DNA of 64,000 bases from Antedon mediterranea (Eukaryota; Echinodermata; Crinoidea; Comatulida; Antedonidae). The number at the start of each line of letters is the position of its first letter. The first letter of the stretch is position 1. Below, piece after piece: positions 1 to 64,000 of this stretch. The translations under genes and the position numbers were made by a program. The notes below the pieces were generated by a model. That model was not told the origin of the DNA, did not search any database, and was given only the letters and a program-made list of their open reading frames with translations. The stretch lies in contig NC_092677.1 in NCBI RefSeq assembly GCF_964355755.1, positions 13,910,601 to 13,974,600 of the forward strand, read 5' to 3'.

Positions 1-189
1 GCTGCCATCATACTATTGACGTTTGGTTAATTTGTATTCGTCTATTTTATTTGCCTCATGTATTATTCATGAATTAAGAGATCGCTCATATGCACAAATA
101 GTGTATACACTATTTAAAAAAAAAATTCGGATAGTTATTATAATCTAGTCATTTTCTGACTTTCATGATTGAATTATTGATCGATCAAT

Positions 190-450
190 CGAGGAAACTC
201 GTATATTTGCTCTTCTCTTCTACAGCTAGTTTCAATCCCTCCCACGTGTGAATTTACTATTGTTTCACACCAGTCCCACCCTTTCCACTTATATTCGAAG
301 TTTCTGGACTTTCTGCATTCTCACTCCTGAGGATGATCAAAGCATATTGATCGAAACGTCGAGAAACTCAACAGTTCTTTTCAGAACTAATATACGTGGT
401 GTACCGCAAACTTTATATCATTTGATTTCGCAAACCTTCAAACTGTATAT
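190..450 (+). mobile_element. Penelope-like element relic (candidate)
   Basis: Near 328-368 there is a CCTGAGGATG block, then GATCAA and TTGATC, which form a 6-bp stem around a 6-nt loop, then GAAACGTCGAG. The order CTGANGA, stem, GAAAC is that of the hammerhead-ribozyme motifs known in the pseudo-LTRs of Penelope-like elements. One unpaired T sits between the first core and the stem, so the ribozyme may be inactive. No reverse transcriptase is visible. The assignment rests on this motif only, and the borders are estimates. Confidence 0.4.
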
Positions 451-2260
451 ATAGTTTAATACTTCTACCATGGAGTTATAGTTCAATCAATCATCAATCA
501 AAGTAACATTTATTTTCTTCAAATTAAAACAGTATACAAAATGGTGTAAAAAAAGGTAATTAAATTGAAGAAGGCATGTTCAAAAAAGCAAAAAGCTTGT
601 GACAGACATGCCTAAACAAAGATGAAATTTAAACAACACAGAAAAAGAAAGAAATAACAAAATATAAATGTACATAACATGGGTTAAACTAAATAAGAAA
701 ATAATGTTGGTATAAATTATGAATTGTTCGTTATTATTATCTATTTTATACATCCATGACTTGTACAATGTTGCATATCGGAAGAAGTCGACATAAAATA
801 CCCGGAGGCACCCGGATTTTTTATTTCAAAAAGTGCGCGATGTTAGAGATATCGGTTTGAACCCCCGCGAAAGTAATTTGTACTGTTTTACTTTATTGTT
901 GTTTGTTTGCTTGTTTTACATACACCACCAGTAAACAAGATTTTCATTGGCGAGACATTTTGAATTTTTTCGATTCATATTCAATGATGAATACAGGTAA
1001 TAACCAGTGGCTATGCGCTCACTGGCTAAACCCAGAAGCCCCGGTGCTTACGTGGCCCCTTAGTAGTTCTGTGCCCAGCATTAAAATAAGTCGAAAAAGG
1101 CTAAAAACTCCCAAGGCCTCCAGCGTCGGAGGGCCACTTAAGGTTTCTAAACCAGGGGCCAGGTCTCGCCACTGATGATAATGTCGAGCTTAGATGAAGT
1201 TAGATGATAGTGAAGAGAGGCACAGGCCGATCCGTATGACTTCATTTACCATTTGTGAGCCCCTCCCCAACCCCTCAAACATCGTGGTCTTGTAAACTCG
1301 CTGTTCTCGCTTATATCATGTGTCCTGAAGACGAATAATAGTAATGAATTATCGTGCGGTTATTTGTATCCATCTATCTATAGTATCGATCTATAGTAAT
1401 CGGCTAGGTAATCGGTCGTTCGCCCCATTCACACTAAAGACATGATGATGTATAATAATTATAAATTGTAATCATTCATAAATCAGCTTTGTATTTCCTC
1501 GTGGGTTATGAAACTCAGATAATACCATTACGTAAAATACCTCTCACAATCATTGACACAGTTCGAAATGTTCCATCGCTACCCATGTTCCAAAAATGTC
1601 GTAAAGCTATTTATTGTCATTTTTATAACACTCAAAGCGTACCTGCACTATTAGTAGGTCTACCTGACCGTGTTTCTTCTCTGTGCGTTATTTTTAATTC
1701 TTATGGCTCGAAGGTGTGACCGAATTCTAGAACAGGCCTGCAGTAGTTTTACCCGGCTTGCTAAGTCAGTTCCCCCTCACTAATCATCAAAACTGTTATT
1801 AATTAGCTTAAAATGTGTCCTCTTTATGGTTTAAAAGAAACTGTGTTTTTATTTCAACTCAACGGATGTAGGTTTCGTGTTAGTAATGCCCTATGACCTA
1901 ATTCAATAGCAGTTTTTGACCGATTTTTCTGAGCGTTTATGATTTTAATGACGCTTTTAGTTGTCTTCAGATTTAAATAACCTGCTTTGTTTTTTGTATT
2001 AAGATAGACTCCTTTTTATTTTTGTCAATGCATTGTGTAGTTCTCTATCTTAATTCTAAGTAACTCTAGAAAAGAAAATAGATTAGAAAGTATAGGACAA
2101 CTTCTTTCGATAAAATAATATGTGCACAAATTAAATAATTAATATATCATCAATAAGAACAATACAACCGTATGTTGTTAATGACCATGACGTCATTTGG
2201 TTAGTGAACATATTCTCATCGAAGAAAGTGGTCATCCTAATATCTCTTTATTTCTGAGGA
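451..2260. other. Intergenic, no gene seen
   Basis: The reading frames here are short, lack domain signatures and are not flanked by convincing splice sites. A GC-richer block at about 990-1180 stands out from its AT-rich surroundings and may be an old repeat, but no terminal repeats were found. Confidence 0.5.
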
Positions 2261-2269
2261 TGAAAACAT

Positions 2270-2477
2270 TTATTTTGTTCAATTATTTCTCTTTTTGAAG
2301 AACCAGTACATTTCCGTGGTTGTTCTAACAACATATGCTAAACCGCATTTATTACTTTCTGTCATTTTCTGTCGTTTGTATAATGTATCTTTTAATCGGA
2401 TTTGCAGTGACAACCAACATTTCTTTGTTTTTTAGATTTTACGAAGACAAATAAAGTTTTTTGTATCTTGTATCTTG
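2270..2477 (+). mobile_element. CR1/L2-like retrotransposon 3' tail
   Basis: The stretch ends with an AATAAAG-like signal followed by a short direct repeat, TTGTATC twice, at about 2460-2476. CR1/L2-type non-LTR elements typically end in such short 3' repeats rather than poly(A). No coding remnant was recognised, so the left border is arbitrary. Confidence 0.4.
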
Positions 2478-4359
2478 ACAAAGAAACAAAACAATATTAA
2501 AAGCTCGTTTTCATTTTTCTTTAATTTTAATTTTTTTTTAAATTGATTTGATTTTAACAGTTACATTTTTGCTTTTAGGCCTATCGATATTCTACTGGTT
2601 TTGCATTTTTTGTAACCTTTATTTTTAAACGTTTTTAGGTTGTTATACATTCTACGATTCAAATTAGGCCTAAAATATTAATGATGATGTCTTTGTTTTT
2701 TCTCCTGATCTTTTGGTAATAACGACATTCTCCTTTGACCTGTCACATCGTTGTATCTGGTTAGCGTCAGTGGCCAGACCCTCTGGACAGCGGCGTGTTA
2801 ACGGCTCAGCACTCGTGTAAATTATGTAGACAAGCCTCGTTTTAATTACTCTGTAGTTTAATGGCTTCTAACAATCACACCCGTATTAAATTATGAAATA
2901 AATGCGAAGAATTCCTCCGTAAGTGATCTTGCGCTGTTTATTTTCTGATGGAAGATAACAATTGGAAATTTATAGAAGTGACATTGACTGTTCATGTAAC
3001 AATTTGTTTTTGCTGAAGTGGTTCACTGGTGAATTATAACAACTCAAGTAGTTACAAGAACAACTTCGTATAAACAAACAGGGAACAACTGTCCAAACTT
3101 ACCAAAATAGAATATTTGTAAAGATCGAAGTAGGCGACAAATTGAGACAAATGTACCTTGCCATCGCAAGGTAATCATTTACCTATAAATTTACAGATCC
3201 TCATTCTCGCCGGTCTAAATGTTTTTGTTTGACTAACCCAAATGTTTAATTTAATAGCCATCTGAATTTTAAAATATTGAATTGGATAGTTCGTCTTATT
3301 GAGAGTAGAAGGTATACAGTTATATTAGGTGCGTCTCGCTTATCCGTTCTCGATCGATTCCTCCCAAATTTCAATCAATGTTATTGCTGGAAAGATTGTT
3401 CCCATACTTTTCAATTTTGATTAAATATGTTAGTACACTCATTAAAAAGTTTTGGTGTGACGACACCTATGGTTGAGATTTCTCATTCTGGTCATAGATA
3501 AATTACACCTACTGTAAATCACACGCACACGTATTTCCACGTGCACGTTATGTTGTCGTAAGAAGTATTGTTTCTGAATAATTATATCTTCACGAGACAT
3601 GTACTGTTATCACTATTTCGATTACCAAGGTCTGTTACTCGTCCATAGGCCTATACTGTTTTCTATTTTCTTTGTTTCCCAATTGTCGAATTTCCATTTC
3701 TTCATTTAGTTTTGGATATGTTTTATTGAATTATATTATTAATTTGATTAGTATTATTTTTATTAGGCCTACTAGGCCTAAATAAACATTGTATTTGGGG
3801 AAAAAAACCAAAAAAAAAAACCAAAACAACAACAAAAAACACTTTTAAAAATCATGGTTCAGAGACAAACACTAAATACATATACATTTTTACTTAATAA
3901 TAATAATTAAATAATAAATTCGGGTATACATGTTTGAGGTCTACTTCATTGAACCTAACATAACTTGTAATGATGTTATGATGTTGACCGCAGTGTTAGT
4001 TTACTTGCAATAACAACTCGGACTATAGAAGGTCGTGTTGAGTCGCGGGCTAATAGACGGCAAATTGACTATTTTAACTGGCCTAAACACACTCCCTGAA
4101 TGCTAAGGGACGTAATGAGGCCACGTGATCAACACTCTGGTCATTTCTATGGTCATTTGTAATAATAAACTGACGCAAAAGGCTATTTCAACGGCAAACA
4201 GCCTCGGGTACGGAGACTTCTAGCATCGGAAAGATTTTAATATTTTTGTATCGTATACGTATAGAGAATTTATTATAACGAATGAAGTTTAGTTATAATT
4301 ATCTGAAAAAACGCATAAAAACGAGAGAAATAATATAATCAATGGAAACCGATTGATTA

Positions 4360-5180
4360 ATTATTGATGAATATTGTATTAGATTGGAATTTATTATTCT
4401 GCAATCTGAAAATATTAAATTTCCCAGATTGAAGAAGTCAATCCAATTATCGAACTCAAATTGATTTCTCAACTATTCAATAATTGTTTATAGAACAATA
4501 GATAATTTATTAATTTATATACGTTGATTCCTTCATTCGTTCATTCAATTAGTTTAATACGACTTGATTTTTTATCTACTCGCTAACTGATCGATTCAAT
4601 AATTGCTTATTAAACAATCGATAATCGATTGATGTCTTTTGCATTCGTTTATTTACTCAATCGATGTATTGGGTGATTTTCTGGTTAATTGATTTATAGG
4701 TCTCATCGATTATTGATAGATTCATTAATTGCTTATGGAACAATTGATAATCGATTTATTTATACGCTCATTCCTGCCGTAGTTTATTAGGCTTACGACT
4801 AATTTTATTAATGTAGGTCTCCTTGCTGATTAATCGATTCGTTTATTGATTATAGAACAATCGGTAATCGATTGCTGTAATGCATTACATTTCTGCATTC
4901 GTTCATTCAATTAGTTCTTATCGATTATTGTTAATTGTGAACAATCGGTAATCGATTATTGATTGAGGTAATACATTCATCTTGGCATTCGTTCATTCAA
5001 GTAGTTCAATCGATTTGTTTTATTGGTTGATTGGTTTATTGATTATCTAAATGATTGATTGAATTGATTTATTGTGTTGATTTTATCGATTAGTTTATTA
5101 ATTCGATTGATTCATTGTTTATTTTTATTGTCATAATTGATTATTTAATTGATTATTGATTGATTGGAGTGATTGTATTT
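4360..5180. repeat. Degenerate ~120-bp tandem repeat rich in ATCGATT
   Basis: A block containing ACAATNGRTAATCGATT recurs at about 4494, 4613, 4739, 4857 and 4939. At most positions it is followed by a GCATTCGTTCATTCAATTAG-like block. The spacings are 119, 126, 118 and 82 bp, so this is a diverged minisatellite of roughly 120-bp units, the last shortened. The whole stretch is dominated by ATTGATT and TCGATT words. No function is evident. Confidence 0.65.
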
Positions 5181-6880
5181 TATTGATCCTTTCGATTTTG
5201 GAATCATGGGACACCGATTATTAGTCAATAAAATCAATACATGCATACCTTTGTATAAACGGTCTGTATAAAGGTATTGAATTGTGTTAGTTAATCGCGT
5301 GTAATTTAATGTATTTATTGTTTCTTGTTAATCTTAATAGGTCGCAAAACAAACGCATTAAATAGAAATTGCGTTAATACAGACAAATGATAAGACATGT
5401 AAATTTATATCTGGTATTAATAACCTACCATAAGCTATTAATATAAAATTAATACAGTGTACACACGTCTATCAACAACTATTAGGCCTTGATGGCTTCC
5501 GTTTTTTTGTAACAATACATATCAATTGATAGCGGGTGAAGGCGTTGTATCCGCCCTTATGAGGAAGTACATGGCCTGTAGTCGATAATAGCACGGCCTA
5601 GAGACGCCAATCGTAATCCTAAGGTACCCTTGCACCTAGATATTAATAGGTTGTTAACCTCACGGATTCCCTAACCCATTTTCAATCATTAGGCCTATAT
5701 TAGCCTGTAAAAATGTTTTTAATATTTATTGCTTATGCCTAAACACTCATACCATGTTTTTTTTTTAATTGTTGTGTTCTCCCTGTTTTTATATCCTAAA
5801 GTCTAAAAGATGGAAAAAGGAAAAACAATCTCTGAAAAAGAGAATCCCCTGCACACAATTGTGCATAGGCTATGCTATTGGGAGAATTTATGGGGGACTC
5901 GCTTTTCCGATGCCAAAAACAACGACATTTTTTATACAAAAATTTGTTTTAGTGTGTTCGACATTTCGATATTTTGCTTTTTGGACGTAAGTCTAAAATG
6001 TCAATAGTTTAATTGCGGTAAATGTTCTAAATATAGGAACCTAAACATTCGGTATCTTTAATTACGATAACGAAAATATGAGAATCCCCGCCTCCATCTC
6101 TCAATTCTCCGCCCCCCCCCCCAACAATCCATACATAATAATGTTCAATATAACAATATGTTCCACATTTAAAATTAAATTTTGCAGGGCAGTGGATTGA
6201 TTTTATTAGGCCAGTGGCCTGGTTCCCTGGGCTTGATTTAACGCCTTAGCCCGACATCTTTAAGCTTTACAATAAGCAGAACGGTTGTTAAAATTTAATT
6301 CTCGGTATAATTCGAGCTGATCATCTCCAAATGACCTGCAAGAGTTGAATATCTTTTGTATGATTCACCAGCAGCTTCTATTATTGAATATGATAACTAT
6401 ACAACAAGTAGATTCCGTTTTAGAAGACTATTGTAATTGCCCTTCATTAGCTCCTAATGGACAAAATAAAACTTGTTGAGTGAGAGAATTTTCCTGTAAA
6501 AATTGTAAATTTGTTTTATAACGTCATCAAAATGCAGGAAATTAAGGTCATTGACACCTGCACTGATTTTGATATTTCGAAAAAAACAATTTGACCTACT
6601 TTTGGTCAATACTTTATAAGTACAATGAAATCGACAAAGAAAATAATTTTATTAAAAATAGACCGACTTCGTGTAAGACCAACACTCATTAAAACTTATT
6701 GTTAGCAATGTCCTAGTAGGCCTAGATATCAAGGCAGAATACCCCATTCATGCTGCTCCTATTCCCGAATTATATTTAAAAAAAATTCCAAATGAACTCT
6801 TGCATGTCTGATAAAGGGTATCCCGGATAGTGCAAGTGTACATTGTACGTTGCCATATAGTATTTTTATTTTATCTACAG
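5181..6880. other. Intergenic, no gene seen
   Basis: AT-rich sequence with a poly-C run at about 6112-6122 and scattered AGGCCT motifs. Two overlapping short frames near 5.8 kb have no recognisable protein content. Confidence 0.5.
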
Positions 6881-6884
6881 CTCA

Positions 6885-7190
6885 CTATGTCGGTTGGTCT
6901 GTTGGTCGGTCGGTTGGTCAGTCGGTAAACACTAACTTGAGCACGCGACTGCAGCCATGTACGGCCTTGTTGTTAAGTATTAGAGAACATTGGTGGGACG
7001 GAACCCAGGTGTACAAATGGGTACCTGCATCTCTATGGTACCTGGTATTAAGGTAAAGACAAAACTTTGCGCTGATTACTAGCTGCATGATGGGCGTATG
7101 TTTCCATATTAACATGCCTGGGGTAATAATGTCCGTGCTGCGAGCTTTCACAACATTGGGCGCTTTATAAATCAATAGTACCGTATTACT
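6885..7190 (+). mobile_element. tRNA-headed SINE-like repeat
   Basis: A GGTC/GGTT tetranucleotide run at about 6893-6928 leads into a box A-like GGTCAGTCGGTAAA. A body follows with AAATGGGTACCTG, and the end is GCGCTTTATAAATCAATAG followed by AT-rich short repeats. This layout, and the GCGCT-TATAA-type end, resembles tRNA-derived SINEs common in marine invertebrates. A short frame over this region is part of the repeat, not a gene. Confidence 0.45.
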
Positions 7191-8600
7191 ATCATTACCG
7201 TATTATTAACATGTAGCAATTCCGTATCAAATAAAAATAAAAATGTTTATGTAATTTCAATGGTATTGTCAAGCTCATAATATTAATGTATTTAATCGTT
7301 AATTATAATTACCGAAGTTTTTTCCTGATCACCAGGGACAGCAAAATTTAAAAAAGATTAACAGATTAGAGTGTGGATTATCCAATTAAAACATACTAAC
7401 AATAATTGAGATGTCATTGCATTGTCATAGACCTGTCACATGCCTGAAACAACAATGTAAATGTAGGCTATTCACATAAAGCAATGTCTACCGCCCCCCC
7501 CCCCCACCTCATAATACGTCACTGTGTTCCGATTCTAAATTACAGGCCATTATGGTCATATTTACCACTGATAACGAATTGAGAAATCTTAATTTTTTGA
7601 TATTCTAATTTTGGATTTTTGTTCTTCACATTCTGGTATAAATAATTCTTTTTCTGGGTTTTCATTATAATCTGCACTGCATACAATGTGTATACCATAC
7701 GGCATAAAATGGAAATATTTTACTGAAGTGGCTTACTAAGTCTTGTCGATTTAAAATGATAAATCTTTAGGATATTCTTTTGCTTTTGTCTAGGCATAAT
7801 GTGTGAAATTTTCTGGGTGAAAGTTTGCTTTAGGGGTTTTGGATAGCTGTCATAGTAAAATAAGTGTTGAATTGAATATTACTTGACGTATTCATTTATC
7901 TGTTTGTATACCGGCTTATCTTCCCGAAGAATTATTCTGGATGAGTGCTAAATGGGCAGTTATCTTCGTGTCTCCAAAAAGCTTTCCTTGAAAATAATGA
8001 GCTGATGTTAAAAGCCTTTATTACGCCTGTACTATCTCTCATCCAGCTTAGTAAATGTGATGGTTAAAATTGCTTTTTGGCTCGTTGGCTCCTGTGCCAT
8101 TTCAGGTCGTCTAGACTTAACAGGCCTAGCGTGGTCATTTGACGGAGACGGCCGCTACACCGGCAAGGTGTTGACGTGGTTCTAGGTGTATATTATAAAT
8201 CACCGACTTAGACCCGCTCTTATTGGTCGCTTGTGAGCATGTGTGGCCCGCGGCTTCAACTCTCGTAGAGCAATTAGCTAGTCCACACATCCTCAAATTA
8301 TAGGCTTGTATACTTTACAAGTTGACATGTTATCGCCATTCATCGTTAAGTCCTTCGTGACGACCCATACCACTCGTTAATAGATTTCGTAGCCACGCCT
8401 TCCGTTATCATCCAATATTTGTAATTTTTAATACAACCAGGTTAAATGATACGTTAAAGTTTGAAGATAGGAAAAAATGTTATCGTGCGTAAATGCGTTT
8501 GCTGATCGACTTTGAAACTTGATGGTGTGAATCACGTGTCAGGTATTGATTATAGAACAACTTTAAGAAAGAAGCGACTGTATTTTAATGACATAGGAGC
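7191..8600. other. Intergenic region upstream of Tbx20
   Basis: A poly-C run lies at about 7494-7506. No coding exon or clear core promoter was recognised. Tbx20 5' UTR and promoter sequence probably lie near the right end, but no TATA box or initiator could be assigned. Confidence 0.4.
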
Positions 8601-8702
8601 TTGGTGACAGGGACAGTGCTAGCCAGTGTCTTTTCAACGGATCGATTCATCTCTTCACTTTTTGCAGACTTTTGTTTCATTTATACGGCGCTGGAAGACG
8701 AT

Positions 8703-8844
8703 ATGGAGGAGAACACAAAGGCGAAGCCGCGTTCCTCCTCGTTGAAGTCGAGTAACTTTACAATAGACGCGTTGATGGGAAATGAACAACCTGCAAGCAA
8801 GGTAGACAAAAAAGAAAATCGCAACTTCCTTCTTCAACCGTTAG
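8703..8844 (+). CDS. Tbx20: Tbx20 exon 1 with eh1-like motif
   Basis: Encodes residues 1-47, ends in phase 1, and carries the eh1-like FTIDALM after a Ser/Lys-rich stretch. The donor is TTAG|GTAAGA. It is separated from exon 2 by a 6.5-kb intron, the longest in the window. Confidence 0.85.
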
Positions 8845-11800
8845 GTAAGATAATATTTTTTTTGAAATAAATAATTAAATTTTCACACTAAATAAAATTG
8901 CAATTATGTGCCTTATTAACTAAATACAATTTTTAACAATAGGCAATACATCTATTGCGTATCACCTTAATATATTTTAGGCATATAGACGTCCCTAATC
9001 CTATATTACGGTACCGATTGAATGAAATGCTCAATCCTGGCTGGTCGTTAATAAACAAAACATTGAAGCTATATAAGGCAAAATTAGTTACATAATTTAT
9101 ATTTAATATTGCATTAACTATTTTAGTATAAATAGTAGGCATATTTTGCCTTCTACATCCTTCATTGATGTTTTATTTTGTCTAAATTTCAATCAATGTT
9201 TAAAACGTAGATAGCCTGATAGCCATATAATGGTATGTACATTTGCCGTAAAGTAATAGGCCTAAAAGTGGTCCTTTCAAAATAAAAAACATATCGTTAA
9301 ATACATTAAAATTAGGATGTACTATAAATAATAGGTCTAATGTAGACCTATAGCGTATGGTACGTATTGTATTATATTACACAATTAATATCTAATCTCT
9401 CTAGTCTCTAGTTTGAGACAAATTAAAACAAATTGATTGGATTGACAAAGAAACAATACAAAAAAGCGAAAACAGGAAAAAAACTACAACTTACTTTGAC
9501 TTAAAACAAAAAGTGTAATGCCTTATATAGTATTTATTTGGTCTAACCTTTACGTTTATATGTTGATATTGGCATCCCACCTTGCACTGCTCCATGGAAC
9601 TAAAATGAAATAAACTTCCAACAGATTGAATTGAATTATTACATTCAAAATAACAAAGTATACGGTAGTGTAACAAGGTAAAACAAAACATTTGTATTTC
9701 AAATTAAGAATAAATTATGTTTTACCTGCCTGTCCGCTCCATAATAGTATACATGATTTATTGAGTTACATTAATGTTTATATTACATACATACTACGGG
9801 GGAAATTATATAAATAAATACAATGTTAAGAATAACAATACACAAAGTATTGCGTATCACCTAGTCACTGTTTTACCTGTCCGCCGAGTTCAGTATTTGG
9901 TATTTTTCAACTTCGCCAAAACATTAGAGGCAATGTGTTTTGTTCTTTTTAAACATAGACTTTATTATAAAAAATAGAAATCGGATTTCTTCAGCCTTAA
10001 AATCTGCTTCATTTTGTACAGGTATATATTTCAAACAGGAAAAAAGGAACATTAATCATCTTATGTAAATATACATTTGTTTTAACATTGTGTAAAATTA
10101 GAGGAAATATTTAGTTATCACAAATGTACATAACAATGAATTTAAGTAACCACACAAGCCAGGACAAATAAATATAGAATTTTTCATCACGATTTTGATG
10201 ATTTTTTACTGCACACAAATGTTCTTATTTGGTTTTTTATTCTTAAATGTGTCTTATTATAAATTTATGTTTTATTTTTCTGAACTTTAAAATTATTATA
10301 AAGAAGCGACAACCTTATTTTTATTTGAAACTGTTGTTATTAATTTTATAATTCAAAATTTCGTTGTTTTCTGAACAGGCAGTACCAGTTGAAAAATATT
10401 TTAATTTAGTATGTTCGCAAAAACATTTAAGATATCAATCCTCGAATTTAAACAAACATTTTGTTTGTGTTCATCGAGATTTCAGTAGGATAACAAATGT
10501 CCACCGTTGACCGATCACCCAATTTACTTTTTTTTGGTCTCTTATTTACTTTAATTTCTTTATAAACAAATAATAAAAGTAAAACATACCCATAATTACA
10601 TTACAAAATTCAATTTTTTTCCAAGAAAATTTAAAGGACATGCTTATGGCTACCACAAAAAGAAGTGTCTTAAATTATTTTATGTATTTAAATTATAGTT
10701 TCTCATCCCGGCTAGGCATCAGAGCATGTAAAGTACTTTTATGGCTACTTATTATTTTTTACAAATGCAATTTCGCCAATTGTTTTTTTTTCTTAGATAA
10801 ATTCATTATTTTTTTAAATCATAATTTAATAACCCCTTTAAAGCGTCAATTTTTTTTTTGGTTCTAAAAACAATTGCGAGTATTGTAACGTTGACGCTAA
10901 CGAGCCATATACAGATCACATAAAATGTCTATATTGGAATTTGATGTACACATCACCTTTCAAAATGTCTCAATATCCCATCAACGCATATATATTTTCA
11001 CAGGTTTTAAAATGAATGATTATTGCTAGTAAGGTTGTTTGTACCCAGTAGTTTATTTGATAAGTTGACACAATTTAAACTTCTTTTTACCCTTCTATTT
11101 GTTATTAGCTGTCTACGTTTAATAGAATTATGAGCAATCCGTGGCCTACTGTCGGCAAAGTTCTTAATAATAATTTTTTTACTGTGTACAGTATTGTACG
11201 AAGGTGATCGGCGCATTACTTGATCCCCCGCCGAACCGGCAAATAAGTATGTCACACCTGTGCGTTTGCTGGGTACGGTTTCCGTAAAGTTGGATTAGGA
11301 GAAAGGGGTGGGGTGGGGTGGGGCTTGGGGTTGTTTAGCATTATGTGATGTATTGTTACCAATAAAAAAATCTTCCTTCTATTCTACATTAGAACGAGAA
11401 ATGTTACGCACTTGTTTTTGTTTTGGTAAATAATAACTTATTTCAGGAAAAATTTTAAACAAAATGTTTTTTTATGTTGCAGTTTTAGTGATTACAGAAT
11501 AATTTTGTGAAATAAGTTTATTGGTTTTTTTTTTCTAACTACTCAGGCCTGGCCTGCTAAACTCAGTTTAAAAGTTGGCCTAAGCCTTAGCCAGAAAAAA
11601 AAGTGTTAAACCATTAGTCTTCAATTAACACATTATAAGCTGCATTCATTGTCAATTTCCTTTATATTTGTAACAACATGACCATCACTTGTTTGAATAA
11701 CGTATACCCTAAAGGAAATGTTTAAATAACTTATCGTAAACACCCGTGGAACTAAAATAACACCGTACTTTACTACTGTCATATTCATGAGCATATTAAA

Positions 11801-14800
11801 CTGTCTATTCCGATTTTATAGCCACTAACATTCGGGGACAGTTGATTGAAATCTCCACATTTACATAGTATACTGTACAGTGTACAGTATAACGTTTTCA
11901 AAAGAAAATAGCAAAAAAAGAGGGCTAAATTGCGATTAAAAAGGTGATTACAAAATCATAATTAATTGATTAAATTGTATGAAGCATATAATTGAATCAA
12001 TAAAATGGTGGTACAAGCCAAAAAATCGGAAACAAAACTTGAAAAAAAAACAAATGTTAAAATAAAATATAATACAGTACAGTGTGTATTTTAAAATAAT
12101 TTAATCGTGATTGCTCTTATTTCGTTTGATCTTTTTCGCGTGCATATTTTATTTTTGTTTTTTGTTTGTTTAAGGGTTTTTTGTATCTTGCTGCAAATTT
12201 GTTTTAGAGTTTATTTATTGAAAAACTAACAAAGCGAACGAATTTTTGAATTATAGCAGTATTTTTAAAATGTTTAAAAAGCCTAAACAATTTTCTAAAA
12301 TTGTAGCCTAATTTAATACATTTTTGGTAATTACTATACTGACCAAAGGATTAAAAGAAACATAACGTGTACATAATCACATGCCACCAACGTCATAATT
12401 GACCTAACTTACCCTCAATTTTATTATATAATTTATTTTTTGAAAATCCACCTTAAATTGATCATTAGCAATAACTAAATTCGTTATTAATCACAAAGGA
12501 GCACCTTTTCTATCGTAAAATGACAATTACGGTATATAAAGTAAATAAAGCTCTGTCTACACTATCAAACTAGTTTGACCAAAAAAGTGTGATGTGTCCA
12601 AATATATGATAGTAGTTATATGCCCAAATATGACGTCATCATGTCCATATATGGGCACATTCTTTTGTCACATAAAGTTTGATAGTGTAGACAGGGCTTA
12701 AAACAAAGTGGGTTTAAAATTGTAACAAAATCAGATTTTGTTGGGCTCGTACAAATTTCATTCACAATTCAAAACGAGTATAAAGTATGTGCTGAAGGCA
12801 TTTATCAGTCTATTTATTATCATAATGCAAAACAAAAAAATGGTATTATAGTATATTGTAAAATAGATTAATTCATAATCGCAAAATGTTTCAGTTTTAG
12901 TAAAGATATTATTGATTCTTACAAATCAGTAATGATATTAGATAAATATCTTATGAAAACATTTTTGTTTTATTCGTTGATTTATCTGTTTCAGTAAAGA
13001 TATTACTGATTCTTACAAATCAATAGGCCTAATGATATAAGATAAATATCTTTTATGAAAATATTTTTGTTTTATTCGTTGATTTATCTTCGGTTTTATT
13101 TGTTATTTCGGTATACCTTATTAGGCCTATAGATGTTGTTATCGAAATCTTAAAACGTTAATGTTCTTGGTGCAGACAATACGACCATGGGTTATCTTTC
13201 ACAAAAAACATGTGTATGTAAAGGTTGTTAACAGAGATAGAAGAAAAGAGTATATTTTAAATGTTCTTCTTGGTCTACATAACCTGAAATCAATATAACA
13301 TGTTTAATTTTGACATTGTTTAGTTTTTATTGACAAAGAAAAATTGATTTTCAAGTGGTAGGTAAGTTTCTTTTTGCTCGTTGAACAATTTACGGGTTTC
13401 TTTAAGCCTAGGCTTCGCGAACTTCGTGAAAGCTGGTTAAGTTTGACAAATGATAACGACGTTCGAAACCTAAACATCAAACATTAACTAAACGATTTGC
13501 CGCCAAAATTGAAGTAAATCAGCATCAATTTGAATCTTGTTGTGTGTTTGATGAATGCTCGGCGTCATGCTCTATGGACATTTAGTAGAATGCCTTTTTG
13601 CAACTTTGCTACATATATCTTGATGCGAAGATACTCTTAATGTTTTGATGACTATGTATGCATTTTGTGTGACAGAATTTACAAAGGTTGTGGATAGATG
13701 GTTTATATCACACGTGCTAAAATCAATATAACAATACCGATGCTAAGATTATAATTGACATTGTTCAATTCAACCGCCGTAGCTGAGTCGATGCCCAATC
13801 GGATTTAAACCATTTTATAATATTTGAAAAATAATAAAACTCCCGATTCTTGGTGTTTCTCAAGATGTCTTCATCTTCACGGTTGATAAATTAATTAATA
13901 ATTAAATAATTTCCAGAGATCTATAGTCTTATACCACTAGGCGGTTTGGAATTCCTCCTGAATGTCAAATTTATATATTATAATGATTCAGAATTTCATG
14001 CGATAGTGTTTTTAATTGAAAATTCTTCAATTAGAAATTAACAATGTAGGTGATATCTCGATTATTTATAAGGGCGAAAATTATAATTACGGATAACATT
14101 TTTAAAATATGATTTATTAATGTTCATAAGAAGTAGGCCTACTTACATTCTTCAAACTTTATTTTTATTTTTAGGCCTACTAACAATTCTATCGCAATAA
14201 ATTGAATACTGTAGGCCTACACAATACTATTGTTTTATAAATTAAGTCCTATTGTTGATTCGGTCTGATTGTCTGAAGGATCTGCTCTTTGTTCCTAATA
14301 TTAAGGAAATAAATAGGGCGTAGATAGTGTCACCATGGAGATTTTGTTGTTCTTATTGCTTACAGTTTTCGACCCATGCTGCGCTCACATTATTTGATCG
14401 AACCAAGTACCGTTATTATGTACGACAGTAATAACACAAGTCGTAATAATTGTTTAAAAAGGGCTTGCTACTGTCGACCCCAGCTGTGCCTTACTTGTTG
14501 CTGTAGTATAATAATAACATCACAATAATAATTGTTTAAAATAGGGCTTACTGTCGCACCCTGTGCTTTACTTGGTAGTATAACAACACAAGTCGCAATA
14601 ATTGCTTTTCAGGGCTTACTTTGTCGACCCCTGTGCCTTACTTGATAGTAAAAAAACACAAGTCGCAATAATTTCTTAAATAAAGGGCGTACTATTGTCG
14701 ACCCTTGTGCCTTACATGGTAGTATAGTAATAACACAAGTCATAATACTATGTAAATTATTGCCATGTTATTTTTAACCTGGGTAGTGGACAGGTGTTAA

Positions 14801-17800
14801 CGCCGTGCAAAAGTTAATCGGCAAAAAGTTTACGACTTGTCTTTTATTTTTGTCTCTTTATCTATTTCAAAAAATTGAATAATTCTTTATATAAATAATA
14901 ATCTATGTGCATAATCGCAATGCAATGCCAACGGTATGGTTCCATAAAAAAATTATTTCATTCAATGTAGAATTATGTTTGAGGAGACCACTGAGATCCT
15001 ATTTGGTGGTTCGGCCGACTCATAATAACCGATTCTCTATATATTTCCACTGAGGCATTATTATGTCCAGTACCTTCACGTACAATGTTAGGTTAGGTTA
15101 GGCTTATGTAGTGTGGTAGGCACATCAGTGGTATGGTACATCATTTTTTAACGTCTTTTTACAGTACAAATGCACTAAGAATAGGTTACACAACATTGAC
15201 CGATCAAATAAACTGTAGCTTTAGGATTGGTAAATATTAGGCCCTACTTAGTTTGCGTCTGATGATGGGAATTAGGAGAGTTTTTAGGGTTTCGCTATAT
15301 CCTTTGTGAAACTAGGCCTATAAACTGTCATTATCCATGTTATAGTAATACTAACTACTTTTATTTATTACTATTTTTATAGAAATTCTAATTGACAAAC
15401 CTAATCACATTTACGATAACAAGTACAAAGAAGACGGCATATACCACCGTTACCCCCGTCTACAAGTCCAACCGGTATCTCCGGCATCGTCGTTAGCGAT
15501 ACCCCGTCGTTTCACTACCTGCCCAGTGTCGTCAATGTTTGGTGGTCTATCCAGCGGCGTCGGGCGCACTTACACCGGGAGTGAGCTTAGGACGATTGAT
15601 TGCAGGCTAGAGATGAAGGAATTGTGGGATAAATTTCATGATCTCGGTACAGAAATGATCATCACAAAATCGGGAAGGTGAGAATACTTTTTTTCACAAT
15701 TGAAATAATTGACATAAACTAATAATAATAATATTAATAATAATAATGATAGTATTGAATAAAATGTCTTAATTTTACGACTGTTTATATAAATAATGAT
15801 GGTATTTTAAGAGATGTGGTGGGTTGGCTGGTGTTTGAATGATTCTAAATAAATCACAATATCCGCCTTGAAAATATCATACGGTGCGCCGTTCGAGACA
15901 TTAATATTTATTCATTCATTCTGCGTAAACATAAAAATGTGTATAATCCATATATACCACACATTTTTTATGTTAAGTTTTTTTCTTAAATCTTTCTCCC
16001 GGTTATAAGCATTGTTGTCCCCCTCCACGTGAAATGTTGAAAATGGTGTATGATGCATGGTGACTGCTAGAGAATAGTTATTATTATCATGATTATTATT
16101 AATCATATTACATACAGTTCTATACTGTCATTTTCCTTATTAAACTGGAGATGGATCTAAATGTATTGTATGTATATATGATGTTGAGAAATGTTCGTCA
16201 TATTAAACATTGAGCTTATGCTGTGGTGTTACAAATGTGCCTTAAATGCTACGTGCAAACACGCGTCACTTCTTTTGACACAGATATCCCTTCATAGATA
16301 ACTCATTTGGTCTGTGACGCTACTACCCTAGTGCCATAGCACTTCATTCATCGAGAGGTACTGGGTTAAAAGCGATGTCGGCCAGCACAGATAAACGATA
16401 AATTACCGTAAACACACCGCATTTGTCATTGTAGAAATCGTGACATACCGTTTTCGGCAGACTTGAGGTGGCAAAATATTTTCTTTTGCGGCTCGACACG
16501 AAAGTAAAGTGGCACTTTTTAAGGTTTTAATAAGCAGTTAAAATGTAAATGTTAGTTATAAATCTTGAATAGATCACTGGGTTTGTTGGTAGCTAATGGT
16601 ATTGTGACAGAGCTAGGCGACTTGGATCTTACAAATTAATAGAACGTCTGTACACTCGCGAGAGGTTTCACTGCCGAGTAAATAAAACGTTCCTATACGT
16701 CATACATTTGTTTAGACCATGGTTATACAACATTACAATTTACTGTTCCATCTCTCTTATATAATAATACTTACTCAAAAAATCAGACAAAAATTTAATT
16801 ATACATTATAATGTTCGTTTGAGTAAATTTATATTTGCATTACTATTCATCATAGTGGATGCGCTTTGTGCTGTTACTGAAATGCAAATAAATATAATAT
16901 ATAGGCCTACTCTGTCTACACTATCTAAGTTTGACAAAAAGGCGGGATGTGCCTAAATATGGTAGTGATATGCCCAAATATGGAAGTGAAATGCCCAGTG
17001 GTAGTGATATGCACAAAAATATGGTGGTGATATGACATTGTCATATTTTTAACATAAATGTTGTAGAAGTATATTATGAGTGTCATATTAAACAACTAAT
17101 CACTTATGACTTATAGTTGAGATCGTGTTAATTTTAATACTAATTAATTATATACTAATTAATTAAAAACGAAGGAATGACAAGACTAATAAATCCTATT
17201 TTACATTTTAAATATAAAATATTGTTACTTAAATAACGAGCGCTAAAAATAGAGTTCCTAAGAAAAAAATAGTGTTTAGATTTTCTCATTTATATATTAA
17301 ATTAGGTGATTTAATTGATATTGTATGCGGCGGTGTGTATTTGATGGATGCCTTAGTCTTAACAACTTGTTAATTAAGGCGTGAAGAATTATAGAATATT
17401 CGATTATCTGCCGAATCGTGTTTTAAAAATATTCTCACGATGATAAATTAATTTGCACTCAGACAACAGAGAGAAATTCTTCAAAATCTACACTTTAACT
17501 TGACAGGTATAGTATTAATTTGATAATTTCAACAATAAATATTAACTATGATTAATTTTTTGTTGAAAAGTTTCGTTTTTAATGAGTTTTTGATCACACG
17601 AAACGTTGGATGAGTTCCACAATGATCATTCACTGAAAATGAAACTTTTCAACATAATATTATTATTTGGAGATGAACTTATTTAATGCTATGATTAATT
17701 GATTCCTTATCTATGTTTAATTTTACAGTATTTAATACAATTACACTAAAGCTTTGAGCTAAAACAAAATTGATGCTATAGAAGAAAACATTTTGAGTGT

Positions 17801-20800
17801 AGAACTCTTACATAATCTGATCATGAGAAAACGTTATGTACTGATAACAAAGAAAACAGAATATAGGCCTAGGTTTTGCTAGTGTAGGCCTATATAGTAC
17901 CGGTACCCGGATTACACTAAAATAGAGCCAGTGGACTTGTAAACATTTTGCCAATTACTATAGCATAATTTCAAAGTATTTTTTAAGAGTTTTTATTTGA
18001 ATAATTCACTTCAATAAAAAAAAGTTATCGCGTGTCCAAAGTATAGGGTTTAAAAAACTATTAAACTATAGTGTGGCGTCACAGTTATTCAAGATTTCAG
18101 CCTTAACATTATTAGGAAAAAAAATGCCCGGTCTAGTTAGAAAACGTGGCATAATTTAGTATGACGTCGGGTCCACGTCTTCTGATCGCAGTACTGACGT
18201 AGGTTTTCGTCTTAGCCTTATTTGACCAGCCTAATTTGTCGATAGCGAACGACTCATTTTTCTATTGCTGACATTTTCAACTCAATTTATAAACTTTTAT
18301 GTATTTGATGAACAGCCCAGAACTTTCGCTGAGAAATTCATGCTTTTAACGGGAAGGTCATATTTTATAGCAAGTTCAACAACAGTGAATTCATGCTTGA
18401 TAAAACAAGCACGAATGTGCAATACTCGGGGTACAGCGAAAGAAGCTGTATACAGACGTATACAGTTAGAAAGTAAAGAAAATAGGTTTCGCCAGGGCTC
18501 GAACCGGGACCTTCTGCGTGTTAAGCAGACTTGACAACCACTACACTACGAAACCTCTTACATTAAAAATGTGGGTTACAGAAAGTTTTTTAATCCATTT
18601 AAATTACAAATAAATGGTAATAAGTACAAAGCAAAATAAACATGTGTAAAAGTGATAATTACCGATTACACAAAATAAGTATTTTAAAAAATAATAAAAA
18701 TAAGATATACTCTGTATAATTATCATATTGCGTATACAGTACTTTTCACCATAAAGTTTAAAAAAAAGGTTTCGTCCGGGCTCGAACCAGGTACCTTCTG
18801 CGTGTTAAGCAAACGTGATAACCACTACGCCAAGAATCCGCATATAACCATATAACTACATAACGCTGTGGTGTGTCACACACATTGTGGCTTCTTAATT
18901 AAACAAATTAATTAACAAAAAATTAAAAATCCGGCTCTATAGCTTTGAGGACATGTCCCTGTAGTATGTTCATGCCAAATCCCAGCTCAATACTATAACG
19001 AATAAGGGAGGAGTAGTACTTTAAAAATCGCACTTTTTACTCAATAGTGTCCAGATGGAGGAAGAGAAGGAGAAAATGAGTAAGTACTAGACTCGGGTAC
19101 CCCGAGTAAAAAAAACATAACCTCATGCTTTTATGAACAACAAAGATGAATAAATGGGATATACGAACAACATAATTGACCATGGCCAACGAAGACGTTA
19201 TTTTTAATTTTATGTTAAGTATCGTTTAATAAATAAACTTTCTTTTTTAATTAAATATTTAATTATTTTTTCCCAGACGAATGTTTCCGACAATCCGGGT
19301 GTCTTTTAGCGGACTACAGCCATCATGTAAATATGCAGTTCTTCTCGATGTCGTTTCTTTAGACAATAAGCGCTATAGATACGCCTATCATCGGTCATCG
19401 TGGCTAGTGGCAGGTAAAGCAGACCCTCCCCTCCCCCGGCGGCTCTACATACATCCAGACTCTCCGTTCACTGGTGACCAGTTACTAAAGCAAATTGTCT
19501 CGTTTGAGAAGTTGAAGCTTACCAACAATGAGATGGACCAACATGGCCACGTAAGATTTTTTGATTTATTTTAGACAAATGGAGCGTTTCTGGGAAACTG
19601 AATCAACAATAGCTTTAACAACAACGATTGCGCATGCGCCATAAGTGCATACTAAGTGCATGACTTATTTGTATTACGAAGTAGGTAAGACTATTTTAAA
19701 ATATTTTTCTTTAACGAAACGCGTTTGTAAACTTTTAACCAATCAGAAAGCGATGCTTTACTCTGCTTAAATGACTCGCTTGTGACGTTTTTGGTGAAGT
19801 TTACTTGTTCCTTTGACTTTTGTATTTTTCATTAACAAAACAGTGTGTGGAAGTAGAGATTGCTTCCCACATGACGAAAATGCAACCAAAGCAATTTGAC
19901 TAATCACGACGTGAAAGAGGATCCTTCACGCCGTGATTGGTCAAATCTCTTGAGTTGCGTCCTAGTATAGAAACACCTGTTAAACATTAATGTAAACATA
20001 AAAATACATATACATACATATAAACAAATGAAACATCATCAGTCTATTGTATGCAAGTTTAATATATAAGTTGATAATTGAGTAAAGTATTTTGGTTGTA
20101 AAGCAGTCTTCTACATCGACGGTGGGCCAACGAAAGTCCTTGTTAAATTACTCAAGTCAATAAATAATATGTTCATTTCGTCATCACTTCGCACTTCAGG
20201 CCTATGTAATCCCAACCACGTAGATTCAACAAACGCGGTTTTTATCGACGAGTTGGTTTGCTAAATACAATTTAACGATCATTAATGGTTTATTTCTGGT
20301 ATCAATGTTTCTGTGATTCGTTACTAATCAAAACATGTTCATTAAAAATATGTCTGTTTTTCGTCTATTCGGCTTTGCATTGAGCCCAGGATTAACATGT
20401 TAGCAGCACCGACAAGCCCCATGTAGACAGTTTGGCGCCTGCCGGTAAAGCACCTTGGTTGCGGGCTTGCGTTCCTCTTCCAACACATTCCAGGCTCATC
20501 GTAAAAACTTGACACAGTAACCGTTTATGGTTCTACTGTTTGTTTGAACTCTCGTTTCAGAAGAAAGGGTTAGAAAAACGTTAACACTTCCATAAATTGT
20601 CCCAGTAAATGCCGAATAACCACAAACAAATTAATGAATACGTTTAGTTTCAGAGTTGACCTAATGGCAAGAGCCCAGTTATCAGGCGGAAAGTGGAACT
20701 TTATACACTTACACAACAGTCTTGTTAACTTATACGTCAATGGTTGTTGTTAAATATCTATACTTATCGCGAATCTATTAATTATTTAATGTTGGGTTTT

Positions 20801-23800
20801 AGACACAGTATGGCACGCGATGCAGACATGAACAGAATATAGGCCTATTGACTGGTGGCTGCTTTTATTTTAATTCGAAATATATGATTTCATTCGTTAA
20901 GTTAATAGCATTAGCGGTCCATGACATTGGGACGGGACGACAGTGAGAGTATCCTGTCCCCAAAATGTGGCTGTTACGTAGTGTAATATATATAATCCTT
21001 AAATACCGTGTTTGTTTGTTTATTTTTTTTTTCGAATCCGTCGTATACAACATACATAAAGACAGACAAATGAAAAACATCAGAGAAAAAAACAAAAGAA
21101 AAACGTTTGATGATGAATTCAGGACAACCCAATTATTTTAATCATAAAAAAAAGAATTAGTTTCCATTGGGGTCCGAATAAAATATCAAAGGCACAAAAC
21201 AACGTTGAAAAGTATGAAATAGAGATAAACAAACAGTGATATCATTGTATGTTCCTCGGGATCTAAGCATGACCTTGTTGTAACTTTGTTGTTAATAAGT
21301 AGATGTTTCTTTATGTTTGAAAGTGGTCTTATTGTCGATATCCTCAATGAAACAGGGAGAGAGAATTCCAATTAGAGATGCAATTAGAGAAAAAAAAAAG
21401 TATTCTAAAATAATCCTTTTTTTTTGTAGATTATTTTGAACTCAATGCATAGATATCAACCTAGGGTGCACATTATGAAATACAAGGACAAGATAACGAC
21501 AGTTGCAGCTCTGGAGAAAGAAGAAGTACGGACGTTTGTATTTGACGAGACTTCATTTACCGCCGTCACCGCCTACCAAAATCAATTGGTAAATACAACG
21601 AATAATAAATGAATACCGTAACATTCAGAAATCGATTATAAATATAAACTATAATGTATTTTAAACCATGGAGAAAAAAAATTTCTCCATGTTTAAACTA
21701 AGGAAGAGTTTTGTTTGACACCGCACGACGGATGTGACACTTTACACATTGTTGGGCAGCAGAGAAATATTGTGCATACCTTTACCAAGATTATACCCTG
21801 TCCGCGTTTGCCATATAGGCATGTGATGTATTTAAATTATAATGGCGATCCACAATACACTACCTAAAGCGTGGTTCCCACTATAACGCAACGCATCGAC
21901 GTATCGACGCAAAGTGCTGTATTGCCTAATCACAAGTGGGAACCGACGACGCAATAGTGCTGAAACATCGCAGGTTTGATTTCACGCAGGCGGAGGCAAA
22001 CACAATTATTAGGGCATTTGCTTACGTTGCGTAGATTGCGTTACGTTGCGTCGCTAGTGGGAACCACGCTTTAATACCAATTATAATTAATATATTATAC
22101 GGCTGAAGTGAGTCTATTGTGCAGTATGTTAAACAAGTAGTCTGACATACTGATATTAACTAGCACAGAGGTCCTGTCGTAGATATATCCTTTTAATTGG
22201 TCAGATGTTTGCATGCCCTAAAGATAGATCTTTCTAGTTTGTATTATTATTTATGCCGAATCTGTCTGTTTCTACTTAGTGATATATGCAATTTATGTCA
22301 CATTAGAAGAGGGGGAAATATCCCCTCCAGCCTAAGAATGTACCTAAGTATGAGTTCATTTACTTCTATTTGTCACCTTACTACGCAGTTGACACATTTT
22401 AGCTGCTGCCAGCCCGTTGTTCGCAGAATAGACTGCGTGTCAAAATTAATGTGCGTGAAATTTCTCGCAGTGACAAAATGTAAAATATTGGGAACGTCGT
22501 GAAGTTGTAAGGCATATTTTAAAGCAAATGGATTTTCCCAATTAAAGCTTGTTTTTAAAAATATAGCCTTGGTTACTATAGTACTAAATAGTGACATGCC
22601 CTTCATTGATCATTTTGAAATATCATTAATGAATTAATTTAGTGGTTTCGATTAATTACCGGGATTATAACTGAGTAATGTGTAATGTTGAAATGCTATC
22701 CTGTATTTATTTTAGATAACACGGTTAAAGATAGATAGTAATCCATTTGCTAAAGGTTTTCGAGACTCATCTAGGCTGTCGGAATTCGAAAGGTGAGTAA
22801 GATAAAAGTATAATTATCACTGCTTATCACTGCATCTTATTTGAAACAAATTCAATTTAGAGTGTTTTTTCTATGCAGTTTGGATACTAACTGACCTGTG
22901 ACCTGACTAAATTACCACAATTATGTTAGTTTAGGCCTATTTAAAAAAAATTGAAAAAATTGCTTCCATTTATTGCCATTTGCATATAAAATATACATAG
23001 AAATTATTTAATTATTTAAACAAATTATTTTACAATATAAAAACAAGAAATTAACAGAAGTATATAAATGTTTAAAATAAAATTTAATGACAAAAAAGAT
23101 CGACGTTTCGGAACCATCATGGAAACGTCGATCTTTTTTGTCATTAAATTTTAGTTTAAAGTTATACATATAAATGTTGTAAATTATCTGATTGAAAAAA
23201 ATAGAATGTATTTAAATGGTTCACAATTACGACTTGTGGGTGTAATCATGCATTGCATGACGAATGGGTATAATCAAATTATGTTAACAAACCATATTGC
23301 AAATATATGAATGAACAATGAATGAATAAAAGAATGAAAAAAAAAATTTTTCTATAGGCCTTTAACAAATTTTTGAAATAGTTATAACGCTTAGGCCTAC
23401 TACTGTACAGTTTTGAATAGCATAACAAAGTTATATCATCCATTTTTTTTCCGCAGAGGACGTATAGATAAGATGATACATGGGCATACGTATGCACGGT
23501 CACCAATTCGGAGTATTTCAGAAACCCATGGCGGATCATCTAAGGATAGGCCTATCTCAATTTCACCTAATTTAATATCATCTAATTTTAAGCGTCCTCA
23601 ACGATTTCGCTACGAAATGGTACAGACACTACCCCCACTTGTTATGCCGATGCCCAGGCTTCAATCGGGTCATCTTGGTACGTGGTAACTATATTAAACT
23701 TGATACACATCTTAAGTAGATACCTTTCTATTTAGGGACTGCCTTATGCTTGGTTCCCACTAGAGTCGCAACACAAGCACGTAACGCAACGTAAGTGAGT

Positions 23801-24798
23801 TGACCAATCACAAGCGATGGATTATTTGAACTTTCGCTTGTCATTGGTCAAGCTTAAATGATAAATGATGAGAGGGTAGTGTACAAAAGACGAATTGCCC
23901 AATGTAATAGACATTAGTACGATGGAATTGACAACTGTAAGTATATTGTATAGGCCTACGTTTAATATAAGTAGGCTTATATGCACTACTGTAAAGTAGA
24001 CATACGTGTTAGTCAAGCTTGGTTCCCACTTTGACGCAACGCAATGACGTATGCACAGCGCAAGTAAGTCTACCAATCAAGCAAGATTCGGATGATCCGT
24101 CCCGTCGTGATTGGTCAAATTTCAGTGCGAACCGCTTACGGTCGTTGCTTTGTATCCTACCAGTGGGAACTTGCGAGCTTGCAATTTATTTACGTCACCC
24201 CTACCCCTGCCCTTGTATCTCCTTAAGCTCATCCTTTTCTTGGCCTGAAGTTTCTATGTGGGATGAAACAGAACGTTAACTCACCTGAACGTCGTTAATC
24301 CCAACCCATACTATCCACCATTGCCCATATGAACCTGGGTTGTATGCAGTCGAGAAAGCAATTAGGTGTTTCTACTGATAGGATCTCGTTTATTTATATA
24401 AATTAAAATATATGATTAGCAATTTACTTACAGTAGTGAAAAGTATTAGTAGTTGAATTAATGTTTGATGACCAACTAATGCATTACTATAAGAAAAACA
24501 TGATAATAAATCTCTTTAATCATCTTTAGGTATGCATTCATTAATATCGTCGTCGTCACATCTGCCGTTGAGTTCTGGAACGTCTATGCCATTTTTCAGC
24601 AATATAACAACATCGTGTTCTGCCCCCGGCCTTCTCCACCCTGTGCTAGGTCAACCGCTCTGCGACTTAACCACCGACAACTCGTTACATCATAGTACAA
24701 ATCATAGGTACCATCGACTGTTCTCTCAAGGTCCATACGCCTCGATTCAAGCACTCAGAACAGCTGCAACGCAAATATCAACACATCAACCTATGTAA
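8703..24798 (+). CDS. Tbx20: T-box transcription factor Tbx20, seven exons
   Basis: Exons: 8703-8844, 15383-15677, 19277-19550, 21430-21588, 22716-22792, 23457-23677, 24530-24798. All junctions are GT/AG and the frame is kept throughout, giving 478 aa (human TBX20 is about 447). The T-box spans about residues 121-307, with [41 protein letters not shown] and NPFAKGFRD, and should bind T-site DNA in the nucleus. Two features outside it identify Tbx20: an eh1-like FTIDALM at residues 19-25 (known to recruit Groucho-type co-repressors) and a C-terminal [26 protein letters not shown] after the T-box also matches. The start at 8703 gives MEEN close to the eh1 motif. An in-frame ATG at 8601 would add 34 residues without family resemblance. 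AATAAA occurs at 24826 and again further on. Known role of the family: heart and mesoderm development. Confidence 0.95.
11305..11330 (+). other. G-quadruplex-prone (GGGGT)n tract
   Basis: Four GGGG runs separated by single T residues are followed by a fifth after CTT. This meets the standard G-quadruplex pattern and lies on the non-template strand of Tbx20 intron 1. Confidence 0.6.
12549..12698. mobile_element. 150-bp MITE with TAA target duplication
   Basis: The left end AGCTCTGTCTACACTATCAA is matched in inverse by the right end at 12676-12698, about 23 bp with one mismatch. TAA flanks both sides directly (12546-12548 and 12699-12701), as expected for PIF/Harbinger-type non-autonomous elements. 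The interior repeats TATGCCCAAATATG-like words and has no coding capacity. Confidence 0.8.
12890..13091 (+). repeat. ~100-bp tandem duplication in Tbx20 intron 1
   Basis: Unit 1 (about 12890-12987) and unit 2 (about 12988-13091) both run from TTTCAG...TAAAGATATT to TTTTATTCGTTGATTTATCT. They differ by few substitutions and small indels. One difference is a TAGGCCTA in unit 2 where unit 1 has only TA. Confidence 0.85.
14365..14760 (+). repeat. Minisatellite, ~5 units of 70-100 bp
   Basis: Each unit holds GGGCTTACT, a GTCGACCCCTGTGCCTTACTTG-like block, TAGTATAA and AACACAAGTCGCAATAATT. Unit starts are near 14365 (degenerate), 14460, 14545, 14612 and 14686. Lies in Tbx20 intron 1. Confidence 0.8.
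15383..15677 (+). CDS. Tbx20: Tbx20 exon 2 (linker and T-box start)
   Basis: Encodes a Pro/Ser-rich linker and the start of the T-box through [10 protein letters not shown]. It follows a pyrimidine-rich acceptor and ends at AAG|GTGAGA in phase 2. Confidence 0.93.
16910..17048. mobile_element. Truncated copy of the 12.5-kb MITE
   Basis: Starts with CTCTGTCTACACTATCTAAG and repeats ATATGCCCAAATATGG-like words, as in the copy at 12549-12698. The matching right inverted end is missing. Confidence 0.65.
18485..18555 (-). tRNA. tRNA-Val(AAC)-like, probable pseudogene
   Basis: The reverse complement folds with a perfect 7-bp acceptor stem (GGTTTCG with CGAAACC), box A AGTGTAGTGG, an anticodon stem-loop TCTGC-TTAACAC-GCAGA (anticodon AAC) and box B GGTTCGAGCCC. 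The T stem has one mismatch and the D stem has a G:A pair. Length and anticodon match cytosolic tRNA-Val. The mismatches and a second decayed copy nearby suggest a relic, although activity cannot be excluded. Confidence 0.6.
18768..18839 (-). pseudogene. Second tRNA-Val(AAC)-like pseudogene
   Basis: Shares the CTTCTGCGTGTTAAGC anticodon-arm segment and box B with the copy 280 bp away. Here the acceptor stem (GGATTCT against CGAAACC) has at least two mismatches and the T stem is disturbed, so this copy is unlikely to be functional. Confidence 0.6.
19277..19550 (+). CDS. Tbx20: Tbx20 exon 3 (T-box core)
   Basis: Encodes the T-box core from [11 protein letters not shown] to NEMDQHGH and ends in phase 0 at CAC|GTAAGA. 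Confidence 0.95.
19551..21429. other. Tbx20 intron 3 (1.9 kb)
   Basis: Contains a 55-bp hairpin repeat at 19897-19951. The rest is AT-rich sequence in which no exon or other structure was recognised. Confidence 0.5.
19897..19951. repeat. Hairpin repeat related to the TGATTGGTCAA MITE family
   Basis: TTTGACTAATCACG and CGTGATTGGTCAAA flank an inverted GTGAAAGAGGATCCTTCAC core. The same words occur inside the MITE copies at 24015 and 27952. Confidence 0.6.
21430..21588 (+). CDS. Tbx20: Tbx20 exon 4 (T-box)
   Basis: Begins with [15 protein letters not shown] and ends with [11 protein letters not shown], both near-invariant T-box segments. Phase 0 at both ends. Confidence 0.95.
21865..22073. 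mobile_element. 209-bp MITE with perfect 18-bp inverted ends
   Basis: TAAAGCGTGGTTCCCACT at 21865-21882 is the exact reverse complement of the segment at 22056-22073. The interior repeats ACGCAACG/CGTTGCGT words. Lies in Tbx20 intron 4. It is the best-preserved member of a family seen several times in this window. Confidence 0.85.
22716..22792 (+). CDS. Tbx20: Tbx20 exon 5 (T-box end)
   Basis: Encodes [20 protein letters not shown], the C-terminal end of the DNA-binding domain. It ends in phase 2 at AAAG|GTGAGT. Confidence 0.95.
23071..23160. repeat. Near-perfect palindrome, 39-bp arms, 12-nt loop
   Basis: The left arm at 23071-23109 and right arm at 23122-23160 are reverse complements with one mismatch. 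The loop is GGAACCATCATG. The arms contain GATCGACGTTTC and GAAACGTCGATC, and the core resembles the GAAACGTCGA box of Penelope-like elements. Lies in Tbx20 intron 5. Transcripts could form a long double-stranded hairpin. Confidence 0.85.
23457..23677 (+). CDS. Tbx20: Tbx20 exon 6
   Basis: Encodes the region after the T-box, including HTYARSPIR, which is shared with vertebrate TBX20. The donor is TTG|GTACGT. An alternative donor 5 nt downstream would put a stop codon in the last exon, so this one is preferred. Confidence 0.9.
23752..23862. mobile_element. Partial copy of the GGTTCCCACT MITE
   Basis: Starts with GCTTGGTTCCCACTAGAG, followed by GTAACGCAACGTAAG and two TTGACCAATCACAAGCGATG/CGCTTGTCATTGGTCAAGC-like inverted words. 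The right end is missing. Confidence 0.65.
24015..24180. mobile_element. Copy of the GGTTCCCACT MITE
   Basis: Left AAGCTTGGTTCCCACT and right AGTGGGAAC...AGCTT face each other, and the interior has GCAACGCAATGACG and TGATTGGTCAAAT. Lies in Tbx20 intron 6. A short frame across it is repeat sequence, not a gene. Confidence 0.75.
24530..24798 (+). CDS. Tbx20: Tbx20 last exon
   Basis: Encodes a Ser-rich C terminus ending with the Tbx20-type [17 protein letters not shown] block and a TAA stop. Confidence 0.92.
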
Positions 24799-26861
24799 AA
24801 TGAACTACAGTGTATTAATAGTTTAAATAAAAAGAAATTAATAATAGTTGTAATATAATGTAAATAATATATTCAAAGGCTAAAAATAAAATGAAGAATA
24901 TCGTATCAACCGAATTGTCAACGACACAGAGTGCGCTGCAACTGCAGTAGGCCTACTACCGGTATTATCTGTCGACGAATGGGCTTGATGATCGTCAAGG
25001 GAAATATTGTGTTTCTATTTTATTTTTGTATTATGTTATTATATATTAACCCATCTAAAACAATAGTTTTTTGTCAAAAGAATATTCATAAACTCACAAT
25101 TGTCTTATTTGTTCAATAAAACTCTTCTTTTGTAAGAATACGCGAAGGTTTGACACGATGAGGGCAGTAGAGTACAATCCAAACGATATCTGGTTCTTTT
25201 TTTACATAACACTAACAGTGAATCCGTGCTATTTGATTGGTTAATGCATCATTAATGAACTTAAATCAATGTAAAAATGTTCTGCCACGCGAGGTCGTTG
25301 ACTGACCTGCTCTTTAAATCAACATATGGTGCGCGCCGTCTATAACTGTTTTTCTCCGCGTCCGAAATTGGAGATCTTATTTTTTTGGGGCCTAGGTTCC
25401 CGGCCTAGAATTGAACGATGATTCAAGATGGATTAATTGAATAAAAGTTTATTTTAGATCAGCAAATGTGTTATAAAACAAAAAATGAATGTTCTGTATT
25501 CGTTAAATGGTGAGAATACTAAATACATTGAAAGAATGACTGCTTTTTAAACTAGGCCCCGCCGTTAAATAGCATCATTATCCAACTCATGCAAACATTC
25601 GTTATTTGTAGGCCTACAAAATGTACAGTTAGGCCACCTTCTTGTATACATTATCACTCACTATTACAGAGATATTCTTTTTATTACAATTCGACACAAC
25701 AATGTTTAAAAAAGGCCTCCTTTGCAAGCATTTTCGTCAACTAACAAAATGCGTAAAGCAAAAGTTATTCCATAAGCTCACGTATAATCTAGAAGGAAGG
25801 ACGCGGGCAGGCGGCGAGGGGTGGTGGGGGAAGATGATCCTCCTCCTATTAGGCCTACCAACTTAAATAAAAACAGGCGTGTGAATAAATTAATAATAAA
25901 ACTCTCCGAGTTGACTTCTTTGAAATAAATATTCTGTAGAATAAGTTTGTCTTTTTCATAATTGTTACAGTATAGGCCCATGTAATTATAATATGTAAAA
26001 ACAAAACGTTTTTGTTTTGTTGCGCGAGTCGTTTTAACATTTTGTCTTTATACAACTGATGACGTATTATTTAAATGCATAGCATTACATGTCAAAATAC
26101 TGCCTTAATTTCTTTTCTTTTTTCTGATGTTTTTATTATTACAACCTAATTATTATTATACTTGAAAAATGTATTTTACTCAACAAAATAAAATGATTCG
26201 TGGTTGGACAAGTAGCCTATACCATAACACCTAAAAAAGCCCCCCCCCCCCCTTTCCCCCCCTTTTTTTATCTCTGATAGTGGGATTATTTTTGAGATAG
26301 ACGAAAGTATTTGAATATCAAAGGAACAAGCTGATTCAATGCCAGATATGTATCTATCATATATATATCATTAATAATTTATATCATTACATTTATTTTA
26401 CAGTTTAAAATGGTGATATTTTGATAACAAAATATGTAAAATTTGGTAATTTCTAGAAAATCCTATTACTGGTAGCAATTCACATATTTCGAAAAGGTCA
26501 TCTTGAAAATAAGCCCACCCAAACGTGTACTATAAATGAAAAAGCCCAAAGTTGTTTCTTCGCAAACCTGGGCTAGTTTTAAAAGGGAAGATTGTGTTGG
26601 TGACTTTTGAATGGGGCCTGATAACGAAAAGGAGTGACGTGACTAGAATCCTTTAATTGTTTGATACTGTTACGCCTCTGGTGCTCAATCGACTGTGTTC
26701 ACAGTTCTTTCACATGCAAAACTATTATTTCAATAGGTTTCTTTTGAAAAAAACCCAACAGTGCTTAATCTTTTGTTCAGTCGTAGAGTAAATACCGCAT
26801 GACAAGAACACAAACGTTCTAAAATGATTTAGGCCTATCTATAATAACTCTAGTCGTCAAT
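24799..26861. other. Intergenic region, Tbx20 to galactosyltransferase gene
   Basis: The first part is presumably Tbx20 3' UTR, with AATAAA at 24826 and later candidates. A C-rich low-complexity tract lies at about 26240-26268. No additional exon was recognised. The next gene starts about 2.06 kb after the Tbx20 stop codon. Confidence 0.55.
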
Positions 26862-29800
26862 ATGACGAATATTTTTCTCAATAAACCAATATTGGTTTGG
26901 CGTAGTATGTATACCTGTGCTATGAACATAAATTGGCCTAAGATCAGTTTAAGAAACATTCTGACGGATTTAAAACTACGTTACGTACTTCGGACATTGT
27001 GGATTCTTGTCTGTCTTGGTGTGATAACGACAATCATGTTGTGGAATGAAGTAATGTTAAAATCAGGTGAGCTTGTTAAGAAAATATATACTAATTATAA
27101 TACTAACATGGCATATATGCCATATGAAAGGGATAAATGAAGATCAGTGACTCCCCTATACTTTTTTAGGCCTGTCTCCTATTCTATCTAAGTCAGTGAG
27201 AATTACCTAAATACTAAGCCCTATCAATTATAACCAAGCCGGCCCAGTGTAAATTATACAAAATAGGATATATAGTGTTACTTGAATTTTTATCAATAAA
27301 ATCATACGTTTGAGTCGATTTTGGCGTAAAAAATTGTCATCACCCTCGGAAATGAATAAATGCGTCAATAATGTTTGTATTGCGTCAACTAGTATGTTTG
27401 CGTTGTAATATGTTGTAATATACAATGTTGACGCGATAGATTTTCAGCATTTATTTTATCGCCTCAAAAGTATTTTATTGAGGAAAATGCAATTAACAAT
27501 CTAAATATATCCATTTAAAAATGGAGGCCTAGCGACTTGTTATTGGTTCCAGAATTTATCATTTGCATTAATTTTCCATTTCATCAGCATGAGTTAACTA
27601 ATGTAGGCCTATGTAATTATTGTTTGTAGCTTACAAAACATGATATTTTGATTTCAGAATCGGTAGACAGAACCGGGATGGGTATTCCACTCACGGTACC
27701 AAGAGATAAATCTGTTTTTAGGCACGTACGGTCTTGGATGAAGAAACCAAGACATAGTAGTAAGTCAAAATGTAGAAAACACCATAATAAGAACGTTATA
27801 TTTTAATAATTCATCAGCAAGGGTGCTGAATCGTTTTTAAATATTATTCTTCTTTTCTTTTTGTAAGGTGACCAAGCTGGCATAGTATGTCCATCTGAGT
27901 TTGAACTAACAGGTCTACGTAAGTACTACTATAAAGGAAAATATAAATTTTACCAATCACAAGCGATACTAGACTTCGGATGATCATCACGACGCGATGA
28001 TCATCCGAACTGTAGCTTGTGATTGGTCAACTTACATGCTGTTACCTGGGGACCAAGCTTGAATAAAACATGGTCGACAGATTATTTGGAAATACTGTAA
28101 GTACCTAAACATTGTAAAATGATAACATTAAGAAAAATGAAACTTTGCCTTAATTTATCAATTTTTGACAGAAAGTGATTCTAAAAAACATGTATATACA
28201 GTAATGTACAACACCAACAAAACAACAGTATTAAAACTCATTTACCTCGCCATGTTTTATGCTTAGGCTTGTTGCTACAGTATAATAGGAAACGGGAGCC
28301 CTCATGGAACGTCACAAAATAAACCTGAATATTCATTAGTCGTATCCATAAGGTGTAACGTAAGAATTGATTAGACTCTGGACATTGCAAGCCGATGTAT
28401 TGAGTTCGAACCCCATTACCAATTTCTTTTTACTTTATAGTGAGAGAGGGATTATTAAGAGAGATGGGTTAAGTTTTATTTTATTATGAAGTACTTCGGC
28501 AATCTTTTACAGCCAGTCCAAATTTATGTCTTATTTTCAAAATGTAGGTGGCAACTTATCTGCAGATTTAAATGCAACTACGTTAACTTTTACCGAACAA
28601 GAAATATTTAGAGAACAAACAGAAGAGGTTCTTCAAGTTACTCATGATATGAATTTAAGACTGAATGTGAACTTATTCAATAGAAGACATAAGCGAGATT
28701 ATTCACCATTGACAATAGAAGACATTTTATTGCCATCAATTCTTTATGTTAAAGATTATTTATATATTCCTGGAGGACACTGGAAACCCACAGACTGCCT
28801 CCCTAGATGGAAGGTAAGCTATACTTGTGTACAGGTATTTACCCTGTCCCGTTTAGAGACCCGACTACTGCGCGCTAAAGCGAGGATAGGCTGGTGCGTG
28901 ACGAAACAGCCTACGATTCGAGGTTGTCGTCAAAACACCGTTCCCTGATAATGTTGACGTAAACATAGAGGATCTGCAAAAAAGAGCAAAATGCAACACC
29001 CAGTAATAATTATGGCGTTCGATTTTCAACGACCACCTACTATAGGACCAAGTACAGGACTTCTGTCATATTAATCCATTGTGCGCATTGGACATTGGTG
29101 GATTGATTCCCCGACGGCCCGACACAAAGCGCGTAGGTCGCCATAACACAATTACCATCAACAGTTTGGATAGTCTATCTTCGGATTGGTCAAATTGTCT
29201 GCGTCCATGCGTTGCGTCCTAATGGAAACCTATAGTTTTAACAATTTCTCAATTCTTTTATCATATGCTGTAGTAAGAAATAGTAAAAACCAGGACCGAA
29301 TACTAAACCTCTTCTATTTCCTTTTTCAGGTTGCAATAATAATTCCATTTCGTGATCGGTATTCACATTTACCAATATTTCTTAAACATATTATTCCAAT
29401 GTTACATCGGCAGAAATTAGAGTTTGGTATTTTCGTGATTGAACAGGTGAGTTTTGTAACGCTTAATTAACTATCGACTTTAATGATATTTTTCTCCAAC
29501 TTTATTTCACCACGTCATGGAGGGGGTCTTGCAGGGATGTTGTAATGTGTGTACATTAATAGCTGTCATGATAGGTTGTATAGGCCAACTCAAACTTAAA
29601 TATGTTTAAAGTTATCCCGACGATCTATAAACTACGCCCGACGCTAACTCAAGACAACTCCGACGAGTTAAGATGTTTGAGTTTGAACTTTACATTCAAA
29701 ACGACAAGGAAACTTACCACCCCGTGGCCTCTTTCAAATCCTGGAGGAAATTTATTGTATCCAGGGGAGGTTCTACGAATTAACGGACAGCGCCAACATA

Positions 29801-31302
29801 ATATAGTAGTCTGTCAAAAATAGATATCAAATTAGTAGTTTCCTTCAAAGAAGTACTTTTGCCAAAGGAAGAAATTCTCCTGGCATCCGGACGTCATGTC
29901 GGAAATATATCGGCGGTAAAAAATAAGCGCAAAAGGTGCTTACAATAAAATAAAAACGGAACGTGCTCATTATATGATATTTACTCGTATTTCATCATTT
30001 CAGGATAATATGCTGTTATTTAACCGTGCAATGTTGCTCAACGTTGGTTTTCTCGAATCTCTAAATTTTACCAAATGGGATTGTTTTATATACCACGATG
30101 TTGACCACGTCCCATACAATGACGGTAATTACTACGGTTGTATAGGAATGCCTCGTCATTTTATCACAGGTGCTGATAGATGGGGATATAAGTAAGTTCA
30201 TTTTGTTTAGAAAATTAAAAACACTTTCTGTCCCAGTTCCTCATACAGCTTATCACTTGAACCAGTTTGTGATTGCCGTGTCTTTGCTGCCTAGTGACAA
30301 CCATGTATGCCTATGTGTATTTTAGCTGTGTTATTGCTGATTGGTCAAAGTTTAAAAAAAAATCCAGTACTATGGTAAAATACAATATGTAGTAGCTAGT
30401 TTGTTTCAAAATAGCATACATGATAATATGACGTGAATTTTATTTTCATTTACAGATTACAATACAATAGTTTTTTTGGTGCTGTGACGGGTATGACTAG
30501 AGGGCAAATTTTTGAAATGAACGGGTTTCCAAATGTGTATTGGGGATGGGGTGGAGAAGATGACGATATTTGGCAACGTGTAAAAAGTATAGGTTATACA
30601 AAAACAAGACCACGGTCATATATTGGCTGGTATGACGTCATTAAACAAGATCATAAAAGTGCACCCCATAATAAGGAAAGGTAGGATGAATTTAAAATAT
30701 ACTATTTTAATGGTGATTTTGGTTAAGACGATAAGAATAATATACTGTAGGCCTATCACAGAAACATTGTAATCAGTAATTAGATGCGGTGATCATAAAG
30801 CCGGTATATTGTGATTGTGTGACGGTGGTGATGATCGAATCGTAACATGCCAGGCCCTCCCTGTAGGCCATTGGCTCTTACCAACTGTCATAGTGTTATA
30901 TCTTTGTGTTGGTTATGATGGCGGCAAATGATAATTTCAGTAATTATTTAATGGTGTCTTTAGGCCTAATGACGTGTCCGAGTTCTATATGCGTATAACA
31001 TCGGGTGTAGTACTCGGTAGAATTCGTTTTGGGTGTGATGTGTTAGCAAGTTGTAAGGATATGATGACACGTTTTATTTTATTTTTACGTATTGAATAAC
31101 TGTATTTATCTTTTAATTGTTTTCTTTTGTACGCAGAGTAGCTAGTTTGAAATACTGGAAAAAGCGGCATCTTATCGACGGATTGAATAATATCGTTTAT
31201 GACGAACCAATCATAACATTGTATTCATTGTACACAAATATTGCCGTTAATATTCAAAAACTAAATATTGATATTGAATACGAAGACTACCCAACCGATT
31301 GA
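26862..31302 (+). CDS. Beta-1,4-galactosyltransferase, B4GALT5/6-like
   Basis: Exons: 26862-27066, 27658-27759, 27868-27918, (micro-exon 28081-28096), 28513-28813, 29330-29446, 30004-30191, 30456-30680, 31137-31302; about 456 aa. A type II membrane protein: short N-terminal tail, one membrane segment at residues 45-61, a stem, then a GT7 domain. It contains the family's GGHWKPTDC, VAIIIPFRDR, FNRAMLLNVGF, the DxD as HDVDH (D296, D298), NYYGC, PRHF, NGFPN and WGWGGEDDD (356-364). HDVDH, NYYGC, GEDDDIW, the IDGLNN block and LYTNI favour the B4GALT5/6 group, known for transferring galactose from UDP-Gal to glucosylceramide in the Golgi; the acceptor here is inferred. A Gln (391) stands where family members usually have a metal-binding His. 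AATAAA lies at 32163. M16 and M21 are alternative starts. Confidence 0.93.
27952..28027. repeat. 76-bp hairpin of the GGTTCCCACT/TGATTGGT family
   Basis: ACCAATCACAAGC at the left and GCTTGTGATTGGT at the right are inverted, and TTCGGATGATCATC/GATGATCATCCGAA forms an inner stem around ACGACGC. It begins 33 bp after the exon-3 donor of the galactosyltransferase gene and ends just before the proposed micro-exon. Confidence 0.8.
28081..28096 (+). CDS. Proposed 16-nt micro-exon of the B4GALT5/6-like gene
   Basis: Exon 3 (ending CTAC|GTAAGT) leaves one spare base, whereas exon 4 (starting at 28513) needs two. A 16-nt segment flanked by CGACAG and GTAAGT supplies exactly the missing frame. The acceptor lacks a clear pyrimidine tract, so a different hidden exon or donor is possible. 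Confidence 0.4.
29447..30003. other. Galactosyltransferase intron 5
   Basis: A 73-codon open frame at about 29602-29823 has no start context, domain or splice support. No other feature was seen. Confidence 0.5.
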
Positions 31303-34300
31303 TGTACTGTATGTGTTTATTTTGATGTTTCCACCGATCTAAGCTGGGAAAATTGTGAGTTTTAATATTAAGTTTTAATATCAAGTCGATCAACAAAGTT
31401 AATACAGCGGTTCACTATCACAAGTAGACGTGTATGCCTACTTACAAGATCCAAGTAAACGTGCATTACTATTACAAACCCCGTGATAATCTACTAATTA
31501 TGAATTATTTATTCAGAACTTAGGCCCTACACCTACTGTTAAAGTTGTGCCTTCTTTTCGCATTCGCACAACTCCAATGTTTCGCCGAGGAAAAAATCGC
31601 ACAAACAATTCAAAATACCAACTTCGCTGAAGCGAACAACTCAAGAAACTAGAATTCGTCGCAGAAAGGGATTTGGAAGATGGAAAGACAAATTAAATTC
31701 GCATGCGTATAAGTAAGACGCTTTCGATTCGCGCGAAAAAAAATTCTAGTTGAAAACATGCCTTGGGTATAAAGCGTTGCTGAAATCATGAATTATTCAT
31801 TATAACGTGCATACTGACGCTTTCTCGTCATGTGTTTTTTTTTTTCAGTCTGCGACAACATATTATGAAATACCATTGAAAATTATGCTCGAAGTTTAAT
31901 TGTTGCTACAAAAACTAAAACGACAATATACACTATATAAACACTATTTTGTTTGCAAACAATTCTTCTTATGAGTAGTGATGGATTTCACTCTTCTTTA
32001 TGGGATAAACTTTTGTCATGCGCCACATGTAGGCATATCTCTAGGTGGTTGAGGGATGGTGTGGAAGTCAACAATCATAGCTTGTCCAGTCTGCAATAGA
32101 TTAAGTAACACAATTGTATTTCATTATTTATCATTATTTTAAAAAGAATTTGTCTACATGTAAATAAATTGAATTAAAAATTTCTGTTTGGAAATTAAAT
32201 TTTAAAAATTGTTTATAGGCCTATAGCAACGTATTTATAAAAACAATTGTTTTGTTGTTTTTTTTTAAATCTTTTTAAAAATATACCTGTCTCTACCCAG
32301 GATCTCCTTTCTATAATTGTACGTTATTTTATTTTATATATTGTGCATTATGTAACCTATTATACAATTTTAAATATTGATGCAAACTCCGAGTTTTCAT
32401 CAAAAGTTTAGTAAAGTTTAGTTCCTTATCTCCTCTTTGGCGGAAGTAAATAAGTTAATACTTACTTTTAAATGACTGTAGATGCATGGATAAACCAATA
32501 TCCAGGATTATCTGTTTTCCATCTTACGATTACATAATCGAGGATGCAGAAGCATTACAAGTATCTTTAATGGTAGCATTTTCAGGAGAAATTCTTGCAA
32601 GTAATCCTAAATGGTAATTATGGTAATTGATATTATAAATTCCTCTTATTTGATAGGACGATTGTGGGTCACATGGCGTACAGTAGCACGCACCATTGAA
32701 CGGTCGCTCTCGTACGAAAACAATTTTTTCGCGTTTTGAAATATTTTTAAACAATTGCTTTTGAAATACAATAGCGCCACCTATTTTGAACTTCCGCTGC
32801 GAATATTGAATGTTATGACTGGTTTCATATTTTTGGAGAGGTAGGCCTAATTATGTAGGCCCTAGTACTAATTTTGACATTTAAATTAGCTTTAGATCGT
32901 TTGTATGATTTTGATTAATTAATGGGAACATCTCTACAAGACGTAATCGTTGAAAAAAAACCCAGAATTAGCCTAGACGAGTTCCAGTTGCCTGTCGAAG
33001 TTTCGATGGTATCACTGCCTTTCTAGCCTAGTTAGGCGTTTAGGCTAGTAGGCCTAGACGCGTCAGCCTTGCTAGGCCTAGGATTGTTTGTTGACATAAT
33101 TAACTTAAAATCAAAATAAATATAATATTAATTTATTATTAAAAAACAAATCTTATGTGAATCAAATGTAAGCCTAGGCCTTATTTTATTCAATCTGATT
33201 CAATTGACAGGAATCTATCAACGTTCAACGTTGCGAATACGATAACTAAAACACATACGTCACATTTGCTAAACATTTGAGCTGATCCCCCTCTTTCAAA
33301 TTTATATGGATGGGGCCCTCAATATTTTGCGAAAGTTTTTGTATGTCTGTACTGTAGCTCTCAGGAATACAGTATTTTGATTTGACACCAAAACAATATC
33401 TTAACGTTTGCGCATACTCACAAATCGTTATGATAACTTCACGCAAGCATCAAGCACTTGAAATCGTGGAGTGTCTGTAAGATTCTCCGGAGTTTGGGCA
33501 TTGGAACCTAGTGTACGTCTGAATGAAGTCCAAACATTTAGTATCTTCCGTCGTGAGTTTCAATAGCAACAGATAAATCCTGTCTTTTCTTGACATCCCA
33601 AACTGTTGATTAAACTTTAGGGTATTGGAACATTATTTCAATATACGAGATATACAAATCATTGGAGAATACGAGAATAATGAAAATATGAGGTATTGGC
33701 CCCCAATAAAATACGAAAAATAATAATAAAGTTATTTATTTCCACAGGAAAATAAAAGAAAAATAATAAAAGAATTGCGCATAATTAAAAATAACTCCGC
33801 CGTAAACCAATGTAAAGTAGTCCTCTGGGGAAATAGTCATCTGAGAGAGTAAACTCTCGCACAAAAGTATTAATAGTATCTAAAGAAGATCTGCAAGAAA
33901 TTCAAAAGCTTAACAAAAACCCTGAAACAAATTTTAAAATACATAACACAATTAAAACATGAAAGAATGTCGCAACAGGAGACATAGCCTTAGGCTACTT
34001 GGCCTAACTGGGCTATTCATGGGGTACCTAGTCGTGGCGAACTTCTTTTATTTTCTGCATGTAATGTATTATTTTTATGTATTATATTTCCTGTTTGACG
34101 GTTAAGGCCCACCTTAACCAGAGCAAGTAAACATTTGTTATCTTTCAAATTAACGTCGAATTTAGAACATTATTATCCTAATAAATAATCATTGCAATTT
34201 ATCTTTAATTAAAAAAAATAGGTTCATACTGAAACTTAATGAAAAACATACAACTTTGAGTAACAATGACTCCAGATTCATTTGAACATAATTAATTGTT

Positions 34301-35880
34301 GCCACGCCAAATCAAAATAATTAAACATTATCAAAATAATAATAATATACATTATTTTGATTTAGAATTCTACTTTTATCGAACACCATATGAGTAGTTA
34401 GAAATATATGGAAAGGCAAAACAATAATGAAAGCCTTCCTTTAGGAAGTGTAGACGATGGTTCTCGGAATGATAATGTTCTCCTTGTACGTTTTCTGTCG
34501 GTTACCATTATTGAAAATGCTTGACATTCGTAAAACTACACTACTTTGTTTCACAGTGTTTTAGATGATTAATAACATTTTAAAGTATAGTTTTTATTGT
34601 TTGGTAGGGCCCTTTGGGGAGGCGGAGTTCATTTGAGGGAGGTGCTTATTCGAGGGATATATGTTAAATTGTTTAGTTTTAATAATATGGTAACATTTAT
34701 AATCAAATAAAATCCTCTAATAGATATGAAAAGTGGTAAAAAAGAATAACAAATGCTTGGTAAATTGTAGATAACAGTGCGATGAATTCTACTACAAATA
34801 GTATAATTGTGTTATTATAAATGTGGATGGACGTTTATTAGATAGTTGGGTTGGCGGGGTGGGGATTATTATTCAAAGTGATGTTTTATTGGAGAGGCGT
34901 TTATTCAAATAAATACCATCCTAATAATTATTAATACATTATTTAATTTAAACATCTTTTGCCCAAGAAAGAAGACATTACGGCTTACAACATGGGCAGA
35001 CATCTCGGTCCTAACGGGACACAGGAAGATAGCCTACAGTTATTCCTGCCAGCTTACTCAATAAAACTCAGCTATCGGGATTTCACTCGATTTTAAACAA
35101 AATGTCTTATCATCAAATCTCGCTATGTAATTTTATAATAATATTCCCCACAATATATTCCGATTCTTTATGGCGTATATTTAATTTGATCTTTATTAAT
35201 TTGCAGTATAATTTCTATTTTTTAACTACTGTACCTTCACACACGCGCGGTATGTTTTAAAATAAACAAAAAACTGAAATGCCTATGACTTAACTTTAGC
35301 TCCAGTCCTACTATCTATTTTTTTCTTCCTTCTTCCAAAGGGACACTGTATTGATTGATGGAAAGTGCCTGTTTCCAGTCACCTTTAGGGTCAAATCTAT
35401 TATTTTAACTGCTCCCTTGTGTATACAAGAGAGAAAATAGTTGAAACCAGGTTGTTGCAAGGTGAACTTATCGTAAACCCGGAAATTACTTTGACCGCGA
35501 AGAATTGAAATTGAGTTGAAAATCTACTGTTGAAATCATAAATTTTGTTAAAAACCCTTTATAATATCTTCCTAAGATAGAAATATGGAACACTAATGTT
35601 ATCAAATCTACGTTTCGCGGTACATCTGAGATAGATAAGGTAGGTATCCAAGGCGGAGATTTGTACCGAAGTTTTTGCATTGTGCTCGCCTATGTCAGAA
35701 TTAACCATAATTTATATAGATACACCGTACATTCAGTGTGTACCTTGTCGGTGCATTCTAAACCAATGTACTGACAGTGCTTCCCTATCTTGTAGATTCT
35801 TAAGTAACTTTACTGGAATATCATTTTTAAAGTATAAACAACTAATTTATTAACGATAGGTCTGATATAGTAGAAAGTTT
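31303..35880. other. Intergenic, 4.6 kb without a recognised gene
   Basis: Holds the galactosyltransferase 3' UTR (AATAAA at 32163) and a possible small inverted-repeat element at about 31648-31753, ending in AACTAGAATT on both sides. A cluster of AGGCCT motifs lies at 32.8-33.2 kb. A G-rich repeat of the GAGGCGTTTATTC type occurs near 34.6-34.9 kb. Short frames on both strands lack protein signatures. Confidence 0.5.
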
Positions 35881-35889
35881 AAGAGATGT

Positions 35890-36560
35890 TGCTTCCTTAA
35901 ACGGCGATTCGGATTAATGGAACCTTCACCTTTCTTTTTCAATTCTTGGATATAAACATTCTAAAAGTATAATTTTCAATGTGATACGTTCTCTTGGTTG
36001 AATTCTGTTCTTTGAAGGCCTATATTACCCACCACCTCTGCCACTTTCCCAAAACAGAATGTGTAGGCCTATGCAAAATCAATTATAATAATATAATAAG
36101 TAGGCCTTGTTGTGAACAGCTTGCTCAAGTACAATGGTACTGGCGTAGTGCTTTTGAAAAAAGATGAACAAATTCTTATTATTTTCTTAAACTTATCGAG
36201 GTTAGAGCTGCAAATTCAGAAAACTGTAAATGTGTTTTATTGTTTGTACTGTACTATGAAAATATAGATTTTATCTGTAAATGCACATTGTCATCTTTTT
36301 AACTATGATTCAATTATCCATTTTAATCTTAACAATACGGTTAAGAATATCGGGGTAATAAAAGATAAATTTAGACCAGTTAGTGAACAAATGTTATTTT
36401 ACTATTTCACGACTCAATGATTTTATACAATCATTAAATGTATTAATTGGCGTCATAAATTGAATAAGTAGATAGTTTTATTCTGGTAGCGGTTATGTTA
36501 CTAAGACGCCATTTTAAGATTTTCGCATTCGTAATGCACGATAATAGGTGTACCATATTT
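35890..36560 (+). repeat. Upstream block A of the GPCR array
   Basis: This segment is collinear with block B at about 37240-37780. Both contain TTACTATTTCACGACTC-like and TAATTGGCGTCATAA words, GTTACTAAGACGCC and an AGGCCT-rich start, in the same order. Block A leads into the relic signal-peptide exon and block B into gene 1. It is therefore a duplicated promoter or 5' flank. Confidence 0.85.
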
Positions 36561-37190
36561 AACAGCAATACTGTTTTTTCTTTCATTCATAATTATGATA
36601 AGAGTGACGGCAGCCGTGTGTTTCTGATCTTGTTCTGTGTGTTTAACTCTCTCCAAGGAGTTGCAATATTTTAATGTTTTATATTCAGAAACAGAAAATC
36701 AACAATTGAAGTTTTAAAGAAGAATTAAATAAGAATTACATTTTGCTTAGTAAAGTCATCATATCTCAACCACGGAGTTAAATACGGAATTAACTTAACT
36801 TGAAGTTAAAGTTCATAAAGTTTAGAATGCAAACTGGAACTTCTACAAGGAAACCCGTCTATTCCAGTAAAATACCTACAGTATTATTCACTTTCGTATT
36901 AACAGAAATTGAACAATTGTTTTATTTAAAAAATTATTAACCAAGTCCGGTCAATCTATTTAGGTTTAGTATTATTTTTTTATTGTTTTATTTATTTTTT
37001 CCATAATAGATAATATTGGACAACAACATATTGGTTTTTAGCAATAGTAAGAGCCACTTCGAACATTTTTATTTATTTGATTGATTGTTAAACAGTGTAT
37101 ATTATATTATTGGTTTATGATTAAATTATTGTGTAATCAATGTGTGTACATAGTTTGTTTATTTTTTAATTCTTTGCGTCAATGGATGTA
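36541..37190 (+). pseudogene. Adhesion GPCR relic: first exon joined to last exon
   Basis: At about 36535-36590 lies a decayed signal-peptide exon like gene 1's (GTACCATATTTAACAGCAA, CTGTTTTTTCTTTCATT). Its second ATG is ATA and one base is lost after the first ATG. About 15 bp later the sequence matches the end of the last 7TM exon (FLILFCVFNSLQGVAIF), then hits TAA where the intact genes continue. The following ~550 bp is collinear with the 3' flank of gene 1 (44860-45330). All intervening exons are missing, so an internal deletion or unequal crossover between copies is the simplest origin. Confidence 0.88.
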
Positions 37191-37239
37191 AACACACAAA
37201 TATAATTTGCAATGTTACACGTTCTCTCGCTTGAAATAT

Positions 37240-37780
37240 GTTCCTTATTTTGTAGGCCTCTATTATCCACCACCGCTTCCAATCCTCCAAAACAGAACGT
37301 GTATGCAAAATAAATTATTGTTGTAAACAGCTTGCTCAGGTACAATGGTACTGACGTATAGTGCTTTTGAAAGAGAATAACAAATAAAGTTGTATTTCCT
37401 CAAACATAATATGTAAGTTAGAGCTGCAGATTCAGAAAACTAATTAAAAATAGTTTCAATGTGTTGTATTGTTTGAATTGTTATTTGGAAATATAGATTT
37501 TATCTGCCGTGTAAATGCACATTGTCATCTTTTTAACTATGATTCAATTGTGCATTCTTTATCTTGACAATACGGTTAAGAATATCACTGTAATAAAAGT
37601 TAAATTTAGATCAGTTAGTGAAAAATGTTAGTTTACTATGTCATGACTCTATGACTTTATACAATCATTCAATATATTAATTGGCGTCATAATTGAATAA
37701 GTAGTTTTATTCTGGTGGTAGCGGTTATGGTACTAAGACGCCGTTTTTTTAAGATTGCAGCAATTTGTAATGCAATCGAT
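37240..37780 (+). repeat. Upstream block B (5' flank of GPCR gene 1)
   Basis: Paralogous to block A at 35890-36560, with small indels. It probably contains the promoter of GPCR gene 1, since it ends at that gene's signal-peptide exon. No TATA box could be assigned with confidence. Confidence 0.8.
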
Positions 37781-37781
37781 A

Positions 37782-37833
37782 ATGGGTATACAATATTTAA
37801 CAGCAGTACTGTTTTTTCTTTCATTATCAACTG
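37782..37833 (+). CDS. GPCR gene 1 signal-peptide exon
   Basis: Encodes MGIQYLTAVLFFLSLST, a short hydrophobic secretion signal, ending in phase 1 at ACTG|GTAAGT. The upstream in-frame ATG at 37770 would add MQSI; gene 2 has a matching pair of ATGs. Confidence 0.85.
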
Positions 37834-40800
37834 GTAAGTACATAATGTATTATTTTTTATTTGAATTTATGTGTGTTTTGTTTTTTTTCAGATAACAATC
37901 TCCACTAAAAAATCGTGCTAATACTAGAAATTGCAATCTTATTATTAGTATATTTAGTAAAAAGTTGTAGGCCTAGGCCTATTTCATTTCAAGAAAATGT
38001 ATTAAACCAATATTACCAATAACAATACATATAATATGATTAAGACATTTTAAAGATCATCATTATTCAGTTAGGGGGTCAGCTGTGGTCATGTTACAAA
38101 GAGAGAGTTGTCAAAACAATATAGATAACTTAACCATATAAAACTCCTATAAAGTAGGAATCATTTTGCCATTTCCCCTAAATGTATTTGATCTTGGTAT
38201 TATAAAACAACGTTTCCTGTCGCATGCAAACGCCCAAAGAAACAACAAAAACTACTTGCATTGCACCTTATGTATGTAAATCAGTAATATGAAATTAACC
38301 TTTTTAAATTAAAGAAGAATTAAAGATAGTTGTGTCTGTGTCTAAACTAAACTAAAGGTGCCCGACTTTATGAACCACCCTCATAACAGTTTTAGGGTAT
38401 GTTCAGACTCAAGGCGTTAAGGTAGAGTTATGTAAGCGACGTACACATTTTTGTGTCTGAACCAGTCCGCGGATATTTATTTATTATTTAATTAGCGTTA
38501 GGGAGCTGTTACTCCGCGCCAGTGGCGTTAATAACCCAGCGGGAGAGAGTAGGTTTAATAACGCTAATCCAGTGATGCATCTGTGATTTTAACCTTAACC
38601 AATTAAAAGACACGCTCTCCCAAATTTAGCTCAAAAGGGATACTAAACTAAAATATATTTTTAGCAGGCCTATAAACAAACAAAATATATCAGATGAACC
38701 TTTACCCTAGGCTCTAGGTTACACATGGCAGGCAAGAAATCGATCAAGGCTGAGGAATTTCCGTGGCAGATTGTAGAATTAATTCGATAACTTCACCCTG
38801 CTTTATGAACTTTTGTGAACTTTTGGTTCAATTATTAAAGACTTTTTATTTTACCATAATGTTATTATTTTTTTTTTTTTTTATTTTATATATTTAGGCA
38901 AATTGCCAAGGATAACCATAAGCAAATTCAATCACTATCCTTCTTAAAGGTGGCAATCCGTTCACGAGACAAACATATACACACAATGCTCTACATAAAC
39001 AAAGTCTTTATTACAAGTCTTTGGGAGTGGAGTTGTAAATTGTCATTAGAAAAAATCCTGACATATGACAGGACTTGAACCCAGGACCCTTGGATTGGCA
39101 GCCAAGCATCATAACCACCAGGCCACAACTCCACTCCATATACTTATCTTCCATATGTATTAGCCTAAATTCTGAAGTCATTTTGTATACTTGCAATTTG
39201 CTTGTCCTCATAGTTTCTCTTATAATGCCTCTTTGGCAACATTCTCTTTTGATGTTATTCTTGCCCTTTAACAGAACTGATGACTTCAACAGTGGCAACA
39301 TCAACAGAACTGGTTACATCAACAATGCCAACAACAACAGAACCGATTACTTTAACAATGGCAAAAACAACAGAACTGATGACTTCAACAATGGCAAAAA
39401 CAACAGAACTGATTACTTCAAAAATGGCAACAACAACAAAACTGATGACTTCAACAATGCCAACAACAAAAGAACTGATTATTTCAACAATGCCAACAAC
39501 AGAACTGATGACTTCAACAATGGCAAAAACAACAACAACAACAATACTGACTACAGGTTTCTTTCTTCTTTATAATAATAATAGTAATAATAAAAAGTAT
39601 GAAGCTGACGATGATTTCCACAGTATTAAAATCAAAACAGTAATGTACACAATGTCTGCATGAGAGAAAGTTTACCTTCATTGATATTTGTATTGATATA
39701 TCCATGAAGAAACAAAATTGTAAACGCCTGAATAAATGCCTAACTTCACTTTACATTCGAGTACTGTATTCTAGTGCACTTGATATTGACTATAAACCAT
39801 TTTTACGACAGCTCCACCAACGATTGTGTGCCCCGATGATGTATTATCATATACATCATCTCCGGATTGGGTAGTACCAATAGCAAATACGAATGAAACA
39901 CCGGTTAATTGTACAAGTCAGCCCGGAGACTCTTATCCAATCGGATCGATTACGAATGTTACGTGCAGTACAACAGACGAAGAAGGACAGAAAGAAAGTT
40001 GCAAATTTAGAATTGTCATTTTTGGTAAGAATAGAGATGTTCGAGATCCTTGGTTAATACAGGATCAAATAATTTGATTTCACAGAGAGCAATAGACTAG
40101 GCTTACAAACCATTTCATGTCGTCATCGACATCTCTATCGCCCAACACAAATGACCAAGCCGATTGTCGTATTAAACTATCTAAATAATGAACTTATTAT
40201 TTTAAAATTAAAGTTCGAATAAAAGAGTTCAAATGTGCAGACATGTATAATACTTTAAAAATCGTATTTATTTTTATTATAGCAACTGATGATCTTTCTA
40301 CAAAGATAAGCGATCTCACAAAGGTACTGTGCCATAATGTATACTTTTTATTATAGTTATGTGATCAATGATTGTATATTTTTTTCAGTGTAGGCCTACA
40401 GTAGACGCAAGTGACATACAATCGTTATAAAAATAGAGTTTACACACCAGGGTTTTGCTGATCAATGTTAACCTATATTTTCCCTTTCCGGACCTTGATT
40501 ATCTTAACTAACACGCTTCTCTTCAGGACGTTAATGAAGAAAATGTTGAAGAAATTGCGATTGAGCTTGAGGAAATAGTAGAGAAGGCAGACGACTTTCA
40601 AGCAGCTGATGTACAAGAAGTATCTGTAGCTTTGGATAGAATAGCTGACATCGAGTCACCAAACGAAATGGTAAGTTAGAAAATATTACTCTGTATTCGA
40701 TTTGAAAGATAAAATGAAAAATAAAACATACAGTGCTGATACAGAGGGTAGTAGAGTAAAAAGAAAATTGAAAGAACATAAAACAGAATAGCTAGTTATA

Positions 40801-43800
40801 GAACTATAAGAATAAGCTAATTATATCAATCATACCAGCGTGGTTTTATTCCATGGGCTTAAGCTAGACTATGTATATGCATAATGTTGGTGGGTTTTGC
40901 CTATCCTAGATCCGAAATTCCCCAATTAAATGTTGGTATCCTATAACTTCATAAGGTGGAAAATTGAACAAGCCTCAATATCACGTGTACGTATGGTGTA
41001 AAAATATCATAAATACGAAGGCACAATCTATGTCCCATTGTAGGTTACTGGTGCCGTAGTCGGTATCGTCGATGCAGTACTCACATCAGACACGGAATTA
41101 ACGCCTGAAACCACCTCTGTCATCCTTGAGTCTTTGGAGCAACAAATTAGTACAGCTGCCACTGATGGTCAGAATTACACTCAGAATGAAGAAACGTTGT
41201 CTGTGCAGACTTTAAGTTTTGAGTCTGATGTTCTTAAAACTGATGTTGTATTTATGGTGAACGACAAACAGACAAGACCTGAGATTTGTTTTGATGATCA
41301 GTGTGGGGTGATGTATGACCAGACGTCTATCACATTGCCAAAGAATGTGGTTGCAAATGGTATTAACAGTGTAAAAGTTGTTTTTAGATAATACTGTAAC
41401 TATACTCTCTTGTTCTGAGTAACCTAAGTAGCATTTATTGACAATAACGAATACTTAGTCATCAAACCTTTTAATGTTCAAATAGGACTAAATAAAGACA
41501 CTTGTGAAACAAGTATTACGGTAGGCCTACCCATGTAAATAATTATTATGCCTAGCAAACAGCCTAGTGCATCTCTATAACTAGAATTACTAATAACTCT
41601 TGGTAAAGCACCGGCGGATACTACTGTACAGCTGTATCATTCAGTGCACAAATATATCATTGTTCTTGCGCTACATTTATGGTGGACACTACAACATTAT
41701 TTTTCTTCAGTTGAGTTCATACATAGGTCTAATAATAAGTATGATATTGTATTCTCATTTATCACTTATTATTGAGTGCTTGATTAATTGTTTATTTTAT
41801 TTGAAACAGATCAAAAATCCAACATCAGTTTTACATCTTATTACAATTCAAACTTGTTCCAGAGCTCTAGAAATATAACGTTATCGAAGGTTATCCTATC
41901 TGCTACTGTGTATGATGACAACCTACCACATGTGTTTGAAGAACCGATTACAATTGTGTTCCAGAATATAGAGGTTGGTGTGTTTTTTGCTTGAGTTGTG
42001 TTTTGTTCAGGAAAAAGGAAAAGGCCTCAGACATTAGAATAGGTAGCCATATGGATGGGTATTAAACATGAAGGTTGTAAAAACCAGTAGGCCTACTTAC
42101 GGGTATCCAAAATATTCTCGGTGCTGTGTTAAATCAAGGCAACCCAAGAACAGGATTCTGAGTTCAAAAAGTTTATCTGTGGCTGCATGGGTGCTGAATT
42201 AACCAAGTCATCGGGATGCTGAACTCCGGTTAATTTAACGCTTCGACAGGATAATTCGTTGTCCACTAAAAACTTTTTGACTGTTGCGATTGGCCAATTA
42301 TAGACATCCCCGAATGTTTAGAACAGACACCGCGCCGTCGAGAATATGTACCCTATGCATACAGTTTACTGTGAATATTTCTCGCCGTCAAACATAAGAT
42401 CAAGGGACTGTTACGATTTCTTACCTTGCCAAGGCGAGCTCAGCCTCCTGTTGCCTTGGTTAAACTGGATAACATTAACATCAGTTTTAGTGTAGAGATT
42501 TTTGTTCTTACTAGTAGTGACTATTTTGTTTTTATTTCGTACGCATCAAACAGTCTTGCCAGGATGGATAAATTATGGATTATAATTCATCGTCCTTATA
42601 AACTCAGTCTCATTTGAGTTACATCCCTGGAACCAGGGCAGGATTGAACTCTGGACTCTCGGATTGGAAGGCAAGCACGTTAACCACCAATCTACAGCTT
42701 CACATATAGCCAAATACTAGCACGTAGCCTAAATTTTCAACACTGTTTCTAACTTTTCAAAACCAATTCTAATTGAACAGGATTATGTGAATGCCACCTG
42801 TGTATTCTGGAACACAACACTCAACGGCTTTGGCGATTGGTCAGAAGAGGGATGTACGCGTGTAAATGTGGACGATGAGAGTGGTATAACATGTCAATGT
42901 ACCCATCTTACCAATTTTGCTGTTTTATTTGATGTACGTTTTACTTATTTTCAAAATGCGTGTAAAATCTAGTTACTGACTTATATTTCACCAATCATGA
43001 ATATGGATTTTTTTTTCATTTCTTTACAGTTTCAAAATACACCGAAAGGTCTTGAAACATTTTTGGACATAGTGACGTATGTAGGCTGTGAGGTGTCGAT
43101 ATTTTTCCTGCTGCTTACAATGGCCGTTATTTTATTTACAAAGTAAGTTACTAGTTACTACAGTTCTTGTTGAATTGAAATTTATATTTATACTGGGTAA
43201 CCTCTTCAGTCAAAGACTGGTCTCCCAGAGGGCCCAGTTGGTGATCAGTGGCTGTGATGTACTAATACACCGGGGTAACCCCCTACTCGTCTCGAAAGAT
43301 GTACTAGGTTCTTTAAAGTGCACACGAGCTAGATGTGTACACTGGACCTACGGTTTATAGTCCTTATCCGAGAAGACTCGTTCTACCACCAGAACCGATG
43401 TTATGGCTACGTAATTACGGTTCCACTGTCTTAACCGCTCGGCCACTCACTCACTCACTCACAGTTTGTATCTGGAATGTTATGAATTGTATATTTAAAT
43501 GCCTATGAAAGAATCAGGTAGTTTCTATAGTATTTTATAGTAGGTGACAAAAAATGTGAACAGTCGCTATTTTTTTATACTGAAGCAACTATATTCATGT
43601 TTGCTTTAGGCCTATAAATAATCCAGTTAAAAATGTTCAGTTCCATTCCATAATCTTAAAATGTAATAACTGCAGAATATTTTAATGTATATTTTTATAT
43701 GAGGACAGAATAGTAATGTCTAAAAATCTAATTTAAACAGATCTCTTCGTAAGCTTCAACCTCAGAAGATACTTTTAAACCTTTGCGCCTCTCTCACTTG

Positions 43801-44916
43801 TCTGTATATCACATTCATATGCGGTATTGATACTGCAACTCCTGGTACTGTACCGTGTATAGCAATCGCTGTATTGTTACATTACTTTCTCTTGGCATCT
43901 ATCGCATGGACAGCTGTGGAAGCAGCCAACATGTACTTGTATTTTGTTAAAGTTGTTCGGGCCAAAACTTCAAAATCAAAAATATTACAGTGTTCGATGG
44001 TCTTAGCTTGGGGTAAGTACTGATGTCTATTTTCTAACAGAGTTTCCTAGTTGCATCGTAACAAACTTGTTAATAATGTTGTAATGACTAAAAAATAGTA
44101 ACTGTCCATCATAAAGTGCAAAGTTACAATTTGAAATAATAATGTAGGCCCTGACAATGTTTGTTGTTAACCCCGCAGATTTTTAGTATTGGGAAAAAAG
44201 TTAATACGTTAATTATATTCTTTGTTTACTAATTGTTCCTAGGTCTTCCGCTCATACCACCAATATTTCTACTCTTATTCGATTTGAAATTCTATAAAAA
44301 CACAGATTAGTAAGTACATTTATTATAAATAATTCATTCTCTATACCGGTAGACTACTGGTTTCGGTTTCTATAGGCCAAAGTCCAAAATATAAAAAGGA
44401 AAACAATATGATGAGATTGATATATTTTACATGCTAGAAAAAAAAACTATAGGCCTAATGTTTTATCTAACATTATAGGCTTTAAATGGTAATACTATAT
44501 CTGTTTTGTGTATACATATTTTTTTTTAACTTCACAGTTGTTATGTTAACACAGATGACTCAGACAATTTCATCTATGCTGTTGTTATCCCGATTGCATT
44601 TGTCATGGCCTGTAACTGCATTATGTACATAATGGTTCTTAAAAGTTTGTATTTTTCTCGTTCTAAAGTACGGGCAAATATGTATAAGCCTAATAGATTG
44701 AAAAAGAAGAAGAATCGAATCTCAAACGCGATCGCACTGTCTTTCCTCCTAGGCCTGACATGGATGTTCGGATTTCTCTCTTTTGTAAAGAAGGACAGCA
44801 GTCTTGTGTTTCTGATCTTGTTCTGTGTGTTCAACTCTCTTCAAGGAGTTGCAATATTTTACTTTTTTATATTCAGAAACAGAAAAACACAAATTGAAGT
44901 TTTAAATAAGAATTAA
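37782..44916 (+). CDS. Adhesion GPCR gene 1 (HYR-GAIN-GPS-7TM)
   Basis: Exons: 37782-37833, 39275-39556, 39812-40024, 40283-40323, 40527-40670, 41044-41359, 41810-41973, 42781-42933, 43030-43142, 43741-44012, 44243-44309, 44538-44916; 731 aa with every junction in frame. Order: signal peptide (1-17), Thr-rich repeats (18-111), HYR domain (112-182), GAIN region (about 197-404), GPS (405-455) with C411, W414, C429, C442, C444 and predicted self-cleavage at L447|T448, then seven membrane segments including LLGLTWMFGF (TM6) and FNSLQGVAIF (TM7). The tethered agonist starts TNFAVLFD. A cell-surface receptor; its ligand is unknown. The cytoplasmic tail is very short (about 14 residues). An in-frame ATG 12 nt upstream is shared with gene 2. 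AATAAA lies at 45357. Confidence 0.94.
37834..39274. other. GPCR gene 1 intron 1
   Basis: AT-rich. Contains a tRNA-like element with inverted flanks (39024-39137) and no recognised exon. Confidence 0.5.
39024..39137 (-). mobile_element. tRNA-like element bounded by 13-bp inverted repeats
   Basis: GGAGTGGAGTTGT at 39024-39036 and its exact reverse complement at 39125-39137 bound a tRNA-like body. Read on the minus strand it has box A TGGCCTGGTGG, an anticodon-arm-like CTTGGCTGCCAATCCAAG and box B GGGTTCAAGTCC. It may be a short tRNA-derived SINE or a tRNA-Gly-like relic whose acceptor stem encloses extra sequence. Confidence 0.6.
39275..39556 (+). CDS. GPCR gene 1 Thr-rich repeat exon
   Basis: Encodes about eight copies of an 11-residue unit of the form ELMTSTMAKTT (33 bp), one copy a residue short, ending TTTTTILTTG. 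Such Thr/Ser arrays are usually heavily O-glycosylated stalks. The equivalent exon of gene 2 (46409-46567) has no repeats, so the array expanded after duplication. Confidence 0.85.
39812..40024 (+). CDS. GPCR gene 1 HYR domain exon
   Basis: Encodes CPDDV, SPDWVVPIANTNETPVNCT, PGDSYPIGSITNVTCSTTD and a C-terminal C-F-I-V strand. This is the pattern of hyalin (HYR) repeats, extracellular adhesion modules with an immunoglobulin-like fold. It is a single-exon module, phase 1 at both ends. Confidence 0.88.
42637..42702 (-). mobile_element. tRNA-derived SINE fragment
   Basis: On the minus strand it reads AGATTGGTGGTTAACG (box A region), CTTGCCTTCCAATCCGAG (anticodon-like arm, TCC) and AGAGTTCAATCC (box B). 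It lies in intron 7 of GPCR gene 1, just upstream of the GPS exon. Confidence 0.5.
42781..42933 (+). CDS. GPCR gene 1 GPS exon
   Basis: Carries the CxFWN, W, GC and CQCTHLTNFAVLF pattern of a GPCR proteolysis site. Cleavage is expected between Leu and Thr of HLT, freeing TNFAVLFD as tethered agonist. The exon ends GAT|GTACGT, one codon later than in gene 2. Confidence 0.93.
43200..43465 (-). mobile_element. tRNA-derived SINE with GTGA microsatellite
   Basis: On the minus strand it starts with a (GTGA)n run, then GTGGCCGAGCGGTTAAGAC, a Leu/Ser-type tRNA box A. A long body follows that includes CTCGTGTGCACTTTAAAGAA and CGAGACGAGTAGGGGGTTAC, words I associate with SINEs of many marine invertebrates. 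It lies in intron 9 of GPCR gene 1. The short frame through it is not a gene. Confidence 0.6.
44538..44916 (+). CDS. GPCR gene 1 last exon (TM5-TM7, short tail)
   Basis: Encodes the second extracellular loop Cys region (CYVNTDDSDN), TM5, the basic third loop, TM6 and TM7, and ends soon after FRNRKTQ. The 3' UTR at 44953-44984 still reads like the LAISTTE tail codons of gene 2. Confidence 0.93.
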
Positions 44917-46103
44917 AGAAGAATGAAATTTTGCTTTAAAGTAAAGTTATTAAGTTAGCTATCTCAACCACAGAGTTGAATACGGGGTTAAATTTCATAA
45001 AGTTTAGAATGCAAATTGGCGACTTGTTTCATACAAGGAAACCCGTTCAATAATTTCGTATTAAAAGAAATTGAACAATTTTTTTATTTGTAAATTAATA
45101 ACTAAGTCTGGTCAATCCACGTTGTTGACATTTAGTAGCTATTTTTTCCATAAAAGATAAGACTTGACAAAAAAAAATGGATGTCGTTAGTAGTTTTCAA
45201 AAGATGGCACTTCGAACATTTCTCCTTTTGATTGATTGTGAAACAATGTTTATAGTTATACTATTGGTTTTATGATTACATTATTATGTAATCAATGTGT
45301 GACGTGTACCATTGGTTTGTTTTGATACCATAAGAAATTATCATTTTAATAGACGTAATAAAACATTGTTGCTGTCAAGATTACAACGCAATTACCTATA
45401 CAGCCTTTAGTGCTATGATAAAGTAGCATGTTATGTAACTGCTTTTATAGACAATTATATTAGACTAGTACATGTGTGAAGTCTTATATTTTGTTGTTTG
45501 TTGTTGACGTGATACAGCTTTGTATTATAGGCCAAATGCCCACACTATAATTTTACTTCGTTACTATTTCATGAGAATGTCGGGTAATTTCTCAAAATGT
45601 AGGAATATACTATTGATTTTCTCAAAACATTCTTTAAAATTTAATTCAAATTTTCAAACCAATACAACTTAATGTAGGCCTACAGTATAAATGACGTATA
45701 GGCAGACCCGTAATACTTTCAAAGGAGAATAAAAGAAAATATATTTCTTGTTATTTTTATTCTAATTCTGCCTAGGATTTAGTAAACTGTACCAGTACTA
45801 AGAATCAAAAAGATGTGCGACTTTTCTTTTTTATTTGTACCTTTAAGAGCATTGAGGAAATGAATTTATTTTCTCCATGTTAAGAGGTAGTTAAGTATGT
45901 GCCTTTGTCCGGATTGTTATCTCTTTGACTATTCTTTATTATAACTTGACAATACACCTAATCATAACAACGATCAAATATTGATATAACTTTTTTATAA
46001 ATTTAATGTCTTGGTGATTTTTGTCACGCAAACATGACATTATTCTTACTATGGTAGTTACCGTATGTAGACCTTCCTAGATTGCAGAAAATTAAAAATT
46101 CAA
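44917..46103. other. Interval between the two GPCR genes
   Basis: The first ~450 bp is gene 1 3' UTR, with AATAAA at 45357 and similarity to the relic's 3' flank. The rest must include the promoter of gene 2. No TATA box or other site could be assigned. Confidence 0.55.
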
Positions 46104-46115
46104 ATGACAATCACG

Positions 46116-49100
46116 ATGGGCATACCATATTTTAAAGTCATACTATTCTTTGCTGGTAAGTAACATTTTATTAGTAGTAGGCCTAATCACACTAACAAGA
46201 GAAATATTTTTTAGGAAAAACTGTTGAATTTTAATATAAATTTTTAAGACGCAAAACATTTATAGGCCTACGTATCAGTGAGATTATTTTTTAGGAATGG
46301 ACGTGAACTATTGTAATTCTAACCTGAACCAACCCATTCCACTATTTTAACTATTTTCAAAAAATATAAGGAAGGAAGAAGTTTAAATTATTAGTTATCG
46401 TTTTACAGTACTGCCGCTTTATGATGTTGCTGCTCCATGGCCAACTACAGATATTTCGATGACAGTGGAATCATGGAGATCCCCCTCCAAATCTGACATA
46501 TCTTATACTACGTGGGTGGTATACTATAATATTACGATAACTGCAACAGAAGAAATGCTGACTACAGGTTGTTTTTTAATACCGTATATCATGGACAAAT
46601 GAAACCAGACTTGTATCGGTTTTTAGATGAAAGCTACAATGTATCTTGCCGCCACCGCGCGAATCTCCCATAATTGTTAAAATTAACAACCGTCTTCTTA
46701 CTGCGCATGCGCCGTTAAGCTGAAAATCTCGCATTAAAAACCGCGGTTTGAGACATGCTTGCATTGTACACTACTTCACATGGCAATGCAATGATCATAA
46801 ACATTATTTAAAGATATATTGTCCCCCTAATTTTAATGTATGCCGTTTTAATGTGGGAGTTTTCTGGAACAAACTAATAAAATAAAATATTTTTAGAAAT
46901 ATGTTGACGAAATACTAAAAATACAATCTTCACAATCTTCACCAACTTATCTTTGTTGTCAATTAACACTCGACATGCATTTTTTTTTAAATATGCCGTT
47001 TTAATTTCACATAAAATTTATTCTCACTGACCAAAAATTGGCTTGAAAAATAAATTATATACCAGAAAAACGGTAATTTAAAGCAAAACATAGTCAAATT
47101 GACTGCCAACCAAGAGGTTTTTGGTTGAATTTAACCATTTTATTTGATTTTTTATAGGTAAAATCATTATTTCCATTTTTCTTGCTATGGAAGTGATTAA
47201 CTTGATTAAAACTATAAAATGACATATTCAAAGAAGTCTGATTTTATTAATCTTCATTTTTCATGTTTGTGGGGGTAGACCTACAATCTTAGATTAACGT
47301 AACTTTGAGCTTTGGGAGTTTTCCGGAACAAAATAATAAAGCAACTATTTTTAACAATATTTTGACGAAATACTAAATATACAATTTTCATTAACTTATA
47401 TTTGTTTGTTAATTAACCTTTGACACGCATATGGTTATACATGCCATTAGAGCAATCAGACTGCGCAATACCATCACACTCACGTCATATTGCGAATTTT
47501 GGACAAAAAGTGTTTTGAGAGCGCTTTTGATTTAAACATTAGCGCGAGCCTATCTTTACCGCTGAGAATTGTATTGAGAAACCCGAAGACTTCACGCGAG
47601 CGAGACGAACTGACTAAGAACATTATTACTATAGATTTTCACTTCATACACGCTTATTATTGAACAATAGTTAGTATAAATAACTGCTAGTTAATTAGAG
47701 ACATTCGATGTTACTAAGAATACTAAAGAAATTACTTATAATACAAATTTAAAAGATTTATAACGATTCTAGTTTAGGTAACATTCGCCCATTAACAATG
47801 AAAACAAACAAATCCTGCGTAGGAAATCGCGGAACTCTAAAAACTTTGTTTTAATATCACGCTAAAATTGTTTCCGAATTTTTAAATACATATTTGTAAA
47901 TATTATGTTAAATTTCAATATCTTTACTTTTAAGCCTCAAAAAATCAAAATGTTGATATTTTTTTAAAGAATTTTATGATCATTTGAAATCGGGTATATT
48001 TACTATCGATCGCGCTCCGCCGGTGCCCGAGTAGGTGTGTACGCGTCGCTTTTGCAGGCTCTATTCCCAGTAGCGAGTTTCGGTCGCGCTAACATAAGCA
48101 ATGTTTTCTACATTTACATGCATTAGGGGTAAATTATGTTTTAATTGTTTTTACCGCATAACAAAATTCCCAAATTTATTTCTTTTCTTGCCTAACCGTT
48201 TCTGTCACCCTAAAATCAAATGCTTTAACTGCATAATTTTAAGCGACAATAACATACAAATAGGCCTACTATAATTTGATCACTTCTGCGCAATACTTTA
48301 AAGTTGTTGTATACAATTATTTTAAGAATATAAATAAAAACACACGGAAACTAATAAAATGGCAACTAATTGAAAAGTCAAACTCATTTATTTCATCAAT
48401 TAAATATTTGAAAAAAATCAAATCAAGTAAGGTACTGCTGTGTAGGCCTTAAATATGATTACTGTATTTTTTTAGTTTTAATTTGTATAATGGCCTAGGC
48501 CTAATAATATAGTACTAACAACATGTTTATTTCTAAAGGCAAGAATAACAAACAGCTTTATTTATTTACCTTCAATATTAAATCTATGAGAAACCTCAAT
48601 TATGAGAATCATTTAAATTTCTGTCACCGTACATTTCATTATAATGAAAACCTTTAATTTAAAAGACATTTAATTAATAAGAGCTGGTCAAATTTTTTTT
48701 AATGTCAACATGCTGTCCATAAATAGCCGCTTTCAAGTGATGCAAATGTTTTCTGGAGTCAGATCCTATAAAAAATATAGAAATATAAAAAGTATGTTAA
48801 TTTAAATATGTATTTGAAAGATGGGCTAGAGGTATAGGCCTACTGCATGATAAATTAGGCTGAAAAACCTAGCATGTGGTCCTAGGCCTACTATAAGGCC
48901 TAGCTTAATGTTTTAAATCCCATAAAACGTTTAAATTTAATACAAGTACAAAATCTAATTTATATAGAGTTGTAAAGTGTTGTACATTCAGTACATTAAT
49001 TAAAATAAATGAGAATGGGGCCTAATATTAATAAATAAACATGTAAAAAAATTGGCCTAAACGACTACGTGTGTATCTTATACGCATTGATTAACACGCA

Positions 49101-52100
49101 GTACGCGTTGGACCATCAAGGCTAGGCCCAGCTTCGCACAAACCACCGTTATACATGTGATTTGTTTACCTATTTCAATCGCCATTTAAAAAATATCTGA
49201 AAATATCAACATGCCCATTTTTTGTCAAACGAATATTTACATTACATAGTAACTTTTTATTTAGTCACTCGTTTACTCAAAAATTGAGGAATTTTTTTAT
49301 GGTCTCGTAAAAATGTACAATATTATTATTGATAAAAACCGTATAAAATCTAACAAAAAGAAGAGCAAATTCAATGATTACCTGACACGATCATAACTGC
49401 TATCCTGTTCCAAAAACCAAGTCACATGCTTCTTCAACCCTTGCTTTAATTATTCTCATGAATTATTCATAAGAAACTATAATTTAAGGCTTTCAATTGG
49501 TTAAAAGAGTTTAACCCTATTAAAATTTTTAATTCACATCATTTCCGGGTGATGTTGTCGCGCTTCGATGAATCTCAGAAATCACAAATGACCGCTAGAG
49601 GGCTCACTACTTTTTGTCTAGTCTAAATGAATGTGCCATTTAAAAAGTAATTCTCGTTGATATTTATTCACGATATCACCTGTTGATTTGCAACTTCCTT
49701 AAGGCCACGGCCGGCAAGATATATGGTGTTTAAAAGTGTTTGCTTTAGAACAGGCTTTCATCTTACCACTTTGTATGTATGTCTTGTTTAATTTGTCCAT
49801 GGATTAATATATTTGTATTTACTTTATTTTTCTATCACAATGGTCGCAAATTCTAGTAACAGGCTATTGTGTCTATTGAATATACATTACTGTATTTAAA
49901 ATACCATTTTCACGACAGCTCCACAAACACTCGAGTGCCCCGGAGACATATCTACGAATACATCATCTCCAGTTTGGGTAGTACCGATAACAAATACTGT
50001 ACAATTGGTTGATTGTACAAATGAGCCCGGAGACTCCTATCCAATCGGATCGGTTACACAAGTTACTTGCAGTGCAACAGGCGAAGCAGGACAGACAGAC
50101 AGTTGTACATTTTACATTACTATTGGTAAGTAGACGAGACTATTGTACATAACGACACTGTACTCTCTCGATAGTGCTACATAACATTTATTTTATATCA
50201 TGTGACACACAATCGTCCAATCAACTAGAGACATGGCAAACACATTCATGTAGAAATCTGCATTAGTAGGCCTATTGCTAAATTGTTAGTAAGCCTACTT
50301 ATTTATTTTATTACAGAAACTGATCTATCTGTAAAAATAAACGATCTCACAAAGGTACTGTATAATGCTTGAATTTGTACTTACTATACATTTAGTGAGA
50401 AGACCTCTGAACTATCCCGATATTTTAGTCATCTCCTGCTCTCTCCCCAAATTGCAATTTCTCCCGATATTTTGGATAAACCGTAAATCACCCGATATGT
50501 ATCAATTTATAATTTCTACTACTCTAAATATTAAGAAAATAGAAAACATAGGGAATATCGGTCAGTATATGCCTAATTAAAGTGAAATAATGAGTTGCAA
50601 GCGCATTTTTTGACTTCGGCACGCATTATAGATGCCAATAATATTGTTTTATTTTGTTAATAGCGCCCTCTATGGGTTGATGTAATATTATAGCGCCCTC
50701 TATAAGTGTTCAGAACAAGTTTTGTCGATTTTATGTGCGTAAATTTGGTTCTATTAGCAAAGATGTTCTTATTAATTTAGCGGGTAGGCGTAAGTTATTT
50801 GATTTAATTTTTCTTTTTAAGGCTGTGAACTCAATTTTCCATGGTAATTTTGAAGTGTACTTTCCTATTTCTGTTCCACAATATCAATTGCGTAATCCTG
50901 CTTTATTTTCTATATCAAGAGGGAGGGTAAATATTACTAAAAATGGTTTTGTTAATCGTTTGCCTAAGTTATACCACTCACTATGTAAAATTGATGGATC
51001 TGTTGATATTTTTTTTGATTCCCTTGCTTGTTTCCGTCACAAGGTTTTGTCTAATGTCAGTAATATTTAAATGTTGTCTTGTTATCTATTGATTTTTGCT
51101 TGTATATAATATGTTATATTTTACGACTTTCAACCCTGTTAATGGTGACGTTTGGTCACTGTAGGGTGATGATGAAATAAAATAAAAAAATAAAAAAAAT
51201 AGTTTCATAAAAACATCCCGATAATTCATTTTCCAAGTTTGGAGATCTGAGTAGAGACAAGACTAGTTTACAAGAATTGTAATTAATATAAAATAAAATA
51301 AAAGTAATTTCACACTTCCCCGATACAATGAATCTGTTTAAATTGCGTTATTTCAACGCACTCACGTGACTCTTGTTTCTTACTTTGAGCTGATTTAATA
51401 ATGAATTTGATATTTAAATGGGGTTTTTTTCTTTTATAAGCATCTGCTTCAAGAATTTTCCCCTTTTCTTTGTTTAAATCAATTTTGTAATTATAAATGT
51501 TAATTTTGTCGTTTATTTATCTACTTTATTTACAAAGAAAATAAAGAAGTTGTCATTGTCATAACAAGAAAGAGCGTTCAGGCTTCAAACTTAATTAGGG
51601 CCTACACGTGTCATAAATAATAACATTTTCACAGCAAGTTAATATTTCATGTATCTTTTTGCACTATTAAGGTCAAATTGCTCTTTATCTTGCGGTTAAT
51701 CAGATTTCGGTTTAAGGTGTAATTAACAAATCCATCTTTTTTGTGGGAGTTGGATTTTTGGAACAGCTGGTTTATCTCAAAATTTACCATTAGGCCTACA
51801 TGTGTAAATTGTAAAGTCCGAAGGAGCCCTTGGATGGGTTTCTCAATCCACAAACAGACCCCGTCTATGTTTAAGTTTCTATTCAGGACGTCAACGAAGA
51901 GAATGTTGAAGAGGTTGCTGTTGAGCTTGAGGAAATAGTAGCGACAGTAGAAGATTCTGGTGGCCTTCAACCAGCTGATGTACAACAGGTATCTGTAGCT
52001 TTGGAAACCATAGCGGATATTGAATCACCAAATGAAATTGTAAGTTAGATTATGTATAACACTGAACATGTCATTTAGTTAGGACTACAATTATCTATTT

Positions 52101-55100
52101 GAATTTACCTCAGTGCCGGTCCGAAGTCGAGACCTACGTTTTTGTTTACACTTGGGCAGAGCCATGAAAGAGTGAAATTAATTTGAAAACAATTCCTGGG
52201 TAGAGCATACCGATCCGGTTCGGTGTGTGGATACAGCAACGACTACTCAATTAAAAGCAGCTGTCATGAGGCAGAATTAAATGTTGCTGACTATCGACAC
52301 CTAGGTACGAGTCTAGGTGTATTATTTATCTACGTCATATGACAGCTGCAAAATCAGTCGCAAAATGGTAAGCACATTTTTTCCATTTTCAGGTTACTGA
52401 TGCCGTGGTCGGTATTGTAGATGCAGTATTAGGCACGTCCGAGTCATCAGACACGGAATTAACGCCTGAAACAACCTCTGTCATCCTCGAGTCTTTTGAG
52501 CAACAAATTAGTACAGCTGCCAGTGATGGTCAGAATTATACTCAGAATCAAGAAACGTTGTCTGTGCAGACTTTAAGTTTTGACTCTGATAATATTAGAA
52601 ATAATGTTGTATTCGTGGTGCAAGAAGAGAAGAAAACGACTGAGATTTGCCTTTATAGTGGCTGTGAGGTGTTCGACCAGTCTACTATCACATTACCAAG
52701 AAATCTTGTTTCAAATGGTATATTTTGTACAAACAGCAACATTCTCTTCGGGCCGCTAACCCGGTCTCTTTTTCTTATTGGTCAACTAAAATAAGTAATA
52801 TATAATAATGATATATTTGCAACAACCTTAACTTACTCAATAACAATGTAAAGCACTAAATAGTCAAATAATTATTAGGTTAAACTATGGTCGCCTACAA
52901 AATCATGTATGAACACAGCGTACTATGTGTCTGAAACATTTATCATTATTTATTTTATTTGAAATAGATCAAAGGTCCAACGTCAGTTTTACGTCTTATT
53001 ACAATTCAAACTTGTTCCAGAGCTCTAGAAATATAACGTTATCGAAGGTTATCCTATCTGCTACTGTGTATGATGACAACCTACCACATGTGTTTGAAGA
53101 ACCGATTACAATTGTGTTTCATATTATAAAAGAGGTAAATGTTGAACTTGTTTAGTGTTATAACAATCAAAGGTTAGACTTACCTCTCCTTAACTATTTT
53201 ATACACAAGTGATCTCAGTACTGTATACAATGTTTGCAGTCAATTGCCGTTCTGCACATAATTTCGGTCTAGTGCCTAACCTAAAATTACCCCTTTCTGA
53301 AATTTGATCTTAATTCTATGAGCACTATATCATAATGATAACAATACATAGCCCGAAAAAAAACACTGAGGCTGTGTTACTTGGACAAGTATTTTTTTTT
53401 TTTATTTTGACCATACTGACCCTGTGTGACCTTTGACCCAAACACCACAAAGTAACATTGCCAGTCCATATATCTAAAAAGTAAAGGTGATTAATCAATG
53501 AAGTTTAGGAGTGTCCTCTAATTCGCAGTAGTTAAGCCGAGATATTACATATACTTTATCAACACACTTTCTTACTTTCTAATTAATAATACAGTATACT
53601 AATACATTTTAACAGGATTATGAGAATGCTACCTGTGTATTCTGGGACACAACACTCAATGGCTTTGGTGATTGGTCAAAAGAGGGATGTACGCGTGTCA
53701 ATGTGGACGATGAGAGCAGTATAACATGTCAGTGTACACATCTTACCAATTTTGCTGTTTTATTTGTAAGTTTTACTTTTTTTTGTACAAAAAGTGTGTA
53801 TTGTCTCACATTGTGAACCCGTTCATTAATCTGCTGTTTTATTTATAATTATTATTATATTATTTTATAGTTTCCCAATGAATTGCCAGAAGAATCTGGT
53901 GTGCTTTTGGACATATTGACATATGCAGGTTGTGGGTTGTCGATATTGTGCCTGCTTATTACAATAGCCATTATCATATCTACAAAGTAAGTTACTATAA
54001 TTTTTGGAAAGTATATTTTTCTATCTGAAGCATGCAACAGGCGTGCATATTGCTTTACAGGAGACTATAGGTGACGATAACTATCAATTTCTTTATAAAA
54101 AAAAAGTGCCAAAATAAACTTTCAACCGCAATACAATAAGTAGAATAGAAAATTTATAGAATACTGTAACGTAAATAAATTCGTTTGAACAGATCTCTTC
54201 GTAAGCTTCAACCACAGAAGATAATGTTAAACCTTTGTGCCTCTCTCACTTGTCTGTATATCACATTCATATGCGGCATTGATACTGCAACTCCTGGTAC
54301 TGTACCGTGTATAGCGATCGCTGTATTGTTACATTACTTTCTCTTGGCATCTATCGCATGGACAGCTGTGGAAGCAGCCAATATGTACTTGTATTTTGTT
54401 AAAGTTGTTCGGGCCAAAACTTCAAACATTTTACTGCGTTCTATGATCTTCGCTTGGGGTAAGTATGATTTATACAGAACAATGATAAAAAATAACCCAA
54501 AATGTTGATACCGAAATTCATTTTGAGTATAACAGTACAATGCATATTAGTATTTTATAAATATTTTAGTTTTATACTCTCCTTTTTTTTAATCTAGTTT
54601 AATCATTTCATTTGTTGTCTTTTGCTGTTTTAATTTGTATAATTGTCAAAAAAGGCAATTGTCCAATTTATGGTCCAATAAAGGATCTTGAACAATAACT
54701 GTTGACATCATCATCATGAAATGCACAATTAATAATTTTAAAAAAATGTTTCCTTAAAATCTCGACGTAAGGTTTTTCCGTAATATTACGCACATGCGGG
54801 CATCAATTTGTTTACAAATAATAATAAAAATATAACGTTACCGGCACATATTGAGAAACAACGTTATAAATAACCGAGATGTAGATGCAGTTACCACTCC
54901 CTACAAAATAATATAAATTCTTTGTTTACTAACTTTTTCTAGGCATTCCGCTCATACCACCAATAGTTCTAATGTCAGTAGACAGGATGTCATTCTATGA
55001 AAACAAAGACTAGTAAGTACTGTATATTTAGTAGTCATTCATTCTCTACTGGTTTGTTTTCGTTCTGGTATATAATAAAAAAAAAACATACAAAAGTCAG

Positions 55101-56076
55101 TATGAAATTATATTTGTAGTAAGGAGAATACAAATGCATAATAATAGCAAAAACTAATGAAATAGAAATATTTATATAATTGATATTTATAAGAAATTAA
55201 ATTCAAATACATTTTTATTTTATTTCATATTTACAATATTAATATTGAAATATATACATATGATTATAGAAATACAGACACTTAGGTCTTGCATTAGTCT
55301 CCATGTGGAAATGCGTCTTAGTATTTAGTCACTCATACTTCTTTAATTGTTAATCTATGCGTAATTGTTAATATCTATGGACCACCAGAGATTTCGAAAT
55401 AAAAGAATGAATTGAATTACGACGACTGTAACAGATCCTGAAAAATAAAACAGATGAGCCAAATTCATAATCTATTTATTCCAAACAATGAAAACAAGAA
55501 ACAAAATGAATCCATACATGATAGAATAACAAAAATGTTTCGGTTTTATCTTTTTTTTATGTGAGGTAACCCGTATACAAACTATTTTTACCTTTCAGTT
55601 GTTATGTTAACACGCATGACTCAAACGTGTTCATCTATGCTGTTGTTATCCCGATTGCATTTGCCATGGCTTGTAACTGCATTATATACATGCTGGTTCT
55701 TAACAGTTTGTACTGTTCTCGTTCCAAAGTGCTGGGAAATAAGTATTCTACGTTGGAAGAGAAGAAGAATCGAATCTCTAACGCAATCGCATTGTCTTTC
55801 CTCCTGGGCTTGACATGGGTTTTCGGATTTCTGTGTTTTGATAAGAATGACGCCAGTCTTGTGTTTCTGATCTTGTTCTGTGTGTTTAACTCTCTCCAAG
55901 GAGTTGCAATATTTTACTTATTTATATTCAGACAAAGAAAAACAAGAAAAGATAAAAAACATAATTTTAAAAGAGGTTTAAAGAGGAATGTTTCGGGGAA
56001 AAAAGCTATTAATACGGCAAATAGCGATAGCACCATTGAGTTAGCTATCTCAACCACCGAATTCAATACTAAGTGA
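46116..56076 (+). CDS. Adhesion GPCR gene 2 (HYR-GAIN-GPS-7TM)
   Basis: Exons: 46116-46155, 46409-46567, 49919-50125, 50317-50354, 51887-52039, 52393-52717, 52968-53134, 53616-53765, 53871-53986, 54193-54458, 54943-55012, 55599-56076; 722 aa, in frame throughout, with the same intron phases as gene 1. Order: signal peptide (1-13), a non-repetitive Thr/Ser-rich segment (14-66), HYR domain (67-135), GAIN region (149-363), GPS (364-413; predicted cleavage L406|T407, agonist TNFAVLFF), seven membrane segments with LLGLTWVFGF and FNSLQGVAIF, and a basic tail of about 50 residues ending STTEFNTK. Cell-surface receptor of unknown ligand, tandem paralogue of gene 1. The introns have diverged strongly from gene 1 while several exons remain almost identical. 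ATG 46104 is an in-frame alternative start. Confidence 0.94.
46568..49918. other. GPCR gene 2 intron 2 (3.35 kb)
   Basis: Holds a repeated ~130-bp block (about 46845-46980 and 47300-47430), a GC-rich island near 48005-48105 in otherwise AT-rich DNA, and many AGGCCT motifs at 48.2-48.9 kb. No additional exon was recognised. Confidence 0.55.
46815..47430. repeat. Dispersed repeat, related copy at 60.07-60.30 kb
   Basis: Contains ATTGTCCCCCT, TTTTAAATATG, AACTTGATTAAAACTATAA, CATATTCAAAG and GTTTGTGGGGGTA in this order. The same words occur in the same order at 60080-60300. Within this copy, GGGAGTTTTCTGGAACAAA and a GACGAAATACTAAA-containing block are repeated about 455 bp apart. Confidence 0.65.
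50640..51200 (+). mobile_element. Non-LTR retrotransposon 3' fragment
   Basis: An open frame at 50735-51070 encodes about 111 residues resembling the C-terminal part of Jockey/CR1-type reverse transcriptases (RRKLFDLIFLFKAVN, an ISRGRVNITKNGFVNRLP block, FRHKVLS). It ends in a stop, a short 3' UTR and an AAATAAAATAAAAAAATAAA tail. The catalytic domains are absent, so it is a 5'-truncated dead copy inside intron 4 of GPCR gene 2. TATAGCGCCCTCTAT-like words occur twice just upstream. Confidence 0.65.
52254..52350. repeat. Small inverted-repeat element
   Basis: GCAGCTGTCAT near 52257 and ATGACAGCTGC near 52338 are exact reverse complements, about 70 bp apart. A smaller CACCTAGG/CTAGGTG pair lies inside. 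It resembles a short non-autonomous element in intron 5 of gene 2; the borders are uncertain. Confidence 0.45.
53616..53765 (+). CDS. GPCR gene 2 GPS exon
   Basis: Has CVFWD, the GDW Trp, GC and CQCTHLTNFAVLF with the expected cleavage at HL|T. It ends TTT|GTAAGT, so the tethered agonist continues TNFAVLF-FPNE after splicing, without the Asp found in gene 1. Confidence 0.93.
54590..54692 (+). mobile_element. Retroelement 3' tail
   Basis: The stretch AATTGTCCAATTTATGGTCC, then AATAAAGGATCTTGAACAATA, is typical of the 3' ends of CR1/L2-like elements. No coding part was recognised. Lies in intron 10 of gene 2. Confidence 0.35.
55370..55432 (+). mobile_element. Retroelement 3' tail
   Basis: GAAATAAAAGAATGAATTGA followed by ATTAC resembles the short-repeat ends of CR1/L2-like elements. 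Only the tail is recognisable. Intron 11 of gene 2. Confidence 0.3.
55599..56076 (+). CDS. GPCR gene 2 last exon (TM5-TM7 and basic tail)
   Basis: Encodes TM5 to TM7 and a Lys/Arg-rich cytoplasmic tail ending ELAISTTEFNTK. This tail is about 35 residues longer than in gene 1 and is the likely ancestral state, because gene 1 keeps the matching bases after its stop. Confidence 0.93.
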
Positions 56077-56942
56077 GTTCGAAAATCCAAACGAAGGTAC
56101 GGAATAAAGGTTACCTTTAAAATGCAAATTGGAGATTTTTGCATACAAGCACATTCTTTTCGCATTCCATAAACAAAATTATTGTTATTGGGCCTAAGTT
56201 TCAGATTAAAACAAATTGAATAACGAAATGTGTTTGTAACAATTGCAAGACAATTTAATATATTAGAGAAACTATGCCTATACATCAACCGTGTGTTGAA
56301 CCCCCGGATTATTTATATAACAAATACGGTATGTTTCATCTTAGGATTTTTTTTCAATATCATGTGTCAAACCACCTCATTCATGATTTATCCAAAACAA
56401 ATGTAAAAACTATTATACATTAATATAAACTGGTTTTGGATCAGAAATTCTAAAATGAAAATAATTTTTCTTCACTCTTTTTCTTTCATTTTTATTTTAC
56501 CCATAAATATAAATTATATAAACATTGTAACATACAAATAATAATATATCAAGGGAAGGGCTAAAAATAGTTAAATACTAATCTTGATTATATGATTACA
56601 TTTCCGTTTACATAATATAGTATAGAAGAAATATGAAAGAAATTATATTATATTATAATAATTATTTTCAAAACGCTAAATGCGAGATACAAATTTAGGC
56701 TCATTACAAGGTTTCGCGCTTTTGTAGATAAGCATTGTTTTACCAAGAGATGGAACACACTAAAAGGTGTAATTGAAAAAAGTGTAAAATGAAATGTCAT
56801 GCTGTGTCGTTTGAGGTGATTTTGTGCTTAGGTTTTTTGACAATTGTGAGCTAAGCTCTATTTTATATAAATCATTTCAAATTACAGTACTATTATTTTA
56901 TAAATCAACTCCAAAAAAGGTTTGAAATTCCTCTCCTTTTCA
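56077..56942. other. 3' flank of GPCR gene 2
   Basis: AATAAA at 56103 is only 27 nt after the stop codon, and later A-rich candidates follow. No other feature was seen in this AT-rich stretch. Confidence 0.5.
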
Positions 56943-57340
56943 TAGTTCATAGTTCATATACATTTATTCAGTTATTATTAAAATGAGAACAACAACTGGG
57001 GCCCGCACTAGAAGCATAAGCTTGTCTCATGAGGGCCCCAACAAAACAAGATGCAGAAATACATAAAAGAAAAAGCATGATAAAACAATAAACAAAATAT
57101 AAGTCAAAAATGAAGGAGAAAAAAAAAATATAGAGCGTAACAAAAGTATGTTGTTTAAATGGCTAATAGGTAGCGTTTTACAGATTTTTTAAGAGTAATT
57201 AAAGATACAGAAAGTTTTATTTTAACAGGGAGATCGTTCCATAGTTTAGGTCCAGCTATTGAAATAAAAAATTGATTTCTAGTTAATCTTGTAAAGGGAA
57301 CATATAAACGTGTCATTCTCAAATGATAATCATTACTTAA
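56943..57340 (-). mobile_element. CR1/L2-like retrotransposon 3' fragment
   Basis: The minus strand encodes the characteristic end of a non-LTR reverse transcriptase: FTRLTRNQFFISIAGPKLWN followed by DLP, then KKSVKRYLLAI and a stop. Next come a 3' UTR containing GGGGCCCTCATGAG, AATAAATGT and a short terminal repeat (ATATGAACTATGAACTATGA). It is truncated at its 5' side and non-functional. Confidence 0.8.
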
Positions 57341-57749
57341 ATTACTTTTTGATAAAATTCCAAGATTTTCTTTGATTGATTGTTGAAAAATGTTTATTAA
57401 TTTGATTAATTAAATGTATACTTTTGTTTTTGTTATGATTACTTTGTTGTTTCAATTTAGATTGCATGGCGGATATCAAAGATTACAAAGCAATGGACAA
57501 AAACAAAACTTCATGAAACTCAGTTTGATCAAAATAAAATTGCAAAATTACAGTATTCTGATTCATCCGCAAATGTTCAATTTATAAAAAGGAGGAATAT
57601 AATGATGTAGATGAGTCATATTATTAGGTGGTAAGTGTAGACGACTTTTGTTGCGTATGGCACCCCATAATTTCCAACAATTTACAAAACCATGTGGCGC
57701 CTCGATCCCCTCCTATGCTGCTGATGATGACTTATGAAAATGTTGTCTG

Positions 57750-57901
57750 CCGCCCTCTTTTTTGTTTGAAATTCTGACAACACAACCCCGGCAATTTAAG
57801 CGATCCACCTGCATCGTCGTACAGTACTGTACACTGTTGTGTTAGTTACGGAAGCTGCAAGTGTTTTGTTTCTCCGTGAGGTTGATTATAATCTTGTAGA
57901 G
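57750..57901 (+). other. Possible 5' UTR exon of an unrecognised gene
   Basis: A GC-richer stretch ends in CTTGTAGAG|GTAAGT, a strong donor, and has no long open frame. It could be the first, non-coding exon of a gene reading rightwards. No transcript evidence is available from sequence alone. Confidence 0.3.
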
Positions 57902-58219
57902 GTAAGTTATTACATTTTAAGAATTTAAAGAATACTATTGCAGTTGAATAGATATTGCATTATAGTTAATTGTTAAAATTGGTGTACATCATCATTCTTT
58001 TACACCTGCAGCAGAAACAGGACCCACCCACAATCACACACACATACAGTAGGCCTACGGTGTAGTGACGTGAGTAGCTTGTCTGTCCACGCCCACCCAC
58101 CGTACCCAGGGACGTATGTAAAAAGGCCAGGGTACACTAAAAGTAAATCATAATATTTAAATACTATAGACTAGTTGACTTTCCACCTCCTTCTGCCCAA
58201 AATGTTTATTTTGTTGGCC

Positions 58220-58450
58220 TATAGATACCCCTTTTACACCGGCGGAAAAAATGCGGAGATGAAATCCGTAAATTGTGTAACCCGCCGAGTCGTAACCGGA
58301 ATGCAGAAATCGGGAAAAATGTAGAACAGTGTAGTAAACGATGTAAAAAGTTGATCCGTGTAAGTGATGCGGAATGTATTCAGCATCAAGTCAACCTGGC
58401 TGGGATGAACCAGTGTTCGGGGTGTAAATAGTCCTGCAATTATTTTCCCG
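58220..58450. mobile_element. Possible MITE with CCCCTTTTACAC end
   Basis: ACCCCTTTTACACCGG at the left and GGGGTGTAAAT near 58418 at the right form a rough inverted pair around sequence with internal TGCGGA/TCCGTA words. The open frame on the minus strand here is repeat sequence. Confidence 0.4.
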
Positions 58451-58517
58451 GGTTGTTTGTACATTACTGAAAAAATCTAAAAGATTATATTCCCATCTCC
58501 TAGTCCTATGGGGCTGG

Positions 58518-58661
58518 GTATTATTACATTTGTGTGAAATTAGGGGGTGGGATTACATTCAGATGATTGCCATTTTACCATGGGTCTTGGTATTATTACA
58601 TTTGTGTGAAATTAGGGGGTGGGATTACATTCGGATGATTGCGATTTTACCATGGGTCTTG
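58518..58661 (+). repeat. 72-bp tandem duplication
   Basis: Two adjacent 72-bp units (58518-58589, 58590-58661) start GTATTATTACATTTGTGTGA and end CCATGGGTCTTG, with only two differences seen (A/G and C/G). The duplication is recent. Confidence 0.92.
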
Positions 58662-61138
58662 TGTAGAATTTAGTTAAAATTTGGTGTGCGATAATAACAC
58701 TCAAGCATGGTATTATATTTGGTCATTATTTAAAATAATAGATAATTAATAAAGGTTACGTTATCATTTCAGTATATTTTATTATACATTGACTTTCTAT
58801 TCTATTACATTATTTCATTTATCTCACTTTTCTTAGCTTTACAAGATGTACTGGAATCTTTAACATTGAAGCACGGGAATAAATTACTTTCAAAAAAATT
58901 TTTTTTCAATTTCTTGGCATTTTGGAAATACAATTCATTCTCTAAAGATGGCTTATCGAGGCTTGGTGAGTTTTTGCTTCATTAAAAATTAATAAACAAT
59001 TTTTGTTAGCTTTGTTTGGCGGCATCTTGTTAATTATTTACCGCAAAGATACATATAATAAATGAAAGTCAGGGTAGTTAAATGTGTTTTTTAAAGGTTT
59101 ATTGAAAGGATTTTTGTGTCAATAGAAGTTGTTTTAATAGTATTGATTTGACATTGTTTGTTTGCCTTGTGCCTTTATAAAGATGAATTCTTTGATATAA
59201 TACAGTAGTACATGCTGCAAATTTGTTAAGACAAATGTTTTTTTGTGTTACAACAAGGTTGCTGAGGTCTAAATAGGTCATTGCAAAGTGTATCCTTGAA
59301 GCCAAGGGCTAGAGTCAATGGAGACAAATTCCTTTAATATTGACTGTAGGCCTCCATTTCTGCTGCAATGGTATATTTTATGATTTTTTTTAAGCTGAAA
59401 AGAGAATGTTTGTTGATAAAAAGAAATGTTGTTCCATAGTGGAATAAAGGAATAATTAATAATAAATTGGTTTAAAAAAAATAATGTTTGAATTTTCATT
59501 TAAAAATTTTGTTTAGCAATATTGCTAATCAAACTGATTTTTAAGTCGAGAAACATAGTTTTGTATAGTATTTTTTGCTACACAATTTTCAAAATGTGTA
59601 GCAATAAGGTTGTTTTGTATAGCTTTTTGCTATGCTACACTGGCGAAAATGTTCCCTGCGCACACACACTTTATGACAACAAACAGGATATATATTTAAC
59701 AGTGGAATTAAATTTATTCTCACTGTTAAAAAACCAAAAAATAATGTATTAAAAGCAGAAAAATATAACTGAATGCTATGAATCAAGTTTCAGACAGCTG
59801 TGGCTTTATTTTTTCATTTACTATTATGCCAGTACAACTGATGCTGCTTATTTTACACAACACAGTATACCAAGATCCTTCTTATTTTACAGCGATGATC
59901 CATGTGGATTAACATTTCCTCCCGGATGGTAACTCAACACTGTCATACACATGAGAACATTAATTATTATTACATTTTTATTGTTTTCTCATGAAATCCT
60001 GTTTTAATTTGGAATAGCCAAGTATTACTGAATAAAATGGAAACCAATAAAGCATAAATGGTATGGACAAACTTATTTTATGTATTGTCCCCCTGAAAAC
60101 ATTTTAAAAATATTTTTTTTTTTTTAAATATGTCATTTTAATGTCATGATAGATATCCACTTTGACCAAAATAATGGATTGAAAAAAAAATGTATTGTGA
60201 TTTTTGTGATTATGTAACTTGATTAAAACTATAAGATAACATATTCAAAGTCTGATTTCATTAATTTCATTGTTTGTGTTTTTGGGGGTAAATACATCTT
60301 TAAAAATATCAGAACTCATTACTTTTTACAAACCATTGATTCATTAAAAATTATCAGTAAAAATACGAATAAATATTTGTATGCCTATGGTGCAATTATT
60401 TCATCATCATCTGAATCTGATAATCTCATTTCCCATCAACGAACCAAAATAATGGTTAAATTTGCAGTTATTGTTAATATCATATTTTCATAATTAGTCA
60501 CACATTGGTCAGTCTTCAAATAACTTTAGACGCTCACGAATAGATAACATCCTTTTTAAATTGTCTATCAGATTGGAAATGTTTAGCTGATTATTTACGC
60601 TATCCTTTTTTCTATTTCAACCATGCATTCACAATTGGGCTCGTCCTCAAGGTAGCAACAGTTGTTTTGAGACATGGTTGACCGAGTAACAATGAGGGGG
60701 TATTTGAAGTTCCCCGATTTTTAAGTATTGATGGTGCATTTGGCATGAGAATCAATGATTTTAGACTAATTTGGAATGTTTACATTTCAATAGACTATCT
60801 CCATGAATCCTAATTAGCATAATTGGCATAGCAAAAATAAGTTGTTTATTGATACTCTACTACTAACTGTAGAATAGCAGTTTCAACTGTATGTGTACAA
60901 AAACCTCATTACAATAATACTAAAAAAAAAACTATAATTTGCATGTTTAAAAATCGTTTGGTGCCACCTTTTAAGACTTGGGTGAAGCCGAATAGGAAGA
61001 CTACTGAACTCAAACAATAAGTTGCCCTCGGTCCCATGGCAACAACAATTTTACATAAAAACAGTACTTCACTTAACTAAATAATACCCGGCATGCCTTA
61101 CTGTGATAAATCTGAATGTATAGTACTGATATGTACTT
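58662..61138. other. No recognised gene
   Basis: AT-rich. A weak ATG-containing segment (58948-58965, MAYRGL, then GTGAGT) and a 36-nt segment with splice-like borders (59893-59928) are in incompatible frames, so they are not annotated as exons. 60080-60300 is a copy of the dispersed repeat at 46.8-47.4 kb. Confidence 0.45.
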
Positions 61139-61297
61139 AAAGGCCAATTTACACAGATGAGCGGTAACAATAATAAAATATAGAATCTATGTTTTTCTTT
61201 TTGACCATTTACTGCTTTTTGACTGATTTCTGCTCAGGATAGACACAGATTCTATACATGGTTTTCCGCTTTCCGTTACCGCTCGTTTGGCCTTACG
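61139..61297. mobile_element. hAT-like MITE
   Basis: Left AAAGGCCAATTTACACAGAT then GAGCGGTAAC; right GTTACCGCTCGTTTGGCCTT. The ends are inverted repeats except for about 11 bp lost from the right one. An inner pair, AGAATCTATG and CAGATTCTATA, is also inverted. TTTACACAG-type ends are usual for hAT-derived elements. Confidence 0.65.
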
Positions 61298-61766
61298 AGT
61301 CAGACATGGGAATGTCATGAAATACAGTAAGCCTAATGTACAATAGTTTTCCCTCCCTGGTATTACCAGCTTACGAATACTGTAAATTAAAAAAAAAATG
61401 TCTTCAGCAGTTCTACAGTAACATCTCTGACCTGAAAATTTGGTAAAACACCATAAATGCTCACCACGGTTATTGTCATTCCTGAAGATACTGCGAATAG
61501 TGAATCACAAATTGTCTTTTTTTAGTTATTTGCTACAAAATGTAATCATTGTTTCAAGTGAAATTATAATATTTTCATGTTTCAAACTTCAATTATGAAT
61601 TGTCATAATTTTCTAAAAATATAGAATCATATGTTAAAAAACATATACAGTATTGCTGCAGTGAAATTGCTTTGTACATGCTAAGCCGTGTACTCAACAT
61701 GCCATGTTTATAATTTATGGTATGAATCCAACATTCACTGTGAATATTAAATAGGAATGGCAATTA

Positions 61767-62022
61767 GCAGTGTTGGCCTATTAGAAATTGAAATAATTTC
61801 ACTTGCAAAGTCATAAACATCAGACTAGAAAAACTCTGGAGTTTACCACAAGCAGTGTTGGCCTATTAGAAATTGAAATAATTTCACTTGCAAAGTCATA
61901 AACATCAGACTAGAAAAACTCTGGAGTTTACCACAAGCAGTGTTGGTCTATTAGAAATTGAAATAATTTCACTTGCAAAGTCATAAACATCAGACTAGCA
62001 AAACTCTGGAGTTTTATCACAA
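61767..62022 (+). repeat. Three tandem 85-bp units
   Basis: Units at 61767-61851, 61852-61936 and 61937-about 62022 start GCAGTGTTGGCCTATTAG and end GGAGTTTACCACAA. Units 1 and 2 appear identical. Unit 3 has a few changes and a looser end. Confidence 0.93.
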
Positions 62023-62729
62023 ACCAGGTTGCATACAATACGAAAATACTAAACATATGTTGAAGACCTGGTTGGTATTAATTTCAGATAAATTTTAGAC
62101 TAGCAATTAGACAGAATTTTTTATTTACGGTAACACAAATATAAAATACTGTACATATTCTTATTTCAAGTGGGAATAACTCCTGATTATGGATCAATGT
62201 TGCTTTCCTTGGTAAAATAATCTAATAAATTAATTTAGGTAAATTTAAGTCAATTAGCAGATGCTATAAGTAAATTAGATAAAGATTTTACGCATATTAA
62301 AGTCCATGATTCACAGTGAAATCCATAAAGTAAGTTTAATAATGGATGAATATTACAGTGATGCTATTTGAAGCTATGGATGGCACCTGCAATAGTATGC
62401 AAAGCAGGTGATAATTAGTAGGTCAGCACCTGTAGTATTCAAAGCATGATTCATCTTTAAGAGTTTTAATTAACCCAATATTTTTCTGAACTGTTGTACA
62501 GTACTGTATGTTAGTTATTTATTATGTTCTTCATGGGAAAATGCAGTTAAAATTTAATCATAAAAATAATTGCGTAGTAAAGAACAAACTTTTCATGTGA
62601 CCCAACCCTAGACAAGAACTCATTCTGTTTCAATGTTTGATAACAATATGCACCCTTCCATTTAACCAAATCTGATTCATGCTTTCTTGTCCTAGTTTAG
62701 AAGAAATAATTTTTGCGCTGCTCCTTTAG
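62023..62729. other. No recognised feature
   Basis: AT-rich sequence without an exon, RNA gene or repeat that could be supported. Confidence 0.4.
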
Positions 62730-62874
62730 GCATGAGAATGGAAGCATTAGGAAGCAGTTACCATGCGGTAGCTAATAGTTTACTACGGCTGAAAAAATGT
62801 GTATTGGAAACTCGGACTGGGAATGCCCACACCCTAAAGCACGTCTGGGAAAAGAGAATTTGTGAAAACATTTG
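62730..62874 (+). CDS. Possible internal exon of an unrecognised gene
   Basis: A pyrimidine-rich acceptor (GCTCCTTTAG) precedes 145 nt, open in one frame only, that ends ATTTG|GTGAGA. It encodes about 47 residues including GSSYHAVANSLLRLKKCVL and TLKHVWEKRICENI, predicted mostly helical. The family is not recognised. The next candidate exon does not join it in frame, so an intermediate exon would be needed. Confidence 0.4.
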
Positions 62875-64000
62875 GTGAGAAATATTGAGATGCACGATAC
62901 AGTAGTTATCGTGAGATGAGCTGTGTCAGTGTCTATAAAATATAGTTTACTTAAAAAATTAATATTTTTAATAATGCATTCTACAAGTGTAGTACCGCGA
63001 GTATATGCTTTTAGTTTCAACATTGACATTTCCAGGGTATATCAAACTATTAATTATCTTAAGAAGAAATAATGTATTTATAATCTCTTTTATTGTACAA
63101 TTTCACAACGTGTACCAGAAATAATAAGATAAATCCTATGTCGTGCTCGACCCCATTTATTTGTTTGCCCAATATTGGCACATTGCTGCGTAGGAAATCT
63201 GTATTTCCTCTACTGTATTCCAGCCAATCAGGGCAAGGGATGCTTAGTATTTGATACCGACAACTGAACGTGATGAGACCCCAGCCTTTGAATCTGTGGT
63301 AAATGACTGGTCTCCAGATACAAGTCACCTTAGCCACCTCCTTCCTATCGTAACTTAATTACATATTTTTCATACTTTGATAAAGACATCACACAAACTT
63401 GCGACAGATACAGGCGTAGCCTGGCACTGGCAGGCAATTTAATTTTTTTTTGAGTTAAATGCTTTTTAGTTTACTTTCAGCACTCATCAGGATTTTTTAA
63501 TTGAATTCATAGAATACAGTAGTTTGCTGGTTGATGAATTGGAGAATTTATAAATTAATCTTTTATAGTTTTACTACCTGTAAACTATAACTGTAATTTG
63601 GAATAGTAAGAATTGATGATATTTTTTGAATACTTTTAATACTTAATTTCCGGATTTTAGCAAGCCATGATGAAGATCTGTGAGTGTGCAAGTTCCCTCG
63701 AGGTAAGATAGTATTCCTTTTTGTTAGATTGCAGGTCATTTTTGGCTTAATGGAAGCACTCTTTGTACTTCGTGCATTTCTGCTGTGTACAGGCACGTGT
63801 CCCCTTTTTAAACTATTTTAACAAGATAATTGTTTTAAAGCTGAATGACATGTCGTACAGTATTTTGCAACCATTAAGGCATTCTAACGTTAATGGTTTC
63901 TTTTAATGACATTTTGTCAAGCTCAACATTCTTATTGAGTAGACGTTTCCAGTTTCAATTTAGCTCATAACAACTTATTATACACGTACATTAATGTGTT
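62875..64000. other. Right edge, otherwise unannotated
   Basis: Apart from the 42-nt candidate exon nothing could be supported. A 92-codon frame on the minus strand near 63.1-63.3 kb shows no domain or splice context. Confidence 0.4.
63661..63702 (+). CDS. Possible 42-nt exon of an unrecognised gene
   Basis: Flanked by TTTTAG and GTAAGA, and open only in the frame QAMMKICECASSLE, phase 0 at both ends. Together with the segment at 62730-62874 it may mark a gene continuing beyond the right edge. A weak call based only on splice-site quality. Confidence 0.3.

Follow-up and report, generated by a model that had tools for sequence, protein, structure and literature searches.

Insertion of GGCC at TA accounts for the excess of the word TAGGCCTA in the genome of Antedon mediterranea, possibly as a transposon excision footprint

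The systems closest to the one described here are the footprints left by transposons that target TA, and short palindromes that are unusually abundant in whole genomes. The Minos footprint is composed of a TA duplication and four terminal nucleotides, and palindromes of the HIP1 type are over-represented in cyanobacteria. The length stated for Tc1/mariner footprints is 2-4 bp (PMC7913693); for Sleeping Beauty a review names CAG (PMC8151067), and another source prints the footprint as TAG(T/A)CTA (PMC2874221). The Sleeping Beauty and Tc1/mariner footprints are like the word TAGGCCTA in having a short fixed sequence between duplicated TAs; the crinoid case differs in that this sequence is GGCC, that no element with GG..CC ends was found, and that 128,596 intact words are an extreme number. 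TAGGCCTA shares with the Minos footprint the same total length, 6 bp, but not the terminal sequence, and with HIP1 that it is a short palindrome present in extreme excess throughout the genome, to which paralogous pairs here add an insertion origin bounded by TA. In the same genome the pogo/Tigger-type (DDE_1) elements have TA-bordered CAG ends and matching inserts, which account for CAG/CTG but not for GGCC, and the abundant PIF/Harbinger-type (DDE_Tnp_4) elements, some of them with TAGGCCTA arrays, have the ends AAGC.., TAGCGAGC.., CTAACGCC.. and TAAAGCC.., not GG..CC. Among the papers listed by literature searches for the word and for footprints on a genome-wide scale, which left most subscription journals outside, none was concerned with this excess, as judged by titles and the opening of abstracts.

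The window, that is, the whole stretch of 64 kb that was analysed, contains 51 copies of TAGGCCTA, whereas 100 shuffles gave 0.46 on average and never more than 3, and the flanks of the 51 appear mutually unrelated. No other palindromic 8-mer of the window is as enriched, the runner-up being GCCTAGGC (29-fold on 4 sites), nor is any other TA-NNNN-TA word, where the runner-up is TACCGGTA (5-fold on 3 sites); TAGGCCCTA is in excess as well (4 vs 0.17). The initial annotation had spoken of a genome-wide excess, and this is borne out: in 354,431,138 bases on 18 contigs TAGGCCTA occurs 128,596 times and the reversed word 1,587 times, which corresponds to an 81-fold excess and a density of one per 2.8 kb, and the 14-mer ATATAGGCCTATAT is found 775 times vs 2. 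A second TA word is over-represented in the window, TACAGTA/TACTGTA, with 57 sites vs 12 expected, and the abundance of TAGGCCTA rivals that of TACWGTA.

The question of how the word arises was opened by a tandem duplication, whose elements are the following.

12891 to 12987, plus strand: tandem unit 1, with the empty site (self-BLAST against 12985-13089, 86.7%; TRF 12894-13089, period 102)
12930 to 12931, no strand: TA, the empty site of unit 1 (sequence and alignment)
12985 to 13089, plus strand: tandem unit 2, with the filled site (self-BLAST)
13024 to 13031, no strand: TAGGCCTA in unit 2, 6 bp more than the TA of unit 1 (sequence, word count, alignment)
13122 to 13129, no strand: extra TAGGCCTA directly beyond the tandem duplication, which has no partner (word count)

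Read directly, unit 1 is TACAAATCAG TA ATGATATTAG and unit 2 is TACAAATCAA TAGGCCTA ATGATATAAG. The contrast of TA and TAGGCCTA that was first annotated is confirmed, for units of about 102 bp, by the sequence, by self-BLAST (86.7% identity over 105 columns), by TRF (2 copies) and by a MAFFT alignment of the two units, which places a single clean 6-bp gap at the TA. This pair is by itself weak evidence, because the units also disagree in the base just 5' of the TA (G/A) and, further along, by a separate 2-bp indel.

Further cases come from unrelated TAs, at which the proposed insertion with TA duplication, bounded by TA, does recur: a second independent pair in the window, copies of a MITE, the tandem units of locus L055 and a transposon family. 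The features in the window are listed here.

36064 to 36071, no strand: TAGGCCTA, the filled member of the second pair (35900-36620 aligned against 37150-37850 shows a 6-bp gap at TA)
37302 to 37303, no strand: empty TA of the second pair (alignment; AGAACGTG TATGC at 37294-37317)
12548 to 12699, no strand: old MITE of about 165 bp, a genome-wide test bed and itself no scar (inverted repeat; at least 84 match rows; alignment of the window copy and 20 others)

The second pair reads GTG TAGGCC TATGC at 36064 and GTG TATGC at 37302. Among the transposon families the clean case at a bare TA is ACATATACAG in L070/L071 vs ACATATAGGCCTACAG in L066-L068, and there is also a 9-bp case composed of GATA and GGCCTA.

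In the first loci, 29 instances of TAGGCCTA had an aligned partner, L029 and L036 being excluded and the 36064 pair falling under the flank threshold. As the duplicates are young, 18 of the 29 face only the same motif; the other 11, among them the tandem site at 13024, face something else. Three belong to L055, whose tandem units read TAgcc vs TAGGCCTAgcc and differ also by GTA, and three to L041, where the arms of a foldback differ by GGCCTA and the third instance sets TAGGCCTA against TAGACCAA in the other arm. Two are in the L035 array, in which TG, TAATA or no sequence at all takes the place of the motif in other units, with partly unclear borders; one in L042 is a 3-bp difference adjoining a common motif; and one is in the L034 satellite, where TAGGCCTA is confined to a single unit and faces TAGGCCTG in 25 alignments, that is, a substitution. 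The expectation that presence/absence pairs elsewhere begin and end at TA is borne out by the recurrences named above; it fails for the L034 substitution and for TAGACCAA in L041, and some borders in L035 and L070/L071 are unclear or longer.

The MITE at 12548-12699 permits a wider look at single TAs. Its search, which scored 40 of 4,020 candidates, gave at least 84 match rows, and the 21 aligned sequences (20 copies and the window copy) have a clear consensus without an insert, so that inserts at its TAs are gains. Inserts at a first MITE site, at a second one and at a SINE site were tallied by hand in the rows listed, which were 100 of 185, 100 of 245 and 17 of 17, respectively. At one TA in the terminal repeat the TA-duplicating insert pattern has 92+93 matches vs 1+7 for the reversed pattern, and among the 100 of 185 matches listed GGCC makes up 4 of the 8 four-base inserts (P 1.6e-8 under equal words). 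The 35 three-base inserts in the same listed matches are CTG (15), CAG (8), CAC (5), GGC (2) and five singles, CAG/CTG therefore being 23 of 35, where two CTG rows, separated by 332 bp, may represent a single event; nested MITE ends account for many of the longer inserts. At the second TA inside the MITE, among 100 of 245 matches listed, GGCC is just 1 of 14 four-base inserts, and CAG (6) and CTG (3) appear among 19 three-base inserts, with local repeats as noise. At the SINE site, in 17 rows, GGCC was none of 4 four-base inserts, and the 4 three-base inserts are CAG (2), CTG (1) and GCC (1); since its control pattern has 3+2 matches vs 8+9, the matches are partly due to chance. Dating by the rarity of GGCC among MITE copies was set aside, as the tested TA has an unfavoured flank. 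The MITE itself is probably an offspring of the PIF/Harbinger-type family of L079/L080, because its end resembles theirs (TTAAGCTCTGTC..).

These cases show, with high confidence, that TAGGCCTA arises by insertion at TA, through the addition of GGCC and a second TA. The maker of this insertion is a further question, and we favour the reading of TAGGCCTA as the excision footprint of a TA-targeting cut-and-paste transposon, to which we give about an even chance. Like a Tc1/mariner-type footprint, the word combines insertion at TA, with a duplicated TA, and an invariant spacer within the range of 2-4 bp. The element would have a TA target and ends in GGCC or GGC; it would insert with duplication of TA and be excised with a short 3' overhang, after which end joining would leave the nucleotides of its termini flanked by two TAs. 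An overhang of GGCC is self-complementary; alternatively, two GGC overhangs could anneal via two G-C pairs and be filled in to GGCC. A minor product of joining may be GGC or GCC, seen in 2 rows at the terminal-repeat TA of the MITE and in 1 at the SINE site. Once established, a motif gains and loses GGCCTA units, by slippage or by renewed insertion, and grows into arrays.

The best reason for reading GGCC as an excision footprint is that CAG has a scar and a likely source in hand. DDE_1 (pogo/Tigger-type) has at least 47 matches in the genome, of which nine were fetched. L081 has TA followed by CAGTAGAACCTCC at both ends, its exact border resting on resemblance because the inverted match runs ATA further out, and L082-L084 have ATA followed by CAGTCAACTCTCC at the single compared end. 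The TACAGTA/TACTGTA inserts thus match terminal bases of TA-bordered elements of the same genome (L081 at both ends, L082-L084 at one), and ACTGATACAGTAGGCC in L082 vs ACTGATAGGCC in L083 and L084 is a CAG change at a TA adjoining the motif. In other loci, outside the islands described below, the enrichment of CAG/CTG flanked by two TAs is 4.7- to 4.8-fold. For CAG the scar and a likely source, pogo-type elements with TA-bordered CAG ends, are both present in this genome.

Against the excision reading stand the GGCC counts at the second MITE site (1/14) and at the SINE site (0/4) and the L034 motif that arose by substitution, and no source appeared in the loci examined. Of the initial proposal, a TA-targeting transposon with GG...CC ends, the insertion at TA stands, while no such element came to light in the loci examined for three families of transposase or in the 224 kb scanned. 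In fact no GG..CC ends were found in the 8 loci examined for DDE_3 (Tc1-type, at least 8 matches), in 14 + 19 loci of DDE_Tnp_4 or in the 9 of DDE_1. DDE_Tnp_4 has at least 150 matches in the genome and some of its elements carry internal TAGGCCTA arrays; one end each of six multi-copy families reads AAGCCTGG.., AAGCTGC.., TAAAGCC.., TAGCGAGC.., CTAACGCC.. and TTAAGCTCTGTC.., and as excision products the ends of these six fetched families do not match the inserted GGCC. TAGG..CCTA inverted repeats were 4 of 4,423 pairs in 224 kb, similar to control words (L081-L089 were excluded here and covered in the scan of pogo-type loci), and 31 of 7,809 with motif-bearing ends included, the motif then contributing matches of its own; the same hunt within the window gave no source. 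The balance of transposases in the genome is at least 150 DDE_Tnp_4 and at least 47 DDE_1 matches with just at least 8 of DDE_3. At L021 and L025 the DDE_3 matches adjoin inverted copies of a hairpin, which we take to be histone-3'-end-like.

Established motifs are also unstable. Transposon copies at least 96% alike (L031-L034, L086 and pairs below 96% excluded) offer 79,768 pair columns with 326 substitutions and 50 distinct indels. Of six 6-bp indels among them, five consist of TA and GGCC, four adjoining a full motif and one a partial motif (L082, CCTAGGC), and because all five lie beside such a motif they show instability of the hexamer, not insertion at a bare TA, and slippage or re-targeting may be at work in them; one of the two 5-bp indels is TA and CAG. 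Existing motifs change their unit number (TAGGCCTA, TAGGCCTAGGCCTA), as seen in L066-L069, L076-L078 and L074/L075. In a rough comparison, near-identical copies differ in unit number at 6 of 30 motif sites vs 1 of 2,231 other TA sites, most of these changes being counted in either direction and two of the six being multi-unit or complex. At one array site L068 is long and five of six copies are short, and as the related L070/L071 are short too, the longer state is new; at another site L068 shows an apparent loss of one unit. Slippage fits the multi-unit changes well and the changes from a lone motif poorly, and renewed insertion at C-TA-G would explain the latter because its product keeps C-TA-G on both sides. 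The initial annotation had foreseen neither the unit-number instability nor the second footprint-like word, TACAGTA/TACTGTA, which occurs at the same kind of sites.

Among 209 runs of TA(GGCCTA)n, counted with near-duplicate loci removed and with some loci chosen for clustering, 188 are single, 19 double and 2 triple (49 of 50 single in the window). Motifs of the window lie closer together than random TAs, with 7 gaps no longer than 50 bp vs 2.0 (P 0.002; P 0.008 within the occupied part), and clusters such as TAGGCCTAGCCTAGTACTAGTAGGCC occur near the C1 start. At C1:6600-8000, C1:80050-83350 and C1:159150-159750 (L041, a long foldback, and L044-L046) there are islands with many TAGGCCTA, in which TAs are split by short G/C spacers (CTAG, GCCTAG, GTAC); the spacers G/C, GC and GCC are enriched there 2.2-, 2.6- and 11-fold, and C..G flanks are foremost (21/48). 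The islands suggested a variable-length G/C tailing at TA, which was rejected, since outside them GGCC spacers between TAs are 110-fold and 70-fold enriched and GC, GG/CC and single G/C merely 0.4- to 1.2-fold. The clustering of motifs and the islands with differing flanks are not predicted by single random visits of a transposon.

A rival explanation is a direct addition of GGCC by a staggered TA-cutting activity that involves no full-length transposon and perhaps transfers or copies the unit from motifs already in place, a possibility that we consider rather unlikely. Insertion into C-TA-G gives two new C-TA-G and therefore self-feeding growth, arrays and islands, which would suit the C..G flanks foremost in islands; the contrast of 6/30 motif sites with 1/2,231 other TAs, whatever the direction of most changes, and a source element being absent from the transposase loci and the 224 kb scanned point the same way. 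However, we know of no such activity, the parallel insertion of CAG/CTG can be explained by a transposon, and in the window G..C flanks are foremost (9/51) and C..G flanks are 1/51. That TAGGCCTA is a self-propagating micro-insert, in which a TA-cutting activity and the palindromic GGCCTA hexamer, with no full-length transposon, seed bare TAs, re-target their own products, have spread to more than 10^5 copies in 354 Mb and are still active, seems to us distinctly doubtful. A microsatellite-like multiplication of GGCCTA, by which the excess would be mostly duplication of old copies, is unlikely: the 19 double and 2 triple arrays, the unit-number changes, the apparent unit loss in L068 and two short alleles that already contain nearly two units agree with it, but 188 of 209 runs are single and have unrelated flanks. 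A pre-existing repeat was present or nearly so in the five recent hexamer changes, and the gains at bare TA offered no unit to slip on, which refutes slippage as sole cause and leaves it as a likely contributor in arrays.

Two further explanations dispense with insertion. Base substitution could build the word, which would then persist because proteins bind it or because mutation is biased; TAGGCCTA is palindromic, words one mismatch away number 58 in the window against about 14 expected (summed), and one L034 satellite unit did acquire the motif by base change. We hold this to be very unlikely, as those pairs that are clean and informative differ in length, by 6 bp at TA, and the one-mismatch neighbours also fit the decay of whole motifs. 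An ancestral motif whose empty copies are deletions is highly improbable: for the two window pairs, which may be read in either direction, a deletion between direct TA or GGCCTA repeats would serve, but the MITE copies show gain on a consensus without the insert, and at the array site mentioned above five of six copies and L070/L071 are short and L068 alone is long.

Should the 128,596 words be for the most part excision scars, they would constitute a countable record of DNA-transposon movement that far exceeds the surviving elements. Each scar would be a past visit, readily found, with a known empty state and roughly neutral decay, and scars would provide presence/absence markers and a measure of excision in nature. 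If no transposon is involved, a TA-directed activity that adds hexamers would be unknown biology; either way the explanation of a striking word excess would be mutational and not regulatory.

Other repeats and genes are present in the window. Long window pieces used as DNA queries were abandoned, their matches being dominated by young repeats. A young repeat of about 710 bp at 18404-19113, in which two tRNA-like stretches were recognized by eye, has at least 39 copies elsewhere at 97-100% identity, and two SINE-like repeats at 38863-39142 and 43170-43455 have copies elsewhere at 93-100% identity. A tandemly duplicated gene at 39796-45301 and 49903-55944 was dropped as a test pair, its flanks being unalignable at its 7 motifs; its frames are, by eye, adhesion-GPCR-like.
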